Positions 1-64,000 of a DNA stretch of 64,000 bases are shown here, piece after piece. The stretch comes from Limisphaerales bacterium (GTDB lineage Bacteria > Verrucomicrobiota > Verrucomicrobiia > Limisphaerales > SXTU01). The notes under the pieces are model-generated. The model did no database searches and was not told the origin of the DNA. It saw nothing but the letters and a program-made list of their open reading frames with translations. Numbering within the stretch: the first letter of the stretch is position 1; the number at the start of each line of letters is the position of its first letter. Both the position numbers and the translations under genes were made by a program. The DNA is taken from positions 5,745 through 69,744 of the forward strand of contig WRPG01000043.1 of the NCBI GenBank assembly GCA_009773355.1, given 5' to 3'.

Positions 1-14
1 CCTCGCCCCACCGG
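1..14. repeat. Truncated copy of a dispersed palindromic element
   Basis: The first 14 bases are the exact reverse complement of positions 10205-10218 inside the palindromic element at 10195-10257. The window therefore seems to begin inside another copy of that element. Only one arm is visible. Confidence 0.5.
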
Positions 15-72
15 GGTCAGTGTTCCTCCACGCGAGCTTGTGTGCGGGAGGGACTTTGCCTTAACTCCACCC

Positions 73-1020
73 ATGCGTCATTTGCTCCGCCTCGCCTTGT
101 TGCTGGTCCTGTCCGCCACTGTTCGCGCCGCCGACCCGCATGACCAGTCGGGCGTGCCGCTGGAGGTGGATGCGCCGGACGCGAAGCTCACCAAGATTGT
201 CCTGCTCGCGGGCGGGCCGAGCAGCAAGGCGATGGCTCACGAATACTTCGCCGGGTGCGCGCTGCTCATGGACTGGCTCAAGCAGCAGCCCGGCGTCTGG
301 CCCGTGATGGCGCGCGACTGGCCCAAGAATGAGAAGGTGCTCGATGGCGCGAAGTGCATCCTCTACTTCGGCGACGGCGGCGGGAAGCAGCCGTTCATCG
401 AGCCGGCGCGCTGGGCAAAACTGTCCAAGATGCTCGATGCCGGCACGGGCCTGGTGCTGATGCATCAGGGCATGGATTTCCCGAAAGGGCCGGACGGCGA
501 CAAGGTGCAGGACTGGCTCGGCGGCGTCTTCCGCAGCGACATCGGGTGCCGCGGGCATTGGGACATGGACTTGAAGCCGGTGGGCACGCATCCCGTGCTG
601 CGCGGCGTGAAGCCCTTCGCCGCGCCGGGCGATGGCTGGCTCTACAACCTGCACTTCGCGAAGGACAAGGGTTTTGCCCCGCTCATCGTCGGCCAGGTGC
701 CGGACAAGTCCCGCACCAGCGCGGACGCCAAGCAGCACAACGGACGCGACGAGGTCATCGGCTGGGCGCACCAGCGGGCGGGCGGCGGGCGGGGCTTCGG
801 CTTCACGGGCGCGGACCTGCACAAGAGCTGGAGCTACGAGAGCCAGCGCAAGTTCGTGGTCAACGGCATCCTCTGGAGCGCGGGCCTCGAAGTGCCGGCG
901 GACGGCGCGAGGACGACGTTCGCCGAGACGGACCTGAACAAGAACCTCGACAAGAAAGCCACGCCCGCGCCCAAGGCGGCGAAGAAGGCCGCGCCGAAGA
1001 AGGTGGGCGAGGGGAAGTGA
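73..1020 (+). CDS. ThuA-like domain protein, secreted
   Basis: The product is about 315 residues, with an N-terminal signal peptide (Arg-His, then a Leu/Ala-rich stretch ending near VRAAD) followed by a ThuA-like class I glutamine-amidotransferase-type fold. Visible supports are the strand KIVLLAGGPSSKAMAHEY, the segment LVLMHQGMDFP and the late segment GFGFTGADLHKSW. The last 40 residues are Lys/Ala-rich and low in complexity. ThuA-like proteins are common in Verrucomicrobiota and Planctomycetota and are often tied to sugar use, but their reaction is poorly defined. The start at 73 was chosen over an earlier ATG at 40 because it puts the signal peptide at the N-terminus. The substrate is unknown. 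Confidence 0.8.
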   Translation: MRHLLRLALLLVLSATVRAADPHDQSGVPLEVDAPDAKLTKIVLLAGGPSSKAMAHEYFAGCALLMDWLKQQPGVWPVMARDWPKNEKVLDGAKCILYFGDGGGKQPFIEPARWAKLSKMLDAGTGLVLMHQGMDFPKGPDGDKVQDWLGGVFRSDIGCRGHWDMDLKPVGTHPVLRGVKPFAAPGDGWLYNLHFAKDKGFAPLIVGQVPDKSRTSADAKQHNGRDEVIGWAHQRAGGGRGFGFTGADLHKSWSYESQRKFVVNGILWSAGLEVPADGARTTFAETDLNKNLDKKATPAPKAAKKAAPKKVGEGK

Positions 1021-1064
1021 CTCCGGATTGGCTACGTATTTGAACAAGCGACGACGGTTCGCAC

Positions 1065-1511
1065 ATGGACGACTCGGCACCAAAACTCGACCACCTATCG
1101 CAGAGATTCCTGTGCGAGCTTGAGCGGATAATGTCACGGGAGAGCTTCCGCACGGAGTTCACTGACCGGCTCATCGTTACCATTCCTGCGCGTGATCCGG
1201 AGGTTGGAGACATCACTGTTTGGCTTGATGGGGATGAAGTCACGGTTGGTATTGGCCAATTGCATCACAGCCATTTTGAGGTTTATGCGCAGCCTGAAGC
1301 GACGCTGGACGCGCGCGAGCAGGAAGCGGCCAGGTCAGCAACGAGTTTCATCAGTGACATTCTCGACGAGCGGGTTCACTTCCAGGTGCAGTTTGAGAAC
1401 GGTCGCTGCCGAGGTTCGAGTAGTTGGTATCCAGAGCATTCAGAGCGTCTCCGGACGCTGTCTGGCGTTGACGAGGTTCGGGAGTATGTTTGGTCCCACA
1501 GAGTCGGATAA
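1065..1511 (+). CDS. Hypothetical protein, 148 residues
   Basis: I do not recognise this small acidic soluble protein. It has no signal peptide or membrane segment. A beta-rich middle (RLIVTIPARDPEVGDITVWL) is followed by a helical stretch and a C-terminal segment rich in aromatic residues (SSSWYPEHSERL). Its base composition is visibly lower in GC than its neighbours and it stands alone between thuA-like and clpC, which suggests recent acquisition. It could be an immunity-type or other accessory protein, but nothing in the sequence decides this. Confidence 0.55.
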   Translation: MDDSAPKLDHLSQRFLCELERIMSRESFRTEFTDRLIVTIPARDPEVGDITVWLDGDEVTVGIGQLHHSHFEVYAQPEATLDAREQEAARSATSFISDILDERVHFQVQFENGRCRGSSSWYPEHSERLRTLSGVDEVREYVWSHRVG

Positions 1512-1726
1512 AGCGAGTTAGCCGCCAACGTCGCGTTCGGATTATTTGAGTTAACAGCCATCCCGCTCCTGCGTTCCGCGCTCGCGTCGGCGCATTCCAG
1601 GCCAGTGCCTTACCGCTCGCCGTTTGTTTGGCATGTTACGCGCGGGCGTCGTTGTCAGTTCAACCATCGCCCAAACTTGCCGATGGAAAACTGGACAAAG
1701 CGGCTGGCCCGCTGCAATTTCGCCCC

Positions 1727-4234
1727 ATGAGCGATGAGATGAGCAACTTCACCCCGCGCGCGCAGCAGGTGCTCGCGCTCGCGCGGAAGGAAGCGGACCG
1801 GTTCAACCACAATTTCGTCGGCACGGAGCACCTGCTGCTCGGCCTCATCAAGCTCGGCCAGGGCGTCGCCGTGAACGTCCTCCAGAAGATGGGCCTCGAC
1901 CTCGAGACCGTCCGCCAGGAGGTCGAGAAGCTCTCGAACGCGGGGCCGGACTTGAAGCAGGTGGGCAACATCCCCTACACGCCGCGCGTGAAGAAGGTGC
2001 TCTCGCTCGCCTCCAAGGAAGCCAAGGCGCTCAATCACACCTACGTCGGCACCGAGCACATCCTGCTGGGCCTGCTGCGCGAGGGCGACGGCGTCGCGGC
2101 GAAGGTGCTCAAGGGGCTGGACATTGACATCGAGGCGGTGCGCCAGGAAATCCTCAAGGAGCTGGACCCGAACTTCCAGAACCAGGGCGAGGAAGCCGGC
2201 GGCGGCGGCGAGGGCGAGAAGAAGGAGGGCGGCGAGAAGAAGGGCGAGAACAAGACGCCCGCTTTGAAGGCCTTCGGCCGCGACCTCACCGAGATTGCGC
2301 GCAAGGGCGAGATGGACCCGGTCATCGGGCGCACGACGGAGATTGAGCGCGTCATCCAGATTCTTTGCCGCCGCACGAAGAACAACCCCGTGCTGCTGGG
2401 CGAGGCGGGCGTGGGCAAGACCGCGATTGTCGAAGGGCTGGCGCAGGAAGTCGTGAAGGGCAACGTGCCGGAGCTGCTCCGCGACAAGCGCGTCATCGTG
2501 CTGGACCTCGCGTTGATGGTCGCGGGCACGAAGTATCGCGGCCAGTTCGAGGAGCGCATCAAGGCGGTGATGGACGAGATTCGGAAGAACAAGAACATCA
2601 TCCTGTTCATTGACGAGATGCACACCATCGTCGGCGCGGGCAGCGCGGAGGGCACGATGGACGCCAGCAACATCATCAAGCCCGCCCTCTCGCGCGGCGA
2701 GATGCAGTGCATCGGTGCGACCACGCTGAACGAGTATCGCAAATACATCGAGAAGGACGCCGCGCTCGAACGCCGCTTCCAGTCCGTGAAGGTCGAGCCG
2801 CCGTCCATCGAGGATGCCATCGCCATCCTCAAGGGCCTGCGCGGCAAATATGAGGAGCACCACCGCGCCGAAATCACCGACGCCGCCGTCGAGGCGAGCG
2901 TGAAGCTTTCCGACCGCTACATCACGGGCCGCTTCCTGCCGGACAAGGCGATTGACGTGATGGACGAGGCCGGTTCCCGCGCGCGCATCGGCGCGATGAC
3001 CCGTCCGCCCGATCTCAAGGACCAGGAAGCCGAGATCGAAGAACTCAAGAACCGCAAGGAACGCGCCATCAAGGAGCAGGATTTCGAGGGCGCCGCCGCC
3101 TACCGCGACAAGGAAAAGCAGGCCAAGGAAAAACTCGAAGCCACGCTCAAGTCCTGGCGCGAGGCGAAGGAGGAAAAGCGCGTTCTGGTGGGCGAGGACG
3201 AAATCCTCCACGTCGTCTCCAAGTGGACCGGCATCCCGCTCAAGCGCATGGAGAAGGACGAGACGCAGAAGCTGCTCGAAGTCGAGAAGGTGCTCGCCAA
3301 GGTCGTCATCGGCCAGACCGACGCCGTGCTCGCGATGGCGAAGGCCCTCCGCCGCTCGCGCGCGGACCTCAAAGACCCGAAGCGTCCCATCGGCACTTTC
3401 GCGTTGCTCGGCCCGACCGGCGTGGGCAAGACGCTGCTCGCCAAGACGCTGGCCGAGCAGATGTTCGGCGACGCCAAGAACCTCGTGCAGCTCGACATGA
3501 GCGAATACATGGAGAAGTTCACCGTGTCGCGCCTCGTCGGCTCCCCGCCCGGCTACGTCGGCTACGAAGAGGGTGGCCAGCTCACCGAGCAGGTGCGCCG
3601 CAAGCCGTATTGCGTGGTGCTCTTCGACGAGATTGAGAAGGCGCACCCCGACGTGATGAACATGCTCCTGCAGATTCTGGAGGAGGGCAAACTCACCGAC
3701 AACACGGGCCGCGTGATTGACTTCCGCAACACCATCATCCTGCTCACGTCGAACGTCGGCTCCGAGACGCTGAAGAAGAATAACGTCATCGGCTTCGGCT
3801 CGGCCAAGGACGAGGCGACCTACGAGAAGATGAAGGAGAAGACGCTCGACGAGGCGAAGAAGGCCTTCCGGCCCGAGTTCCTCAACCGCCTTGACGACGT
3901 CATCGTCTTCCGCCAGCTCACCAAGCCCGACCTCGTCACCATCCTCGACCTTGAAGTCACGAAGGTCATGGAGCGGCTCAAGCACAAGAACATCACCCTC
4001 GTGCTCGACGAGAAGGCGAAGGACTTCCTCGTGGAAAAAGGCTTCGACCCGCAATACGGCGCGCGCCCGATGCGCCGCAGCGTGGAGAAGTATCTCGAAG
4101 ACCCGCTCGCCGAGGAGCTCCTGCGCGGCGGTCTGAACCCCGGTGAGCCGGTTCAAGTCTCCGCCGCCGACGGCAAGCTCACGTTCACGCAGAAGGCCGC
4201 CACCTCCGCCGAGGGCGCAGTCGCGGCGAGCTAG
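1727..4234 (+). CDS. clpC: ATP-dependent Clp protease ATP-binding subunit ClpC
   Basis: ClpC is a two-ring AAA+ unfoldase that feeds substrates to ClpP. The product is about 835 residues, the usual length. Two N-terminal Clp-R repeats are visible, each with an NHxxVGTEH(L/I)LLGL core. A Gly/Glu/Lys-rich linker covers roughly residues 152-178. D1 has Walker A GEAGVGKT near residue 225 and Walker [14 protein letters not shown]-like coiled coil lies at about 430-485, which marks ClpC rather than ClpB. D2 has GPTGVGKT near residue 562. The start at 1727 ([14 protein letters not shown]) was chosen because the upstream extension has no homology-like features; ATG 1739 is an alternative. No mcsA/mcsB partner is nearby. 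Confidence 0.97.
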
Positions 4235-4288
4235 GCAAACGACATTTCAACGCGAACGCCATCCGGTCACCGGGTGGCGGTTTGCTTT

Positions 4289-4444
4289 GGAGCGCCGGCT
4301 TTCAGCCGGCTTTGCGCATCCGGCAATGCGAAGAGCGGATTTGGTTGAGCGCGCACCAAGCACAGGCATGGTGAAATCAAAACCTCGGGCTGGCGCAACC
4401 GCTCGGATACCTCACGTCGTAAGCCGGCTGGAAGCCGGCGCTCC
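4289..4444. repeat. Palindromic inverted-repeat element between clpC and mlaE
   Basis: The arms at 4289-4310 and 4423-4444 are 22 bases each and complementary at all but one position. Each arm is itself palindromic (GCCGGC, a TTTCA or TTCCA spacer, then GCCGGC) with a GGAGC outer end. The 112-base middle has no convincing gene. This element accounts for about half of the 311-base gap between clpC and mlaE; the rest shows nothing recognisable. It belongs to the dispersed family described in the findings. Confidence 0.8.
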
Positions 4445-4545
4445 ACCAACGCACGTCATCGCGAAACCGCTTCGCACCGATTTGAAATTGCGATGCAGTG
4501 AAGTCTCGCCAGCCATTGCCTCCTCTGTTAGCAACTCCACCCGGC

Positions 4546-5325
4546 ATGACGGACCTTCCCGCACAGGTGATTCGCAGCGTGCTGACTGGCCTCGGGCGCT
4601 TCAGCCTGATGGTCATGGAGGTGGTGCGCTCGCTCACAACGCAGCGGTTGTCAGGGCGCGACCTGGTGGGCCAGCTCTACTTCATCGGCGTGAAGTCGCA
4701 GACGGTGGTGCTCGTGACCGGCGCGTTCACCGGCATGGTCTTGTGCGCGCAGACATACTTTCAGTTCCATAAGGTCAAGATGGACACCGCCACGCTCGCC
4801 GTCGTGAGCGTCTCGATGTGCGGTGAACTTGGCCCGGTGCTGACGGCGCTGATGGTCGCGGGGCGCGTGGGGGCCTCGATGGCGGCGGAACTCGGCACCA
4901 TGAAGGTGACGGAGCAGATTGACGCGCTGCGCACGCTGGCGACGCATCCGATTGATTACCTCGTCGTGCCGCGCGTGGTGGCGACGATGATTGCCGTGCC
5001 ACTGCTCACGGCGGAGAGCATCACCATCGGCATCACCGCCGCGTATCTGGTGGGCGTCCACCTGCTGCAAATTGACCCCGGCTACTCCCTCGTGAACATG
5101 CAGCGCTTCACCGACCACCGGGACGTGCTGATGGGCTTCATCAAGTCGTTCATCTTCGGCGGCATCATCGCGACCACGGGCTGCTACAAGGGCATCCATT
5201 GCGGGCAGGGCGCGGAAGGCGTCGGCCACGCGACGACCGAGGCGGTGGTCTATGCGTCCATCGCGATCCTGATGTCGAACTTCTTCCTCACGCTGCTGCT
5301 CACGCGGCTGCTGGCACTGATATGA
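4546..5325 (+). CDS. mlaE: MlaE-family ABC transporter permease
   Basis: This is the inner-membrane permease of a Mla/MCE phospholipid transport complex that maintains outer-membrane lipid asymmetry. It is 259 residues long with five or six hydrophobic segments. The family signature is visible in SMCGELGPVLTALMVAGRVG followed by ASMAAELGTMKVTEQIDAL. The start at 4546 (MTDLPAQVIRSVL) gives the typical MlaE length. It overlaps mlaF by four bases (ATGA), so the two are translationally coupled, and mlaD follows. Confidence 0.95.
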   Translation: MTDLPAQVIRSVLTGLGRFSLMVMEVVRSLTTQRLSGRDLVGQLYFIGVKSQTVVLVTGAFTGMVLCAQTYFQFHKVKMDTATLAVVSVSMCGELGPVLTALMVAGRVGASMAAELGTMKVTEQIDALRTLATHPIDYLVVPRVVATMIAVPLLTAESITIGITAAYLVGVHLLQIDPGYSLVNMQRFTDHRDVLMGFIKSFIFGGIIATTGCYKGIHCGQGAEGVGHATTEAVVYASIAILMSNFFLTLLLTRLLALI

Positions 5326-6068
5326 TCGAGGTCCGCCAGCTTCGCAAACGCTTCCGCGACCAGCAGGTCCTGGACGGCGTGGACCTGACCATCGAGAAGG
5401 GCGAATCCCTCGTCATCATCGGGCGCAGTGGCGGCGGCAAGAGCGTGCTCCTGAAGCACATCGTCGGCCTCACGCACCCGGATTCCGGTCAAGTGCTGGT
5501 GGACGGGCAGGACATTTCGCATCTGAACGAGCGCGAGCTGCTCGCCGTGCGGCGGAAGTTTGGGATGCTCTTTCAAAGCGCCGCGCTCTTCGACTCGCTC
5601 ACCGTGGAGGAGAACATCGCCTTCGTCCTCGCCCGCGAGCGCAACCACACGCCAGCGGAGATTGCCCGGCGCGTGGCCGAGGCGTTGGAGATGGTCGAGC
5701 TGCCCGGCACGCAGAAGAAGAAGCCCGCCGAGCTGTCCGGCGGGATGCGCAAGCGCGTGGGACTCGCGCGCGCCATCATCTACCAGCCGGAAGTGGTTTT
5801 CTACGACGAGCCGACCACCGGCCTCGACCCCGTCGTGTCCGACAGCATTGACAAGCTCATCGTCCGCGTGTGCGACCGGCTGAAAGTCACCACTGTCGTC
5901 ATCACGCACGACATGCGCAGCATGCAGACCGTGGGCCACCGCGTGGCGATGCTGCACCAGGGGCGCATCTACACCAGCGGCACGCCGGAGGAGCTGATGG
6001 CCGCGACCGACCCGGTGGTGAGCCGGTTCGTGCGGGGGATTTCGGATGAGAAGGAGCACGCGTTTTGA
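5322..6068 (+). CDS. mlaF: MlaF-family ABC transporter ATPase
   Basis: This is the cytoplasmic ATPase of the Mla lipid transporter, 248 residues. Walker A GRSGGGKS is at about residues 34-41, the signature LSGGMRKR at about 138, and Walker B VVFYDEPTTGLDP at about 157-169, followed by the switch histidine in VVITHDM. The start ATG overlaps the mlaE stop. A tandem-repeat hairpin separates it from mlaD downstream. Confidence 0.95.
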   Translation: MIEVRQLRKRFRDQQVLDGVDLTIEKGESLVIIGRSGGGKSVLLKHIVGLTHPDSGQVLVDGQDISHLNERELLAVRRKFGMLFQSAALFDSLTVEENIAFVLARERNHTPAEIARRVAEALEMVELPGTQKKKPAELSGGMRKRVGLARAIIYQPEVVFYDEPTTGLDPVVSDSIDKLIVRVCDRLKVTTVVITHDMRSMQTVGHRVAMLHQGRIYTSGTPEELMAATDPVVSRFVRGISDEKEHAF

Positions 6069-6120
6069 GGGCGGATCGCTCATGAAAACTTCGTTGCTCC
6101 CAGTGTCGTCAGGCCGCGCG

Positions 6121-6190
6121 CTGCGTGCTGCGTGCTGCGTGCAGCACGCCTTCGATGCCCGGCCAGCTTCACGCAACACGCAGCACGCAG
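6121..6190. repeat. Tandem-heptamer hairpin upstream of mlaD
   Basis: Three tandem copies of CTGCGTG occupy 6121-6141. Positions 6170-6190 are their reverse complement with one mismatch in 21. The predicted RNA is a 21-bp stem with a 28-base loop ending 13 bases before the mlaD ATG. No Shine-Dalgarno sequence lies in between. It resembles the heptanucleotide STRR arrays known from cyanobacteria, here folded back as an inverted pair. Confidence 0.85.
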
Positions 6191-6203
6191 AACAGTTTTT
6201 CCT

Positions 6204-7409
6204 ATGAGCCAGTCACGCATGGAATGGAAAGTGGGCGGGTTCGTCGCCTTGGGCCTCGTGCTCGTGGCGGTGCTCGTCCTGAACTTCTCGAAGGGCCTCT
6301 CGCTGCTCAAGCCGAGCTACGTCGTCCGTCTCAAGACCACCAACGTCGGCGGCATCAAGGAGAAGGCCGCCGTGCTGCTGGCCGGCGTCACGGTCGGCAA
6401 CGTCAGCCACGTCGAACTCGCGCCGGACAGCAAGTCGGTCGTCATCTTCCTGCGCATCTACTCGAAGCATGACATCCCCGGCGACGCGCATTTCAACATC
6501 GAGGCGCAGGGTTTCCTCGGCGACCAGTTCGTCTCCATCACCCCGACCGAGAACGCGCTGCCCCCGCTGCCCAAGAACGGCTCCGCGCTGCGCGAGTGCC
6601 GCGCGCCGTTCAACATCCAGGACGCCGCGCGCGACGCGCTGGGCCTGATCCAGCGCCTCGACCAGGCGGCGCAGAAAGTGGACCTGGCACTCGACCGGGT
6701 GAACAAGACCGTGCTGGCCGAGCAGACGCTCACGAATTTCGCCGTGATGGTGGCGAACTTCCGCGTCGTGGCCGAGCAGACCCGCACCGTGACCGAGCGC
6801 GCGATTGCCGTCACCGACCAGGCCGTCGCGCTGGAGCGGAAGGCCATCGGCACACTGGACCGCGTGGACGTGCTGCTGATGACGAACACCGCGCCAATCC
6901 AGGTGGCGGTGAGCAATGTGTTGCGGTTCTCCGAGCAACTCAATAAGGTCGGCGCTGACCTTCAGGACACCGTGGGAAGCAACCGTCCATCCATCCAAGC
7001 CGCCGTGCGCAACCTGGAAACGGCCTCCGCGCAGGTGACGAACCTGCTCGGCGACGTGCAGTCGGGCCGCGGCCTGGCGGGCGCGCTGTTCAAGGACGAC
7101 GCGCTGGCCCGCAACTTCAAGCAGCTCGCCGCCGACCTCCCGGCCATCAGCGGCCAGGTCAACGGCGCGATGTCCAACGTCAACTCGCTCACCGTGGACG
7201 CGCACATGGTGATGACCAACCTGAACAGCTTCCTGGGCGACGGCCGCCAGTTCGTCAGCGACGGCCGCCTGCTCGCCGGTCACGGCGCGCTGCTGTTGAG
7301 CAACCTCAACGCTCACGGCCTGTTCTACAAACCCAAGCCGCCCAGGCCCACGAACAGCGCGCCCACTGTCCCGCTGCTTTCACCACGACAAAGGTCCAAC
7401 CTGCACTGA
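6204..7409 (+). CDS. mlaD: MCE-domain lipid-binding protein (MlaD family)
   Basis: The product is about 401 residues and periplasmic, anchored by one N-terminal membrane helix (GGFVALGLVLVAVLVLNF). An MCE domain follows at roughly residues 40-120 (TTNVGGIKEKAAVLLAGVTV and the later AQGFLGDQFVSI). A long alpha-helical, probably coiled-coil C-terminal region runs to about residue 370 and ends in a Pro-rich tail. It is the substrate-binding partner of MlaE and MlaF, which lie directly upstream. The start ATG at 6204 was preferred; an in-frame ATG at 6219 is possible. A tandem-repeat hairpin fills the leader. Confidence 0.92.
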   Translation: MSQSRMEWKVGGFVALGLVLVAVLVLNFSKGLSLLKPSYVVRLKTTNVGGIKEKAAVLLAGVTVGNVSHVELAPDSKSVVIFLRIYSKHDIPGDAHFNIEAQGFLGDQFVSITPTENALPPLPKNGSALRECRAPFNIQDAARDALGLIQRLDQAAQKVDLALDRVNKTVLAEQTLTNFAVMVANFRVVAEQTRTVTERAIAVTDQAVALERKAIGTLDRVDVLLMTNTAPIQVAVSNVLRFSEQLNKVGADLQDTVGSNRPSIQAAVRNLETASAQVTNLLGDVQSGRGLAGALFKDDALARNFKQLAADLPAISGQVNGAMSNVNSLTVDAHMVMTNLNSFLGDGRQFVSDGRLLAGHGALLLSNLNAHGLFYKPKPPRPTNSAPTVPLLSPRQRSNLH

Positions 7410-7442
7410 TTCGCCGCTGCCACCCTGACACTCTGAAGCACC

Positions 7443-8495
7443 ATGTCCCTCTGGGTCATCCGCATCGTCTTCCTGCTGTTATGCACGCTCGGCGGCGTCG
7501 CCGTCAGCCAGGTGCGGCCGGAATGGCTGGAGGCCGGCCGGTTGTGGACGCTCATTGGCTTCGGCTTCGGCGGCATTCTCATCGCCATTGACGAGATGCT
7601 GAAGGGCTTTTCCCTGCGCGCGTTCTCGGCGGCCACGTTCGGGCTGCTGCTGGGCTTCGCCGTCGGCTGGATGTTCGACAACTCCGGCCTGTTCATCGGC
7701 ATGGATAAGGAGGACGAGGTCACGCGCGGGCTGATCCGCATGGGCCTGTTCATCAGCTTCGGCTACATCGGCATGATCATGGCGATGCGCAGCAACAAGG
7801 AGGACTTCTCCCTCATCATCCCCTACGTGCGCTTTTCCCGTGAGAACAAGCCGGACAGTCTCCTCCTGCTCGACACCAGCGTCATCATTGATGGGCGCAT
7901 CGCCGACCTGATTGACGCGCACTTTCTGGAAGGCATCGTCGTGGTGCCGCGCTTCGTGTTGAAGGAGCTGCAACTCATTGCCGACTCCGCCGACCCGCTC
8001 CGTCGCGCGCGGGGCCGGCGCGGGTTGGACATGCTCGCCCGCCTCCAGCGCAACAAGGCCAACGAGGTGAAAATCCACGAGGCCGAGGTCGCCGAGGAAA
8101 GGGAAACCGACGCCAAGCTCATCCGCCTCGCCAGATCGCTCAGCGCCTGCCTCTACACCAACGACCACAACCTCGGCAAAGTCGCCGAGTTGCAGTCCGT
8201 CAAATACGTCAACCTCAACGAGCTGGCCGCCGCGCTGAAGCCGGTGATTCTGCCCGGCGAGACCTTCGCGCTCAAAATCGTCCGCGAAGGCAAGGACAAG
8301 GGCCAGGGCGTCGGCTATCTCAGCGACGGCACGCTGGTCGTCGTCAACAACGCGCAGCGGTTCATCGGCCAGCAGATCGAAGTGCAGGTCATCAGCCTGC
8401 TCCAGAGCGCCACCGGCACGATGGTCTTCGCCGATCCGCGCGCAACGCCTGGCAACGGCAACAGCCACGGCCAGACCGTCCCGTCCGCCACCTGA
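7443..8495 (+). CDS. PIN/TRAM domain membrane protein (YacL-like)
   Basis: The product is 350 residues. Four N-terminal hydrophobic segments occupy roughly residues 1-115. A PIN-type nuclease fold follows, with DTSVIIDGR at about 144 and conserved acidic residues further on (RGRRGLDML; YTNDHNLGKVAE). A TRAM RNA-binding domain lies at about 285-335. This is the architecture of Bacillus YacL, a membrane-tethered PIN protein whose substrate is not well established. It sits 33 bases after mlaD and three bases before the DUF2007 gene, so it is probably co-transcribed with both. Confidence 0.9.
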   Translation: MSLWVIRIVFLLLCTLGGVAVSQVRPEWLEAGRLWTLIGFGFGGILIAIDEMLKGFSLRAFSAATFGLLLGFAVGWMFDNSGLFIGMDKEDEVTRGLIRMGLFISFGYIGMIMAMRSNKEDFSLIIPYVRFSRENKPDSLLLLDTSVIIDGRIADLIDAHFLEGIVVVPRFVLKELQLIADSADPLRRARGRRGLDMLARLQRNKANEVKIHEAEVAEERETDAKLIRLARSLSACLYTNDHNLGKVAELQSVKYVNLNELAAALKPVILPGETFALKIVREGKDKGQGVGYLSDGTLVVVNNAQRFIGQQIEVQVISLLQSATGTMVFADPRATPGNGNSHGQTVPSAT

Positions 8496-8498
8496 GCC

Positions 8499-8720
8499 AT
8501 GCAACTCGTCACCGTCTTCACCGCCTTCAACTCCGCCGAGGCGCAGCTCATCCGCTCGCGCCTCGAGGCCGCCGGTCTGCGCGCCTTCATCCGGGATGAG
8601 TTGTCCGCCCTCAGCATGGATGGCTACGCGCTGGCCGCCGGCGGCATCGGCGTGCAGGTGCCGGAGGTGGACGCGGCGGCGGCGCTGGAGCTGATCCGCG
8701 ACGGCGGGAGCGGAGAATGA
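8499..8720 (+). CDS. DUF2007 family small protein
   Basis: This is a 73-residue soluble protein. It matches the DUF2007 pattern: an N-terminal VTVFTAFNSAEAQLIRSRLE helix, a middle segment (GLRAFIRDE) and a C-terminal strand (GIGVQVPEVDAAAALELI). Members are described as putative signal-transducing proteins with a ferredoxin-like fold, and their role is unknown. It starts three bases after the PIN/TRAM gene stop. Confidence 0.85.
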   Translation: MQLVTVFTAFNSAEAQLIRSRLEAAGLRAFIRDELSALSMDGYALAAGGIGVQVPEVDAAAALELIRDGGSGE

Positions 8721-8726
8721 AGCCGA

Positions 8727-8815
8727 GGAGCAGGATTAGGATCAAGATTACGAGCAGGAACCGCCCTGCCATGTCGCTGTCCTCCTGCTCTTAATCCTAA
8801 TTTTAATCCTGCTCC
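8727..8815. repeat. Hexamer-repeat hairpin upstream of the glcD-like gene
   Basis: The arms at 8727-8759 and 8783-8815 are 33 bases each and complementary at 28 positions, with a 23-base loop. The left arm is built of hexamer-like units (GAGCAG, GATTAG, GATCAA, GATTAC). The right arm ends four bases before the GTG start at 8820 and leaves no room for a Shine-Dalgarno sequence. It fills the whole space between the DUF2007 and GlcD-like genes. Confidence 0.85.
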
Positions 8816-8819
8816 TTCC

Positions 8820-10193
8820 GTGAATCTCCGCCCACTCCTCGCCGCCCTCCGCCGCGTCCTCGCCGCCGATGAACTCCGGGTGGACGACGCGACGCGCCAG
8901 GCGCACGCCGGCGACAAGTGGTTCGCCGCCCACCCGCCGGACATCGTCGCGCTGCCCAAGACTCCCGAAGCTGTCGCCGTCGTGCTGCGCATCGCGAACG
9001 AGCATCGCGTTCCCGTGACGCCGCGCGGCGCGGGCTACGGCTACGTGGGCGGTTGCGTGCCGGTGAAAGGCGGCATCGCGCTTTCGGTCGCGCGGATGAA
9101 CCGCATCCGGGAAATCAACCCGCGCGACTTCGTGGCGGTCGTCGAGCCGGGCGTGCTCACCGCGAAGCTCCAGGCCGCCGCCGAGAAGCGCGGCCTCTAC
9201 TACCCGCCCGACCCCGCCAGCCGCGCGGACTGCTCGCTCGGCGGCAACATCGCCACCAACGCCGGCGGCCCGCGCTGCCTCAAATACGGCGTCACCCGCG
9301 ACTACGTGCTGGGTCTGCAAGTCGCGCTCGCCGATGGCCGGCTCGTCCGCCTCGGCAGCCGTTGCCACAAGAACAAGACCGGCTTCGACTTGCATCGCGT
9401 CTTCGTCGGCTCGGAGGGTTTGCTCGGCGTCGTGACCGAGGCCACGCTCAAGCTCCTGCCGCTGCCGCCCTACCGCGCGTTGCTCGGCGTCGGCTTCGAC
9501 ACCACGCGCGGCGCGGCGCGTTCGCTCGCCGCCATCTTCAAGGCCGGCTTCCTGCCGTGCGCGCTGGAAATCGCCGACGAGTTCACGCTCGCCGCCGCCT
9601 ACCAGCGCACCAAGAGCGAGCAGCTCGCCGGCTGCCGGGCGATTCTATTTGTGGAACTCGACGGCCAGGAGCGCTCCGTCCGCGCCGAGTTGAAGGACGT
9701 GGAGCGGCTGGTCGCCGCGCAGAAGCCGATCTTCGTGAACCGCGCTTTCGGCGGTGCCGCAGTCGAGTCGCTCTGGGGTTTGCGCCGTGAGTTCAGCTAC
9801 GCGCTGCGCGACACCGGCCTGGCCAAGATCAATGAGGACATCACTGTCCCGCGCGGGCGGCTGGAGGAGCTGTTCAAGTTCGCCGCGCGCCTGCAGAAGC
9901 GGCACGGCCTGCCGGTCGCCTGCTTCGGCCACGCCGGCGACGGCAACATCCATGTGAACGTCATGGTGGACTACGCCCAGCCCGGCAACCGCGCCCGTGC
10001 CGACGCCGCGCTGGACGACCTCTTCCGGCAAATCCTGGCCTGGGGCGGCGTCATCACCGGCGAGCACGGCATTGGCCTGGCGAAGAAGCCGTGGTGGCCG
10101 CTGGCCGCGAACGAGGACGTGCGCGCCCTGCATCGCACGCTCAAGCGCGCCCTCGACCCGCGCGGCATTCTGAACCCGGGGAAGTTCGTCTAG
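8820..10193 (+). CDS. FAD-linked oxidase, glycolate oxidase/D-lactate dehydrogenase type (GlcD-like)
   Basis: This flavoenzyme of the FAD-binding type 4 family is 457 residues, predicted to oxidise a 2-hydroxy acid such as glycolate or D-lactate. The N-terminal PP-loop has PVTPRGAGYGYVGG, and SLGGNIATNAGG binds FAD. The C-terminal catalytic part carries FGHAGDGNIHVN and ITGEHGIGLAKKPW, typical of GlcD. The start is GTG at 8820, immediately after a repeat hairpin. No glcE or glcF follows, so it may act alone or with partners elsewhere. The exact substrate cannot be told from sequence. Confidence 0.9.
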   Translation: MNLRPLLAALRRVLAADELRVDDATRQAHAGDKWFAAHPPDIVALPKTPEAVAVVLRIANEHRVPVTPRGAGYGYVGGCVPVKGGIALSVARMNRIREINPRDFVAVVEPGVLTAKLQAAAEKRGLYYPPDPASRADCSLGGNIATNAGGPRCLKYGVTRDYVLGLQVALADGRLVRLGSRCHKNKTGFDLHRVFVGSEGLLGVVTEATLKLLPLPPYRALLGVGFDTTRGAARSLAAIFKAGFLPCALEIADEFTLAAAYQRTKSEQLAGCRAILFVELDGQERSVRAELKDVERLVAAQKPIFVNRAFGGAAVESLWGLRREFSYALRDTGLAKINEDITVPRGRLEELFKFAARLQKRHGLPVACFGHAGDGNIHVNVMVDYAQPGNRARADAALDDLFRQILAWGGVITGEHGIGLAKKPWWPLAANEDVRALHRTLKRALDPRGILNPGKFV

Positions 10194-10194
10194 C

Positions 10195-10257
10195 CTGCCG
10201 CCGGCCGGTGGGGCGAGGCTCCTGCCGAGCCGGAGGACGCCCCACCGGCCCGGCAGC
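10195..10257. repeat. GC-rich palindromic element after the glcD-like gene
   Basis: Outer arms around GCCGGTGGGGCG (left) and CGCCCCACCGGC (right) enclose a second hairpin, GGCTC-ctgcc-GAGCC. The element begins just after the TAG stop of the glcD-like gene and may act as a terminator, although no T-run follows. Fourteen of its bases recur, inverted, at the very start of the window. Confidence 0.75.
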
Positions 10258-10313
10258 AACCTTCCGCGAACTTTTTCCTCCCGTCCGCCGTCCAACACCG
10301 ACACAATCCAGCC

Positions 10314-11336
10314 ATGCACACGAAGCCCGCCGTTTCCCGCCGTCAGTTCACCCTCGCCACCGCCGCCTTCGCGTTGGGTGCCGCCTCCACCCGCGCGGCC
10401 GGGAAGCAGGGTTTCACCACCGAGAAATCCGCCGCCGGCATCGTGGTCAAGCACAACGGCCAGTTCTTCACCGAGTATGTCACGCTCTCGCAGAACAAGC
10501 CGATTCTCTGGCCCATCGTCGGCCCCACCGGCAAGGAGATGACCCGCCGTTACCCGATGGACAAGGTGGAGGGCGAGCAGCACGACCACCCGCACCATCG
10601 CTCCTTCTACTTCGGCCACCAGAACATCGGCGGCCTCGAATTCTGGCATGACGCCTCCACCTTCGAGGGGCCGAAAGTCACGCCGGAGCAGCTCAAGGCC
10701 AAGCTCGCCCACCTCGGCGTCACGAAGCACCGCGAGTTCAAGGAATTCTCCGCCGGCGCGGACAAGGCGGTGATCGCGGTCGCCAACGACTACATCGCCT
10801 TCGAGGGTGGCCGGAAAATCCTGGAGGACACGCGCCGCTTCACCTTCCGCGCCGACGCCAGCACGCGGACGGTGGACGTGGAGATCGAGTTTCACAACAG
10901 CACGAAGGAACCCGTCGTCTTCGCCGACATGAAGGACGCCGGGTTCAGTCTGCGCCTGCCCACCTCGATGGCGCTTACCTCCAAGCAGGGCGGCAAGATC
11001 ATCAACAGCGAGGGCGTCACCGACAAGGACACCTGGGCCAAGCGCGCCAAGTGGGTGGACTACCACGGACCCGTGAAGGGCGAGCACCTCGGCGTCGCCT
11101 TCATGGATCACCCGACGAGCTTCCGCCATCCGACGCCCTGGCATGTGCGCGACTACGGCCTGTTCACCGCGAACGCCTTCGGGAGCAAGAGCCTCGACAA
11201 GAACCTCCCCGACGCCGCGCACACGCTGAAGCCGGGCGAAAAGCTGAAGCTTCGCTACCGCATCCTCTTCCACAAAGGCGACGAGAAGGCTGCCAACATC
11301 GCCGCCGCCTACGAGCGGTTTGCGAAGGAGAAGTGA
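10314..11336 (+). CDS. DUF6807 (PmoA-family) secreted protein
   Basis: The product is 340 residues with a Tat-type leader (SRRQFTLATAAFALGAAS). The body matches DUF6807 proteins, which databases often label 'PmoA family'. Visible hallmarks are TRRYPMDKVEGEQHDHPHHR near residue 85, a His-rich core, and FVDADMKD-like and KVDYHG-like segments (FADMKDAGFSLRLP; WVDYHGPVKGEHLGVAFMDH). Function is not established despite the label; a carbohydrate-related role is often assumed in Planctomycetota and Verrucomicrobiota. The DUF1501 gene follows with overlapping stop and start, so they probably share a transcript. Confidence 0.8.
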   Translation: MHTKPAVSRRQFTLATAAFALGAASTRAAGKQGFTTEKSAAGIVVKHNGQFFTEYVTLSQNKPILWPIVGPTGKEMTRRYPMDKVEGEQHDHPHHRSFYFGHQNIGGLEFWHDASTFEGPKVTPEQLKAKLAHLGVTKHREFKEFSAGADKAVIAVANDYIAFEGGRKILEDTRRFTFRADASTRTVDVEIEFHNSTKEPVVFADMKDAGFSLRLPTSMALTSKQGGKIINSEGVTDKDTWAKRAKWVDYHGPVKGEHLGVAFMDHPTSFRHPTPWHVRDYGLFTANAFGSKSLDKNLPDAAHTLKPGEKLKLRYRILFHKGDEKAANIAAAYERFAKEK

Positions 11337-12756
11337 CCTTCGCCGTGCGCACGCCGCAGCCATGCAATCCCTCTTCGCTCGTCCTGCGCGAACACGTTTC
11401 GCGGCGTGAGTGGCTGCGGGTGGGTGGGCTGGGCTGCCTCGGACTTTCCCTCGGCGGGCTGGTCAAGGCGCAGGCCGGCGCGGCCAAACCGACGACCGGC
11501 GGCACCTTCGGCAAGGCCAAGCACTGCATCATCCTCTTCCTCGGCGGCGGCCCGCCGCAGCACGAGACCTTCGATCCCAAGCCCGACGCGCCGCGCGAGA
11601 TTCGCGGCGAGTTCAAACCCATTGCCACCAGCGTCCCCGGGATACACTTCTCCGAGCTGCTGCCGCGCACCGCAAAGGCCGCGCATCACCTTGCCGTCGT
11701 GCGCTCGATGTTCACCGACGTGAACAGCCACGCGACCAGCGGCTACTGGATGCTGACCGGCACGCGGCACGAATCGCAGGCCGAGAGCCTGCCGCCCAGC
11801 TCCGCCGACTGGCCCAGCCTCGCCGCTGTCATTGGCGCGCTCAAGCCCAGCGAGCGCTCGCCGTTCAACTCCGTGCTGCTGCCGGAGATGATCCACAACA
11901 ACCCGAACATCACCTGGCCGGGGCAGGACGGCGGCTTCATGGGGCACACTTGGAATCCCTCCGTGTTCAAGTGCGACCCTGCCGCGCCGGGCTTTGAGAT
12001 TGACGGCCTGAAACTCCCCGCTGGCGTTTCGCCGTTGCGCGTCACTGAGCGCGCCAGCCTGCTGCGCCAGTTCGACGACCATTTCCTCGCCACCGCCCGC
12101 AGCGAATCCATCGCCGCGCTGGATCGGGTGCAACAACGGGCCTTTGACGTCGTGCAAAACGCCGCGACCCGCGCCGCCTTCGAGTTGGAGCGCGAGAGCG
12201 CCGCCATGCGCGACCGCTACGGCCGGCACAAGTTCGGCCAGAGCTGCCTGCTGGCGCGTCGGCTCATCGAGTCCGGCGCGCGCCTCGTGCAGGTGAACTG
12301 GCCGCGCGAGCCGCGTGACACCGAGGTGGGCAACCCGCTCTGGGACACGCACCAGAAGAACGCCGAGCGCGTGCGCGACGTGCTCTGCCCGCAGCTCGAC
12401 TCCGCGCTGCCCACGTTGCTCGCAGACTTGGAGGAGCGCGGTCTGCTGGCTGAGACGCTCGTGGTGGCGATGGGTGAGTTTGGCCGGACGCCGAAGCACA
12501 ACGGCAGCGGCGGGCGCGACCACTGGGGCCATTGCTCTCGGTCGCGCTGGCCGGCGGCGGCGTGCGCGGCGGGCAGGTCATCGGCGCGAGCGACCGCATT
12601 GGTGGCTATCCGGCGGACCGCCCGCAGCGCCCGCAGGATCTGGCCGCGACAATTTTCCACCTGCTGGGCATTGACCCGCACGGCTTCTTCGAGGATCGCG
12701 GCGGACGGGCACGTCCCTTGCAAACCGGCGGGGACGTGATCCGCGAGCTGGCGTAG
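11333..12756 (+). pseudogene. DUF1501 family protein, frameshifted near the C-terminus
   Basis: The Tat-like leader (SRREWLRVGGLGCLGLSLGG) and sulfatase-like DUF1501 core (HCIILFLGGGPPQHETFDPK; VVAMGEFGRTPKHNGSGG) read in one frame to about 12530. After GGRDHWGH the family continuation (LSVALAGGGVRGGQVIGASD, then IGGYPADRP) is in the next frame and runs to a TAG at 12754-12756. One missing base near 12524-12530 would explain this. Either the gene has recently decayed or the assembly has a single-base error. The GTG at 11333 overlaps the TGA of the DUF6807 gene and is the likely start. DUF1501 proteins are exported and usually pair with PSD1 cytochromes, but here no PSD1 is adjacent. Confidence 0.8.
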
Positions 12757-12781
12757 TTGGCCGGTGACTTCAGCCCGCAAG

Positions 12782-12883
12782 CCCGTGCCGGCGATTTGCA
12801 ATCGCCGTCGGGCGGGTGGATTTCACGAGGCGGCCTTGAGCTGCTGCGGCCCACGAACGGCGATTGCAAAGCGCCGGCACGGG
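12782..12883. repeat. Palindromic inverted-repeat element at a convergent junction
   Basis: The arms at 12782-12807 and 12858-12883 are 26 bases each with one mismatch. Each starts with CCCGTGCCGGCG and contains the inner palindrome CGATTTGCAATCG or its variant. It lies between the convergent DUF1501 and HpnA-like genes and may terminate transcription from both sides. Confidence 0.85.
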
Positions 12884-12911
12884 ACAAAGCGGGCCGGAGT
12901 CCCGCGCTCCG

Positions 12912-13919
12912 TCACCGCTTCAGGTAGTCATTCTGCCGGAACCACTCGGCGGCGTCCGCCAGCGCCTCGCGCGGCGGGGTCTGCGGCAGGCCGAGTTCGC
13001 GGACGGCCTTGGCGGGGTTGAAGAACATCTTGTAGCGCGCCATGCGCACGCCGGCGAGCGGGGCCTTGGGCGGCTTGCCGGTGATTTTGGAAATGCCCTC
13101 GTCCACGTAGGCGGCCAGCAGCGGGATGAGATAGGGCAGGCGCACCTTGGGCGCGGGCACGCCGGTGATGTCCTGCAACACGGCGAACGCCTCGCGCATC
13201 GTCCAGTTGCCCTCCGCGTTGCCGAGGATGTAGCGCTCGCCCAGCCGCCCCTTCTCCGCCGCGAGGATGTGCCCGACCGCCACATCGCGGACGTGGACCC
13301 AGTTCAGGCCGGTGTCGAGATAGGCGGGCATGGCGCGGTTGAGGAAGTCCACGATGACCTGGCCGGTGGGCGTGGGCTTCACGTCGCGCGGGCCGACGGG
13401 CGCGCTGGGATTGACGATGACGATGGGCGCGCCCTGGCGGGCCAGCCCGCGCGCGACCACCTCCGCGCGCCACTTGGAGAGCTTGTAGTGGTTGCTCATC
13501 TGCGCCTCGGAGACGGGGGCGTCCTCGTCGGTCGGCGTGATCTGGCCGTTCACCGCGCGCGGCAGACCGATGCAGCCGACCGTGCTCGTATAGACGATGC
13601 GCGAGCAGTCGGAGAGGAACGCCGTCTCCAGCACATGGCGCGTGCCTTCGACGTTCGTGGCATACATGACGCGGTAGTCCGGCAGCCAGAGGTGGTAGCT
13701 GGCGGCGACGTGGAAGCACCAGTCAAAGCCCCGCATCCCGGCGCGGAGAATGTTGCGGTCGCCCACGTCCCCTTCGAGCACCTCGTAGTCCGCGCCCTCC
13801 AGCCCGCGCAAGTCCGCGCCGGGCCGGGCCAGCACGCGGACCGAATGGCCGCGCCGGGTCAGCTCGTGGACAAGGTTGGCCCCGATGAAGCCGGAGCCGC
13901 CGGTGACAAAACACTTCAT
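12912..13919 (-). CDS. NAD-dependent epimerase/dehydratase, HpnA-like
   Basis: This extended short-chain dehydrogenase is 335 residues. The N-terminal NAD site is TGGSGFIGANLVHEL, a CFHVAASYHLW segment follows, and the catalytic YxxxK is seen as YKLSK. Segments such as DYRVMYATNVEGTRHVLE and PVGPRDVKPTPTGQVIVDFL resemble HpnA, the hopanoid-associated sugar epimerase, and dihydroflavonol-reductase-like enzymes. Hopanoid synthesis genes are not in the window, so the HpnA assignment rests on sequence feel only. The start at 13919 (MKCFVTGGSG) gives a canonical N-terminus. It is transcribed divergently from the cytochrome gene; the 142-base gap shows no clear promoter. Confidence 0.82.
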   Translation of the reverse strand: MKCFVTGGSGFIGANLVHELTRRGHSVRVLARPGADLRGLEGADYEVLEGDVGDRNILRAGMRGFDWCFHVAASYHLWLPDYRVMYATNVEGTRHVLETAFLSDCSRIVYTSTVGCIGLPRAVNGQITPTDEDAPVSEAQMSNHYKLSKWRAEVVARGLARQGAPIVIVNPSAPVGPRDVKPTPTGQVIVDFLNRAMPAYLDTGLNWVHVRDVAVGHILAAEKGRLGERYILGNAEGNWTMREAFAVLQDITGVPAPKVRLPYLIPLLAAYVDEGISKITGKPPKAPLAGVRMARYKMFFNPAKAVRELGLPQTPPREALADAAEWFRQNDYLKR

Positions 13920-14061
13920 TGCTCGCCCGCGCCGCAGCGCAATTGGCCGCGCAGCTTGGCGGGCCGCGTGCGCCCGCACAAGCCAAACGCTTGGCAATTC
14001 TTGACGCGTCTCCGGCAATTTCCCGCTCCCGCCTGGCCGCCTTCGCTGCTTTGCTGGCGGG

Positions 14062-14841
14062 GTGCAACGGTCCGGCATCGGGCGCGCGCTGCTCGCGCTG
14101 CTGAGTTGCGTCGCGCTCGCGCGCGACGCGGCGGCGGCGGATTTTTCCCCGCCGGACGAGTCACTCTACCTGATGGGCCGCTACGTGTATGAGCGCAACT
14201 GCCTCGTCTGCCACGGGCGCTGGGGTGACGGCGACGGCGAGATGGCCAAGGGCATGATCCCCAAGCCGCGCAAGTTCTCCGCCGGCATCTTCAAGTATCG
14301 CACCACGCCCGCCGGCACGCTGCCCACGGACGACGACCTCATCCGCACCGTCCGCGGCGGGCGCGCGAACACCTCGATGCCTTACTTCACCCAGCTCTCC
14401 GACCGCGAGGTGCGCGCCGTGATCGAGTTCATCAAGTTCTTCTCTCCGAAGTGGCGCAGGCCGGAGAACTTCGCCGCACCCGTGAAACTGCCGGAGCCGC
14501 CGGCCTGGCTGGACAAAGAGGCGGAGGCCGCTACCCGCGCCGCGCCGGGCAAGGCCACCTTCGCGCTCGCGTGCGCAAGCTGCCACGGCGAGCACGGCGA
14601 CGGCAAAGGCCCGGCCCTCGCCGAGTTGAAAGACGCGTGGGGCGACCCCGCCTATCCCGCCGACCTGCGCCTGCCCGCGTTCCGCAACGGCCGCGCGCCC
14701 GCCGACATCTTCCGCGTGCTGACACTGGGCATTCACGGCACGCCGATGGCGTCGTTTGCCGAGGCGCTGACGGAGGAGCAACGATGGGAACTCGCCGCCT
14801 TCATCGGCACGCTGCGTCCGCCAAAGACGGCGAAGAGGTGA
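14062..14841 (+). CDS. Diheme cytochrome c, periplasmic
   Basis: The product is 259 residues with a signal peptide (ALLALLSCVALARDAAA) and two c-type heme sites, CLVCHG near residue 50 and CASCHG near residue 170. Each domain has a downstream methionine that could be the distal ligand (TSMPYF and GTPMASF). It is likely a soluble periplasmic electron carrier. The start is GTG at 14062. It converges on the DUF3106 gene with a six-base gap. Confidence 0.9.
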   Translation: MQRSGIGRALLALLSCVALARDAAAADFSPPDESLYLMGRYVYERNCLVCHGRWGDGDGEMAKGMIPKPRKFSAGIFKYRTTPAGTLPTDDDLIRTVRGGRANTSMPYFTQLSDREVRAVIEFIKFFSPKWRRPENFAAPVKLPEPPAWLDKEAEAATRAAPGKATFALACASCHGEHGDGKGPALAELKDAWGDPAYPADLRLPAFRNGRAPADIFRVLTLGIHGTPMASFAEALTEEQRWELAAFIGTLRPPKTAKR

Positions 14842-14847
14842 CGCGGT

Positions 14848-15729
14848 TCAGCGCTTGGCTTCGTGGAAGCCCGGCGGCAACGGCGGCATGCCCGCGCCGG
14901 GCGGCAGCGGGGGAAACTCAATCACGACCTTGCGCCACGCCGCGCGCTCGGACTCGGGCATCTTCTTCCATTGCTCCGCATTCGCGTAGAACTGTGCCTG
15001 CTCGGCCTGCGACATCTGGCCGAGCTTCTTCAGCGCGGCGAGGCAGGCGGCGCGATCCTCGGCGGTGAGCTGTTCGAACTCGCCCAGCGTGCGCGTGGCC
15101 TCGGCCCGCTTCGGCTCCGGCAGCGCGGCGACTACCTTCGTCTTCGTCCGCTCGTCGAGGCGGAAGTAGTGCGTGAAGTTGTCGAGCAACTGCTCGCGCT
15201 GCCGGGCGTCGAGCGTCTGCCAGTGCGCGACGTTGTCCGGCGTATTCGGCTCCAGGCCGGGCGGCAGCGGAGGAAACGCGTTGGGAACCGCCGGGCGCGT
15301 CATCGCCTTGAGCAGCCGTTCGTTCGTGAGGACTTCGCGCTGAATCTCGGCGGGCAGCTTGTCCCACGCCGCCAGCCGCTCCTCGACGAGCGGACCCAAG
15401 CCTTCCGGCACCGTGGCGAGCTGCGGGGCACGGGTCGCGGGAATCGTGTTGAGCAGCGGGTTCAGGTAATAGTGCAGCTCCGTCGCGCGCAGCCGCGCCT
15501 CGCGCTCGCCGGGCGCGAGCGCGTCATACTCGCGCAACCGCGTGGTGAGCACCTCGCGCACGCGGGCGGGCTTGGCGGCCAGCTCCGTGGTCCGCGCGTC
15601 GGTCCGCATCGCCAGCAGGATGCGGAAGGCGGCGATCGGACTGCGCTCGGCACGGGCGTCCGCCGGTTCCGCCGCGCGGGCGAGCACCACCGTCAGCAGC
15701 AGGACGCAAAGTTGAAGTTCCCGTCGCAT
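14848..15729 (-). CDS. DUF3106 protein, third gene of the sigma-factor operon
   Basis: The product is 293 residues with a signal peptide (LQLCVLLLTVVLARAAE) and a helical, charged body. It carries repeated P-L-P-P-G segments (FPPLPPGLEPN and FPPLPPGAGMPPLPPG) and repeated helix motifs such as LDARQREQLLDNF and LTAEDRAACLAALKKL, as in DUF3106 proteins. These are often encoded beside ECF sigma factors and look like periplasmic sensors or stress proteins, but the role is unproven. It starts three bases after the anti-sigma-like gene stops, so the three genes form one operon. Confidence 0.78.
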   Translation of the reverse strand: MRRELQLCVLLLTVVLARAAEPADARAERSPIAAFRILLAMRTDARTTELAAKPARVREVLTTRLREYDALAPGEREARLRATELHYYLNPLLNTIPATRAPQLATVPEGLGPLVEERLAAWDKLPAEIQREVLTNERLLKAMTRPAVPNAFPPLPPGLEPNTPDNVAHWQTLDARQREQLLDNFTHYFRLDERTKTKVVAALPEPKRAEATRTLGEFEQLTAEDRAACLAALKKLGQMSQAEQAQFYANAEQWKKMPESERAAWRKVVIEFPPLPPGAGMPPLPPGFHEAKR

Positions 15730-15732
15730 GGT

Positions 15733-16233
15733 TCAACGCAACTGTTCCAGCGCCGCCAGCAGTTCCACATCCGCCGCCGACTGGTTCAAACGGCTGATGG
15801 CCTCAAAGTCCTTGAGCAGCTCCACGCTCGGCACCCGCGCGAAGGTGGCGACCTGCTCGATGCTGCGCGCGACCTGCCCGGGCGAACGGGCGCGGCGGCC
15901 CTGGACGACCACGACCGCCGTCAGCAGCAGCACGGCGAGCGCAAACTGCTGCGCCAGCGACGGCCAGCGGAGCCAGGTGCGCCAGCCGGTTTCCGCCGCC
16001 GAGGGCTTTCGCTCCACTGCCTCGATGTCCTGCCAGACGCGGGCCATGAAGTTCGAGGGCACGGGCGGCTCCGTCAGCCGGCGGAGCGCCGCGCTGAGAC
16101 GGGTTTCCTCGGTCCAGCGCGCGCGGTCGGAGGGGTGCGCGGCCAGCCAGCTTTCCAGCCGCGCCTGCTCGTCCGGTGTCAGCGGGCGCTTGTGCCGGAG
16201 GGCGAGGAGATCTTCAAACATTGCGTCGTTCAT
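15733..16233 (-). CDS. Putative anti-sigma factor, single-pass membrane protein
   Basis: The product is 166 residues. The N-terminal helical domain (FEDLLALRHKRPLTPDEQAR, then SDRARW) resembles the cytoplasmic domain of anti-sigma factors seen beside ECF sigma genes. One membrane helix (FALAVLLLTAVVVVQG) lies near residues 97-112, followed by a short helical periplasmic tail. No zinc-binding HxxxCxxC motif is visible. The call relies on position directly after the ECF sigma gene (46-base gap) and on topology. Confidence 0.65.
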   Translation of the reverse strand: MNDAMFEDLLALRHKRPLTPDEQARLESWLAAHPSDRARWTEETRLSAALRRLTEPPVPSNFMARVWQDIEAVERKPSAAETGWRTWLRWPSLAQQFALAVLLLTAVVVVQGRRARSPGQVARSIEQVATFARVPSVELLKDFEAISRLNQSAADVELLAALEQLR

Positions 16234-16279
16234 GTTTGCCTTTTGGTTAATCGCCGGAGGTTGGTCAAAGTTGCGCGGT

Positions 16280-16888
16280 TCATTCGTCGGACCATTCGCC
16301 GGTTCGCAGGTAGGGCTTGAGCCTGGCTTTGAGCGTCTCGCGGGCGCGGTGGATGAGCGATTTCACCGCCGAGAGCGAGCAATCCAGCACTTCGGCGATG
16401 TCCTCGTAAGCCAGCTCATCCCGCTGCCAGAGCAGGAGCGCGGTGCGCTGGTTTTCGGGCAGGGCGGAGACGGCCTCGGCCACCTTCGCCTCCAGCTCTC
16501 CGCGCAGCAGCGCGTCCGGCGCGGCGGACTGGCGCTTGTCCTCGACGCTGTGGCCGCGCGGCTCGTCGTTGTCCGCGTGCGCCGGGGCGTCGAGCGATTC
16601 GGCGGGATGCCGCGAGCGGCGGCGGAATTCGTTCAGGCAAAGGTTGCGCGCGATGGTGAAAAGCCAGGTGGAAAACTTGGCCGAGGGTTCATAGCGGGCG
16701 GCGGATTTCCAGACTTGGACAAAGACGCCCTGGGCGAGGTCTTCCGCCTCCGTCGCGTCCGGCAGCGTGCGGAAGACGAAGTTCAGCACCGGCTGCTGGT
16801 ATTTGGCGACCAGCTCCTCGAACGCCACGCGGTCGCCGCGCTTCACGCGGAGCATGAGCGCGGCATCAGGGTCGGTGGCGGCGGGCAT
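16280..16888 (-). CDS. RNA polymerase sigma factor, ECF family
   Basis: The product is about 202 residues. Sigma region 2 is visible as FEELVAKYQQPVLNFVFRTL, then EAEDLAQGVFVQVWK and FSTWLFTIARNLCLNEFRRR. Region 4 follows as LPENQRTALLLWQRDELAY and CSLSAVKSLIHRARETLK. A spacer rich in Asp, Glu and Ala joins them. It heads an operon with a putative anti-sigma factor and a DUF3106 protein. The start at 16888 (MPAATDPDAAL) was preferred to the ORF start 54 bases upstream. Confidence 0.92.
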   Translation of the reverse strand: MPAATDPDAALMLRVKRGDRVAFEELVAKYQQPVLNFVFRTLPDATEAEDLAQGVFVQVWKSAARYEPSAKFSTWLFTIARNLCLNEFRRRSRHPAESLDAPAHADNDEPRGHSVEDKRQSAAPDALLRGELEAKVAEAVSALPENQRTALLLWQRDELAYEDIAEVLDCSLSAVKSLIHRARETLKARLKPYLRTGEWSDE

Positions 16889-16979
16889 CTGGCGCGACGG
16901 TAGCAAACACCGCTGGCGGGCAAAAGATGCTTCGACACACACGATTGGAACCGCCGCGCCTTTCGGCTACAACCCGCCC

Positions 16980-17675
16980 GTGCCGAATCCGCCGCTCCGC
17001 CGTCTCGACCAGTTGCTTTCCGCCTGCGGCTATTGCAGCCGGAGCGAGGCGCGGCTGTGGGTGCGCGGCGGCCGCGTGCTCGTGGCCGGACAGCGGGCGG
17101 AAGCAGTGGATCAAAAGGCGCGGGGGACGGACGTGGTCGTGGATGGCGAGCCGCTGGATTCGCCGGAGGGAATCCTCGTCCTCCTGCACAAGCCCGCCGG
17201 CTACGTCTGCTCGCACGACGCGAAGGAAGGCCCGCGCGTCTTCGACCTGCTGCCCAAGCGCTGGCTGGAGCGCAACCCACCCGTCGCGACCGTGGGCCGG
17301 CTGGACAAGGACGCGACGGGCGCGCTGGTCATCACCGACCAGGGCGAGTTGGTGCACCGCTGGACCTCGCCGAAGCGCCATGTGACGAAGCTCTACGAAG
17401 TGACCGTGGACCGCGACCTCGACGCGTCACTCATCAAACTCTTCGCCGCCGGCACGCTGCTGCTGGACGACGAGCACAAGCCCTGTCTCCCGGCGAAGCT
17501 GGAAATCGTGAACCCCCGAGAAGCGCGGCTGGAGCTGACCGAGGGCAAGTATCATCAAGTGAAGCGCATGTTCGCCAGCCAGGGCTGGACGGTCACGCGC
17601 CTGCACCGCAGCCGCTTCGGGGAATTCGAGCTGGGGGATTTGCCCGTGGGCCAGTGGCGGAAGCTCCCGTTGTAG
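16980..17675 (+). CDS. rsuA: Ribosomal small-subunit pseudouridine synthase, RsuA/RluB/E/F family
   Basis: The product is 231 residues. An N-terminal S4 RNA-binding domain (LDQLLSACGYCSRSEARLWV) precedes the catalytic domain with the signature GRLDKDATGALVITDQGEL; the Asp of RLDKDATG is the nucleophile. The motif EGKYHQVKRMF near the end is also typical. RsuA modifies U516 of 16S rRNA; the closely related RluE and RluF act on 23S, so the exact target is not certain. The start GTG at 16980 fits the family length. Its TAG stop (17673-17675) lies inside the first bases of a palindromic repeat. Confidence 0.9.
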   Translation: MPNPPLRRLDQLLSACGYCSRSEARLWVRGGRVLVAGQRAEAVDQKARGTDVVVDGEPLDSPEGILVLLHKPAGYVCSHDAKEGPRVFDLLPKRWLERNPPVATVGRLDKDATGALVITDQGELVHRWTSPKRHVTKLYEVTVDRDLDASLIKLFAAGTLLLDDEHKPCLPAKLEIVNPREARLELTEGKYHQVKRMFASQGWTVTRLHRSRFGEFELGDLPVGQWRKLPL

Positions 17676-17744
17676 CGGCGGTCTGCGACCGCCGGTGCGG
17701 GCCTTGATCGCGTTTCAGTCGGCGGTCACAGACCGCCGCCACAG
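17672..17744. repeat. Palindromic element holding the stop codons of both convergent genes
   Basis: The left arm from 17672 (GTAGCGGCGGTC, TGC, GACCGCCG) and the right arm at about 17720-17744 are near-perfect reverse complements, and each is also a palindrome. The TAG of rsuA is bases 2-4 of the element. The TGA of the CWC gene on the other strand (17726-17728) lies in the right arm. A role as bidirectional terminator is plausible. Confidence 0.85.
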
Positions 17745-17941
17745 GGTGGCGTTGCGCGCTTCGCCTCAAGCCCAATGCGGGCGCGCAGGCACGCGGGGCA
17801 CAGGCAGCCGGCGTTCGCATCCGCCGGCATCGGGAGGCGCGGCAGCTCCATGCACCAGCAAGTGTTCGCGGCGCAGTGCGCAAGGCACTGGAAGGCAGCG
17901 CCGCACTCGGGGCAGCGCTTGTTTTCAGAGTGGCGGCTCAT
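17726..17941 (-). CDS. Cysteine-rich CWC family protein
   Basis: This small protein of about 71 residues starts at 17941 (MSRHSENKRCPECG). The pattern CPECGAAFQC, then CWC-MELPRLP and a late CLCPACL matches the Cys_rich_CWC family, a predicted zinc-binding domain of unknown role. The last residues (PPCGGGL) are encoded by the palindromic repeat at 17672-17744, so the C-terminus seems to have been reshaped by the repeat. Its leader carries a separate inverted repeat at 17959-18036. Confidence 0.75.
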   Translation of the reverse strand: MSRHSENKRCPECGAAFQCLAHCAANTCWCMELPRLPMPADANAGCLCPACLRARIGLEAKRATPPCGGGL

Positions 17942-17958
17942 GGGGCAAGTGTCCGAAG

Positions 17959-18036
17959 CCTCACGCAAAGGGCGCTACGGACGCAAAGGAGATTTCTTCA
18001 GCTTGCCTTTGCGGCCTTCGCGGCCTTTGCGTGAGG
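17959..18036. repeat. Short-unit inverted repeat upstream of the CWC gene
   Basis: The arms at 17959-17989 and 18006-18036 are 31 bases each and complementary at 27 positions, with a 16-base loop. Both arms are built of a CGCAAAGG-type unit. It lies between the btuB-like stop (18049) and the CWC start (17941), ending 17 bases before that ATG. The arrangement matches the repeat hairpins at 6121, 8727 and 24171. Confidence 0.8.
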
Positions 18037-18048
18037 AGCTCATCGGTT

Positions 18049-20046
18049 TCAGAACGTCGCCGTGACGCCCATCTGGAAGCTGATGCCCGGCGCGGGGTTG
18101 TGACGCAGCGCGGTGACGAACGTGTTGTAGGTCGGGAACTGCTCGTGGAGCCGGTCGAGCAGGTTGTTGACCGCCGCGTAGGTCGTGAGGTTTTTCCACT
18201 GGTAGCTCAACTTCGTGTTCACCACCGTGTAGGTGTTTTGCGAGAGTGTGTTGGGCAGGTCGTTGAAGCGCCGCTGACCGGTGACATAGACCGTCTCGAC
18301 GCGCCAGAGCCAGCCGGTCGCGGGGCGGAAGTTCACGCCACCGGTCAACTGCCAGTCTGGCACGAGCACCTGCTGCTGCCCGGCATACGCGCCGCTGGTG
18401 AAGTGCGCGTCCGACCATGCGGCGCTGAAGTCCAGCTCCACCCACTTCGCGGGCTGCGAGTTCAAGGTGAGTTCCACGCCCTGCCGGATGGCGTCGGCGT
18501 TGTTGTTCCCGAAAGTCGCGGGGTCGGAGAAGATGTCGTCCTCCACCCAACTGTGGTAATAGGCGAGGCTGCCGCCGAGGAGTTTGTGCCGCTGGCTGCG
18601 CACGCCGAACTCAATCGTGCGCGCGTTCACGGGCACGAGCGAGGGGTTGCTGGCAAACCGTGCGTCGGCGCTCACCACGTCGTTCGCGCTGGGCAGGCGA
18701 TACGCCTGCGAGACCGACACCCACGCGGAGGATTTCTCGGCGAACTCCCAGTTCAGGCTGCCTTTCGGACTCCACACGTTGTTCTCCTTGCCGCCGGTGA
18801 AGACTGGGAAGGCGAACGGCACGTTGAGGAACGTGCTGCGGTGGTCGAAGCGCACGCCCGCCGCGAGCGTGAGCTTGGGCAGCAGCTCCAGCGTGTCCTG
18901 CGCGAAGAAACCCAGCGTGGACGAGTCATGCACCGTGGTGCCGAACGCGCTCGACTGCGTGAACTCCTGCCGCACCGCCTCGCCGCCGAAGGTCAGCGTG
19001 TTCGCGCGCCGCCACGGCTCGGTCTTCCAGTCCACCTGCACCGTGCCGCCGTAGCCGGGCTGCACGGTGGTGACGTTCGCGAAGCCCGTGCCGTAGCCGT
19101 TGTCCTTCGTCGCGAACACCTTCGCGCTCACCGTCCACGCCGCCTCGAAGGTCTGGTGATAATCAATCCAGCCGCGATGCAGCTCCTGCTCGAAGGTGAA
19201 CTGCGTCGCGCCGCGCTGGCGCGGGTTGGCGGCGAACTGCGCGGGTGTGAGCAGGTCCGGGTTCTCGCTGTAGTCGTCGTGGAACTGGTAGCCAAAGGTG
19301 AAGCGGCCCGCCGGGGTCTCGACCGAGGGCTTGGCCAGCAGGTTCCAGCCGCGGTAGTTCGCGCCGTCGCGCCAGCCAGCCCACTCGTTGCGGCTGCCGG
19401 TGACGACGTAGCTGACGGCGTTCGTGCGCCCGCTCAAGGCGAAGCTGCCCTGATAAAAGCCGAGGTTGCCCACGCTCGCGCCCACGCTGCCGGCGAGCGG
19501 CTGGCTCGCGGCCTCCTTCGTGATGATGTTGATGACGCCCGCCGCCGCGCCCTCGCCGTAGATCGTCGAGGCTCCGCCGCGGACGACCTCGATGCGCTCG
19601 ATGGCGGCGAGCGGCATGGAGTTCCAGAGGAAGAAGCCGCTGCCGGCGTCGTTCACGCGCACGCCGTCCAGCAGGATGAGCGCGCCGGCCTTGTCCGCGT
19701 AGCCGCGCAGGCTGAACTGCGCCTGCTGCCCGGCGAAGCCGACGGTGTCCAACGACGTGAAACCGACCTGCTGCCGCAACAGCTCCGGCAGCGTGAAGGC
19801 CGGCGACTGCGCGATGGTCTCGCGCGTGAGGACGGTGACGTGGGCCGGGACTTTCTCCACCGCAACCGTCTCCTCCGGCAACCGCGTGGCGGTGACGACG
19901 AGCGGAGGAAGTTCCACCGGAGCGTTGGTCCTGCTCTCCTGCGCGGCGGCAGTCGCTGAGAAGGTAGCGAGGAGAGGATAGAGGAGAGAACGAGAGTTCC
20001 ACCACCGACTGATGACTGAACACTGATTACTGATTACTTGCTTCAT
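18049..20046 (-). CDS. btuB: TonB-dependent receptor, BtuB-like (vitamin B12 uptake)
   Basis: This outer-membrane receptor is 665 residues. A plug domain occupies about residues 45-170 (LPPLVVTATRLPEETVAVEK near a TonB-box-like start; SLRGYADKAGALILLDGVRV; IERIEVVRGGASTIYGEG). A beta-barrel follows and ends in Phe, as usual for outer-membrane insertion. A cobalamin riboswitch and terminator precede it, which supports cobalamin or corrinoid as substrate. The first 14 residues (MKQVISNQCSVISR) are encoded by tandem heptamers, so the start and n-region of the signal peptide look repeat-derived. No alternative in-frame start is seen before the hydrophobic part. Confidence 0.92.
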   Translation of the reverse strand: MKQVISNQCSVISRWWNSRSLLYPLLATFSATAAAQESRTNAPVELPPLVVTATRLPEETVAVEKVPAHVTVLTRETIAQSPAFTLPELLRQQVGFTSLDTVGFAGQQAQFSLRGYADKAGALILLDGVRVNDAGSGFFLWNSMPLAAIERIEVVRGGASTIYGEGAAAGVINIITKEAASQPLAGSVGASVGNLGFYQGSFALSGRTNAVSYVVTGSRNEWAGWRDGANYRGWNLLAKPSVETPAGRFTFGYQFHDDYSENPDLLTPAQFAANPRQRGATQFTFEQELHRGWIDYHQTFEAAWTVSAKVFATKDNGYGTGFANVTTVQPGYGGTVQVDWKTEPWRRANTLTFGGEAVRQEFTQSSAFGTTVHDSSTLGFFAQDTLELLPKLTLAAGVRFDHRSTFLNVPFAFPVFTGGKENNVWSPKGSLNWEFAEKSSAWVSVSQAYRLPSANDVVSADARFASNPSLVPVNARTIEFGVRSQRHKLLGGSLAYYHSWVEDDIFSDPATFGNNNADAIRQGVELTLNSQPAKWVELDFSAAWSDAHFTSGAYAGQQQVLVPDWQLTGGVNFRPATGWLWRVETVYVTGQRRFNDLPNTLSQNTYTVVNTKLSYQWKNLTTYAAVNNLLDRLHEQFPTYNTFVTALRHNPAPGISFQMGVTATF
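20009..20040 (-). repeat. Tandem heptamers encoding the receptor N-terminus
   Basis: Read on the minus strand, units AGTAATC, AGTAATC, AGTGTTC and AGTCATC follow the ATGAAGCA start directly. They encode VISNQCSVIS. Such heptamers resemble cyanobacterial STRR units. No inverted partner is seen close by. Confidence 0.7.
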
Positions 20047-20122
20047 GGTCTTTCACTGCAAGCCCCGCGCGGGTTCCTGGGCGCGCGGAGCGGTTTGAGT
20101 TGGAGACCAGATGGGAGGCGGA

Positions 20123-20164
20123 AAGCAAAAAGCCTTCACCTCCGCAAATTGGAGAATGAAGGCA
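20123..20164 (-). terminator. Intrinsic terminator in the cobalamin riboswitch leader
   Basis: On the minus strand the arm GCCTTCA..CTCC pairs with GGAGGTGAAGGC and is followed at once by TTTTT. It lies downstream of the cobalamin aptamer and upstream of the receptor start, where the expression platform is expected. Ligand binding would presumably favour termination. Confidence 0.8.
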
Positions 20165-20228
20165 TCTCGGAATCCCGACGAAAGACAGTTCGGCAGGCTG
20201 GCCTCATCCTTCTCTTTGTCGGAGAAGC

Positions 20229-20248
20229 GGGCGCGCGTGAGCGCGCCC
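20229..20248. other. Perfect 8-bp hairpin in the riboswitch leader
   Basis: GGGCGCGC, a GTGA loop and GCGCGCCC form a perfect stem between the aptamer and the terminator. It may be part of the switching structure or an unrelated repeat. Confidence 0.4.
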
Positions 20249-20257
20249 TGACGAGCG

Positions 20258-20395
20258 CTGACAAGCCGGTATCCTGACTCCGGGCCTCAAACCTCGCTCC
20301 CGCCTTCCCGGCCTTCAGCCAGTGGCATTGGGAGTCCGTAGCCCGTCACAGTGGCGCAACCGTCCCCGGTTCTCACGGGGTTCCCTGCACTTGTA
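20258..20395 (-). promoter_or_regulatory. Cobalamin riboswitch
   Basis: Read on the minus strand, conserved blocks appear in the canonical order: GGGAACCCCGTGAGAA, ACGGTTGCGCCACTGTGA, CTACGGACTCCCAATGCC with ACTGG, GGGAAGGCGGG and the B12 box GAGTCAGGATACCGGC. It precedes a TonB-dependent receptor by about 215 bases, with an intrinsic terminator between. The bases upstream (20396-20506) must hold its promoter, but none could be picked with confidence; they include a palindrome at 20406-20422. Confidence 0.95.
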
Positions 20396-20506
20396 AGCGG
20401 TGGTGGCGGAGCAGCTCCGCCGTTGTTCAAAGAACCGGGCGCGGTTGTAGAGCCGCAGCGGGGCGTTGCCAAGCGGGAAAAGTGGGCGCGGAACGCGCGG
20501 TGCTCG

Positions 20507-21040
20507 TCACTTCTTCTTGGGCGCCTTTGCGGGCGCCTTCGCGGTCGCGGGCGGCGTGTTCGTCGTGCGCGGGATGGTGAGGTTGAACCGCACCTGCTCC
20601 GACCGGCCGGCCGTGTGGTTCTTCTCGTTCACCGGCGCGTAGGCGATTAGGCCGGGCAGGGTGAGCGGGAAGGTGGCGTTTGGCGCGATGGTGACGGCCA
20701 CCGTCGCGGTCAGGCCGCCCTCATAGACCGGCAGGGGCTGCTGGTTGCCGGGGATGGTCTTCTGTCCGGTGGCGGAATAGGCCGGCGGCAGGGCGCGCGT
20801 GGCCCCCAGGCTGCCGACCTGCACGATGGTCGGGACGGCGCGCGGCAGCATCGGCCGGTTGGGGTGGAGGTAATAGCCGGGCCGGATCTTGAAGCTGACC
20901 AGCACGACGCAATTGCTGCCCGGCAGGGCATCGCCGGCGGCGACTTTCGCGGAGTCGAACGTGACGATGGTGGTTGCCTGGGCGAAGGCGGGAAGCTGGG
21001 CGGCGAGCAGGGCGGCAAACAGGGACAGCAGGTGTTTCAT
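20507..21040 (-). CDS. Secreted protein with a DsbD N-terminal-like domain
   Basis: The product is about 177 residues with a signal peptide (KHLLSLFAALLAAQLPAFAQ). The body (FKIRPGYYLHPNRPM; LPPAYSATGQKTI; YEGGLTATVAV; YAPVNEKNHTAG) resembles the N-terminal immunoglobulin-like domain of DsbD or related thiol-disulfide transfer proteins. It has no cysteine pair; only one Cys is visible (SNCVVLV), so a redox role is doubtful. The C-terminus is Lys/Ala/Pro-rich. It lies 29 bases before the rhodanese gene end's partner region on the same strand, so the two may be co-transcribed. Confidence 0.6.
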   Translation of the reverse strand: MKHLLSLFAALLAAQLPAFAQATTIVTFDSAKVAAGDALPGSNCVVLVSFKIRPGYYLHPNRPMLPRAVPTIVQVGSLGATRALPPAYSATGQKTIPGNQQPLPVYEGGLTATVAVTIAPNATFPLTLPGLIAYAPVNEKNHTAGRSEQVRFNLTIPRTTNTPPATAKAPAKAPKKK

Positions 21041-21068
21041 AAAGTCGGACCGCACTGAGGGACGCCGC

Positions 21069-21443
21069 TCAAGCCCCTTTCTTCATCGGCCAGCCGGCGG
21101 CGACCAGGCCCTTGTAGCCGCCGATGAGCGACGCGACGTTCCGGTAGCCCATGCGCTGCGCGGCGTCGCAGGTGAGCGCGGAGCGGAAGCCGCCGCCGCA
21201 ATACATGATGATCTCCGTGTCCGGGTCGGGGAACCGCTGCTCCAGGTCGCGCTCCAGAATGCCCTTGCCGAGGGGCTGCGCCTGCTCCGCGTGGCCGGCC
21301 AGCCACTCGGACTCCTCGCGCACGTCCAGCAGCACGGCGCGCGGGTTGGCGGCGAGGCGGGCGCGCAACTGCTCGACGGTCAGCTCGCGCACGCCGACGC
21401 GGGCCTCGTTGACGAGTTTGAGAAAACCGGGTGAGTGGCTCAT
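21069..21443 (-). CDS. Rhodanese-like domain protein
   Basis: This single-domain cytoplasmic rhodanese is 124 residues. VLLDVREESEWLAGH is the CH2A-like motif and the active-site loop is YCGGGFRS, with the catalytic Cys near residue 81. Such proteins move sulfane sulfur or act in sulfur relay; the partner is unknown. The DsbD-N-like gene starts 28 bases after its stop on the same strand. Confidence 0.9.
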   Translation of the reverse strand: MSHSPGFLKLVNEARVGVRELTVEQLRARLAANPRAVLLDVREESEWLAGHAEQAQPLGKGILERDLEQRFPDPDTEIIMYCGGGFRSALTCDAAQRMGYRNVASLIGGYKGLVAAGWPMKKGA

Positions 21444-21452
21444 GGTGGAATG

Positions 21453-21530
21453 TCAAACGCCCAACTTCGTCCACTTCGCGTTCTTCGCGGAGGAATCGAC
21501 GACGGCCTTGATGAAGGCCATGCCGCGAAT
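21453..21530 (-). pseudogene. Residual 3' end of a Gfo/Idh/MocA oxidoreductase gene
   Basis: Reading the minus strand gives RGMAFIKAVVDSSAKNAKWT then KLGV and a stop. This matches the last 23 residues of the intact oxidoreductase at 22521-23684 (RGMAFIKAVVESSAKNAKWT). The 65-base core (21463-21527) is identical to 22531-22595 at 61 positions, and most differences are synonymous. No upstream coding part remains. It marks the far edge of a two-gene insertion. Confidence 0.8.
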
Positions 21531-21540
21531 CAGGCAGACT

Positions 21541-21837
21541 CTAATCCAGATGGTTTGAAACCACCGGAACGCTGGGTGAAAATTTCCTTAAGTGCTGCTC
21601 ACAGTCTGCGGCAGAGACGAAAAGCGTCGGGGATTGTGCCAATTGAAATCGCCCATCTCCACTTACCAGAAACCAACGGAAGCCTTCACTCGTAGCGGTG
21701 ATTTCCGCTTTGACAGTGCCAGCCCAAAATTCACCGGATGGAGGAAGATCAATGGGGCCATCCCTTCGTCCAACCAAGGCGGCATGACGCGCCTCCCAGT
21801 CATCAACATCACACACAGGGACTTCAACATCTGTCAT
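21541..21837 (-). CDS. Hypothetical protein, 98 residues
   Basis: I do not recognise this soluble, acidic protein. Visible features are an N-terminal VCDVDDWEARHAALVG helix, a beta-rich middle (FWAGTVKAEITATSEGFRWF) and a C-terminal DCEQHLRKF helix. Its composition is lower in GC than flanking genes. It lies on the same strand as the 219-residue gene upstream (20-base gap) and ends 11 bases before a duplicated oxidoreductase gene end. It is probably the second gene of an inserted pair. Confidence 0.55.
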   Translation of the reverse strand: MTDVEVPVCDVDDWEARHAALVGRRDGPIDLPPSGEFWAGTVKAEITATSEGFRWFLVSGDGRFQLAQSPTLFVSAADCEQHLRKFSPSVPVVSNHLD

Positions 21838-21857
21838 GGGGGACAGTTATCCGACTG

Positions 21858-22517
21858 TTAGGAAACCCGCAAGTCTTTGTCTGGCCAGATTTCGTGGATG
21901 ATTCGATTGCGGCAATTGGAAAGCTCCTTCGCCGAGACAATCACCAGATCGCATGGAGTGGTTGGCGCGAAAAACTCCCCGTAAGCGGCTGCGGATCCTG
22001 CCGTGGCCTCCCACCAAGCCCAAGTGGGGCGGTGAGGAGCTTCAATTTGGTCCATCAATGAGGAAATCCCGACCAGCATGGCCTCGGTCACGCGGGTAAC
22101 ATTCAGATCGGGAGGCTCCTTGTAGGCTGCCAGAGGATGCTTTGCCAGAAACTCCATGTAAATACTATCGGCCCAGGTTCTTCGCAGGTAAGCAAAACCG
22201 AGCAAGTCACCAGGTGCCCACCAATCCGCTTCTATCACCAGCAAGATTGCCACGTCATCTTTGGGATTTGCCTTGATCAAGTCACCGTATTCCTTTGGCG
22301 TGCCAGCGGCCCTGCCTCGGCTCAGATGCTTCCGCCACCGTTCGACCGAATCTTTGGCATAATCCGCCGACTCTTTGGCGGTGCCGGTGCCGATGGCCCC
22401 AGCGGCCAGAAAGTCAGGCCATTTGCTGATGCGCACAACGTCGGTTTCCGTGCCAAAGCGAATCACCGCTGGCTGCCAATGGCCGGCTCGCTTCAGTTGA
22501 ACAGGAACCACGGACAT
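21858..22517 (-). CDS. Hypothetical protein, possibly GNAT-like
   Basis: The product is 219 residues. It has a helical N-terminal half with many charged residues (DYAKDSVERWRKHLSRGRAA) and a C-terminal half that loosely resembles an acetyltransferase core: LLGFAYLRRTWADSIYMEFL, a helix AMLVGISSLMDQI, then WWEATAGSAAAYGEFF, which recalls the E-A-x-x-S-A-x-x-Y element of GNAT enzymes. This is weak evidence. The start lies only three bases after the stop of the oxidoreductase upstream. GC is lower than in neighbours. It is probably acquired together with the 98-residue gene. Confidence 0.5.
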   Translation of the reverse strand: MSVVPVQLKRAGHWQPAVIRFGTETDVVRISKWPDFLAAGAIGTGTAKESADYAKDSVERWRKHLSRGRAAGTPKEYGDLIKANPKDDVAILLVIEADWWAPGDLLGFAYLRRTWADSIYMEFLAKHPLAAYKEPPDLNVTRVTEAMLVGISSLMDQIEAPHRPTWAWWEATAGSAAAYGEFFAPTTPCDLVIVSAKELSNCRNRIIHEIWPDKDLRVS

Positions 22518-22520
22518 TGC

Positions 22521-23684
22521 TCACGTCTCCAGCTTCGTCCACTTCGCATTCTTCGCGGAGGACTCGACCACGGCCTTGATGAAGGCCATGCCGCGGACGC
22601 CGTCCTCGATTTTCGGGAAGTCGTTCGCGAGGTCGGTCTTGGCGAGCTTCTGGCCGGCGGCCTTGGCGCGGATGGCGTTGGCGAAGTTCTTGTAGATGTT
22701 CGCGAAGGCTTCGAGGTAGCCCTCGGGGTGCGCGGGCGGGGTGCGGCCGGCGGCCTTGGCGGCGTCGCACAGGTAGCCGTTGGCGGTGCGAAAGACCTGC
22801 ATGGGCTGATCCATCCATTTCACGAGCATCGTGTTCGGCTCTTTCTGGTGCCATTCGAGGCCGCCCAGCTCGCCATAGACGCGGATGTTCAGGTTGTTCT
22901 CCTCGCCCACGGAAATCTGCGAACTGTGCAGCACGCCTTTCGCGCCGCCCTTGAAGCGGAGCAGCACGTTCACGTCGTCGTCGAGCTTGCGGCCCTTCAC
23001 GAAGCTGGTGGCGTCGGCGGCCAGCTCGGAAATCTGCAGACCGGTGATGTATTCGGCGAGGTTCTCGGCGTGCGTGCCGATGTCGCCCACGCAGCCGCCC
23101 GCGCCGGAGCGCTTGGGGTCGGTGCGCCAGCCGGCCTGCTTCTGGCCGCTGGCCTCCAGGCGCGTGGCGAGCCAGCCCTGCGGATACTCGACGACTACCT
23201 TGCGGATCTTGCCGAGCTTGCCGGTGGCGATCATGTCGCGCGCCTGTTTCACGAGCGGGTAGCCGGTGTAGTTGTGCGTGAGGCCGTAGAGCAGGCCGGT
23301 CTTCTTCACGAGCCTGGCGAGGGTCTTGGCCTCGGCGAGGTCGAAGGTGGCGGGCTTGTCGCTCAGGACGTGGAAGCCGTTTTCCAGCGCCAGCTTCGCC
23401 GGCGGGAAGTGCATGTGGTTCGGCGTGACGATGGCGATGAAGTCCATGCGCTCGCTGGCGGGCAGCGCCTTCTCGGCGAGAATCATCTCCTCGAAGGTGC
23501 CGTAGCAGCGGTTCGCCGGCAGGAAGAGGTCCGCGCCGCTGGCCTTGGAGCGCTCGGGGTCGCTGGAGAACGCGCCGCAGACGAGGTCAATCTGCTGGTC
23601 CATCGCCGCCGCGATGCGGTGCACTGCGCCAATGAACGCCCCGCGCCCGCCGCCGACCATGCCGTAACGAATCTTTCTGCTCAT
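22521..23684 (-). CDS. Gfo/Idh/MocA family oxidoreductase
   Basis: The product is 387 residues. The N-terminal Rossmann domain has RYGMVGGGRGAFIGAVH, and the cofactor/substrate motif region shows VTPNHMHFPPAKLAL with HVLSDKPATFDL, where the Lys matches the family's conserved EKP-like lysine. The C-terminal alpha/beta domain includes GGCVGDIGTHAENLAEYITG with the conserved His. Members oxidise or reduce sugars, inositols or related compounds with NAD(P). The leader has CTCCTTTTCCC just before the ATG. Its last 23 codons are duplicated at 21453-21530. Confidence 0.92.
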   Translation of the reverse strand: MSRKIRYGMVGGGRGAFIGAVHRIAAAMDQQIDLVCGAFSSDPERSKASGADLFLPANRCYGTFEEMILAEKALPASERMDFIAIVTPNHMHFPPAKLALENGFHVLSDKPATFDLAEAKTLARLVKKTGLLYGLTHNYTGYPLVKQARDMIATGKLGKIRKVVVEYPQGWLATRLEASGQKQAGWRTDPKRSGAGGCVGDIGTHAENLAEYITGLQISELAADATSFVKGRKLDDDVNVLLRFKGGAKGVLHSSQISVGEENNLNIRVYGELGGLEWHQKEPNTMLVKWMDQPMQVFRTANGYLCDAAKAAGRTPPAHPEGYLEAFANIYKNFANAIRAKAAGQKLAKTDLANDFPKIEDGVRGMAFIKAVVESSAKNAKWTKLET

Positions 23685-23708
23685 GGGAAAAGGAGTTTGA
23701 ATCGAGTG

Positions 23709-23736
23709 TTGTGTTGCGAACGGCGGACTTTATATT
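23709..23736 (+). promoter_or_regulatory. Possible sigma-70-type promoter for panD
   Basis: TTGTGT at 23709-23714 and TATATT at 23731-23736 are 16 bases apart in the AT-richer 110-base gap between the divergent oxidoreductase and panD genes. The TATATT stands out in this GC-rich context. Confidence 0.4.
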
Positions 23737-23794
23737 GCGCCCGATTTTCAAGTCAAACAGCGACTTGGAAACGGCGAATTCCCCGCGACGAACC

Positions 23795-24157
23795 ATGCTT
23801 GTTCACGTCCTGAAATCGAAGATTCACCGCGCCACGGTCACGGGCGCGTCGCTCCACTACGAGGGCAGCCTCACCATCGCGGCGGACCTGATCGAGCAGG
23901 CCGGGCTGTTCCCCTACGAGCGCATCCTGTGCGGCAACTTGGCCAACGGCGAGCGCTGGGAAACCTACGTCATCGAGGGGCCGCGCGGCTCCGGGGCCAT
24001 CGAGCTGAACGGCGCGGTGGCGCACCTCGGCAAAATCGGCGACAAGCTCACCATCATGAGCTTCACGGAGGTGGATGCGGCGCAGGCGCGCGGCTGGGAG
24101 CCGCAGGTCATCGTGCTCGGGGAGAAGAACGTCGTCGTGGATGCGCGGGGGAAGTAA
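23795..24157 (+). CDS. panD: Aspartate 1-decarboxylase
   Basis: PanD makes beta-alanine from L-aspartate for pantothenate and CoA synthesis. It is 120 residues with the self-cleavage site Gly24-Ser25 in HYEGSLTIAAD, which yields the pyruvoyl cofactor. KSKIHRATVTGASLHYEGS and the ANGERWETYVIEG segment are typical. The start ATG 23795 gives the canonical MLVHVLKSKIHRATVT. It is followed by the repeat hairpin that precedes lpxD. Confidence 0.97.
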   Translation: MLVHVLKSKIHRATVTGASLHYEGSLTIAADLIEQAGLFPYERILCGNLANGERWETYVIEGPRGSGAIELNGAVAHLGKIGDKLTIMSFTEVDAAQARGWEPQVIVLGEKNVVVDARGK

Positions 24158-24170
24158 GCGGCGAGTAATT

Positions 24171-24242
24171 AGTGATTAGTGATTAGTAAGCGGGTAAGGT
24201 TCTCCGAGCGCATCGCCGACTGATTACTAATCACTAATCACT
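24171..24242. repeat. Tandem-heptamer hairpin upstream of lpxD
   Basis: Tandem AGTGATT units at 24171-24189 pair perfectly over 19 bases with 24224-24242, leaving a 34-base loop. Additional heptamer remnants begin at 24164. The right arm ends six bases before the lpxD ATG (TTCCCA between). It fills the whole panD-lpxD gap. Confidence 0.9.
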
Positions 24243-24248
24243 TTCCCA

Positions 24249-25271
24249 ATGCCTCACACCGTCGCCGACATCGCCAAACACGTTCGCGGGGAAGTCCTTG
24301 GTGACCCGACCGCGCCCATCTCCGGCTTCGCCCCCGCCGACAGCGCGAAAAAGGGCGACCTGACGTTCGCCGAGACCGATGCCTACTTCACCGCCGCCGA
24401 GGCCAGCGCGGCGAGCGCGATCCTCATCGCGGGTGACCGCACGTCGGCCACCAAGACACTCATCCGCGTGAAGAACGCGCGTGTGGCCTTCGCCAAGGTG
24501 TTGCCGCTCTTCTTCGCCGAACCGGTGCTGGAGGGGCAGCGTCACCCCACGGCGGTCATCCCCAACTCAGCTTCCGTGGACGACACGGCTTACATCGGGC
24601 CGCACTGCGTCATCGGCGAGCATTGCCGCATCGAGGCGCGTGCGGCCTTGCTCGGCGGAAATCATCTCGGCGACAACTGCGTGGTGGGCGAGGACTCGAA
24701 GCTGTTCCCGAACGTCGTGCTCTACGCGCGCACGCAGCTCGGCAAGCGGGTGCGCCTCCACGCTGGCTGCGTCATCGGCTCGGACGGTTTCGGCTACGTG
24801 TTCGATGCCGGCGTGCATCACAAGGTGCTTCAAGTCGGCCACGTCATCATCGGTGACGACGTGGAGCTGGGCGCGAACGTGACCGTGGACCGCGGCGCGA
24901 TTGGCCCGACCGTCATCGGCAAGGGCAGCAAGGTGGACAACCTCGTGCAGATTGCGCACAACGTGCAAATCGGCGAGCACTGCATCGTCGTCTCGCAGGC
25001 GGGCATTGCGGGCAGCACCAAGCTGGGCAACTACGTCGTGCTCGGCGGCCAGGTGGGAATCGCGGGCCATCTCAAGATTGGCAACCAAGTCACCATCGCC
25101 GCGCAGTCCGGCGTGATGCACGACATCCCGGATGGCGGGAAGTGGCTCGGCTCCCCCGCGCAGCCCGACCGGCAAACCAAGCGCCAGTGGCTCGCGTTGC
25201 ATCAGTTGCCCGAACTGCTCCGACGTGTGAAGGAGCTGGAGAAGCAACTCGCGGAGCAGAAGGCGTTGTAA
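24249..25271 (+). CDS. lpxD: UDP-3-O-acylglucosamine N-acyltransferase
   Basis: LpxD adds the second acyl chain in lipid A synthesis. It is 340 residues. The N-terminal uridine-binding domain covers about 1-100. A left-handed beta-helix of hexapeptide repeats follows (AYIGPHCVIGEHCRIEARA; VELGANVTVDRGAIGPTVIG). The catalytic histidine is probably His237 in LVQIAHNVQIG. A C-terminal helix (LRRVKELEKQLAEQ) trimerises the enzyme. Its presence shows that the organism makes lipid A. The TAA stop lies two bases before a palindromic element. Confidence 0.96.
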   Translation: MPHTVADIAKHVRGEVLGDPTAPISGFAPADSAKKGDLTFAETDAYFTAAEASAASAILIAGDRTSATKTLIRVKNARVAFAKVLPLFFAEPVLEGQRHPTAVIPNSASVDDTAYIGPHCVIGEHCRIEARAALLGGNHLGDNCVVGEDSKLFPNVVLYARTQLGKRVRLHAGCVIGSDGFGYVFDAGVHHKVLQVGHVIIGDDVELGANVTVDRGAIGPTVIGKGSKVDNLVQIAHNVQIGEHCIVVSQAGIAGSTKLGNYVVLGGQVGIAGHLKIGNQVTIAAQSGVMHDIPDGGKWLGSPAQPDRQTKRQWLALHQLPELLRRVKELEKQLAEQKAL

Positions 25272-25273
25272 AT

Positions 25274-25347
25274 GTAGCGCGACTTTCCAAAGTCGCGTCT
25301 TTGGCGCATGTCGCCCGCAGCCACGCGACATTGGAATGTCGCGCTAC
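25274..25347. repeat. Palindromic element at the lpxD/symporter convergent junction
   Basis: The arms at 25274-25297 and 25324-25347 are 24 bases each with two mismatches. Both begin GTAGCGCGAC and each arm is a palindrome (CGCGACTTTCCAAAGTCGCG on the left). The symporter's TAG stop (25344-25346 on the minus strand) is part of the right arm. Confidence 0.9.
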
Positions 25348-26720
25348 TTTGCATCGTCTCCTACGGGGGCGAGGTTCTTCTGAAGCGTCTCCGGCGTGAC
25401 CTCGCCCTCCCAGCGGCTGATGGCAACCGTCGCCACGCCGTTGCCAATGAGGTTGGTGATGGCGCGACATTCGCTCATGAAACGGTCAATCCCCACCAGC
25501 AGCGCGAGCGATGCGATGGGCACCTTCGGCAGCACCGCGAGCGTGGCCGCCAACGTCACGAAGCCCGCGCCCGTCACGCCGCTGGAGCCTTTCGACGACA
25601 CCATCGCGACCAGCAGCAGCGTGGCCTGCTCGCGAAGGTCGAGCGGCGTGTTGGTGGCCTGCGCGAGGAAGACGGCGGCCATCGTCATGTAGATGTTCGT
25701 GCCGTCGAGATTGAAGCTGTAGCCCGTGGGAATGACGAGGCCGACGGTGGAATTCGAGCAGCCGAGCCGCCGCATCTTTTGAATCATGCCCGGCAGCGCG
25801 GTCTCGGAGGAGCTTGTGCCCAGCACCAGCAGCAGCTCCTCCTTGATGAACGCGAGGAAGCGGAGAATCGAGAAGCCGCACAGCGCCGCGATCCCGCCGA
25901 GCACCACGAAGACGAACACCCCGGCGGTCGCGTAGAAGCCGGCCATGAGCTTGAGCAGCTTTTCCAGCGAGCCAAGGCCGTAGCTGCCCACGGTGAAGGC
26001 CATCGCGCCGAACGCGCCCACCGGCGCGAGCTGCACCACGATGCGCATGACGCCGAAGAAGATTTCCGAAGCCCGCTCGATGACGTTCAGCACCGCGAGC
26101 CGGTGGTGGTTGTGCAACGCGGTGATGGCGAAGGCGGTGAGCGCGGAGACGAGCAGCACTTGCAGCAGGTCGCCGGTGACGAAGGCGGAGAAGAGCGTGG
26201 CGGGAATGATGTTCAGGAGGAAGGCCGTCATCGTCTGTGACTCGGCGCGCTTGGCGTAGCCCTTGGCGATGTCGGGGTCGAGCGTGGCCGGGTCAATGTT
26301 GAAGCCCGCGCCCGGCTGAAGCCAGTTCACCACCACGAGGCCGATGATGAGCGCAATCGTCGAGACGACCTCGAAGTAAAGCAGCGTCTTCACGCCCACG
26401 CGCCCGAGCTTCCTCATGTCGCTCATCGAGGCGATGCCGTGAACCACCGTGCAGAAGATGATGGGCGCAATCATCATCTTCACCAGCGCGATGAAGGCGT
26501 CCCCCAACGGCTTCAACTTCGCCGCGCTCCACTGGTCCGGTGCCTCCTTGTCGAGTGGAAAGTAAATCCCGACGACGATGCCGAACACGACCGCGAGCAG
26601 CACCTGGATGTAGAGCACGCGATACCAAGGCGTGCGTTCGGGCGGGGCGGACGGCGCGGGTGTGTTCAAGCGGCGCGAGGCTAGCCGCTGGCATCGCCCC
26701 GCGCAACTTGCCTTGAGCAC
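25344..26720 (-). CDS. Dicarboxylate/amino acid:cation symporter (DAACS, GltP/DctA-like)
   Basis: The product is up to 458 residues with about eight membrane segments plus re-entrant loops. Family motifs include the Ser-rich loop [40 protein letters not shown] and the [17 protein letters not shown] loop. It imports C4-dicarboxylates or glutamate/aspartate with Na+ or H+. The first 17 residues ([13 protein letters not shown]...) look unlikely; a TTG at 26669 ([12 protein letters not shown]) is an alternative start. The stop codon is supplied by a palindromic repeat. Confidence 0.93.
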
Positions 26721-26778
26721 TTTTGAATTGCGTCACGCCCGGCGGTTTCCAATTCTCGCGACAGCACCGACCCAATCT

Positions 26779-27663
26779 ATGAGCCACCACGTTTCCCGCC
26801 GCCACTTCGTCCACACCCTCGCCGCCGCCAGTCTGGCCCCCGCCGCCTTCGCCGCCGGCAAATCCCGGGACGTGAAGAAGGCCATCATGTGGGGCACCAT
26901 CGGCGTGAAGGGCAGCGTGCTGGAGAAGATGCAGGCCGCCAAGACCGCCGGGTTCCTCGGCGTGGAGCCGATGGGCGGCATGGACCGCGCCGAGGTGAAA
27001 GCCGCTTTGCAAGCCACCGGCCTCAAGGCCGCGAGCGTCTGCTGCCACACGCATTGGGCGAAGCCGCTCTCCGCGCCCGACGAGCCGACGCGCAAAGTCG
27101 GCTACGATGGCCTGGTGCTCTCGCTTCAGGACGCGAAGGAATACGGCGCGACCAGCGTGCTGCTCGTGCCCGGCGTGGTGAATGACAAGGTCAGCTATGA
27201 CGACTGCTTCAAGCGCTGCGTCGCCGAAATCAAGAAGACCGTGCCCGTCGCGAAAGACCTCGGCGTGAAGATTGCCATCGAGAACGTCTGGAACAACTTC
27301 GTCACCAAGCCGCAGCAGGCCGTGGATCTCCTCGACGCCATCAACAGCGAGTGGGTGGGCTGGCACTTCGACATCGGCAACGTGGGCCGCTACAGCCCGG
27401 CGGAGACGTGGATTCCGGTCATCGGCAGGCGCATCCTCAAGCTGCACATCAAGGAGTTCGACACCCGCAAGATGACACCGGACAAGCCGGGCGCGGGTTT
27501 CGGCGCGAAGTTCCTCGAAGGCGACAACAAATGGCCTGCCATCATGGCCGCGCTGGACAAGATCGGTTATTCCGGCTGGGGCATCGCCGAGCAAGGCGGC
27601 GGTGGCACGCCGGAGGGCTTGAAGGACTTGTCCGACCGGATGACGAAGATTTTCGCGAGCTGA
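26779..27663 (+). CDS. Sugar phosphate isomerase/epimerase (xylose-isomerase-like TIM barrel), exported
   Basis: The product is about 294 residues with a Tat-type leader (SRRHFVHTLAAASLAPAAFA). The TIM-barrel AP-endonuclease-2-like fold shows metal-site segments KIAIENVWNNFV, VGWHFDIGNVGRY and ILKLHIKEFDTR, plus the late GWGIAEQGGGG. It resembles hydroxypyruvate isomerase-type proteins, which are very numerous in this phylum and usually of unknown substrate. The start at 26779 puts the twin-arginine leader at the N-terminus. Confidence 0.88.
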   Translation: MSHHVSRRHFVHTLAAASLAPAAFAAGKSRDVKKAIMWGTIGVKGSVLEKMQAAKTAGFLGVEPMGGMDRAEVKAALQATGLKAASVCCHTHWAKPLSAPDEPTRKVGYDGLVLSLQDAKEYGATSVLLVPGVVNDKVSYDDCFKRCVAEIKKTVPVAKDLGVKIAIENVWNNFVTKPQQAVDLLDAINSEWVGWHFDIGNVGRYSPAETWIPVIGRRILKLHIKEFDTRKMTPDKPGAGFGAKFLEGDNKWPAIMAALDKIGYSGWGIAEQGGGGTPEGLKDLSDRMTKIFAS

Positions 27664-27695
27664 CGCCGAGCCGCCGAGAAATTCGGCGGTGGAAG

Positions 27696-28406
27696 TTACT
27701 TCTTAACCGAGAAGATGACGAGCGTTGGCCCCTGCTTGGAGCGATCGTTCACGTCGTGCTGGAAATAGACGCGCTCAACATGGTCTCCGAACTGGTCAAG
27801 TATGTCGCGGACGGTCTGGATTTGCCCGGTGGTGCCCATAAGCTTGCCCTCCTTCCGAAGTGACTCGATGACCGCGTCGGGGTAGCAGGTGATGCCAATG
27901 GCCACCAGGCCGCCAGGGCGCACGACACGGACGATTTCGCGCGCGGCACGGCGCGGGTCGTCGCTGTAAGTGAGCACCCACCCCAGCATCACAGCGTCCC
28001 AACTGCTGTCCTGGTAAGGCATGGCATGCATGTTGCCGAGGTCCACCCAGGGCGAGTAAGACAGCATGTCGAGGCCGCGGACGTTTTCTGGCGCAAAGCC
28101 GTAGGCGGTCAGGTAGAGCAGATCCGTCTCGAAGCGGCAGCCAATGGCCAGCACGCGGGATTCGGGCGTAAGCCGGTCAATCACGGCCAGCGGCTGGATC
28201 AACTTAAGGATGCGGTCGCTGGGTCGACCGTCGAGCAGCCCTTTGACGTTGTGGGCATGGCCGGAGACGCCGAGGTGGTCGTCATACGCGCGAACGGTGC
28301 GTTTGAGCTTGGTGAACCAGAAATAGCGGACCTTGAAGACGAAATTGCAGATGGGCTTCACCCGCATGAAGCGGTTAAGGCGGTAGATGAGGCGGGAGCT
28401 TGCCAT
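27696..28406 (-). CDS. Class I SAM-dependent methyltransferase
   Basis: The product is 236 residues. The SAM-binding motif I is degenerate (SRVLAIGCRFETDLLYL), followed by NVRGLDMLSYSPWVDLGNMH, DAVMLGWVLTYSDDPRRA and REIVRVVRPGGLVAIGITCY, the usual post-motif pattern. The N-terminal 60 residues are basic and aromatic (FVFKVRYFWFTKLKR). It lies at the edge of a surface-polysaccharide cluster, so a sugar or lipid-linked glycan is a plausible substrate. Confidence 0.82.
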   Translation of the reverse strand: MASSRLIYRLNRFMRVKPICNFVFKVRYFWFTKLKRTVRAYDDHLGVSGHAHNVKGLLDGRPSDRILKLIQPLAVIDRLTPESRVLAIGCRFETDLLYLTAYGFAPENVRGLDMLSYSPWVDLGNMHAMPYQDSSWDAVMLGWVLTYSDDPRRAAREIVRVVRPGGLVAIGITCYPDAVIESLRKEGKLMGTTGQIQTVRDILDQFGDHVERVYFQHDVNDRSKQGPTLVIFSVKK

Positions 28407-28459
28407 AAGCGGCGCAGGCTAGTGCGGGGTCCGCACCCTGACAAGGCCGGACGCCGCGC

Positions 28460-29230
28460 TCAGGCAGGTGACTGGAATTCCGCCGGCAGCACCGGACGGA
28501 AGTGTTCCTGGACGAAAGGATCGCGCAGGAAGCGTGCGCGCTTTTCCTGGAAGGACTTCACGAGCTTCGGGTCGTCCATCTGGCCCGTGAGCAGGCTGGA
28601 AATGTTGCTGGTGTGCCAGAGCACCCGGCTCATGCGCCAGAGGCTCAGAAGCTCGACGCCGTTGCGCCGGCCCGCAAAGTGCCGGGGCGCGAGGTGCCAG
28701 TCTCGGAGGAAATTGAACTCGATGTCCGCCAGCACGGATCGGCGCGTGAGGAGGAAGTGATACATCAGCTTGCCCTCGACCTCCTGTCCGGGGCGCGGGT
28801 TGTGCCGCAGGTGCCGGAGCCAGTCGCCCACCCGCTTGCGCCAGGGCCGGAAAGGATTCGCCTCGCGTTCGAACGTGCTGAGCGCGGCGAGGTCCGCGTT
28901 CACCAGCCGGCCAAACCAGCGCTTGTCCCACCCGCGCTCCAGAAAAATCGTGTCGCTGTGCACCAGACCCACAAGGTCGTGGCTGGCCGCGGCGAGGCCC
29001 ACATCCAACGCGTGGAAGTTTCCGTAAGAACCCTTGTGTTCCGTCGCATTGTCCAACCGGCGGATGCGTGGGAACTCGTCCAACATCTTCGACTCCGGGC
29101 TGCCCGGCGCGTTGTCCACCACCAGCACCTCCGGTTCGCCCATGCTGAAATGGAAGATGGAATGCAGTGCCAGCCGGGTGATCTCCGGCGTGCGGTAGTA
29201 GGGCACAATGAGCGTGTAGGGTGGAATCAT
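28460..29230 (-). CDS. Glycosyltransferase, family 2-like
   Basis: The product is about 256 residues. The GT-A fold begins with YTLIVPYYRTPEITRLALHS and VLVVDNAPGSPESKML. GLVHSDTIFLERGWD is the likely nucleotide/metal-binding region, with HSD in place of the usual DXD. The start at 29230 (MIPPYTLIVPYY) was preferred to the longer ORF because it matches the GT2 N-terminus. It is part of the glycan cluster. Donor and acceptor are unknown. Confidence 0.8.
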   Translation of the reverse strand: MIPPYTLIVPYYRTPEITRLALHSIFHFSMGEPEVLVVDNAPGSPESKMLDEFPRIRRLDNATEHKGSYGNFHALDVGLAAASHDLVGLVHSDTIFLERGWDKRWFGRLVNADLAALSTFEREANPFRPWRKRVGDWLRHLRHNPRPGQEVEGKLMYHFLLTRRSVLADIEFNFLRDWHLAPRHFAGRRNGVELLSLWRMSRVLWHTSNISSLLTGQMDDPKLVKSFQEKRARFLRDPFVQEHFRPVLPAEFQSPA

Positions 29231-29355
29231 GCTGCCAGGCGGGCGCAGGCTAGTGAGCGGCCCGCGGGCTGACAAGGGCGGACACCGCCGGGAAAATGCG
29301 TTGTCTCCGCCGCAGGCGCTGGCTAGCGTGATCACGCTGACATCGCGCTGACACC

Positions 29356-30198
29356 ATGAAACGCAACCGGGTCATCTCCTTCCTCAAGACGCCGATCTTC
29401 AAGGCCAAGGAATACCTCCACCGCCGCCCCCAGCCTGGCTTCCGCTGCGACTTCGCGCCGCCGGAGCAGAAGGAGCCTGCCCGGAAGGCGCTGGCGGAAC
29501 TGGAGCGCGAGGGCATCGCCCTGCTGCCCGCCCACTTCACGGGCGCGCGCCTGGAAAAACTCCGGCAAGCCTTCGAGGAAGCCGTCCGCAACCACCCGGA
29601 CAAGGCCAACCCCGACTCCCTGATCAACGAGGACATCCTTCACCTCAGCCCCGCCTTCGTCGAGGCGGCGCTGGATGACGTGCTGCTCGAGACCATCGGT
29701 GGCTATTACGGGAAGCCCTTCGCCGTCGGCCGCGCCAACGCCATGCGCATCCTGCCCTCACCGGAGACGCGCTATGGCTCCTACCAGTGGCACCACGACT
29801 CGCGCGGGCGGCAGGTCCATGTGATGATTCTCCTTCAGGACATGCCCGAGAACGGCCAGAAGATGTCCTACCTGCGCCAGTCCCATTTGCGCTACTACGA
29901 CCACTGGCGTGGGTTGGCGGAAGGCTCGCGCTTCGAGAAGGAAGTCCACGGCAACCCCGAGCTGGCCCCGCTGATCACGCACATCACCGGCCCGGCGGGC
30001 ACGGTCGGCATCTTCGACGCCAACGGCCTGCATTCCGGCAATCGTTGCCAGACGGTGACGCGCGACACGCTCACCTACTGCTACGTCACCTACCGGCACT
30101 TCAAAAAAATCCGCTGCCGCAAGGCCGATGTCGCCGCGCTGCCTCCCGCCAAGCGCGGCGTGCTCACGTTCAATCCCTTCTGCGAGCAGTTGGACTAG
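29356..30198 (+). CDS. Phytanoyl-CoA dioxygenase family protein (Fe(II)/2-oxoglutarate)
   Basis: The product is 280 residues. The iron ligands are visible as His146-x-Asp148 in YQWHHDSRG and His226 in DANGLHSGNR, and Arg230 would bind 2-oxoglutarate. Conserved context such as ILLQDMPENGQKMSYLRQSH agrees with the PhyH family. It sits inside a cluster of glycosyltransferases and methyltransferases but on the opposite strand, so it may hydroxylate a surface lipid or sugar. Its end overlaps the end of the GT4-like gene by four bases. Confidence 0.85.
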   Translation: MKRNRVISFLKTPIFKAKEYLHRRPQPGFRCDFAPPEQKEPARKALAELEREGIALLPAHFTGARLEKLRQAFEEAVRNHPDKANPDSLINEDILHLSPAFVEAALDDVLLETIGGYYGKPFAVGRANAMRILPSPETRYGSYQWHHDSRGRQVHVMILLQDMPENGQKMSYLRQSHLRYYDHWRGLAEGSRFEKEVHGNPELAPLITHITGPAGTVGIFDANGLHSGNRCQTVTRDTLTYCYVTYRHFKKIRCRKADVAALPPAKRGVLTFNPFCEQLD

Positions 30199-31292
30199 GC
30201 GCGCTCCCCCGAACCAGCCAGCCGCGCGAACTCCGCCGTCAGCTTCGCAACGGTGTGCCCGACGAGGAATTTGGCGCGCAGATTTTCCTGACTGCGGGCA
30301 AGGCCAAACTCGATGGCCGGCCAGTTCTGCAGCAGGTTCTTGAGCGCGGTCGCGAGTGCGGCGGGCTGGTGGGGCACAACCAGCAGCTCCGCCTGCGCCT
30401 GCGCCTGGTCGAGGATCCCGACGCGCGTGGTGAGCAGGGGCACGCCGGCGGCCAGCACCTCGACCGCCGCCATGCCGAAGGTTTCCATGCGCGACGGGTT
30501 GATGACGAGGTCGTAGCCCAGCACCAGTTCCCGGAACATTTCCACGCGGCCCAGGAAGTTGCACCGCGCCCGCCGCAGCCGGCCCAGCTTCAAGTCGTTC
30601 TGCGCCGGGTCGGGTTGCGCGCCGGTGAAATCAAACTGCAACTCGGGCAGCGCGCCGGCCTGCTCCAGTTGAAACAGCGCCTCGGTCAGGTCCGCCCAGC
30701 CCTTCCAGTCCAGCGGCGAGCCGAGCACGAGCACGCGGCGCGGGAACTCCGCCGCCTTTGGTTTCGGCGGGCTGAACTCGGACGGCTCGATGCCGTCGTG
30801 CACGAGGCGGATGTCCTTGGCCGCGTCCCAGCCCTTCGCGCGTGCCTGAATCTCGTCGCCCACGGCCACGACCGAGTCGTAGTCGCCGCAGCGGTATTTC
30901 CAGTAGTCGGCCTCGCGCATGCCCGGCGAGCGCAGGTGCATCACGGTGCGGGCGCGCAGCTCGCGCGCGCCGGCCAGGCCGAGCAGCCCTTCCCAATGGT
31001 CGTTCGCGTGGACGATGACCGGGGTGCCGGGGAGAGCGGCGACGCGCTTCGTCACGCGGCGCGCGAAGGCCGCGTTGCCCCACAGCCGCGCCGTGAGCGC
31101 GCGCGAGCTGGGAAACGGCTGGACCAGCACGGCCACGCCGTTGCGCTCGCATTCCGTCGTGAGCCAGCCGGGTTCCGAGCAGACGAGCACCGGGTTCCAC
31201 GGGCGCATCCCCTCGTGCCGCAGCATCCGGGCAAGGCACGTCTGCGCGCCGGCGCGGTGCGCGCGCTTCTGGAGGAAGACGGCGCGGTTCAT
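30195..31292 (-). CDS. Glycosyltransferase, GT4-like (GT-B fold)
   Basis: The product is 365 residues. The donor-binding C-terminal domain has the E-x7-E motif in SRMETFGMAAVEVLAAGVPL, and RRVLVLGSPLDWKGWADL begins that domain. The N-terminal acceptor domain carries VIVHANDHWEGLLGLAGARE. The start ATG (31290-31292) overlaps the stop of the upstream GT9 gene by four bases, so the two are coupled. It is likely involved in lipopolysaccharide core or O-antigen assembly. Confidence 0.88.
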   Translation of the reverse strand: MNRAVFLQKRAHRAGAQTCLARMLRHEGMRPWNPVLVCSEPGWLTTECERNGVAVLVQPFPSSRALTARLWGNAAFARRVTKRVAALPGTPVIVHANDHWEGLLGLAGARELRARTVMHLRSPGMREADYWKYRCGDYDSVVAVGDEIQARAKGWDAAKDIRLVHDGIEPSEFSPPKPKAAEFPRRVLVLGSPLDWKGWADLTEALFQLEQAGALPELQFDFTGAQPDPAQNDLKLGRLRRARCNFLGRVEMFRELVLGYDLVINPSRMETFGMAAVEVLAAGVPLLTTRVGILDQAQAQAELLVVPHQPAALATALKNLLQNWPAIEFGLARSQENLRAKFLVGHTVAKLTAEFARLAGSGERA

Positions 31293-32332
31293 GGCTTTGC
31301 GAGCAGTTTGTCCGCGGCGACGAGCACGGCGTCCGCCGTGATGCGCTCCATGCACGGGTAAGGCTTGGATTTGTCGCAGGTGAACTCGCGCTTTGCCTTG
31401 CACGGGCACTCGCCCAGCACCAGCTCGTGCCGGCATTGCCACGGATGCCAGCTCCACTCGGACGACGGGCCGAACAGCGCGACCGTCGGGGCCTGCATCG
31501 CGGCGGCGAGGTGCATGGCCACCGTGTCCACGCCGAGAAAGAGCTTGGCCCGCCCGAGCAGCCAGCCGAGTTCGTGGAGGCTGATCTGGCCGCCGGTCGT
31601 GAAGTGCCTCGCGCGCGCGGTGGCGAGGATGCCATTGACCAGCTCAGTCTCGCGCGCTGCGGGGCCGCAGGAAAAAACGACCTTCAGGCCGCGCTGTGCC
31701 AGCGTGTCCGCCACCGCCGCCCAGCGCTCGGGCAGCCATTGCTTGAACGCCCACCGGCTCGTCGGGTGGATCACGGCGAAAGCGCCAGCGTCGCCCAGCC
31801 AAGGCAGCTTGTCGCGCAGGCTCGCCTCGTCCACCTGCGGCTCGAAGCGCATCGGCCCCGGCTGCGCGCCCGGCTCGATGATGTCCGCGACGGTGCGGAA
31901 GTCGCGGAGCACCTGGTGCTCGCGCGCCCACTCGAAGCGGGTGAAGTGGGTGAAGAGCCTGCGCCGCCAGCCAGCCAGCGGCGGGAAGTCGTTGAAGCCC
32001 CGGACGTGGGCGCGCGAGGCGGCCACCCAAAACTTGGCGCGGTCGGAGTCAGACAGGTCGAATGCGTAGTCGTAGCGTCCGCCGCAAGCGATCACGCGGA
32101 AGGCCGCCGCCGACTCGCGCAGTTCCTTGCCGAGGGAGCGGTTCGCCCGCTCCGGGCTGCCGACGGGGAGGAGATTGGTCACGTCGGGATTGCCCCGCAG
32201 CACGACTTCGCAACCGCTGCGCACCATCACGTCCAGCCGGACGTCGGGGAACTTCTGCTTCAGGAAGCGCAGGGTGGGCGTGAGCAGCAGCGTGTCGCCG
32301 AGGTGGCCGAGCTTGACGAGCAGCACCTTCAC
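31289..32332 (-). CDS. Glycosyltransferase family 9 (LPS heptosyltransferase-like)
   Basis: The product is 347 residues. MKVLLVKLGHLGDTLLLTPT is the hallmark GT9 N-terminus. The C-terminal part has AVIHPTSRWAFKQWLPERWA, FLGVDTVAMHLAAAM and TVALFGPSSEWSWHPW, all typical of WaaC/WaaF/WaaQ enzymes. A Cys cluster near the end (CPCKAKREFTCDKSKPYPCM) is seen in many members. It presumably adds heptose or a related sugar to the LPS core, consistent with lpxD elsewhere in the window. The methyltransferase gene lies six bases upstream. Confidence 0.92.
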   Translation of the reverse strand: MKVLLVKLGHLGDTLLLTPTLRFLKQKFPDVRLDVMVRSGCEVVLRGNPDVTNLLPVGSPERANRSLGKELRESAAAFRVIACGGRYDYAFDLSDSDRAKFWVAASRAHVRGFNDFPPLAGWRRRLFTHFTRFEWAREHQVLRDFRTVADIIEPGAQPGPMRFEPQVDEASLRDKLPWLGDAGAFAVIHPTSRWAFKQWLPERWAAVADTLAQRGLKVVFSCGPAARETELVNGILATARARHFTTGGQISLHELGWLLGRAKLFLGVDTVAMHLAAAMQAPTVALFGPSSEWSWHPWQCRHELVLGECPCKAKREFTCDKSKPYPCMERITADAVLVAADKLLAKP

Positions 32333-32338
32333 GCGCCG

Positions 32339-32971
32339 CTACTCCTTTCGCCGCGCCACCACGAAGAGGTCGTCGCCGCACCAGTAGCGGCCGAGCAGCG
32401 CGTTGCGCAGGGCGTAGATGAGCGCGCGCCCCAGCGAGGGCTTGCGGTCGGTGTATTCGCCGGAGTCCGCGACCTCCCAGCCCGCGCGCCGGAGCAGCTT
32501 GCCCAGCGCGGAGATGGGGTAAGGCCGCACATGGGTCGGGTCGCGCCAGAAGTCACCGACGGCGCGCCGCATGTTCGCGATGTTGGGCGTGAGAATGACC
32601 ATCGGCGAGCCGGGCTTGACCGCGTGATGCAGCAGCTTGAACAGCTCCTCGACCTGCACCGGCGTGAAGTGCTCGACGATGTGCGAGACGTTCGCGCCGT
32701 CGTAGGTGCCGGGCGCGACGGCCTTGAGATGGTCGAAGAAGCTCTCGTTGATGACCTTGAGGCCCTTCGCCCGCGTGCGCTCGCACAGCTCGGCGTCCAG
32801 CTCGACGCCCGTGCCGTTGAGGCCGGCCTCCTTGAGCAGTTCGAGGAAATGCCCCTGGCCGGACGCCACATCCACGATGGACTGGCAGCCGCGAAACCGC
32901 TCGATGAAGGGCTGGAAATACCGCCGCGCCACTTCGCGCTCGCGCGGATCGGGGACGTGCATGTTGCTCAT
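32339..32971 (-). CDS. Class I SAM-dependent methyltransferase
   Basis: The product is 210 residues. SAM motif I is CQSIVDVASGQGHFLELLKE, then GTGVELDAELCERTRAKGL, NVSHIVEHFTPVQVEELFKL and SPMVILTPNIANMRRAV. This resembles methyltransferases found in O-antigen clusters that modify sugars or lipid-linked glycans. It leads the minus-strand run MT-GT9-GT4 with tight spacing, so it probably starts the operon. Confidence 0.87.
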   Translation of the reverse strand: MSNMHVPDPREREVARRYFQPFIERFRGCQSIVDVASGQGHFLELLKEAGLNGTGVELDAELCERTRAKGLKVINESFFDHLKAVAPGTYDGANVSHIVEHFTPVQVEELFKLLHHAVKPGSPMVILTPNIANMRRAVGDFWRDPTHVRPYPISALGKLLRRAGWEVADSGEYTDRKPSLGRALIYALRNALLGRYWCGDDLFVVARRKE

Positions 32972-33075
32972 GAACTGCCGGCCATGAAATCACACGCCCG
33001 CCGCAGCGCACAGGAAAAATGCTGCGCCCGCCGCGCTTTTGACTTTCCCCCTCCCTCCTCGTAGCCTCGCGGCGC

Positions 33076-34368
33076 ATGAATGTCCTGAAATTCTCGGACC
33101 AGAATTTCGCCGCCCGGCTGGAGCAGCTCGCGGCGGCTTCGAGCCTCTTCGACCCGGTGGTCGAGGATCGCGCGCGCGGCATCGTGGCCGCCGTGCGCGA
33201 GCGCGGCGACGCGGCGCTGCTGGAACTGACCGGGCGTTTCGACGGAGCCAAGCTCGCCGCCGAGCAACTTGCCGTCTCGCAGGCGGAGCTTTTCAGTGCC
33301 TCGCTTGCAGCCGATGACTCGCTGCTCGCCGCCGTGACCGAGGCGGAGAAGAACATCGCCGCCTTCGCCAGGAAGTCTCTCCGCAAGAACTGGTCGGCGC
33401 GCAACTCGCACGGCGCGGTGGTGGGCGAGAAGTTCGACGGCTTCGGGCGCGTGGGCATCTACATCCCCGGCGGCACCGCGCCGCTCGTCTCCACCGCTTT
33501 GATGACCATCACGCTCGCGCGCGTGGCGGGCTGCCGCGAAATCGCCGTGTGCACCCCGCCGGGCAAGGACGGCTTGGTGAACCCGGCGCTGCTCTTTGCC
33601 GCGCGCACGGCGGGTGCGACGGAGATTTACAAGGCCGGCGGCGCGCAAGCCATCGCCGCGCTGGCGCTGGGCACCGCGACCATCCGTCCGGTGCAAAAGG
33701 TCTTCGGCCCCGGCAACGCCTACGTCGTCGCCGCCAAGCGCCTGCTGGTCGGCCACGTCGCGATTGATCTCCTGCCCGGCCCCAGCGAGGTGCTCGTGCT
33801 CGCCGATGACACGGCCAACCCGAAGTTCGTCGCCGCCGACCTGCTCGCGCAGGCCGAACACGGCTCCGGCCACGAGCGCGTCTGGCTGGTGACAACTTCG
33901 GCAAAGATTCTCAAAGCGACGGAAAAGGAAATCGCGCGGCAGCTTCCGACGCTGTCGCGCTGCGAGTTCATCGCCAAGGCGCTGGCGAACAACGGCTGGC
34001 TCATCCAGGTGAAGTCGCTCGCCGATGCCTTCGCGCTCGTGAACCAACTCGCGCCGGAGCACTGCGAAGTGATGATCCGCCAGCAGCAGCAGGCCGTGGA
34101 GCAGATCACCACGGCGGGCGCGCTCTTCCTCGGCTCGTGGTCGCCCACGGTGCTGGGCGATTACGTCGCCGGCCCGAGCCACACCCTGCCCACCGGCGGC
34201 GCGGGCCGCAGCTTCGCCGGCCTGACCGTGGACCAGTTCCAACGCCGCACCAGCGTGGTGGACTACTCGAAGCCCGCGCTGAAGAAAGCCCTCCGCGCGG
34301 TGCAGAAGTTTGCCGAACTGGAAGGCTTGGACGCACACGGGAAGTCGGCTTCCATCCGGCTTGATTGA
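33076..34368 (+). CDS. hisD: Histidinol dehydrogenase
   Basis: HisD performs the last two steps of histidine synthesis, oxidising L-histidinol to histidine with NAD and zinc. It is 430 residues, the usual length. Conserved blocks include GRVGIYIPGGTAPLVSTALM, GGAQAIAALALGT, VFGPGNAYVVAAKRLL, IDLLPGPSEVLVLAD, AEHGSGHERVWLVT and AGPSHTLPTGGAGR. The other his genes are not in the window. The nuclease-like gene starts 13 bases after its stop. Confidence 0.97.
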   Translation: MNVLKFSDQNFAARLEQLAAASSLFDPVVEDRARGIVAAVRERGDAALLELTGRFDGAKLAAEQLAVSQAELFSASLAADDSLLAAVTEAEKNIAAFARKSLRKNWSARNSHGAVVGEKFDGFGRVGIYIPGGTAPLVSTALMTITLARVAGCREIAVCTPPGKDGLVNPALLFAARTAGATEIYKAGGAQAIAALALGTATIRPVQKVFGPGNAYVVAAKRLLVGHVAIDLLPGPSEVLVLADDTANPKFVAADLLAQAEHGSGHERVWLVTTSAKILKATEKEIARQLPTLSRCEFIAKALANNGWLIQVKSLADAFALVNQLAPEHCEVMIRQQQQAVEQITTAGALFLGSWSPTVLGDYVAGPSHTLPTGGAGRSFAGLTVDQFQRRTSVVDYSKPALKKALRAVQKFAELEGLDAHGKSASIRLD

Positions 34369-34381
34369 AACCTGACTGAGC

Positions 34382-34873
34382 ATGGGACGTAAGCCCAAAG
34401 GCCGGTTGACTTGGGATTTGGACGCCATCGCAGCGGCGCTCAAGATTCAGCCGGAGGACGTGCGGGAATACTTCACCGATGGCCGCCGCGTCTCCTTCAT
34501 CTTGGAGCGCCGCATCGCGCGCGAAGTGCTGAAGGGCCAACTCGCCGCAAGCGAAGGTGCCGACCACGACCTGACGGATGCGGACGGCGACAAGTGGGAA
34601 GTGCGCAGCATCACTCGCGGGGGAATCTACTTTTGTCCAAGTTACATGGTGGGGTCCGGCCGGACTTTTGAGCCGACCGGCTTTCTCGCCAAGCTGGACG
34701 GAATCAAGGGCTACATCCTCGCCGATGTGGAGACGTTTCCAGACGTTCCGATTTACGTCGTGTCGGCGGCGGAGGTCAGAACGTGGTGGCAGGCCCGGCA
34801 GCTTGGCTCGACGACGAAGGTTTCACGGGTGAAAGCTCTCCAACTGCTACAAGCACTCAGGCCGAACACATGA
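34382..34873 (+). CDS. Putative type II restriction endonuclease (PD-(D/E)xK-like)
   Basis: The product is 163 residues. I infer a restriction enzyme from three things. The middle holds Asp64/Asp66 and then Glu73-Val-Arg75 (DGDKWEVRSITRGGIYF), which fits a D...ExK core with Arg in place of Lys. The following strands (GYILADVETFPDVPIYVVSA, then EVRTWW) resemble the tail of small PD-(D/E)xK enzymes. The next gene is a DNA methyltransferase joined by an ATGA overlap. The N-terminus (GRKPKGRLTWDLDAIAAALK, EDVREYF) is helical and basic. No family could be named, and the key Lys is not present, so confidence is moderate. Confidence 0.55.
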   Translation: MGRKPKGRLTWDLDAIAAALKIQPEDVREYFTDGRRVSFILERRIAREVLKGQLAASEGADHDLTDADGDKWEVRSITRGGIYFCPSYMVGSGRTFEPTGFLAKLDGIKGYILADVETFPDVPIYVVSAAEVRTWWQARQLGSTTKVSRVKALQLLQALRPNT

Positions 34874-36117
34874 GCCGCACTGCGACAGCCGGAAACTCGG
34901 GGCCGGCCCGCAACCTCGTGCGGGACGTGGAGCGGTTTGCCGGTTTTGGCCAGCCGAGCGCCAAGGCCACAGCCACCGTCGCCGGCCAGCGCGTGCCGGT
35001 TTTCACGAATGAGTTCTGGACCAGCAAGCAACGGGCGGCGCACAGCTTGCACGAGATTTCCTACCGCGCCTGCTTCAAGCCGCAGCTCCCGCGCTTCTTC
35101 ATCGAACGCCTCAGCCAGCCCGGCGAAGTGGTGTTCGACCCGTTCATGGGGCGGGGGACGACCTTGCTGGAAGCGGCGCTGTTGGGCCGGACGCCGTGGG
35201 GCTGCGACTTGAATCCGCTCTGCACCGCGCTGGTGCGGCCCCGGCTCACGCCGCCGACGCTGGAGGCGGTGGCGGCGCGCCTGCGGGCGGTTCGCTTCGA
35301 CCTTGAGGTCGAGCAGCCTGAGACGCTGCACGTCTTCTACCACCCGGCGACGTTGTGGGAAATATGCGCCCTGCGGCACTACCTCTCCGCGCGCCGGAGC
35401 GATGGAGATTTCGACGCGGTGGACGGCTGGATTCAGATGGTGGCGCTCAACCGCCTGACTGGTCATTCGGCGGGTTTTTTCTCGGTGTATACCCTGCCTC
35501 CGAACCAGGCCGTTTCCCTCGACTCACAACGCAGAATCAACTCGCGGCTAAAGCAAACCCCGCCGCGTCGCGAGGTTCCCCGGCTGATTCTCGCCAAGAC
35601 CGCCAGCTTGCTCAGTGACTGCACGGAGGACCAGTGCATCTCCCTCGCGAAAGCGGGCCGGAGCGCGCGCGTGCTCACCGGGGATGCCGAACGCGCGGCC
35701 GCGCTCGCCGGTGAAAGCGTGGTGCTGGCCGTGACTTCGCCGCCGTTCCTGAACGTGGTGGACTACGCGGCGGACAACTGGCTGCGCAATTGGTTCCTCG
35801 GCCTCCCGGCGGACGCTGTCTCCTCGGCCATCCATCCGAAGCTGTTCGACTGGCAGGCCAAGATGCGCCGGGTCTTCGACGAGTTGCACCGGGTGCTTCG
35901 CCCCGGCGGACACGTCGCCTTCGAGGTCGGCGAGGTCAATGCGCGGCGCGTGAACTTGGAGGACGCGGTGTTCCCCATTGGCTTGGAGGCCGGGTTTGAG
36001 CCGGTGCTGCTGCTTATCAACCGCCAGCGGTTCACCAAGACGGCGAACTGCTGGGGGGTGACGAACAACGCCAAGGGGACGAACACGAATCGGGTCGTGG
36101 TGTTCCGGAAGCCCTAG
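34870..36117 (+). CDS. Site-specific DNA methyltransferase (N4-cytosine/N6-adenine type)
   Basis: The product is 415 residues. The N-terminal FWTSKQRAAHSLHEISYRAC leads to motif I VVFDPFMGRGTTLLEAAL at about residues 87-104, with GCDLNPL as motif II. The catalytic motif IV is TSPPF at residues 289-293, which points to an amino-methyltransferase making N4-methylcytosine or N6-methyladenine. About 185 residues lie between I and IV and may hold the target-recognition region. The ATG overlaps the stop of the nuclease-like gene, so the two form a coupled pair. An orphan regulatory methylase is the alternative. Confidence 0.88.
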   Translation: MSRTATAGNSGPARNLVRDVERFAGFGQPSAKATATVAGQRVPVFTNEFWTSKQRAAHSLHEISYRACFKPQLPRFFIERLSQPGEVVFDPFMGRGTTLLEAALLGRTPWGCDLNPLCTALVRPRLTPPTLEAVAARLRAVRFDLEVEQPETLHVFYHPATLWEICALRHYLSARRSDGDFDAVDGWIQMVALNRLTGHSAGFFSVYTLPPNQAVSLDSQRRINSRLKQTPPRREVPRLILAKTASLLSDCTEDQCISLAKAGRSARVLTGDAERAAALAGESVVLAVTSPPFLNVVDYAADNWLRNWFLGLPADAVSSAIHPKLFDWQAKMRRVFDELHRVLRPGGHVAFEVGEVNARRVNLEDAVFPIGLEAGFEPVLLLINRQRFTKTANCWGVTNNAKGTNTNRVVVFRKP

Positions 36118-36129
36118 CCCTCGCCACGG

Positions 36130-36906
36130 TCAGATTTCAATCACCGTGATCTCCGGTCGGCAGCGGAAGCGCACGTTCAGGTAAAACCAGCCGATGCCTG
36201 CGTTGACGTAGAGCGGGCCGGTCTTCGTCTCGAACAGGCCCCAGTCGTATTCGTCCACGCCCCACGGGACGACCAGCGGGCCGAAGAAGGGCAATCGCAC
36301 CTGTCCGCCGTGCGAGTGGCCGGCGAGCGTGAGGTCAAAGCGCAAGCCGTCGAACCGTTTCATCCACGCCGGGTAGTGTGCGAGGAGGACGTTGCGCGTG
36401 CCGGGCACCGGCTCGGGGCGATGGCCGCTCTGGCAGGTCAGACCGCTGAGGGTGCATTTCCCGTCCGCTGTCCGCGCCGTGGCATCCATCAGCCACGCTC
36501 CGCCAGTAGCACGAAACGCGTCGGCGATGGCCTTGAAATCTACGTTGGCCCAGTAGTCGTGATTGCCCGGCACGCCGTAGAGCGGGGCGCGGATTCCTCG
36601 GATCAACTCCAACGTCTCCGGCAGATGCTTCGCCTCCTCGATCAAGTCACCGGTGAAGCACACGAAGTCCGGCCTGAGCGCGTTGATCTTGCTGACCACG
36701 GCTTCGAGTAGCTTCCGGTCGCCTTTGTGATGCAGGTCGGTGAAGTGAGCGATGCGATGGGTCGGCTTGTCCTTCGCCAGCCGCACTGTGCGGACGCGAA
36801 GCCAGTTTGGCTCCAGCGCCAGCGCGTCACCCAGGAGCGCCGTTGGCAGCGCCAACCCCGCTCCAGTCAGGAATCGGCGGCGGGTGAATTTGAAGGGCAG
36901 CTTCAT
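36130..36906 (-). CDS. Metallophosphoesterase, exported
   Basis: The product is about 258 residues with a Tat-type leader (TRRRFLTGAGLALPTALLG). Calcineurin-like metal-binding motifs are complete: IAHFTDLHHKGD, FVCFTGDLIEE, GVPGNHDYW and LLAHYPAWMKR with LTLAGHSHGGQ. It resembles YkuE-type phosphoesterases. The substrate is unknown. Its start faces the thioesterase gene across a 131-base divergent gap in which no clear promoter is seen. Confidence 0.9.
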   Translation of the reverse strand: MKLPFKFTRRRFLTGAGLALPTALLGDALALEPNWLRVRTVRLAKDKPTHRIAHFTDLHHKGDRKLLEAVVSKINALRPDFVCFTGDLIEEAKHLPETLELIRGIRAPLYGVPGNHDYWANVDFKAIADAFRATGGAWLMDATARTADGKCTLSGLTCQSGHRPEPVPGTRNVLLAHYPAWMKRFDGLRFDLTLAGHSHGGQVRLPFFGPLVVPWGVDEYDWGLFETKTGPLYVNAGIGWFYLNVRFRCRPEITVIEI

Positions 36907-37037
36907 GGCGTCGGGTTGATGGCCGCAGCCTGGCACCGGTGGGGGACACTTGGAAGGCCGCTGGCTGGCCGCACATTCAACTCGCCGCTCCCCGGCGCTT
37001 GCGCCAGAGTGCGCGCAGCCTTAACGCACCGTTCATC

Positions 37038-37481
37038 ATGGCCTCCGAGTTCAAAGCCCTCCGCCGCGTCGAGTTCAGCGAGACCGACATGGCGGGCATC
37101 GTCCACTACTCGAACTTCTTCAAATACATGGAGACCGCCGAGCACGCGTTCTTCCGCTCGCTGGGCTTCTCCATCATCTCCCGCCACACGGACCCGCCGG
37201 TGGGCTGGCCGCGCGTCCACGCCTCGTGCGACTACCGGCACCCGCTGCACTTCGAGGACGAGGTGGAAATCCACATGCTCGTCTGCGAGAAGAAGGCCAA
37301 GTCCCTGAGCTACCTCTTCAAGTTCCGCAAGCTGAACGGCCCGCATCCGGTCGAGGTCGCGCGCGGCAAGCTCACGGTGGTCTGCGTCACGCGAGACTTG
37401 CATGGGAAGATGTCCTCGGTGCCCATTCCCAAGGACATCGAGGAGAAGATCGAGGTGGCCCCGGCGGAGCTGCTGGGCTGA
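37038..37481 (+). CDS. Acyl-CoA thioesterase, YbgC/4HBT hot-dog family
   Basis: The product is 147 residues. The N-terminal VEFSETDMAGIVHYSNFFKY carries the catalytic Asp and the conserved HYSN of the 4-hydroxybenzoyl-CoA thioesterase family, followed by the helix METAEHAFFRSLG. It hydrolyses short or aromatic acyl-CoA; the substrate cannot be told. The start at 37038 was chosen from the longer ORF because it matches the family N-terminus. The stop lies 11 bases before a palindromic element. Confidence 0.9.
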   Translation: MASEFKALRRVEFSETDMAGIVHYSNFFKYMETAEHAFFRSLGFSIISRHTDPPVGWPRVHASCDYRHPLHFEDEVEIHMLVCEKKAKSLSYLFKFRKLNGPHPVEVARGKLTVVCVTRDLHGKMSSVPIPKDIEEKIEVAPAELLG

Positions 37482-37491
37482 GGCGGATGCC

Positions 37492-37554
37492 GTAGTCGCA
37501 ACCTTCAGGTTGCGAATCAAGTCGTGCCGACGCGCAGGCTGATGCCTGCGCTAC
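37492..37554. repeat. Palindromic element at the thioesterase/SGNH convergent junction
   Basis: The left arm from 37492 is GTAG plus the palindrome TCGCAACCTTCAGGTTGCGA. The right arm, ending at 37554, is on the other strand GTAG plus CGCAGGCATCAGCCTGCG. The outer GTAG ends are shared, but the inner palindromes differ between arms. The SGNH gene's TAG stop (37551-37553) lies in the right end. Confidence 0.8.
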
Positions 37555-38678
37555 TTCAACGCGGCGCGGATCACTGGCTCGAAGAGGTCCGCCTGCCGCA
37601 TGAAGCCGAGGTCGCTCGCGTGCGAGGCGTCGGTCGCGCCTTCGGTGTCGGTGCCGTAGAGCGCGTCACCGGGGATGTAGGAGAGCTTGGCGACGCCTTC
37701 CTTCTTCAACTGCTCATAGGCGGCGCGCAAGGCTGCGTGGTTGTCGTCGTGGAATTTCTTCTTGTTCGGCGTGATCCAGTCGTTGGTGAAGCGCCGGTCC
37801 TCCACGAGCACGATGGGCGTGTTGGGCCGTGCGGCGCGGAGCTGCTTGACCAGCGGGATGCACTTCGCGGTCACGTCGGCGGGCTGCATGTTCGGCAGGC
37901 AGTCAATGACATAGGCCGCCGCGTCAACCTCACCGAGCAGATCGCCCACGGCGGCGTCCATGCGACCGTTGCCGGAGAAGCCGACGTTCATCACCGGCCG
38001 GTCAAAGCGCCGGCCCAGAATCGCCGTATGCACCATGCCGGGCCGCGACGCGCACGCGCCATGCGTGATGGAAGTGCCGTAGAAGATGATGGGCTTCTCG
38101 GCGCGCGGGGCCAGGCCTTCGAACTTCGCGCCCGCCGGCACGCCGATCTGCAGCGACTCGATGCCGTTGTAGAGCGGCAGGTAGGCGGCGTATTCGCGCA
38201 GGCCGGGCGCGAGGTCACTGATGATCATGGCCTCGACCTTCGGCGAGCTGGGCCGCGTGACCTGCACCCATTTCCATCTGCCCTTGTCGTCGCGCGCGTA
38301 GAGGTCCAGGCCGCTGACGCCGGTGGCGGGCATGTGCGGCATGGCGAGGTTGGTCTTCGCGAGCGTGTAGCGGGTGTAGATCGCCTTCGCGTCGGTCTTG
38401 AAGCGCACCATCATGCCGGCGCTGTCGCGGCTCAGGCTCCAGACGGCGGGCGTGACCTTGCCCTCGGCCTTGGCGGGAAAGCGGTCGAACCACCGCTTGC
38501 GCTCCTGATCGCCCCAGCCGCGGCCCTCGACGCCCCACTTGGTCACGTCGTGCCACGCTGTGTCGGCGGGGATGGCCGGAGCCTTGGGCGGCGCGGGTTT
38601 TGCGGCGGGCTTGGGCGCGGGCTGCTGGGCAACGACCGTGGTGGCGAGGACGAGCGCGAGAAGGAGGCTGGATTTCAT
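37551..38678 (-). CDS. SGNH/GDSL hydrolase, secreted
   Basis: The product is about 375 residues with a signal peptide (KSSLLLALVLATTVVAQ) and a Pro/Ala/Lys linker. An N-terminal beta-sandwich (about 50-170) precedes the SGNH domain: block I IIFYGTSITHGACASRPG with the nucleophile Ser, block II NVGFSGNGRMD, block III with IDCLPNM and block V DASHASDLGF with the catalytic His. Related proteins are esterases of unknown or carbohydrate substrates. The stop codon is part of a repeat. Confidence 0.87.
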   Translation of the reverse strand: MKSSLLLALVLATTVVAQQPAPKPAAKPAPPKAPAIPADTAWHDVTKWGVEGRGWGDQERKRWFDRFPAKAEGKVTPAVWSLSRDSAGMMVRFKTDAKAIYTRYTLAKTNLAMPHMPATGVSGLDLYARDDKGRWKWVQVTRPSSPKVEAMIISDLAPGLREYAAYLPLYNGIESLQIGVPAGAKFEGLAPRAEKPIIFYGTSITHGACASRPGMVHTAILGRRFDRPVMNVGFSGNGRMDAAVGDLLGEVDAAAYVIDCLPNMQPADVTAKCIPLVKQLRAARPNTPIVLVEDRRFTNDWITPNKKKFHDDNHAALRAAYEQLKKEGVAKLSYIPGDALYGTDTEGATDASHASDLGFMRQADLFEPVIRAALK

Positions 38679-38807
38679 GGTGACAGGTGAAGGACTGCGA
38701 TTGGAGATCGGCGGCGCCGGGTTCATGTGCGAAGTCTAGGCGCGGGCAAACCCTGTTCAAGCAGAGCTTTGAGCACGCGCCTTTCGATTTGGAAGGCTTT
38801 CCTCCCC

Positions 38808-41093
38808 TCACTTCGGCAGCAACTGCACCGCGTCGGCGTGGACGTTGCCGTCGGCGGGCTTGCCGCCGAGCGTCACGACGGCGGGCTTGCCGGGCGCGAA
38901 CTTGAAGGTGCCGAGGCTGATGAAGTTCTGCGGCAGCGGCGGCTTGCTGCGCTGGTTGAGGGCCGTCTCCTTCATGCCGTCCGCGCTCTCGATGACGACG
39001 CGCGTGTTGGTGGCGCGGTTCTCGTGCGGGCTGTAGCTGACGCGGACTTCGTAATCGCCGGCCTTCTCCACCTTGAACTCGTAGCGGGCCGCGCCGTCCT
39101 CCTTCGCGCCGCGGTAGCGGTAGCCGCTGGCGACGTAGGGCTGGAGCTGCGGATTGCCCCCGGTGGTCCATTTGCCGGTGAGCTTGGCCTGGGCATCGTC
39201 GAGGACGAGGCCGGGAAGCTTCTTCGGGTCGAGGCCAGCTTCGATATGGTCGCCACCGGCGGCGATGACCTGCGGCGGGAGCGGCTTGTAGTCGGAGGGA
39301 AGCTTCGGCTCGTCGGTGACCTTGTCGCGGCGCGCGGCACCGGGGAGTTTCAGCAGCGCCTGCAACTCGGGGAAGTGCGAGTGGTAAATCGCGCGCGGCG
39401 TGGTGGCGTGCTTGATGCAGAGGCTCGCGGCCTTGCCCACGACCTCGCCGATCATGCCGCCGGTCTTCATCACGCGCACGGTGCCCAGCGCCTCGTGCGT
39501 GACGCTCACGTTGCGGCCGGCCATGAAGAGGTTCTCGAGGTTGCGCGAGTAGAAGCTGCGGTAGGGCACCGGGTAGCCGTGCTGACGGTCCACGGCCTTG
39601 TCGAAGACGGCCTTCGAGATGAACGGGTCGTTCGGGAACTTCTTGGCGTATTGTTCCTTCGGGTAGTGGAGGTCAATGTCCCAGGTCGTCGGCACGGTGC
39701 CGTCGGGGAACTGCTTCTTCGCCACGATGTCCTCGCGCGTGAGCACCACGTCGCCGAGGAGCTGCCGGCTCTCGCGCGTGCCGCCGACGTAGGCGACCCA
39801 CTCCAGCTTCGCGTTCGGATGCTCGGCCTTGCCGTCCTTGTTCTTCATCGCGTTGAACGCGCCGAAGATGGCGCGGAAGTTCCAGTCGCGCGTGGATTCG
39901 AGTTCGAGGATTGGGTGCTTGTTGAAGCCGCTTTCCCAGAACCACTCGGCGTGGCCGCGACGAGGGTAGGGGAAATCGTCCATCACGAGGTCGAGCGCCC
40001 ACGGCGTGAGCGGGAAGGGCACGGGCTTCCCGGCGTCGCTCCAGCGCCACATGTTGCTCATGCCGAGGTGGCCGTCGTCCTTTGTGGTGTGGTCCGCGCC
40101 CGCGAGCGCGCCGATGCCCGCGTGGCCCGTGCTGTCCACGAAGAGCGTGCCCGCAAAGCGCCGGATGTGGCCGGTGCGGGTGTCGAAGGCGATGACGGCC
40201 TTGAGGCGATTGCCATCCACCTCGACGCGGAAGGCGTGGTGGTTGAGGAAGGGCGAAATGTTTTTCTCCGCACGGACCAGCGCCTCCTTCTTCGCATCGC
40301 CGAACTCCTCGAACGTGCCGGGCGAGGACTTCGCGCGGTCCATGTATTCCTCGACGATTTCGCCGAGCATTGGGTAGAGGCCGCGCCGGATGCCGCCCAT
40401 GGCCCACACCCGGATTTCGGAGCTGCCGTTGCCGCCGAGCACGGGACGGTTCTGGATGAGCGCGACCTTGCAGCCCATGCGCGCCGCCGCAAGCGCCGCG
40501 CCCATGCCGCCGTAACCGCCGCCGACCACGACGAGGTCAAACTGTCCGGCCTCCTCGGGCTTCGGCGGCAGACCGGCGAGCGCCATGCGCCACGGGGCAA
40601 GCGGCGCGGAGTCGTTGTTCGGCTGGAAGACGGGGTCCGTGGTGAGCAGGATGGCGTCGCAGCGGCCGTTGAAGCCGGTGAGGTCGTGGAGTGCGAGGGC
40701 GACTTCGGGCTTCGCCACGTTCACCGAACCGCCGTCGTGCCACGACCAGTCCGCGCCCTGCGTGCCGAAGGTGGGTTTGAGCGGTGCGCCGTCCACGAGC
40801 ACCTGGAACTTTCCGGGTGCGCCGGGAGCCTTCCAGCGCGCGACCCAGTCCATCGTGCGGACCCAGACGCGCCAGTTGCCGGCCTGCGGGAGCCTGACCG
40901 TGGTGGTGGCGTCCGTGACGGGCGTGCCGAGGCCGTGCGCCATGAGGTAGGGCGAGCCCATCGTCTCGATGAACTGGGTGTCAAGCACCCAGCCGCCGGG
41001 GGCTTTGAAGGACTCGGCCTCGATGAGGACGGTGGCGGCGTGAGTGCGAGCGATGAGGCAGGTGAGGACGAGGAGGAAGGGGAGCGTGCGCAT
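38808..41093 (-). CDS. FAD-dependent oxidoreductase (FAD_oxidored), secreted, with C-terminal Ig-like domain
   Basis: The product is about 761 residues. A signal peptide (RTLPFLLVLTCLIARTHA) is followed by an N-terminal beta-domain of about 170 residues (ATVLIEAESFKAPGGWVLDT). The FAD-binding domain has VVGGGYGGMGAALAAARMG and PVLGGNGSSEIRVWAMGG, as in FAD_oxidored proteins. A C-terminal beta-sandwich (AARYEFKVEKAGDYEVRVSY) recalls golvesin/xanthan-lyase domains. The substrate is likely a polysaccharide, but this is inference. The start at 41093 was preferred to an ATG at 41111 because that upstream stretch is repeat-derived. Confidence 0.85.
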   Translation of the reverse strand: MRTLPFLLVLTCLIARTHAATVLIEAESFKAPGGWVLDTQFIETMGSPYLMAHGLGTPVTDATTTVRLPQAGNWRVWVRTMDWVARWKAPGAPGKFQVLVDGAPLKPTFGTQGADWSWHDGGSVNVAKPEVALALHDLTGFNGRCDAILLTTDPVFQPNNDSAPLAPWRMALAGLPPKPEEAGQFDLVVVGGGYGGMGAALAAARMGCKVALIQNRPVLGGNGSSEIRVWAMGGIRRGLYPMLGEIVEEYMDRAKSSPGTFEEFGDAKKEALVRAEKNISPFLNHHAFRVEVDGNRLKAVIAFDTRTGHIRRFAGTLFVDSTGHAGIGALAGADHTTKDDGHLGMSNMWRWSDAGKPVPFPLTPWALDLVMDDFPYPRRGHAEWFWESGFNKHPILELESTRDWNFRAIFGAFNAMKNKDGKAEHPNAKLEWVAYVGGTRESRQLLGDVVLTREDIVAKKQFPDGTVPTTWDIDLHYPKEQYAKKFPNDPFISKAVFDKAVDRQHGYPVPYRSFYSRNLENLFMAGRNVSVTHEALGTVRVMKTGGMIGEVVGKAASLCIKHATTPRAIYHSHFPELQALLKLPGAARRDKVTDEPKLPSDYKPLPPQVIAAGGDHIEAGLDPKKLPGLVLDDAQAKLTGKWTTGGNPQLQPYVASGYRYRGAKEDGAARYEFKVEKAGDYEVRVSYSPHENRATNTRVVIESADGMKETALNQRSKPPLPQNFISLGTFKFAPGKPAVVTLGGKPADGNVHADAVQLLPK

Positions 41094-41120
41094 GGGAAAA
41101 GTGATTAGCATTTAGCAATC
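41094..41120 (-). repeat. Heptamer arm just upstream of the FAD oxidoreductase start
   Basis: Read on the minus strand, units GATTGCT, AAATGCT and AATCACT are followed by TTTTCCC and the ATG. The last 14 bases nearly match the right arm of the lpxD hairpin (CTAATCACTTTCCCAATG). No inverted partner is present, so this seems a half element. The rest of the gap to 41319 shows no recognisable feature. Confidence 0.65.
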
Positions 41121-41319
41121 AGTGGCCGCCGGTCACAGCCCAGAGGGGCCGCAAAGGAACTTGGGGCGAAGCTCGTTGGGGGCCTCGCCTGAGGATTCGG
41201 ACAAGGGCCGGATTGGCGATGAATTCCATGGGGGGGATGAGGGCGGCAACTGCCAAGCTGCTCCGCAACTTCGCTCTACAGGGCGCTTCGCAGTCGAAGG
41301 CACGACGGTGACTTTGGGG

Positions 41320-41739
41320 CTACGGACCGATGAGGACGACCTGCATATTCGGCCGGTCAATGGCGTAGCGTTTACCAGCGGGTGGGGTCGGCATCGCGGG
41401 AATGAACTTGGCTCGCACCAGCTCGCTGAAATCCTTCGGCATCCGGTTGTTGGCCTCGAAGAAATAATGCAGAGCCTCGGTCAGCGGTCGGTCCACCTGG
41501 CTTGTCTTGGAGGAATGCGGGGGCGCGGTGGGAAGACTATCCACGATCTTCTCGCTGCCGGGGATTGGCGCATGGGCAGGCGCACGGTCTTTGGCAGAGG
41601 GCGAGGTAGCCGTCGCCGCAACCTCGGCGGCAGCGGCCTCGGAATCAGGCTGCGTTTCCGGTGGCGTGGTTGCCGCCCGGCGACGACAGCCGCCGGCCAG
41701 GAGCGCAAAAGACAAGAAGAGCAGGGCAAGACGACTCAT
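41320..41739 (-). CDS. Small lipoprotein beside the pseudopilin gene
   Basis: The product is 139 residues with a lipobox (LALLFLSFALLAGGC), so it is probably lipid-anchored. An Ala/Pro/Thr-rich linker leads to a C-terminal domain (LTEALHYFFEANNRMPKDF, then KFIPAMPTPPAGKRYAIDR) that resembles short domains found next to H-X9-DG pseudopilins. The start lies two bases after the pseudopilin stop, so the two are one operon. The function is unknown. Confidence 0.7.
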   Translation of the reverse strand: MSRLALLFLSFALLAGGCRRRAATTPPETQPDSEAAAAEVAATATSPSAKDRAPAHAPIPGSEKIVDSLPTAPPHSSKTSQVDRPLTEALHYFFEANNRMPKDFSELVRAKFIPAMPTPPAGKRYAIDRPNMQVVLIGP

Positions 41740-41741
41740 AT

Positions 41742-42497
41742 TCAGAAGGCGCGCGTGTAGCTGGCGGAGAAGGTATTGGCCCAAGTATGGTTGGCCGGGC
41801 TGAAGCCGAAGTCCCCGCTGGTCAGCTTGTCCCCGCGGCGGAACTCGGCATGACCATCAAGGAACGGCAGCATGCCGCCCTGATTGTGAATCACGGAATA
41901 GTTTTCCCTCAAATTGAGGTAGTTGGGCGTGGTGACGGTGAAATGCCACCATGTGTAAGTGCCCGCGTTGGCGTTGAGGAGCCGCGGGCGATTAAACGCC
42001 TGGCTGCGGGCGTCGAACAACTCCTGGGCAAAGATCACGGCTGACGGGGAGGGGGCTTGGACTACCCGGAACTGCACGCCACCCACCACGCCAAGCACGG
42101 CGGCATTACCGAGGTAGCTGGTGCTGTTGGTCGGGTTGGGGGCTTGGGCACCGGTCACCGGCCGGGCGGAGGAGCAAGTGAATGCTGGAGAATTGCTGCC
42201 AATTTCGCGCTGTAGGGAGTTGAGAAAATTGGGCGTCGTGGAAGTCGCAAAATTGGCGACGCCGTCCTGAGCCGCCGGAGTTTTTTCGTCATTCACACTG
42301 GTGTAGAGCGACAGAGCCAGCGCGACCTGCTTCATGTTGTTGAGACACCGCGTTTGCTTGCCCTTCTCCTTCGCCTTGGCCAGCGCCGGCAACAGCATTC
42401 CCGCCAGAATCGCGATGATGGCGATGACCACGAGGAGTTCGATGAGGGTGAAAGCTTTCCGGCTTTCGCGGCGCGCTGTGAGGGACTTCGGTTTCAT
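41742..42497 (-). CDS. Type II secretion/type IV pilus-like pseudopilin (H-X9-DG protein)
   Basis: The product is 251 residues. The prepilin signal is [21 protein letters not shown], with Ala rather than the usual Gly before the cleavage site and the conserved Glu at position 5 of the mature protein. The C-terminal part has the H-x9-DG motif (His, NQGGMLPFL, Asp-Gly) typical of the very large pseudopilin families of Planctomycetota and Verrucomicrobiota. A prepilin peptidase and secretion ATPase must lie elsewhere. Confidence 0.9.
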
Positions 42498-42561
42498 TGC
42501 GGTTATCGGATGGGGCGCAGCATAGCAGTGGATTCACTCGACGCAATGCCCAAACCACTGT

Positions 42562-43899
42562 TCAGGCGCGTTGGCCTTTGAGGAGCGGGACTTCCAAACC
42601 TTCGCGCGCGGCTTCGATGCTCATCGTGCTGTTGTGCGTGCCGGCCAGCTCGCGGGCGTGGCCGACCATGCGGGAGACGCGGGCGTCGTCATGGGCGGGG
42701 TCGTGGTGGAAGAGGAAGAGGTGCTGCGCGCCCGCCGCGAGCGCGGTGGCGACGCTGTCCTCGTAGCAACTGTGCCCCCAGCCGATGTGGGTCTGGTATT
42801 CGGCCTCGTCGTATTGGGCGTCGAGGATGAGCATGTCCACGCCGCGCAGGAACTCGACGAGTTTCTGGTCCTCGGCGCGGCAGTAGTCGAGGGTCGCCTG
42901 GCCCTTGGGGCCGCCGGCGCGCGGGTGCAGGCGCATCCGGGCGTAGGACTCGTGGTCGGGCAGGAAGGCGACGGAGCCGGTGCTGGTGTCGAGCCGGTAG
43001 CCGACGCAGACGCTGGGGTGGTTGGCGAAGATGGCGCGGACGCGGACGGGGCCGACGTGAAACTCCATCTCGCGCTGCTCGGAGAAGGTGATGTTGCTGG
43101 GCAACTGACGGAGGCCGACGGGGAAGTAGCTGCTTTCCATCTGCACGGCCAGGGTGCTTTCCAGCCCTTTGCGGTAGCCTTCGTAGCCCTGGATGTGAAC
43201 CTGATTGTTCGCGACGTAGGCGGGGGCGAAGAAGGGGAAACCTTGGATGTGATCCCAATGGGTGTGGGTGAGCAGCAGGGTCAGTTCGAGGGAACGGCCC
43301 TTGAACTCCTCGACGAGGCGCTGGCCGAGCAGGCGGATGCCGGAGCCGGAATCAAGGATGATGAGCTGGCCGTCGGCGCGGAGTTCGACGCAGGTGGTGT
43401 TGCCGCCGTAGAAGACGGTGTTCGGTCCGGGCGTGGGGATGGAGCCGCGCACGCCCCAGAAGCGGAGGAGATTCCCGGCGGGGAGTTGGGCGGCGGGCAC
43501 TGGTGCGCCGGCGGGGGCGCTCGGGCTGGCCTTGGCGGTTTCCTTGCTGGTCAGGAGCTGGAGGATGTCCTCGGCGAGGATGGGTTTCACCAGATAGTGG
43601 TCCGCCCCGGACTCGAAGGCGTTGAGGCGGTCGGTGGCGAATCCGCGATGGGTGGTAACGATAATTTTCAGGCCGGGAAGGTGGTCAGCCTGCTCGCGGA
43701 GCGCGCGGCAGACTTGAAAGCCGTTGCAGCGGGGCATCAGAAGGTCGCAGATGACGGCGTCGGGGCGGTGCCGGAGGGCGGCTTGGATGCCTTCCTCGCC
43801 ATCCTTGGCCTCGTGGACGGCCCAGCCGGCGGTGGAAAGGGCTTTGGAAAGCACCTTGCGCACGATGGGGTCATCATCAATCAGCAGGGCGGATTTCAT
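42562..43899 (-). CDS. Response regulator receiver fused to a metallo-beta-lactamase-fold hydrolase
   Basis: The product is 445 residues. An N-terminal receiver domain (about 1-122) has the acidic pair DDD at residues 8-10, the phosphoacceptor Asp52 in VICDLLMP and the conserved Lys in HYLVKP. A Pro/Ala linker joins it to an MBL-fold domain with THTHWDHIQGFPF as metal site and further His/Asp ligands (FLPDHES; LILDAQYDE; GWGHS; FHHDP). The MBL part resembles small-molecule phosphodiesterase-like hydrolases. No histidine kinase is adjacent. Phosphorylation may control hydrolase activity, which would be an enzymatic output. The start at 43899 gives the canonical receiver N-terminus. Confidence 0.88.
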   Translation of the reverse strand: MKSALLIDDDPIVRKVLSKALSTAGWAVHEAKDGEEGIQAALRHRPDAVICDLLMPRCNGFQVCRALREQADHLPGLKIIVTTHRGFATDRLNAFESGADHYLVKPILAEDILQLLTSKETAKASPSAPAGAPVPAAQLPAGNLLRFWGVRGSIPTPGPNTVFYGGNTTCVELRADGQLIILDSGSGIRLLGQRLVEEFKGRSLELTLLLTHTHWDHIQGFPFFAPAYVANNQVHIQGYEGYRKGLESTLAVQMESSYFPVGLRQLPSNITFSEQREMEFHVGPVRVRAIFANHPSVCVGYRLDTSTGSVAFLPDHESYARMRLHPRAGGPKGQATLDYCRAEDQKLVEFLRGVDMLILDAQYDEAEYQTHIGWGHSCYEDSVATALAAGAQHLFLFHHDPAHDDARVSRMVGHARELAGTHNSTMSIEAAREGLEVPLLKGQRA

Positions 43900-44082
43900 C
43901 GTGGCCGCGCCAGTGTTCACAGGAGCGGTCAAATGACAAGCTTGGAGCGTGCGGGGGAAGGGGAGAAAATGCTGTTAGAATCCCTCCACGCCGGCAAAAG
44001 AGTGGGTGAGACGGGCATTGAACAAGGCTTTTGAGGCCGCCGTCTGCTCTGACGAACGACGCAAACCAAACCCGACACGCAT

Positions 44083-45498
44083 ATGTTCTGGAACTGTGGC
44101 AATCACCCCGGCATGGAGCTGAACCCCAACCTCTACGCCACCCGGCGCGACTTTCTCAATCGCATGGGCACCGGCTTTGGCGCGCTGGCCTTGGCGGGCT
44201 TGATGGCCGATCAGGCCAAAGGCCAGGCTTCCGGCGGCCTGCTCGCTCCGAAGCAGCCCCATTATCCCGGCACCGCCAAGCGCGTCTGCCACATCTACTT
44301 CAGCGGCGCGCAGTCGCACATTGACACTTGGGATCCGAAGCCCGAGCTGGCCAAGGCCGATGGCAAGTCCGCCGGCCGTGGCAAGCTGCTGCCCTCGCCG
44401 TTCGAATTCCCCAAGTCCGGCAAGAGCGGTCTGGAGATTTCCGAAATCTGGACCGAGCTGTCCAAGTGCGTGGACGACATGTGCATCATCCGGTCGAGCT
44501 GGACGGATGTGCCGGCGCACGAGGAAGCCACGAAGATCATGACCACGGGCGACTTCCGCCTGCCCAAGCCCTCCATCGGCGCGTGGGTCACCTACGGCCT
44601 CGGCTCGGACAACCAGAACCTCCCCGCCTTCGTGGCGATGAACCCGCGCGGCTTCCCCTCCGCCGGCAACGCCAACTGGCAGTCCGCCTTCATGCCCGGC
44701 GCGTTCCAAGGCACCTACGTGGACCCCACCAACACGCGCATCGAGCAGATCATCGAGAACATCAAGAGCCAGTTCATCGGCTCCAGTGCCGAGCAGCGCC
44801 AGCAGCTCGACCTCCTCAGCAAGATCAACGAGATTCACAAGCAGAAGCGCCAGTCGGAAGGGCAGTTGGATGCGCGCATCCAGTCCTTCGAGCTGGCTTA
44901 CCGCATGCAGACGGACGCCACCGAGGCGTTTGACATGAGCAAGGAGCCGGACCACATCCTCAAGCTCTACGGGGCCGACGGCATGGGCGAGCAGGCGGTG
45001 CAGGCCCGGCAGTTCATCATCGCCCGCCGCCTCCTGGAGCGCGGGGTGAAGTTCGTCCAATGCTGGAACGGCGGCTGGGACCATCACAACGGCATCGCCA
45101 CCGCCGCGCGCGGTCGCGCCGCCGCCCTCGACAAGCCGATGGCCGGCTTCCTGCAAGACCTCAAGCAGCGCGGCCTGCTCAAGGACACGCTCGTCGCGGC
45201 CAGCACCGAGTTCGGCCGCAGCTCGACCGAGGACGGCCCCGGCGGCCGCACGCACAACGCCAAGGCCTTCGCCTCCTGGCTCGCGGGCGGCGGAGTCAAG
45301 GGCGGCATCAGCTACGGGGCGACCGACGAGCTCGGCAGCGCCGCCGTCGAGAACAAGGTCCATGTGCATGAGTTCCACTCGACCATCCTGCATGCGCTGG
45401 GCTTTGACTCCGAGAAGCTCACGTTCCGCTCCGGCGGCCGCGACTTCCGCCTGACGGACGTGTCGGGCGCGCAGCCGGTGAAGTCCATCTTCGCCTGA
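44083..45498 (+). CDS. DUF1501 family exported protein
   Basis: The product is 461-471 residues; ATG 44113 (MELNPNLYATRRDFLNRMG) may be the true start because it puts the twin-arginine leader first. The DUF1501 sulfatase-like core shows HIYFSGAQSHIDTWDPKPEL, IRSSWTDVPAHEEATKIMTT and STEFGRSSTEDGPGGRTHN. These proteins are exported and usually encoded next to PSD1 cytochromes, as here: the PSD1 gene follows after 107 bases, although in reverse of the usual order. The biochemical function is unknown. Confidence 0.92.
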   Translation: MFWNCGNHPGMELNPNLYATRRDFLNRMGTGFGALALAGLMADQAKGQASGGLLAPKQPHYPGTAKRVCHIYFSGAQSHIDTWDPKPELAKADGKSAGRGKLLPSPFEFPKSGKSGLEISEIWTELSKCVDDMCIIRSSWTDVPAHEEATKIMTTGDFRLPKPSIGAWVTYGLGSDNQNLPAFVAMNPRGFPSAGNANWQSAFMPGAFQGTYVDPTNTRIEQIIENIKSQFIGSSAEQRQQLDLLSKINEIHKQKRQSEGQLDARIQSFELAYRMQTDATEAFDMSKEPDHILKLYGADGMGEQAVQARQFIIARRLLERGVKFVQCWNGGWDHHNGIATAARGRAAALDKPMAGFLQDLKQRGLLKDTLVAASTEFGRSSTEDGPGGRTHNAKAFASWLAGGGVKGGISYGATDELGSAAVENKVHVHEFHSTILHALGFDSEKLTFRSGGRDFRLTDVSGAQPVKSIFA

Positions 45499-45517
45499 GT
45501 TCTTTTGGTGAAACCCA

Positions 45518-45547
45518 GCCGGGCGCGTGTTTCACCACGCGCCCGGC
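45518..45547 (+). terminator. Strong GC-rich hairpin after the DUF1501 gene
   Basis: GCCGGGCGCGTG and CACGCGCCCGGC form a perfect 12-bp stem with a six-base loop, 19 bases after the DUF1501 stop. No long T-run follows, so termination efficiency is uncertain. Confidence 0.65.
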
Positions 45548-45605
45548 CTTCAGTTTGCAGACGGGATAATTTGGAGCTGGTCCGCCAGCCGAGTCAGAAA
45601 CGCCT

Positions 45606-48600
45606 ATGAAACCGATGCTGAAATTTGCCGTCGCTGCCACCGTGGCCTGCGCCGCGCCGGGCTTCGCGCAGGACAAACCGCTCACGCCGGAGGAATCGGA
45701 CTTCTTCGAGTCGAAGATCCGCCCCGCGCTCATCGAGCACTGTCACAAGTGCCACAGCGGCGACAAGGACGCCAAAATCAAAGGCGGCCTCCAGCTTGAC
45801 TCGAAGGCCGGCCTGCTCAAGGGCGGCTCCACCGGCCCCGGCCTCGTCGCCGGCCAGCCCGACCGCTCGCTCATCATCAAGGCCATCCGGTTCGCCGATC
45901 CGAACCTGCAGATGCCGCCCAAGGAAAAGCTGCCGGATTCCGTCATCGCCGACTTCGAGAACTGGGTGCGCATGGGCGCGCCCGACCCGCGCACCGGCAA
46001 GGCCGCCGCCGTGCTCAAGACCGACGAGGACTTGCAGAAGGCCAGGAAACACTGGGCCTTTCAAACCGTCGTCAAGCCGGAGCCGCCCAAGCCCAAGGCC
46101 CATTTGAAGGGCTGGATTCAGAACGAGATTGACCTCTTCGTGCTCGCCAAGCTGGAGGAGAAGGGCCTCTTCCCGTCGCCCATCGCGGACAAGTGGACCC
46201 TCGTCCGCCGCGCTTACTTCGACCTGCTCGGCATGCCGCCTTCCGCGAAGGAGGCCGAGGACTTCGTCAACGACACCTCGAAGGACGCCTGGCCCAACCT
46301 GCTTGACAAGCTGCTGGCCTCCCCCCACTACGGCGAGCGCTGGGGCCGCTACTGGCTGGACATCGCCCGCTATGCCGACACGCGCGGGGCGAACAACAAC
46401 AACCGCATGGGGGACAACCGGCTCATCCACGCCTTTACCTACCGGGACTGGGTGGTGAACGCCCTCAACGAGGACATGCCTTACGACAAGTTCCTCAAGT
46501 ATCAGATCGCCGCCGACAGCCTGCCCGGCGCGGAGGCCAAGCACCTCGCCGCGCTCGGCTTCATCACCATGAACCGCGCGGTCAACAACCGGCAGGAGGA
46601 GATTGACGACCGCATTGACGTCATCACCCGCGGCACGATGTCGCTCTCCGTCTATTGCGCCCGCTGCCATGACCACAAGTTCGATCCCATCCCGACCAAG
46701 GACTACTACTCGCTCTACGGGGTCTTCGACAGCACGACCTACTCGATGAACAACAAGCCGGTGATTCAGAAGATCGAGGACACCAAGGATTACCGGGAAT
46801 ACACGGCCAAGAAAGCCCAGGTCGAGGCCCGCTTGGAAGGCTACCGCCAGGGCGAACTCACCAAGTTCGTCGGCGAGGCCAAAGGGAAGACCATGGAGTA
46901 TATGCTCGCGGTTCACTTCGCGAACCAGGGCAACACGAACTACATGATCGAGGGCCGGGCCGGCCAGCAGCGCTTCGAGACGTTCACCAAGCTCCAGTTT
47001 GAAGTCGCCGGCCCGTGGAAGCGCTACCTCGACCAGCGCAGCAAGGGCACGGACCCGATCTTCGCTCCGTGGGCTGACTACGCGAAGCTCGAAGAGAAGG
47101 AATTCGCCGCCAAGAGCAAGGAACTCGCCGCCAAATACATGAGCAAGGACGGCGTGCCGATGAAGGGTCTCAATCCCATTGTGGCCAAGGCGTTCTCCAC
47201 GCCCGTTTCCAGCATCCGCGTTGTCGCCGATCGCTATGCCAAGCTCTTCCTCGACGCCGAGCGGGCTTGGGTCAGCGCCATCACCCTCGACTCCAAGAAG
47301 AAGAAGGCCGACGACGATCCGATGCTGAAGAAGCTGTCCGACCCCGCGCAGGAGCAGCTCCGCCAGGTCTTCTACGGGCAGGGATCGCCCGTGAACATCA
47401 CCTATGACCGTCTTGCCGGGTTTGACAACAACCGCATCCGCAATGGCGAGCAGCAGTTCCAACTCCAAGCCGACACGCTCGACGCTTTGCACCCGGGCGC
47501 GCCCCGCCGCGCGATGGCCCTCAGCGACACCGGCACGCCGCGCAACGCGAAGGTTGCGCTCAAGGGCGACCCGCGCAATCTCGGTCCCGAGGTTCCCCGC
47601 CAGTTCCTGGAAGTGCTGAATCCGAACCGGAAAGCCTTCAGTAGCAAGAGCAGCGGCCGGGTCGAGCTGGCCGAGGAAATCGCCAGCAAGAACAACCCGC
47701 TCACCGCCCGTGTGCTCGCCAACCGCGTCTGGATGAATCACTTCGGCGGCGCGCTGGTCCGCACCCCGACCGATTTCGGCGTCCGCGCCGACGATCCGAC
47801 GCATCCCGAGCTGCTGAATTTCCTCTCCGCCTGGGTCATGGAAAACGGCTGGTCGCTCAAGAAGTTCCACAAGTTCGTCATGAGTTCGGCGACCTATATG
47901 CAGAGCAGCGACGATCGCGCCAAGCCGCTGCTCAACGATCCGGCGAACCTTTACGTCTGGAAGATGAACCGCCGCCGCCTTGACTTCGAGGGCTTCCGCG
48001 ATTCGCTCCTCGCGGTCAGCGGCAAGCTGGACCCGACCATGGGCGGGCACCCCGTGAAGATCACGCCCGAGGGGGGCAACCCGCTCGGCTACCCGGAGAA
48101 TCCCTACCGCCGCACGCTCTACGGCTACATTGACCGTGGCAACCTCTCCTCGCTCTATCGCACCTTCGACTTCGCCAACCCGGACGCGACCGCCGGGATG
48201 CGTTTCAGCTCCACCGTGCCGCAGCAGGCGCTCTACCTGATGAACAGCCCGTTCGTGGGCGAACTCGCCCGCGCCATCGTCCATCGCGACGACGTGAAGA
48301 ACAAGGTGGACGAGGAGCAGCGCATCGAGATGCTCTATCAGATCTGCTTCCAGCGCCTGCCTTCCGCGCTCGAGACCAAGATCGGCATGAAGTTCTTGGA
48401 GGACCAGTCCGGCGTGAAGGGCAGCGACGCCAAGCCCATCTGGCAGTATGGCTACGGCCAATACAACCCGCGCACCCGGCAGGTGTCCTTCTTCAAGTTC
48501 CAGAATTTTGTCGGCGCTCCCCAAGGCATGATGGGCGGAAACCGCAACCCGGCGGCTGCCCCTCACTACGATGGCGGCACCAACAACCGGCTCGCGGGCA

Positions 48601-49166
48601 TCCGCCTCACGGCCAATGGCGGCACCGCCAGCACGCTCGCCGTCATCCGCCGCTTCACCGCGCCCGTGGATGCCAGCCTCGCCATCAGCGGCGACTTCCG
48701 CCAGCCGGGCAACGTCGGCGACGGGGTCAACGGCTACATCGTTCACAGCCGCTCCGGCCAGGTCGGGAGCTACCCGTTGAGCGGTCGGAACCGTGACGTC
48801 AGCACGGCGGTCGCCAAGGTGGATGTCAAACGGGGTGACACTATTGACTTCATCGTGGACAACGGTGGCAGGGGCAACGCCATCGGTGACACCTTCATTT
48901 GGGCGCCCACCTTGCGCGTGGCTGCCGCTGGCCCCGCCATGGCCGCCGCCGCCCCGGCGATGACACCCTTTGGGGGTGGCCCGATGAGCGCGCCGGCCAT
49001 GAACAACAACATGGCAATGGGCGGCCAGGGCGGTGCGAGCGCCACCCGCTGGGATGCGCAAGCCCAGTTCGGCAGTCCGTCCGCCGGCCAGCAGAAGCCC
49101 CTCGACACCTGGGAGAAATACGCCCAAATCCTCCTCCTCGCCAACGAGATGACCTTCGTTGACTGA
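45606..49166 (+). CDS. PSD1-type cytochrome protein (DUF1549/DUF1553) with a C-terminal insertion
   Basis: The product is 1186 residues. A signal peptide (LKFAVAATVACAAPGFAQ) precedes a PSCyt1 heme site CHKCH at residues 46-50. DUF1549 (about 170-385: WTLVRRAYFDLLGMPPSAKE, RYWLDIARYADTRG, CARCHDHKFDPI) and DUF1553 (about 680-945: NPLTARVLANRVWMNHFGGA, RRLDFEGFRDSLLAVSGKLD) follow. Residues about 945-1155 are an extra beta-rich domain inserted before the last DUF1553 helix (WEKYAQILLLANEMTFVD). Members are periplasmic and of unknown reaction. It follows a DUF1501 gene, its usual partner. There is a Met/Ala/Gly-rich stretch near 1110-1145. Confidence 0.93.
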   Translation: MKPMLKFAVAATVACAAPGFAQDKPLTPEESDFFESKIRPALIEHCHKCHSGDKDAKIKGGLQLDSKAGLLKGGSTGPGLVAGQPDRSLIIKAIRFADPNLQMPPKEKLPDSVIADFENWVRMGAPDPRTGKAAAVLKTDEDLQKARKHWAFQTVVKPEPPKPKAHLKGWIQNEIDLFVLAKLEEKGLFPSPIADKWTLVRRAYFDLLGMPPSAKEAEDFVNDTSKDAWPNLLDKLLASPHYGERWGRYWLDIARYADTRGANNNNRMGDNRLIHAFTYRDWVVNALNEDMPYDKFLKYQIAADSLPGAEAKHLAALGFITMNRAVNNRQEEIDDRIDVITRGTMSLSVYCARCHDHKFDPIPTKDYYSLYGVFDSTTYSMNNKPVIQKIEDTKDYREYTAKKAQVEARLEGYRQGELTKFVGEAKGKTMEYMLAVHFANQGNTNYMIEGRAGQQRFETFTKLQFEVAGPWKRYLDQRSKGTDPIFAPWADYAKLEEKEFAAKSKELAAKYMSKDGVPMKGLNPIVAKAFSTPVSSIRVVADRYAKLFLDAERAWVSAITLDSKKKKADDDPMLKKLSDPAQEQLRQVFYGQGSPVNITYDRLAGFDNNRIRNGEQQFQLQADTLDALHPGAPRRAMALSDTGTPRNAKVALKGDPRNLGPEVPRQFLEVLNPNRKAFSSKSSGRVELAEEIASKNNPLTARVLANRVWMNHFGGALVRTPTDFGVRADDPTHPELLNFLSAWVMENGWSLKKFHKFVMSSATYMQSSDDRAKPLLNDPANLYVWKMNRRRLDFEGFRDSLLAVSGKLDPTMGGHPVKITPEGGNPLGYPENPYRRTLYGYIDRGNLSSLYRTFDFANPDATAGMRFSSTVPQQALYLMNSPFVGELARAIVHRDDVKNKVDEEQRIEMLYQICFQRLPSALETKIGMKFLEDQSGVKGSDAKPIWQYGYGQYNPRTRQVSFFKFQNFVGAPQGMMGGNRNPAAAPHYDGGTNNRLAGIRLTANGGTASTLAVIRRFTAPVDASLAISGDFRQPGNVGDGVNGYIVHSRSGQVGSYPLSGRNRDVSTAVAKVDVKRGDTIDFIVDNGGRGNAIGDTFIWAPTLRVAAAGPAMAAAAPAMTPFGGGPMSAPAMNNNMAMGGQGGASATRWDAQAQFGSPSAGQQKPLDTWEKYAQILLLANEMTFVD

Positions 49167-49193
49167 GCGCGGGAACCCGACCGTTTGAATTCG

Positions 49194-49219
49194 CCAAAGG
49201 CCGCCTCCGGGCGGCCTTT
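49194..49219 (+). terminator. Probable intrinsic terminator after the PSD1 gene
   Basis: AAAGGCCGCC and GGCGGCCTTT form a 10-bp stem with a TCCG loop, and the descending arm ends in CTTTG. It lies 28 bases after the PSD1 stop. Confidence 0.65.
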
Positions 49220-49312
49220 GTGCTGGTGAAGGGGGACACTCCAGCCCCCCGGTGAGTTGCCGGGCAAAATCCCTGCAACTCCTTCGCCCTTTGCAGCGTC
49301 CAAACCCGCGAC

Positions 49313-52495
<3,183 letters not shown>

Positions 52496-52501
52496 ATTCC
52501 T

Positions 52502-53686
52502 GTGAACATGACATCCCCATTCTCCACACGCACCGCAGCGCGGTTTGCGTTCGTCGTCTTCGTCCTATTCGTCCACATCCCTCCCAGCCACGCCGCCGAC
52601 AAACCCAAACCCGCCTTCCAATACAAGTCCGGCGACATCCGCGTGAGCATCCCCACGGCCGACGAGCCGCGCGTGAAGCAGTTTGGCCCGGCGTCGCTGA
52701 AGTTGGCCGCGAAGTATCTCGAAGACGGCGCGTTGACCTGGGTGCGCGAGAAGTCCTGCGTCAACTGCCACACCACCGGCCCCTACATGACCGAGCGCAC
52801 GGCGTGGACCAAGCAGTTCGGCCCGGCCAGTGCGGAGGTTCACAAGGACTTCGTCGGCTCCGTCCCGAAGGAGATCAAGCCGGTGAAGGAGACGGAGTCG
52901 CGTGGGCACAAGCACTACCCGAGCACCTTCTTCACCGTGTGGCGCAGCCTAGGACTGGCGGAGTGGGACCGCCACATCACCGGCAAGCTCTCTGAACCTA
53001 CGGAACGCGCCCTACGCGACCTGTTCGAACGGCAGTCGGCCAGTGGCGCGTTTGTGAGCCACGGCGAGGTGGAAATTCCGCACATCACGACGGACTTCGA
53101 GCTGTCGCTGCAGGCCGCGCGCGCCATCACCGCCGCGCCGGGTTGGCTGTCCGGCTTGAAGGACGAAACGCTGCTGGCCCGCGTGGCCAAGCTGAAGGAC
53201 TACCTCCGCACCGCACCGCCGAAAAACGACTTCGACCGCATCCTGAAACTCCAGCTCGCGCACTACCTGCCCGAACTCGTCTCGCCGAAGGAGCGCAACG
53301 CCGCGCTGGCGCTGCTCTCCGTGAAGCAGCACGCCGACGGCGGCTGGAGTGTGCGTGACATGTCAGCCCTCAACGACTGGCACTTCGAGATGAGCGCGAC
53401 CGTCGTGAACCTCATCAACGGATTGCCCGACGCCGCGAACCCCGAGAGCGACGCCTACATGACCGCGCTCGCCGTCGTCCTCATGCGGCAGAGCAACGTC
53501 CCCACGTCCGACCCGCGCGTGCAGCGCGGCCTCGCCTGGCTGCGGCGTGAGCAGCGCGGGAGCGGTCGCTGGTGGATGCACTCGCTCTATCGTGGGAATT
53601 ATCACTACATCACCTACATCGCCACCGCACAGGCGGTGAAGGCCTTCGCTCTGTGCGGCGAGTTGGATGCCGTCTCCGCCAACTGA
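52502..53686 (+). CDS. Secreted protein with a heme motif and prenyltransferase/squalene-cyclase-like repeats
   Basis: The product is 394 residues; GTG 52502 or ATG 52508 may start it. A signal peptide ([19 protein letters not shown]) is followed by a c-type heme site, CVNCHT at residues 86-91. The rest is a run of helical repeats like squalene-hopene cyclase/prenyltransferase toroids ([60 protein letters not shown]). The DxDD catalytic motif of cyclases is not visible, so it is probably not a terpene cyclase. It lies six bases after the PSD1 gene and 22 before a DUF1501 gene and is likely co-transcribed with both. Confidence 0.78.
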
Positions 53687-53708
53687 AGCCCGCTTGCCCC
53701 ACCTCCAC

Positions 53709-55139
53709 ATGAACGCGTCCGTCACTCACCTCGACCTGATTCACCGCCGCCAGTTCTTTCAACGTGCCGGCTTCGGCGTCGGCTCGATGACGCTGGTGTC
53801 ATTGCTGCGCGGCTCCGCTTTCGCCGCACCCGCGAACCCGCTCGCTTCGCGTCACCCGATGTTCGCCCCGCGCGCCAAGCGGGTGATTTTCCTGCACATG
53901 ATTGGTGCGCCGTCGCAGCTCGACATGTTCGACTTCAAGCCCGAGCTGGTGAAGCGCGATGGCGAGGATTGCCCGGAGTCGCTGCTGAAAGGCCGGCGCT
54001 TCGCGTTCATCGGCGGCAAGATGCAGCTCGCGGGGACGAGGTTTAAGTTCACGAAGCACGGGCGCAGCGGACAGGAACTCTCCGAGACACTGCCGCATCT
54101 GGCGAAGGTCGCGGATGACATCGCCATCGTGAAGACCTTGCACACGGAGGAAATCAACCACGCGCCGGCGCAGATGTTCCTGCACACGGGCTTCGGGCGC
54201 GGCGGGCGGCCCAGCTTCGGCTCGTGGGTGACTTATGGGCTGGGCACGGAGAACCAGGATTTGCCCGCCTACACGGTGCTGCTCTCCGGCCCGCTCGGCG
54301 GCGCGGGCACTTCGCTGTGGGCAAACGGCTTTCTGCCGAGCGTGTATCAAGGCATCCAGTTCCGCTCCAGCGGCGACCCGGTGCTGTTCTTGAGCAATCC
54401 AAAAGGCCAGTCGCAGGACGACCGGCGGCGGATCTTCGACGCGGTGAAGTCGCTTAACGAACGCCAGCTTGCCGACGTGGGTGATCCCGAGATAGCCACG
54501 CGCATCAGCCAATACGAGATGGCGTTCAAGATGCAGACCAGCGTTCCGGAGCTGATGGACATTTCGCGCGAGCCGAAGTCCGTGCTGGATCTCTACGGCG
54601 CGAAGCCCGGCGCGGCATCCTTCGCGAACAACTGCCTGCTCGCGCGTCGGCTCATCGAGCGCGGCGTGCGTGTGGTGGAACTTTACGACGCCGACTGGGA
54701 CCACCACTCCGGCCTCGCCACGCGCCTGCCCGCCAAGTGCCGCGATGTGGACCAGGGCATGGCCGGCCTCATCACGGACCTCAAGTCGCGCGGCCTGCTC
54801 GACGACACGCTGGTCATCTGGGGCGCGGAGTTTGGGCGCACGCCGTTGCGGCAGGGCATTGACGGCGAAGGGAAGAGCACGAATCCCGGTCGCGACCATC
54901 ACAAGGACGCCTACACGATGTGGCTCGCCGGCGGCGGCGTGAAGGGCGGCGTGACTTACGGTCGCACCGATGACTTCGGCTTCGGCCCGGCGGAGCATCC
55001 CGTCCACGTCCACGACCTCAACGCGACCGTGCTCCATCTCCTTGGCCTCGACCACGAGCGGCTGACCTTCAAGTATCAAGGCCGCGAGTTCCGGCTGACG
55101 GATGTGCATGGCGAGGTGTTGCGCGGGCTGCTGGCGTGA
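53709..55139 (+). CDS. DUF1501 family exported protein
   Basis: The product is about 476 residues with a leader containing [20 protein letters not shown]. The core shows [38 protein letters not shown] and [20 protein letters not shown], with [19 protein letters not shown]. It completes a PSD1, heme-toroid, DUF1501 operon. The start at 53709 was chosen because it places the leader at the N-terminus. A palindromic element begins two bases after the stop. Confidence 0.92.
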
Positions 55140-55141
55140 GC

Positions 55142-55213
55142 GGAGCGCAGGTGTCCAACCTGCGTGCTCCTCGACAGGCGCTCACCAACGCGCCGGTTGG
55201 ACACCGGCGCTCC
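55142..55213. repeat. Palindromic element at the DUF1501/DUF5069 convergent junction
   Basis: The left arm at 55142-55164 (GGAGCGCAGGTGTCCAACCT and three more) and the right arm at 55191-55213 match with two differences. Each arm is also a palindrome around GTGTCCAAC. The outer ends, GGAGCGC, match the element at 4289-4444. Confidence 0.85.
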
Positions 55214-55279
55214 ACCAAAAGGCAGCCAGCCGGTGAAGTCTCCTTCACCGGCTGGCGCGTGATTAAGTTGAGGGACGGC

Positions 55280-55720
55280 TTACTTCAGGACCGCCGTGTG
55301 GAACTCGAACCAGTCGTCGAGGTTGTTCAGGTCCACCGCGCCGGGGAGGACGCTGCCGTCGTCGGGCAGGCCGCTGGCGCTGAGGATGCCCTTGCGGGTG
55401 CCGTCGTCGTGGCAGTAGCCGAGGATGGCGAGGTTGTGGCGGTGGATGTCGGCCTTCGTGAGCTTCTTGCCGTTCTTGCGCACCCACGCCTCGAAGGCGG
55501 GATAGGTCGGCTTGTTGGCCTTGATGAACTCGACCACGGCGGCGGCATCCAAGCCGAGCGCGTCGCAGGTCATCTGGTCGTAGCCCTTGCCGAGGCCGGG
55601 GTAGCCGGCGGCCAGCTTGCCGGCGGCTTCGAGGGAGACCTTCAGCCAAAGGCGGGGGAGGTGCAGCGCGCCGAGGGGGCCGGCGACGCCCGAACTGATC
55701 ATGGGGACGTAAGTGCTCAT
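55280..55720 (-). CDS. DUF5069 domain protein
   Basis: The product is 146 residues, cytoplasmic. It matches DUF5069 proteins common in Verrucomicrobiota: PRLWLKVSLEAAGKLAAGYP, GYDQMTCDALGLDAAAVVEF and LPDDGSVLPGAVDLNNLDDW. The function is unknown. The start at 55720 (MSTYVPMISSGV) was preferred to the longer ORF. It is divergent from the NosR-like gene, with 121 bases between. Confidence 0.8.
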   Translation of the reverse strand: MSTYVPMISSGVAGPLGALHLPRLWLKVSLEAAGKLAAGYPGLGKGYDQMTCDALGLDAAAVVEFIKANKPTYPAFEAWVRKNGKKLTKADIHRHNLAILGYCHDDGTRKGILSASGLPDDGSVLPGAVDLNNLDDWFEFHTAVLK

Positions 55721-55841
55721 TTGTGGTGTCTGTGTTTGAAACGGATTTCGTGGTGAGCTTAGGGAATCGCCTTCGCACGGGTCAAAGGGTTTTTCGTCAC
55801 AATCTCGTTTCCTTTCCCGCCGGAGACGGAACACTTCCGCC

Positions 55842-57059
55842 GTGCGCGCGCGCATCGCCCTGCTTCAACTCTACCGCCTCGGCGTTTTGCTGGCGGTGGC
55901 CTGGCTCATCCGCGCGCACCACACCCGGCTGCGCGTGGAGGGCGACCGCCCGGTGCGCGTCGAGGAGGTCGCGGGCTGGTTCACCAACGCCGCCGGGCTG
56001 CGGCTCGACCTGGCCGCGCGCGGCGGCTTCCACGTCTTCGACCGGGATGGGGCGGAACTCGGCTACCTCATCCGCACGCTGCCGCAGGCGGACCGCATCA
56101 TCGGCTACTGCGGCATCACGGACACGCTCGTCGCGCTCGACCGCGAGGGCCGCGTGCTGGGCTTCAAGATTCGTCACTCGGAGGACACCAAGACGCACGT
56201 CGGCGACGTGATGGCCGACCGGCATTTCAAGCAGACGTGGAACGGGATGACGTGGGAGCAGGTGGCCGGGATGGACTTGAAAAAGGCCGGCGTGGAAGGC
56301 GTCTCCGGTGCGACGATGACCAGCCTGGCCGTGGCGGAAGGCATCGTGCATCGCTTCCGCGTGGCGCAGGGGGAGATGCGTCCGCCGACGATGCGGGTGG
56401 GCGTGCGGGACTTCGGATTGATGACGGTGCTGGCGCTGGGCGCATGGCTCACGTTCACCAAGCGCGAGGGGCGTGAGCGCTGGCGGCGGTGGTTCCAATG
56501 GCTTGTGATCGGCTACGTCGGCTTGCTCAACGGCGACCTGCTCGCGCAGTCGCTGCTCGCGGGCTGGGCGAAGTCCGGCATGGCGTGGCGCATGGCTCCG
56601 GGCCTCGTGCTGTTTGCCGCCGCCGCGTTCGCTGTGCCGTGGGTCGCGCGGCGGCCGCTCTACTGCCAGCAATTGTGCCCGCATGGAGCGGCTCAGGAGA
56701 TCGTCACGCGGCTCGCGCCCGCCCGCTGGCGCGTGAACGTGCCGGCCGCGCTGGACCGTGCGCTGCTGGACTTCGACCTCGCCGGGTTGGAGGCGTTCGA
56801 CGCCTACCTCATTCGCTCGGCGGGCGGCGCGACGATTGCCGTCGCCATCGCCGGGCTGCTCGCTGCGCTGTGCGTGCCGAAGGCTTACTGCAAATACGGC
56901 TGTCCGACGGGTGCGCTGCTGGAGTTCGTCCGGGCGCGCGGGGCGGGCGACAAGTTCGGGCGGCGCGATCTCGCGGCGGGTGTGATGCTCCTCGTGGCGT
57001 TCGTGATGCACTGGCAGCACGCGGCCATCCACGCGCTCATTTTCGGGCCGGCGGCGTGA
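55842..57059 (+). CDS. NosR/NapH-like membrane protein with FMN-binding domain and CxxxCP motifs
   Basis: The product is 405 residues. An N-terminal membrane anchor is followed by a periplasmic FMN-binding domain (GVLGFKIRHSEDTKTH-like segment and GVEGVSGATMTS, where the Thr of SGAT158 would carry covalent FMN). Then about five membrane helices and two cytoplasmic CxxxCP motifs, Cys275/Cys279 and Cys350/Cys354, follow, as in NosR, NapH and RnfD/G-type proteins. It probably passes electrons from quinol to a periplasmic acceptor. No nos, nap or rnf genes are adjacent. The start is GTG. Confidence 0.82.
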   Translation: MRARIALLQLYRLGVLLAVAWLIRAHHTRLRVEGDRPVRVEEVAGWFTNAAGLRLDLAARGGFHVFDRDGAELGYLIRTLPQADRIIGYCGITDTLVALDREGRVLGFKIRHSEDTKTHVGDVMADRHFKQTWNGMTWEQVAGMDLKKAGVEGVSGATMTSLAVAEGIVHRFRVAQGEMRPPTMRVGVRDFGLMTVLALGAWLTFTKREGRERWRRWFQWLVIGYVGLLNGDLLAQSLLAGWAKSGMAWRMAPGLVLFAAAAFAVPWVARRPLYCQQLCPHGAAQEIVTRLAPARWRVNVPAALDRALLDFDLAGLEAFDAYLIRSAGGATIAVAIAGLLAALCVPKAYCKYGCPTGALLEFVRARGAGDKFGRRDLAAGVMLLVAFVMHWQHAAIHALIFGPAA

Positions 57060-57079
57060 AGCGGGTGTGACCGCCTCCA

Positions 57080-57149
57080 GTAGCAGCCGACGTGAGGAGG
57101 CTCCATCTGACTCGCAGAGTGGCTGGAGCCTCCTCACGTCGGCTGCTAC
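57080..57149. repeat. Perfect 26-bp inverted repeat at a convergent junction
   Basis: The arms at 57080-57105 and 57124-57149 are perfect reverse complements with an 18-base loop. The arm starts GTAGCAGCCGACGTGAGGAG. The same sequence flanks the composite insertion in the PSD1 gene at 51482. It lies between the convergent NosR-like and sugar kinase genes. Confidence 0.92.
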
Positions 57150-57158
57150 GCGGAGTGC

Positions 57159-58259
57159 TTACCGCTGCACCCGTGCGTTGCCACCGCCCACGAGCGCCTC
57201 GACTTCCTTCAACGTCGCCATGCTCGTGTCGCCCGGCGTGGTCATGGCCAGCGCTCCGTGCGCGGCACCATAGTCCACTGCCTTCTGCGCGTCGTTGAAC
57301 TGGAGGAAGCCGTAGATCAGCCCGCTGGCGAAGCTGTCGCCGCCGCCCACGCGGTCGAGAATCCACAAATCCTTCCGCATCTCTGCCTCGAAGAACTGTC
57401 CGCCCGCCCAGCAGATCGCGCCCCAGTCGTTCACGCTCGCGGACTTCACCGTGCGCAGCGTGGTGGCCACCACCTTGAAGTTCGGGAAAGCCGCGACCGC
57501 CTGCGCGATCATCTGCTGGAACGCCTCCGTCTCCAGATTGGCAAGGTTATGGTCCACGCCCTTCACCTCGAAGCCCAGGCACGCGGTGAAATCCTCCTCA
57601 TTGCCGAGCATCACATCAATGAACGGCGCGAGCGCGCGGTTCACCGCCTGCGCCTTCTGCTGCCCGCCGATGGATTTCCACAGCGAGGGCCGGTAGTTCA
57701 GGTCGTAGCTGACGATGGTGCCGTGCCGCTTCGCCGCCTGCACGGCTTCCAGCACCACCGCCGCTGTCGTCTCGGACAGCGCGGCGTAGATGCCGCCGGT
57801 GTGCAGCCAGCGCACGCCCAGTTTGCCGAAAATGTGCTCCCAATCCACCTGCCCCGGCCGCATCTGGCTCGCGGCGGAGTTCGCGCGGTCCGAGATGCCC
57901 ACCGCCCCGCGCACGCCGTGGCCGCGCTCGGTGAAGTTCAGACCCACGCGCACATTGCGCCCGATGCCGTCGAACGGCACCCACTGGATGAACCGCGTGT
58001 CCACGCCGCCTTGCAGGATGAAATCCTCGACCAGCCGGCCCACGTCGTTCTCCGGGAAGGCCGTGACCACCGCCGTGCGCTGGCCGAAGCACCGGCGCAA
58101 CCCGCGCGCCACGTTGTATTCCCCGCCGCCCTCCCAGACCTGAAACCCGCGCGCCGTCCGCACCCGCCCCTCGCCCGGATCAAGCCGCAGCATGATCTCC
58201 CCGAGGGAAACCTGGTCAAAGGCGCACTGGTCGGCGGGGCGGAGTTGAAGCATCGGCAT
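57159..58259 (-). CDS. PfkB-family sugar kinase, 2-dehydro-3-deoxygluconokinase-like
   Basis: The product is about 366 residues. It has FDQVSLGEIMLRLDPGEGRV at the N-terminus, GGGEYNVARGLRR (substrate site), YDLNYRPSLWKS, GNEEDFTACLG and the ATP/catalytic motif GGGDSFASGLIYG. The R-P-S-L-W segment is typical of KDG kinases, which phosphorylate 2-keto-3-deoxygluconate in uronate degradation. No KDPG aldolase is adjacent, so the assignment within PfkB is probable, not certain. Confidence 0.85.
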   Translation of the reverse strand: MPMLQLRPADQCAFDQVSLGEIMLRLDPGEGRVRTARGFQVWEGGGEYNVARGLRRCFGQRTAVVTAFPENDVGRLVEDFILQGGVDTRFIQWVPFDGIGRNVRVGLNFTERGHGVRGAVGISDRANSAASQMRPGQVDWEHIFGKLGVRWLHTGGIYAALSETTAAVVLEAVQAAKRHGTIVSYDLNYRPSLWKSIGGQQKAQAVNRALAPFIDVMLGNEEDFTACLGFEVKGVDHNLANLETEAFQQMIAQAVAAFPNFKVVATTLRTVKSASVNDWGAICWAGGQFFEAEMRKDLWILDRVGGGDSFASGLIYGFLQFNDAQKAVDYGAAHGALAMTTPGDTSMATLKEVEALVGGGNARVQR

Positions 58260-58388
58260 GGCGAAATCGGGTTGCTGCTCGGCCGGGAGAGTTGGGGAGA
58301 AGGCCGGGCGGAGACAACTGGAAATTGACAAGGCCGCGCACAGCGACGGCCCTACCGGGATTCACGAGGCTGGCCCCGCCGGCAAAGA

Positions 58389-61300
58389 TTACTTCTTCAC
58401 CGCCGCCGTCTTCTGCGGCTCGGGGGCGGGGGCCTTGGGCGGCTCGAAGGTGGCGATGCTGCTGCCGTTCGCGCCGTTCCAGACGCGCAGGATGCCGTCC
58501 TGGCCGCCGGCGATGACGATCTTGCCGTCGGGCGTGGCGGCGGCGGAATACATGAAGTCGCTCGCGCCGGCGAAGGTGCGGGCGTCGCCGCCGCCTTCGT
58601 TGATGAGGCGGACCTTGCCGTCGCCGCCGGTGGCGAGGAACTGGTCGCCCACGCCGACGTGGTTGATGGAGGTGGCTTCCTTGCTGAAGCCCTGGATGGT
58701 CCGCACCACCTCGCCGGTGACGAGGCTCCAGACTTTCACCGCGTTGTCCGCGCCCGCGCTGGCGATGATGCGGCCGTCGCGCTTGAGGGTGACGCCGAGC
58801 ACCTGATGCGTGTGGCCCTCGAAGGCTTTCACGAGCTTGGTGTCCGCCACGGTCCACGCCTTCACGAAGCGGTCCGCGCCGCCGGTGGCGAGGAGCTTGC
58901 CGTCGCCGGAGAAGTCCACGCTCTGCACGGTGTCGCTGTGCGCGCCCTTGAACTCCTTCACCAGCGCGCCGGTGGCGGCGTCCCAGAGCTTCAACTCGCC
59001 GCTGCGGGAAGGCTCGCCGCTGCCGGAGGCGAGGGTCTTGCCGTCGGGGCTGAAGGCGAGCGTGTTCACGCGGCCTGTGAGCGGCGAGGTGCCGGTGGAC
59101 GAACCGATGGTGCGCACGAGTTTCCACTCGGGCTGGCTGTCCCAGACGATGAGCTTGCCGTCGCTGCCAGCGGAAACGACCGCGCCCGCGACGAGCGCCA
59201 CGGCCTTCACCGCGCCGGTGTGGCCCTGGTAATTTTCCAGGCCGCTGCCGTCGGCCGCGCTCCAGGTGCGGACGACGCCGTCCTCGCCCGCCGTGACGAC
59301 GGCCTTGCCGTCTGCGGAGAAGGCGAGCGAGCGAATCATCTTCTCATCGGCGGTCTGGGTTTTCTTCGCATCGGCGGCGGTGGCGTCGGCCTTTTTCTGC
59401 GCGGCCTCGGCTTCGGCGAGGGCGGCCTTGGCTTTCACCACGTCGTCGGCTTCGCGCTTGGCATCAACGGCGGCGCGCTTGGCGGCGTCCACGGCGTCGG
59501 TGTATTTGCGGACCTCGGTGGTGGCCTCGGTGAACTTCTTGTTTTCGGCGGTGAACTTGTCGGTGGCTTCCTTGAGCTTGGCGTTGGCGTCGGTGAGCGC
59601 CTTGTCGGCGGCGGTTTTGGCGTCAGCAGCGGTTTTGGCCTTCGCGGCGGCGGCGGTGGAAGCCTTCTCCGCGGCGGGCTTGCCGGCGGCGTCGGCCTTG
59701 GCGAGCACCTCGGCGGCGGTCTTCGCGGCAGCGTCGGCCTCGGTCGCGGCCTTGTCGGCGGCTTCCTTGTCGGTCATGGCCTTCTTCTGCGGGGCCTCGG
59801 CTTCCATCTTGGCCTTCTCGGCGGCGTTCTTGGCGGTGGTGGCGTCGGCGAGCTTCTTCACGTTCTCGGCGTGCGGCTTCTCCAGCTTCACCCGCTCCTC
59901 CTCGGCCTTCTTCGCGGCGTCCTCGGCTTTCTTCAAATCGTCCTCGGCCTTCTTCTGCGCGGCCTTCTGGTAAGTCACCTCGTTGTTCGCAAACGTCAGG
60001 TCGCGGCCCACGGCGGCGACGCGGTCGGCGACGTAGCGGTCACCGCGAAGCTCGCCAAGCGCCTTGCCATCGGCGGCGTTCCAGAGTTTCGCAACGGTGT
60101 TCGTGACGCCGAGGCTGGCGATGGTCTTGCCGTCGGCGCTGACCGCGAGTGCGGCGACCGGGCTGCCGTGGGCCAGCGTGCGAACCGCGCTGCCGTTGTC
60201 GGCGTTGAGCACGCGCACGACACCGTCGGTGCCACTGGCCAAGAGTTGCGCGGGCGGCAACGCGGCGAGCTGGGTGATGGGGCCGGTGCCGGCGATGACC
60301 GCGCCCGGCTCGACCTTGCCGCCGGCGGCTTCGGGGAGCTTCCACGTCAGGATGTTCTTGTCGCCATGCGCGGTGGCGATGCGCTTGCCATCGGGGAGAA
60401 TGGCGACGGCAGCGACGTCATTGGTCGCGGTGACTTCGGCGAAGAGAGAACCGTCGGCGAGGTTCCAGACGCGCGCGGTCTTGTCTGCGCCGGAGACGAG
60501 GCGCGCAGAGTTGGTGGAGAAGCCGAGCGACTTCACCGGGCTGGTGTGGCCGGAGAGCGTCTTGCCGGGCGTGAGAGCCGGGAGGCTCCAGAGCTTGATG
60601 TCGTTGCCGGAGACGGAGGCGAGCCACTTGCCGTCGGGGCTGGTGGCGAGCAGGTCCGCCGCGCCGGGCAGCGTCTGCTTCTGCACGTTGGTCGGGCGCT
60701 GCCAGAGCTTCACCTCGCGGTAGCTGCCGGAGGCGAGCGTGTTGCCATCGGGGCTGAATGCGAGCGCGTAGGTCATGTCGCGATGCGCAACGCCGGGGCG
60801 GGCGTAGGTCTTGTCCGCGAGCAGCGCGGAGTCCGTGAGGCGACCGATGGCCGTGGCGGTCGGAATGTGGAAGAGATGGATCTGGTTCGCGCGGCCGGCG
60901 GCGGCGAACTGGCCGTCCTCGGTGAGCGCAACCGCGTAAATGGGATTCAAGCCCGGCGGCAGCGGCTGCCAGACGATGGGCCCCATGCCCTTCACCTCGC
61001 CGGTCGCGCCCTGGTCAATCCACAGCTTGAGCAACGCAAGCTCACCGGGGTTGAGGTTCCTCGCGCCGGCCTTGTTGCCGGCGGGCGGCATCGGCGGCTT
61101 GCTGATGTGCGCGGCGACGCGGAAGAGCGAGCTGCTTTCGGCCTTCTTGGGCTGGACCATTTTGCCGGTGTCGCCGCCCTTGGCGATGGTCTGGGGCGTC
61201 TCGAGATTCACGCCGTCCTCGCCCTTCTGCGAGTTGTGGCAGGAGAGGCAGTTGCGGCGGAGGATGGGGAGGATTTCCTTCTCGAAGTCCACCTTGGAGG

Positions 61301-61439
61301 AGCGGCGCAGCTTGGCGACGGGCAGCGGCCCCTTCTTGGAGTCCTCCTTCGGTGCCTCGGCGGCGGGGGAGAGGAAAGGAGCGGCGAGAAGGCCTGCGAT
61401 CAGGAGCGACAAAACGCGGGGCGATTGAAAATGTTGCAT
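58389..61439 (-). CDS. WD40-repeat protein with a heme c motif and a central coiled coil
   Basis: The product is 1016 residues with a signal peptide (VLSLLIAGLLAAPFLSPAAE) and a PSCyt1-type heme motif CLSCHN at residues 64-69, followed by KPPMPPAGNKAG. WD40 repeats occur in two blocks (about 155-480 and 705-1000; for example SLAFSADGKAVVTAGEDGVV and VWSLVTGEVVRTIQG). Between them is an Ala/Lys-rich coiled coil of about 210 residues (AADKAATEADAAAKTAAEV). This architecture is widespread in Planctomycetota and Verrucomicrobiota; its role is unknown. It is divergent from gltA. Confidence 0.88.
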   Translation of the reverse strand: MQHFQSPRVLSLLIAGLLAAPFLSPAAEAPKEDSKKGPLPVAKLRRSSKVDFEKEILPILRRNCLSCHNSQKGEDGVNLETPQTIAKGGDTGKMVQPKKAESSSLFRVAAHISKPPMPPAGNKAGARNLNPGELALLKLWIDQGATGEVKGMGPIVWQPLPPGLNPIYAVALTEDGQFAAAGRANQIHLFHIPTATAIGRLTDSALLADKTYARPGVAHRDMTYALAFSPDGNTLASGSYREVKLWQRPTNVQKQTLPGAADLLATSPDGKWLASVSGNDIKLWSLPALTPGKTLSGHTSPVKSLGFSTNSARLVSGADKTARVWNLADGSLFAEVTATNDVAAVAILPDGKRIATAHGDKNILTWKLPEAAGGKVEPGAVIAGTGPITQLAALPPAQLLASGTDGVVRVLNADNGSAVRTLAHGSPVAALAVSADGKTIASLGVTNTVAKLWNAADGKALGELRGDRYVADRVAAVGRDLTFANNEVTYQKAAQKKAEDDLKKAEDAAKKAEEERVKLEKPHAENVKKLADATTAKNAAEKAKMEAEAPQKKAMTDKEAADKAATEADAAAKTAAEVLAKADAAGKPAAEKASTAAAAKAKTAADAKTAADKALTDANAKLKEATDKFTAENKKFTEATTEVRKYTDAVDAAKRAAVDAKREADDVVKAKAALAEAEAAQKKADATAADAKKTQTADEKMIRSLAFSADGKAVVTAGEDGVVRTWSAADGSGLENYQGHTGAVKAVALVAGAVVSAGSDGKLIVWDSQPEWKLVRTIGSSTGTSPLTGRVNTLAFSPDGKTLASGSGEPSRSGELKLWDAATGALVKEFKGAHSDTVQSVDFSGDGKLLATGGADRFVKAWTVADTKLVKAFEGHTHQVLGVTLKRDGRIIASAGADNAVKVWSLVTGEVVRTIQGFSKEATSINHVGVGDQFLATGGDGKVRLINEGGGDARTFAGASDFMYSAAATPDGKIVIAGGQDGILRVWNGANGSSIATFEPPKAPAPEPQKTAAVKK

Positions 61440-61570
61440 AGCAAATCTGGTTGCAGAGGGCAGACGCGACGTGCGCGGGGAGTGTTCAGGCAGATTGGCT
61501 TCCGCCGCGGTTATCAACGCGCTTAAGCCGGTGAATTCACCGTGTTCATCGCGGCTGGCTTTGAAATCCG

Positions 61571-61599
61571 TTGACCCGTGTTTGACCGCTACCTAGATT
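61571..61599 (+). promoter_or_regulatory. Likely sigma-70-type promoter of gltA
   Basis: TTGACC at 61571-61576 and TAGATT at 61594-61599 are separated by 17 bases, 42 bases upstream of the gltA ATG. This is the best promoter match seen in the window. The remaining divergent gap (61440-61570) shows nothing else clear. Confidence 0.55.
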
Positions 61600-61641
61600 C
61601 GTTCAGCGATTTTTTAACGAAACCCACCGAAACCCCGAAGC

Positions 61642-62778
61642 ATGAGCACCCCCACGGCAGCAGCAGCGAGCAAAGGCCTCGAAGGCGTCGTCGCCGCCCA
61701 GACGCGCCTGAGCGATGTCAAAGGCGACATCGGCCAGTTGGTTTACTGCGGTTACGACATCAACGAGCTGGCCGGCAAGGTCACTTACGAGGAAGTCGTT
61801 CACCTGCTCCATCACAACCATCTGCCGAACAAGACGGAGCTGGCCGAGCTGAAGGCCACGCTGGCGCAGTTCCGCGACATTCCGCAGGGAGTGATCGACA
61901 TCATCTGCAAGCTGCCCAAGGAGACGCCGCCCATGAACGCGCTGCGCACGGCGGTGTCCGCGCTGGGCTGCTTCGACACGACGAGCGAGGACGACTCGCA
62001 GCATTCGCAGCGGCGCAAGGCGCTCCGGCTCGTCGCGCAGGTGCCGGTCGTGACGGCGTATTTCCATCGCAACCGCCAGGGTCTGCCGCTCATTGCGCCC
62101 GACGCGAAGCTCGGCGAGGCCGCGAACTTCCTCTGGATGATCAACGGCAAGCCGCCGACCAAGGACATGGAAGCCACTATGGACGTGTGCTACGTGCTGC
62201 ACGCCGACCACGGCATGAACGCCTCCACCTTCAGCGCGCGCGTCACCATCGCCACGCTGTCGGACATGTATTCGGCAATCACCACGGCCATCGGCACGCT
62301 TAAAGGCCCGCTGCACGGCGGCGCGAACGAAGGCGTCATCAAGATGCTCCACGAGATCGGTTCGCTGGAGAAGGTGGACGGCTGGGTCGCCGACGCGCTC
62401 GCGCAGAAGAAGAAAATCATGGGCATCGGCCACCGCGTTTACAAAGTGCTCGACCCGCGCGCGCCGCACCTCAAGCGGATGGCACAGATCCTCAGCAGTC
62501 AGCTCGGCGAGCCGAAGTGGATCCAGATGTCCGAGCGCATCGCCGAGCTGATGCTCGCGAAGAAGAACCTCCACGCGAACGTGGATTTCTACAGCGCCAC
62601 CGTCTATTACTCGCTCGGCATCCCGACCGACCTGTTCACGCCCATCTTCGCCATCTCGCGCACGAGCGGCTGGACCGCTCATGTGCTCGAACAGCTCGCC
62701 GACAACCGCCTCATCCGCCCGCAGTCACAATACACCGGGCAGGTGGGGTTGAAGGTTGTGCCGGTGGAGCAGCGGTAA
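61642..62778 (+). CDS. gltA: Citrate synthase
   Basis: Citrate synthase condenses acetyl-CoA and oxaloacetate in the TCA cycle. The product is 378 residues, the shorter archaeal/Gram-positive-like type. The catalytic residues are in HADHGMNASTF, GPLHGGANEGVIKML (His), GIGHRVYKVLDPRAPH (His) and ANVDFYSATVYYSLG (Asp). A TIR-like gene begins seven bases after the stop and sucC follows, so the three are one transcription unit. 2-Methylcitrate synthase is the main alternative. Confidence 0.95.
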   Translation: MSTPTAAAASKGLEGVVAAQTRLSDVKGDIGQLVYCGYDINELAGKVTYEEVVHLLHHNHLPNKTELAELKATLAQFRDIPQGVIDIICKLPKETPPMNALRTAVSALGCFDTTSEDDSQHSQRRKALRLVAQVPVVTAYFHRNRQGLPLIAPDAKLGEAANFLWMINGKPPTKDMEATMDVCYVLHADHGMNASTFSARVTIATLSDMYSAITTAIGTLKGPLHGGANEGVIKMLHEIGSLEKVDGWVADALAQKKKIMGIGHRVYKVLDPRAPHLKRMAQILSSQLGEPKWIQMSERIAELMLAKKNLHANVDFYSATVYYSLGIPTDLFTPIFAISRTSGWTAHVLEQLADNRLIRPQSQYTGQVGLKVVPVEQR

Positions 62779-62785
62779 GCGAGAA

Positions 62786-63478
62786 ATGAATCAACCAGCA
62801 GACTCGGTTGGCAAGGATTCGGCTCAACCAGCCAGCCGTTCCATTTTTGTCGCCTACGCTTACAATCTTTACGACAAGCGTGATTACCGGAAGGTTTTTG
62901 CCGATTTGGAGAAAGCCTACGATGTGCGGTTTATCTTCGCCGACGAGAAGATAACGAACATGCACATCCTTCAGAAAATCATCAGTTACATCAAGGCGTC
63001 CGATTTCTCCCTGTTCGACATCTCAGGCTGGAATCCAAATGTGACTCTGGAGCTCGGGATTGCACTGGCCCACTCCGACAACTGGTATATTTGCTTCAAC
63101 CCCGAAAAAACTCCGATTGCGGAAGTGCCCAGCGATATCAAGGGCATTGACCGAATCCAATACTCCAGCTTTTCCGACCTGTCCGACAAGTTGACCACTT
63201 TGCTGGAACAGCGCTATCCCAAGCAGAAGAGGCAACCGCTTGACGAATATGTTCTGACGCTTGAACAGGATGTCGTTGCACTTCTCGGGAAAAAGCCCGG
63301 GTTGAAAATGAACGAGATCGCACAGATTTTGAGACTTTCGGTCAAAATGGCTCAGGTCGTTGTGTTGCCGATGGTCGGTGCCAAACTACGCGTCGAAGGA
63401 CAAACCAGAGGCTCTCGATATTTTCTCAGAGAACAAGTTTTGGAATCGAAGGTCCTGCTCCCCTCCCCCCCGAATTAG
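62786..63478 (+). CDS. TIR-like/deoxyribohydrolase-fold protein with a C-terminal winged helix
   Basis: The product is 230 residues. The N-terminal domain (about 18-145) starts with SIFVAYAYN, has [16 protein letters not shown] and the hallmark [15 protein letters not shown] near residues 83-97. Glu89 sits where TIR-like and nucleoside-deoxyribosyltransferase-type enzymes keep their catalytic Glu. The C-terminal 80 residues look like a winged-helix domain ([35 protein letters not shown]). Relatives in defence systems degrade NAD+ or nucleotides, but that role is inferred. Its GC is lower than that of gltA and sucC, between which it is tightly packed. Confidence 0.7.
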
Positions 63479-63482
63479 CCAA

Positions 63483-64000
63483 ATGAACATCCACGAATAC
63501 CAAGCCAAGCAGCTTTTGAAACAGTATGGCGTTGCCGTTCCTGACGGCGACGTGTGCAAGACGCCGGAGGAAGCCAAAGCTGCCGCCGAAAAGCTGGTCG
63601 CCGCCGGGCACAAGATGCTCGTGGTCAAGTCGCAAATCCACGCCGGCGGGCGCGGCAAGGGCACCTTCAAGAGCGGCTTCAAAGGCGGCGTGAAACTTTG
63701 CAAGACCGCCGCCGAAGCACACGACCTCGCCAAAGCCATGCTCGGCAACGTGCTCGTCACGAAGCAGACCGGCCCCGACGGCCGCCTCGTCAGCACGCTG
63801 CTCGTTGCGGGTGCGCCGAACATCAAGAAGGAGCTTTACCTCGCCGTGCTACTGGACCGCGCCACCAGCCGCCCGCTCGTCATGGCCAGCACCGAGGGCG
63901 GCGTGGACATCGAGGAAGTCGCCGAGAAGTCGCCTGAGAAAATCGTGAAGGAGCAGATTGACCCGGCGCTGGGTTTCCAGCCGTGGCAGGGCCGCAAGAT
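63483..64000 (+). CDS. sucC: Succinate-CoA ligase beta subunit (partial, runs off the window)
   Basis: The first 172 residues are visible. The N-terminus [20 protein letters not shown] and the ATP-grasp segment [19 protein letters not shown] are characteristic of SucC, which with SucD interconverts succinyl-CoA and succinate while making ATP or GTP. The ATG lies four bases after the TIR-like gene stop. The 3' part is beyond the window end. Confidence 0.95.

Follow-up and report, generated by a model that had tools for sequence, protein, structure and literature searches.

A gene of 230 codons lying between gltA and sucC, in the 64,000-bp stretch of Limisphaerales DNA analyzed here (the window), is best explained as a horizontally acquired member of an integron-cassette gene family. 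We judge it reasonably probable that this gene was captured at the gltA-sucC junction without an attC site and that it encodes a TIR/nucleoside-deoxyribosyltransferase (TIR/NDT) glycohydrolase fused to a winged-helix sensor.

A gene of foreign-looking composition between gltA and sucC

The ORF (62786..63478, + strand) runs from an ATG at 62786-62788 to a TAG stop at 63476-63478 and is delimited by the ORF call together with its relatives, their alignment and their genomic contexts. It begins 7 bp after the stop codon of gltA (61642..62778, +), which encodes a citrate synthase of the type II/2-methylcitrate synthase subfamily (PF00285, E 4e-132; TIGR01800, 498 bits), and ends 4 bp before the ATG (63483) of sucC (63483..63998, +, running off the window), which encodes the beta subunit of an ADP-forming succinate-CoA ligase (PF08442, E 2e-61 to 3e-61; NF001913, 208 bits). 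The composition of the gene is foreign-looking, at 50% GC against 64% for its neighbors: its GC content is 49.8% (62% at third codon positions, GC3), compared with 63.9% for gltA (GC3 89%), 63.6% for sucC (GC3 84%) and 65.9% for the window. A preliminary description had presented it as a low-GC gene packed between gltA and sucC with gaps of seven and four bases, with which the ORF calls and composition agree, and had proposed that it is expressed with central metabolism; as far as spacing indicates, the tight packing does suggest co-expression with gltA-sucC. The last 16 residues of the protein (63428..63475, +) have no counterpart in an alignment with its closest relatives, and this tail may represent read-through into junction sequence. 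Upstream of gltA, a divergently oriented gene of 1042 codons (58389-61517, - strand) encodes a c-type-cytochrome-like region of CxxCH type together with WD40-like repeats and a long coiled-coil-like stretch that is rich in Ala and Lys.

Relatives of the gene lie in apparent integron cassettes

A search of 84,980 species genomes for close relatives of the protein returned 33 candidate stretches, which resolved into six loci. The resulting family is patchy, with members in Desulfatitalea, Lysobacter, Geothrix, Opitutaceae, Rhodanobacter, Accumulibacter and one prophage, and it is rare, occurring in only 2 of the 384 genomes searched in the class and in 1 of 398 from the order to which Lysobacter belongs. 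Plasmid and phage records held no match to the window protein at 1e-5, and one frameshifted copy was present in two related prophage-like contigs of IMG/VR. In one of these (3300029951_000145; L015:5019-6467), the frameshifted copy is followed by a DUF4145 gene and an attC-like sequence and has a probable phage portal gene on one side and a probable terminase gene on the other, an arrangement of cassettes inside a prophage.

Wherever flanks were readable in bacterial genomes, the relatives are nearly always integron gene cassettes, as judged from sequence. Cassette membership was read directly at four loci (L002, L004, L005 and L006) and through an attC array and intI at a fifth (L003). For example, the gene of Opitutaceae EW11 (L005) is flanked on each side by a copy of a 90-100-bp attC repeat; this repeat occurs eight times in 4.5 kb, each copy coming after a short ORF. 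The Rhodanobacter cassette (L006) has complementary 11-mers, GTTATACGTAC and GTACGTATAAC, at its ends (found in 0.0005 of shuffles), followed by an attC-like sequence, and the Desulfatitalea cassette (L002) has matching 8-mers at its ends (0.018 of shuffles). The Lysobacter array (L003), in which the immediate flanks of the gene are masked, contains attC sites of the form GCCTAAC...GTTAGGC and its own intI in the same locus. In Geothrix (L004), a core site precedes the gene and an attC comes after it, the next element being a ThsB_TIR and caspase cassette. In addition, an integrase scoring above the curated cutoff of TIGR02249 was present in the genomes of all six relatives and in none of 14 control genomes. 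A search of the homologous loci against Rfam gave no family at threshold.

The cassette that follows the Geothrix campi relative (L004:5628-7113) carries a ThsB-type TIR gene and a caspase-domain gene and resembles type IV Thoeris (TIR plus caspase-like; Rousset 2025, as cited in PMC13174449). Among the known neighborhoods, this is the only recognizable defense pair beside a member of the family, and it forms a separate cassette, which counts against the explanation we favor.

The genome from which the window derives has integron traces of its own, namely an intI at C17:13889-14824 (455 bits) and an attC at C17:15219-15344. Of 11 genomes of the genus, 7 have intI. In the host integron (C17:13889-15344; L034) there is just one attC, and its cassette is almost empty. 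Around the window copy (61600-64000), no attC or paired core sites were detected by methods that do find attC in the Lysobacter locus, in the Opitutaceae locus and in the host integron. This result counts against the favored explanation, in which integron capture is therefore inferred from the relatives. A one-mismatch ATTAGCC before sucC was considered as a residual site and set aside as too short to weigh.

The gltA-sucC junction varies within the genus

Among ten other genomes of the genus, gltA was found in nine and the gene in none. Six of these congeners (L017-L021 and L025) have a gltA-sucC spacer of about 74 bp (73-76 bp) with a hairpin of -17 to -28 kcal/mol. The hairpin has the form ACAGGGCGGGC-GATGA-GTCCGCCCTGT, with a conserved loop and a TTTGCTGAAAACC tail, and may serve as an attenuator or a weak terminator; it matched no Rfam family at threshold, and no copy with up to three mismatches was found elsewhere in the genome of the window. 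As judged by comparing these junctions, the ancestral hairpin spacer was replaced by the TIR/NDT gene in the window species alone. Three other congeners carry unrelated genes at the same position: a Phd/YefM antitoxin and PIN toxin pair in which the toxin stop overlaps the sucC start (G392; L024:2685-3371), a 23S-rRNA-IVP four-helix-bundle gene (G391; L023), and a minus-strand gene for a small, DUF4190-like membrane protein (G393; L022). Small genes thus occupy this position in 4 of 10 gltA-bearing genomes, the window's own included, indicating that such genes are tolerated at the junction or attracted to it and that it is a possible insertion hotspot.

Since the junctions of the congeners are either empty or occupied by other genes, the insertion is specific to the lineage of the window, and we regard the placement between gltA and sucC as an accident of gene capture in that lineage. 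The preliminary description had treated the gltA-sucC layout as a meaningful system, had asked whether orthologs occur in the same operon, and had suggested that the helix domain could regulate it. None of these ideas withstood the comparison: the layout is unique to this genome, the relatives elsewhere are integron cassettes, nothing suggests regulation by the helix domain, and we reject regulation of gltA-sucC because the congeners lack the gene. A broader form of the same idea, that the protein is an addition to the TCA cycle operon that responds to NAD+ or nucleotide state and adjusts gltA-sucC, draws on the tight packing against both genes; with the gene missing from all ten congeners, three of which have unrelated genes in its place, and with relatives in integrons, we consider it very improbable. 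We regard as equally improbable that a cassette was wrongly joined into the gltA-sucC contig during assembly. The assembly is a draft of 162 contigs and the composition of the gene is sharply unlike that of its neighbors, but the ORF is complete and cleanly abuts both genes inside an 86-kb contig, other insertions occupy the same junction in congeners, and the junction has no attC or repeat that could drive misjoining.

A predicted TIR/NDT fold with an invariant glutamate

An AlphaFold2 (AF2) model of the 230-residue protein, built from nine sequences, reached a pLDDT of 75 and a pTM of 0.53, a moderate confidence that we count against the favored explanation. In this model, residues 15-145 (62828..63220, +) are predicted to adopt the alternating beta-alpha TIR/NDT (DRHyd) fold, an assignment that draws on the model, on VIA-align and on PF10137. 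With VIA-align, this region matched DNPH1 (Z 13.8), MilB (12.4), the TIR domain of SPARTA TIR-APAZ (12.0) and the TIR domain of RRS1 (11.9) over 115-129 residues, and Foldseek comparison of the model with known structures gave E values down to 1.9e-5. Thus, the TIR-like domain proposed in the preliminary description survived the structural check. Among sequence profiles, PF10137 (the TIR of CAP12 and Pycsar effectors) matched the window protein at E 3e-4 with 21.2 bits, under the curated cutoff of 24.7, a shortfall that also counts against the favored explanation; the Lysobacter protein, with 24.1 bits, falls under the cutoff as well. All six members matched this profile at E <= 0.05, the best of the relatives at 8.5e-6. 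The best PADLOC match of the window protein was to a TIR effector model (E 1e-4), and a search against NCBIfam profiles found nothing. A direct sequence search of the PDB with the protein yielded only chance matches (WD40), which were discarded.

The putative active site lies in the motif N83-P-N85-V-T-L-E89-L-G91 (63032..63058, +), in which Glu89, encoded by codon 63050-63052, is the probable catalytic residue named in the preliminary description. It passed the conservation check: Glu89 is kept in all six close relatives (50-66% identical) and in all nine sequences of a wider alignment (A2) that includes two distant relatives at 22-23% identity, and Leu90, Gly91, Ala93, Ser116 and Asp117 are likewise invariant across the nine. 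The spacing N83-x-N85-x3-E89 corresponds to R78-x-N80-x3-E84 of the SfSTING TIR domain, whose active-site residues are R78, N80, E84 and D110 (PMC9402430), and an Arg is present in the distant relative L009. By spacing and motif, Asp117, within a conserved PSD, is a candidate counterpart of SfSTING D110.

The structural matches leave room for a different activity. DNPH1 and MilB are the top matches, and the nearest folds are hydrolases of nucleotides ((d)NMP) rather than NADases, which again counts against the favored explanation; moreover, the viral matches include a phage CMP/hydroxymethyl-CMP hydrolase, and a profile match to trypanosome NDT places the Glu opposite the ELG/EVG-type Glu of that enzyme. 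The protein could accordingly be a metabolic or housekeeping nucleotide hydrolase of the DNPH1/MilB type that removes modified nucleotides, either against phages with modified DNA or for sanitation. Nevertheless, we think this unlikely. The TIR domains score nearly as well (Z 11.9-12.0, at most about 2 below the top match), the profile matched by all members is that of the CAP12/Pycsar TIR, and the NDT, DNPH1 and MilB N-glycosidases, although closest in fold (Z 12-14), are only about 13-15% identical to the window protein, which has a fused winged helix that DNPH1 and MilB lack. On the strength of these models, the domain most likely acts as a TIR-type NAD+ (or nucleotide) glycohydrolase through Glu89.

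A likely winged helix at the C terminus

The C-terminal approximately 70 residues (residues 152-214; 63239..63427, +) have the order H-H-H-E-E in AF2 models. Some relatives match HTH_24, HTH_5 and MarR_2, one of them reaching E 3e-4 with HTH_24, and Foldseek comparison of the C-terminal model alone gave weak hits among winged helices of the ArsR type (best E 2e-3), with no match to the PDB below E 1e-3. The C-terminal winged helix of the preliminary description is thus plausible, and on these models likely. As regards the protein, that description proves largely correct.

The pairing of a sensor domain with a winged helix is a common design of regulators, and a likely winged-helix C terminus is present in all members, with HTH_24, HTH_5 and MarR_2 matches in some. 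The protein might therefore be a ligand-responsive transcription factor, whose TIR/NDT domain binds NAD+, ADP-ribose or dNMP without catalysis and whose winged helix controls genes, possibly its own. We give this reading little weight. The active-site motif, with its invariant Glu, is more strongly conserved than the winged helix among the relatives that are 50-66% identical, and the Glu persists in the distant ones, so that an enzyme fits better; in addition, the scattering of the family over integron cassettes leaves no fixed regulon.

Discussion

Our favored explanation, capture of a gene from the integron-cassette family, suggests the following course. A cassette would have entered the gltA-sucC junction, either by the action of IntI on a secondary site or through illegitimate recombination, and would then have lost its attC, leaving the cassette gene fixed between the two genes. 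Cassette insertion outside integrons through attG sites has been described (Loot et al. 2024, as cited in PMC11023631). Since cassettes generally lack a promoter of their own, according to PMC4670013, the gene would now be transcribed from the gltA promoter in the role of the integron's Pc. Once activated, the TIR/NDT domain would cleave NAD+ or a related nucleotide through Glu89, leading to abortive infection or dormancy, and the winged helix would sense nucleic acid or a protein from the phage, or mediate assembly. Because integrons have been described as libraries of phage-defense genes (references 91-93 of PMC12444791, as cited there), abortive-infection phage defense is our best guess as to function by analogy, with chances that we place at even or slightly better.

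The protein is probably, as judged from sequence, a TIR/NDT effector and a variant of integron cassette genes, with a winged-helix fusion that is unusual. It resembles CAP12/Pycsar-type effectors of PF10137, for example SfSTING, in the TIR fold, in the [R/N]-x-N-V-x-x-E-L-G motif with a catalytic-type Glu and in the downstream PSD aspartate, but it has a winged helix in place of a STING or cyclic-nucleotide sensor, and no CD-NTase or cyclase gene lies nearby. CBASS and Pycsar effectors combine a partner cyclase with a ligand sensor, whereas the neighbors here are gltA and sucC and the second domain is a winged helix. Similarly, the window contains no ThsA or caspase partner of the kind that would make a Thoeris pair. 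The gene also resembles the anti-phage cassettes of integrons (Darracq 2025, Getz 2025 and Kieffer 2025, as cited in PMC12444791), which are likewise small, single-gene, borne by chromosomal integrons and probably defensive; unlike these, the window copy is outside an integron, lacks attC and lies within a core metabolic operon. A bolder possibility, which we hold only tentatively, is that the family represents a previously undescribed, single-gene, integron-borne anti-phage system, a TIR/NDT glycohydrolase that senses phage DNA or protein through its own winged helix, and that the window copy is a cassette lifted from its integron, stripped of attC and fixed in an essential TCA cycle operon, at a site where small genes of a selfish or defensive kind arrive again and again in this genus.

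Integron cassette genes, now known as reservoirs of phage defense, thus gain a probable effector of the TIR type that is unusual in its fused winged helix, and the window copy would offer a concrete case of a cassette gene that has left its integron and become fixed in an operon of housekeeping genes. Variation at the gltA-sucC junction, seen in 4 of 10 species in this genus, lends itself to studies of how accessory genes exploit core operons for their promoters.
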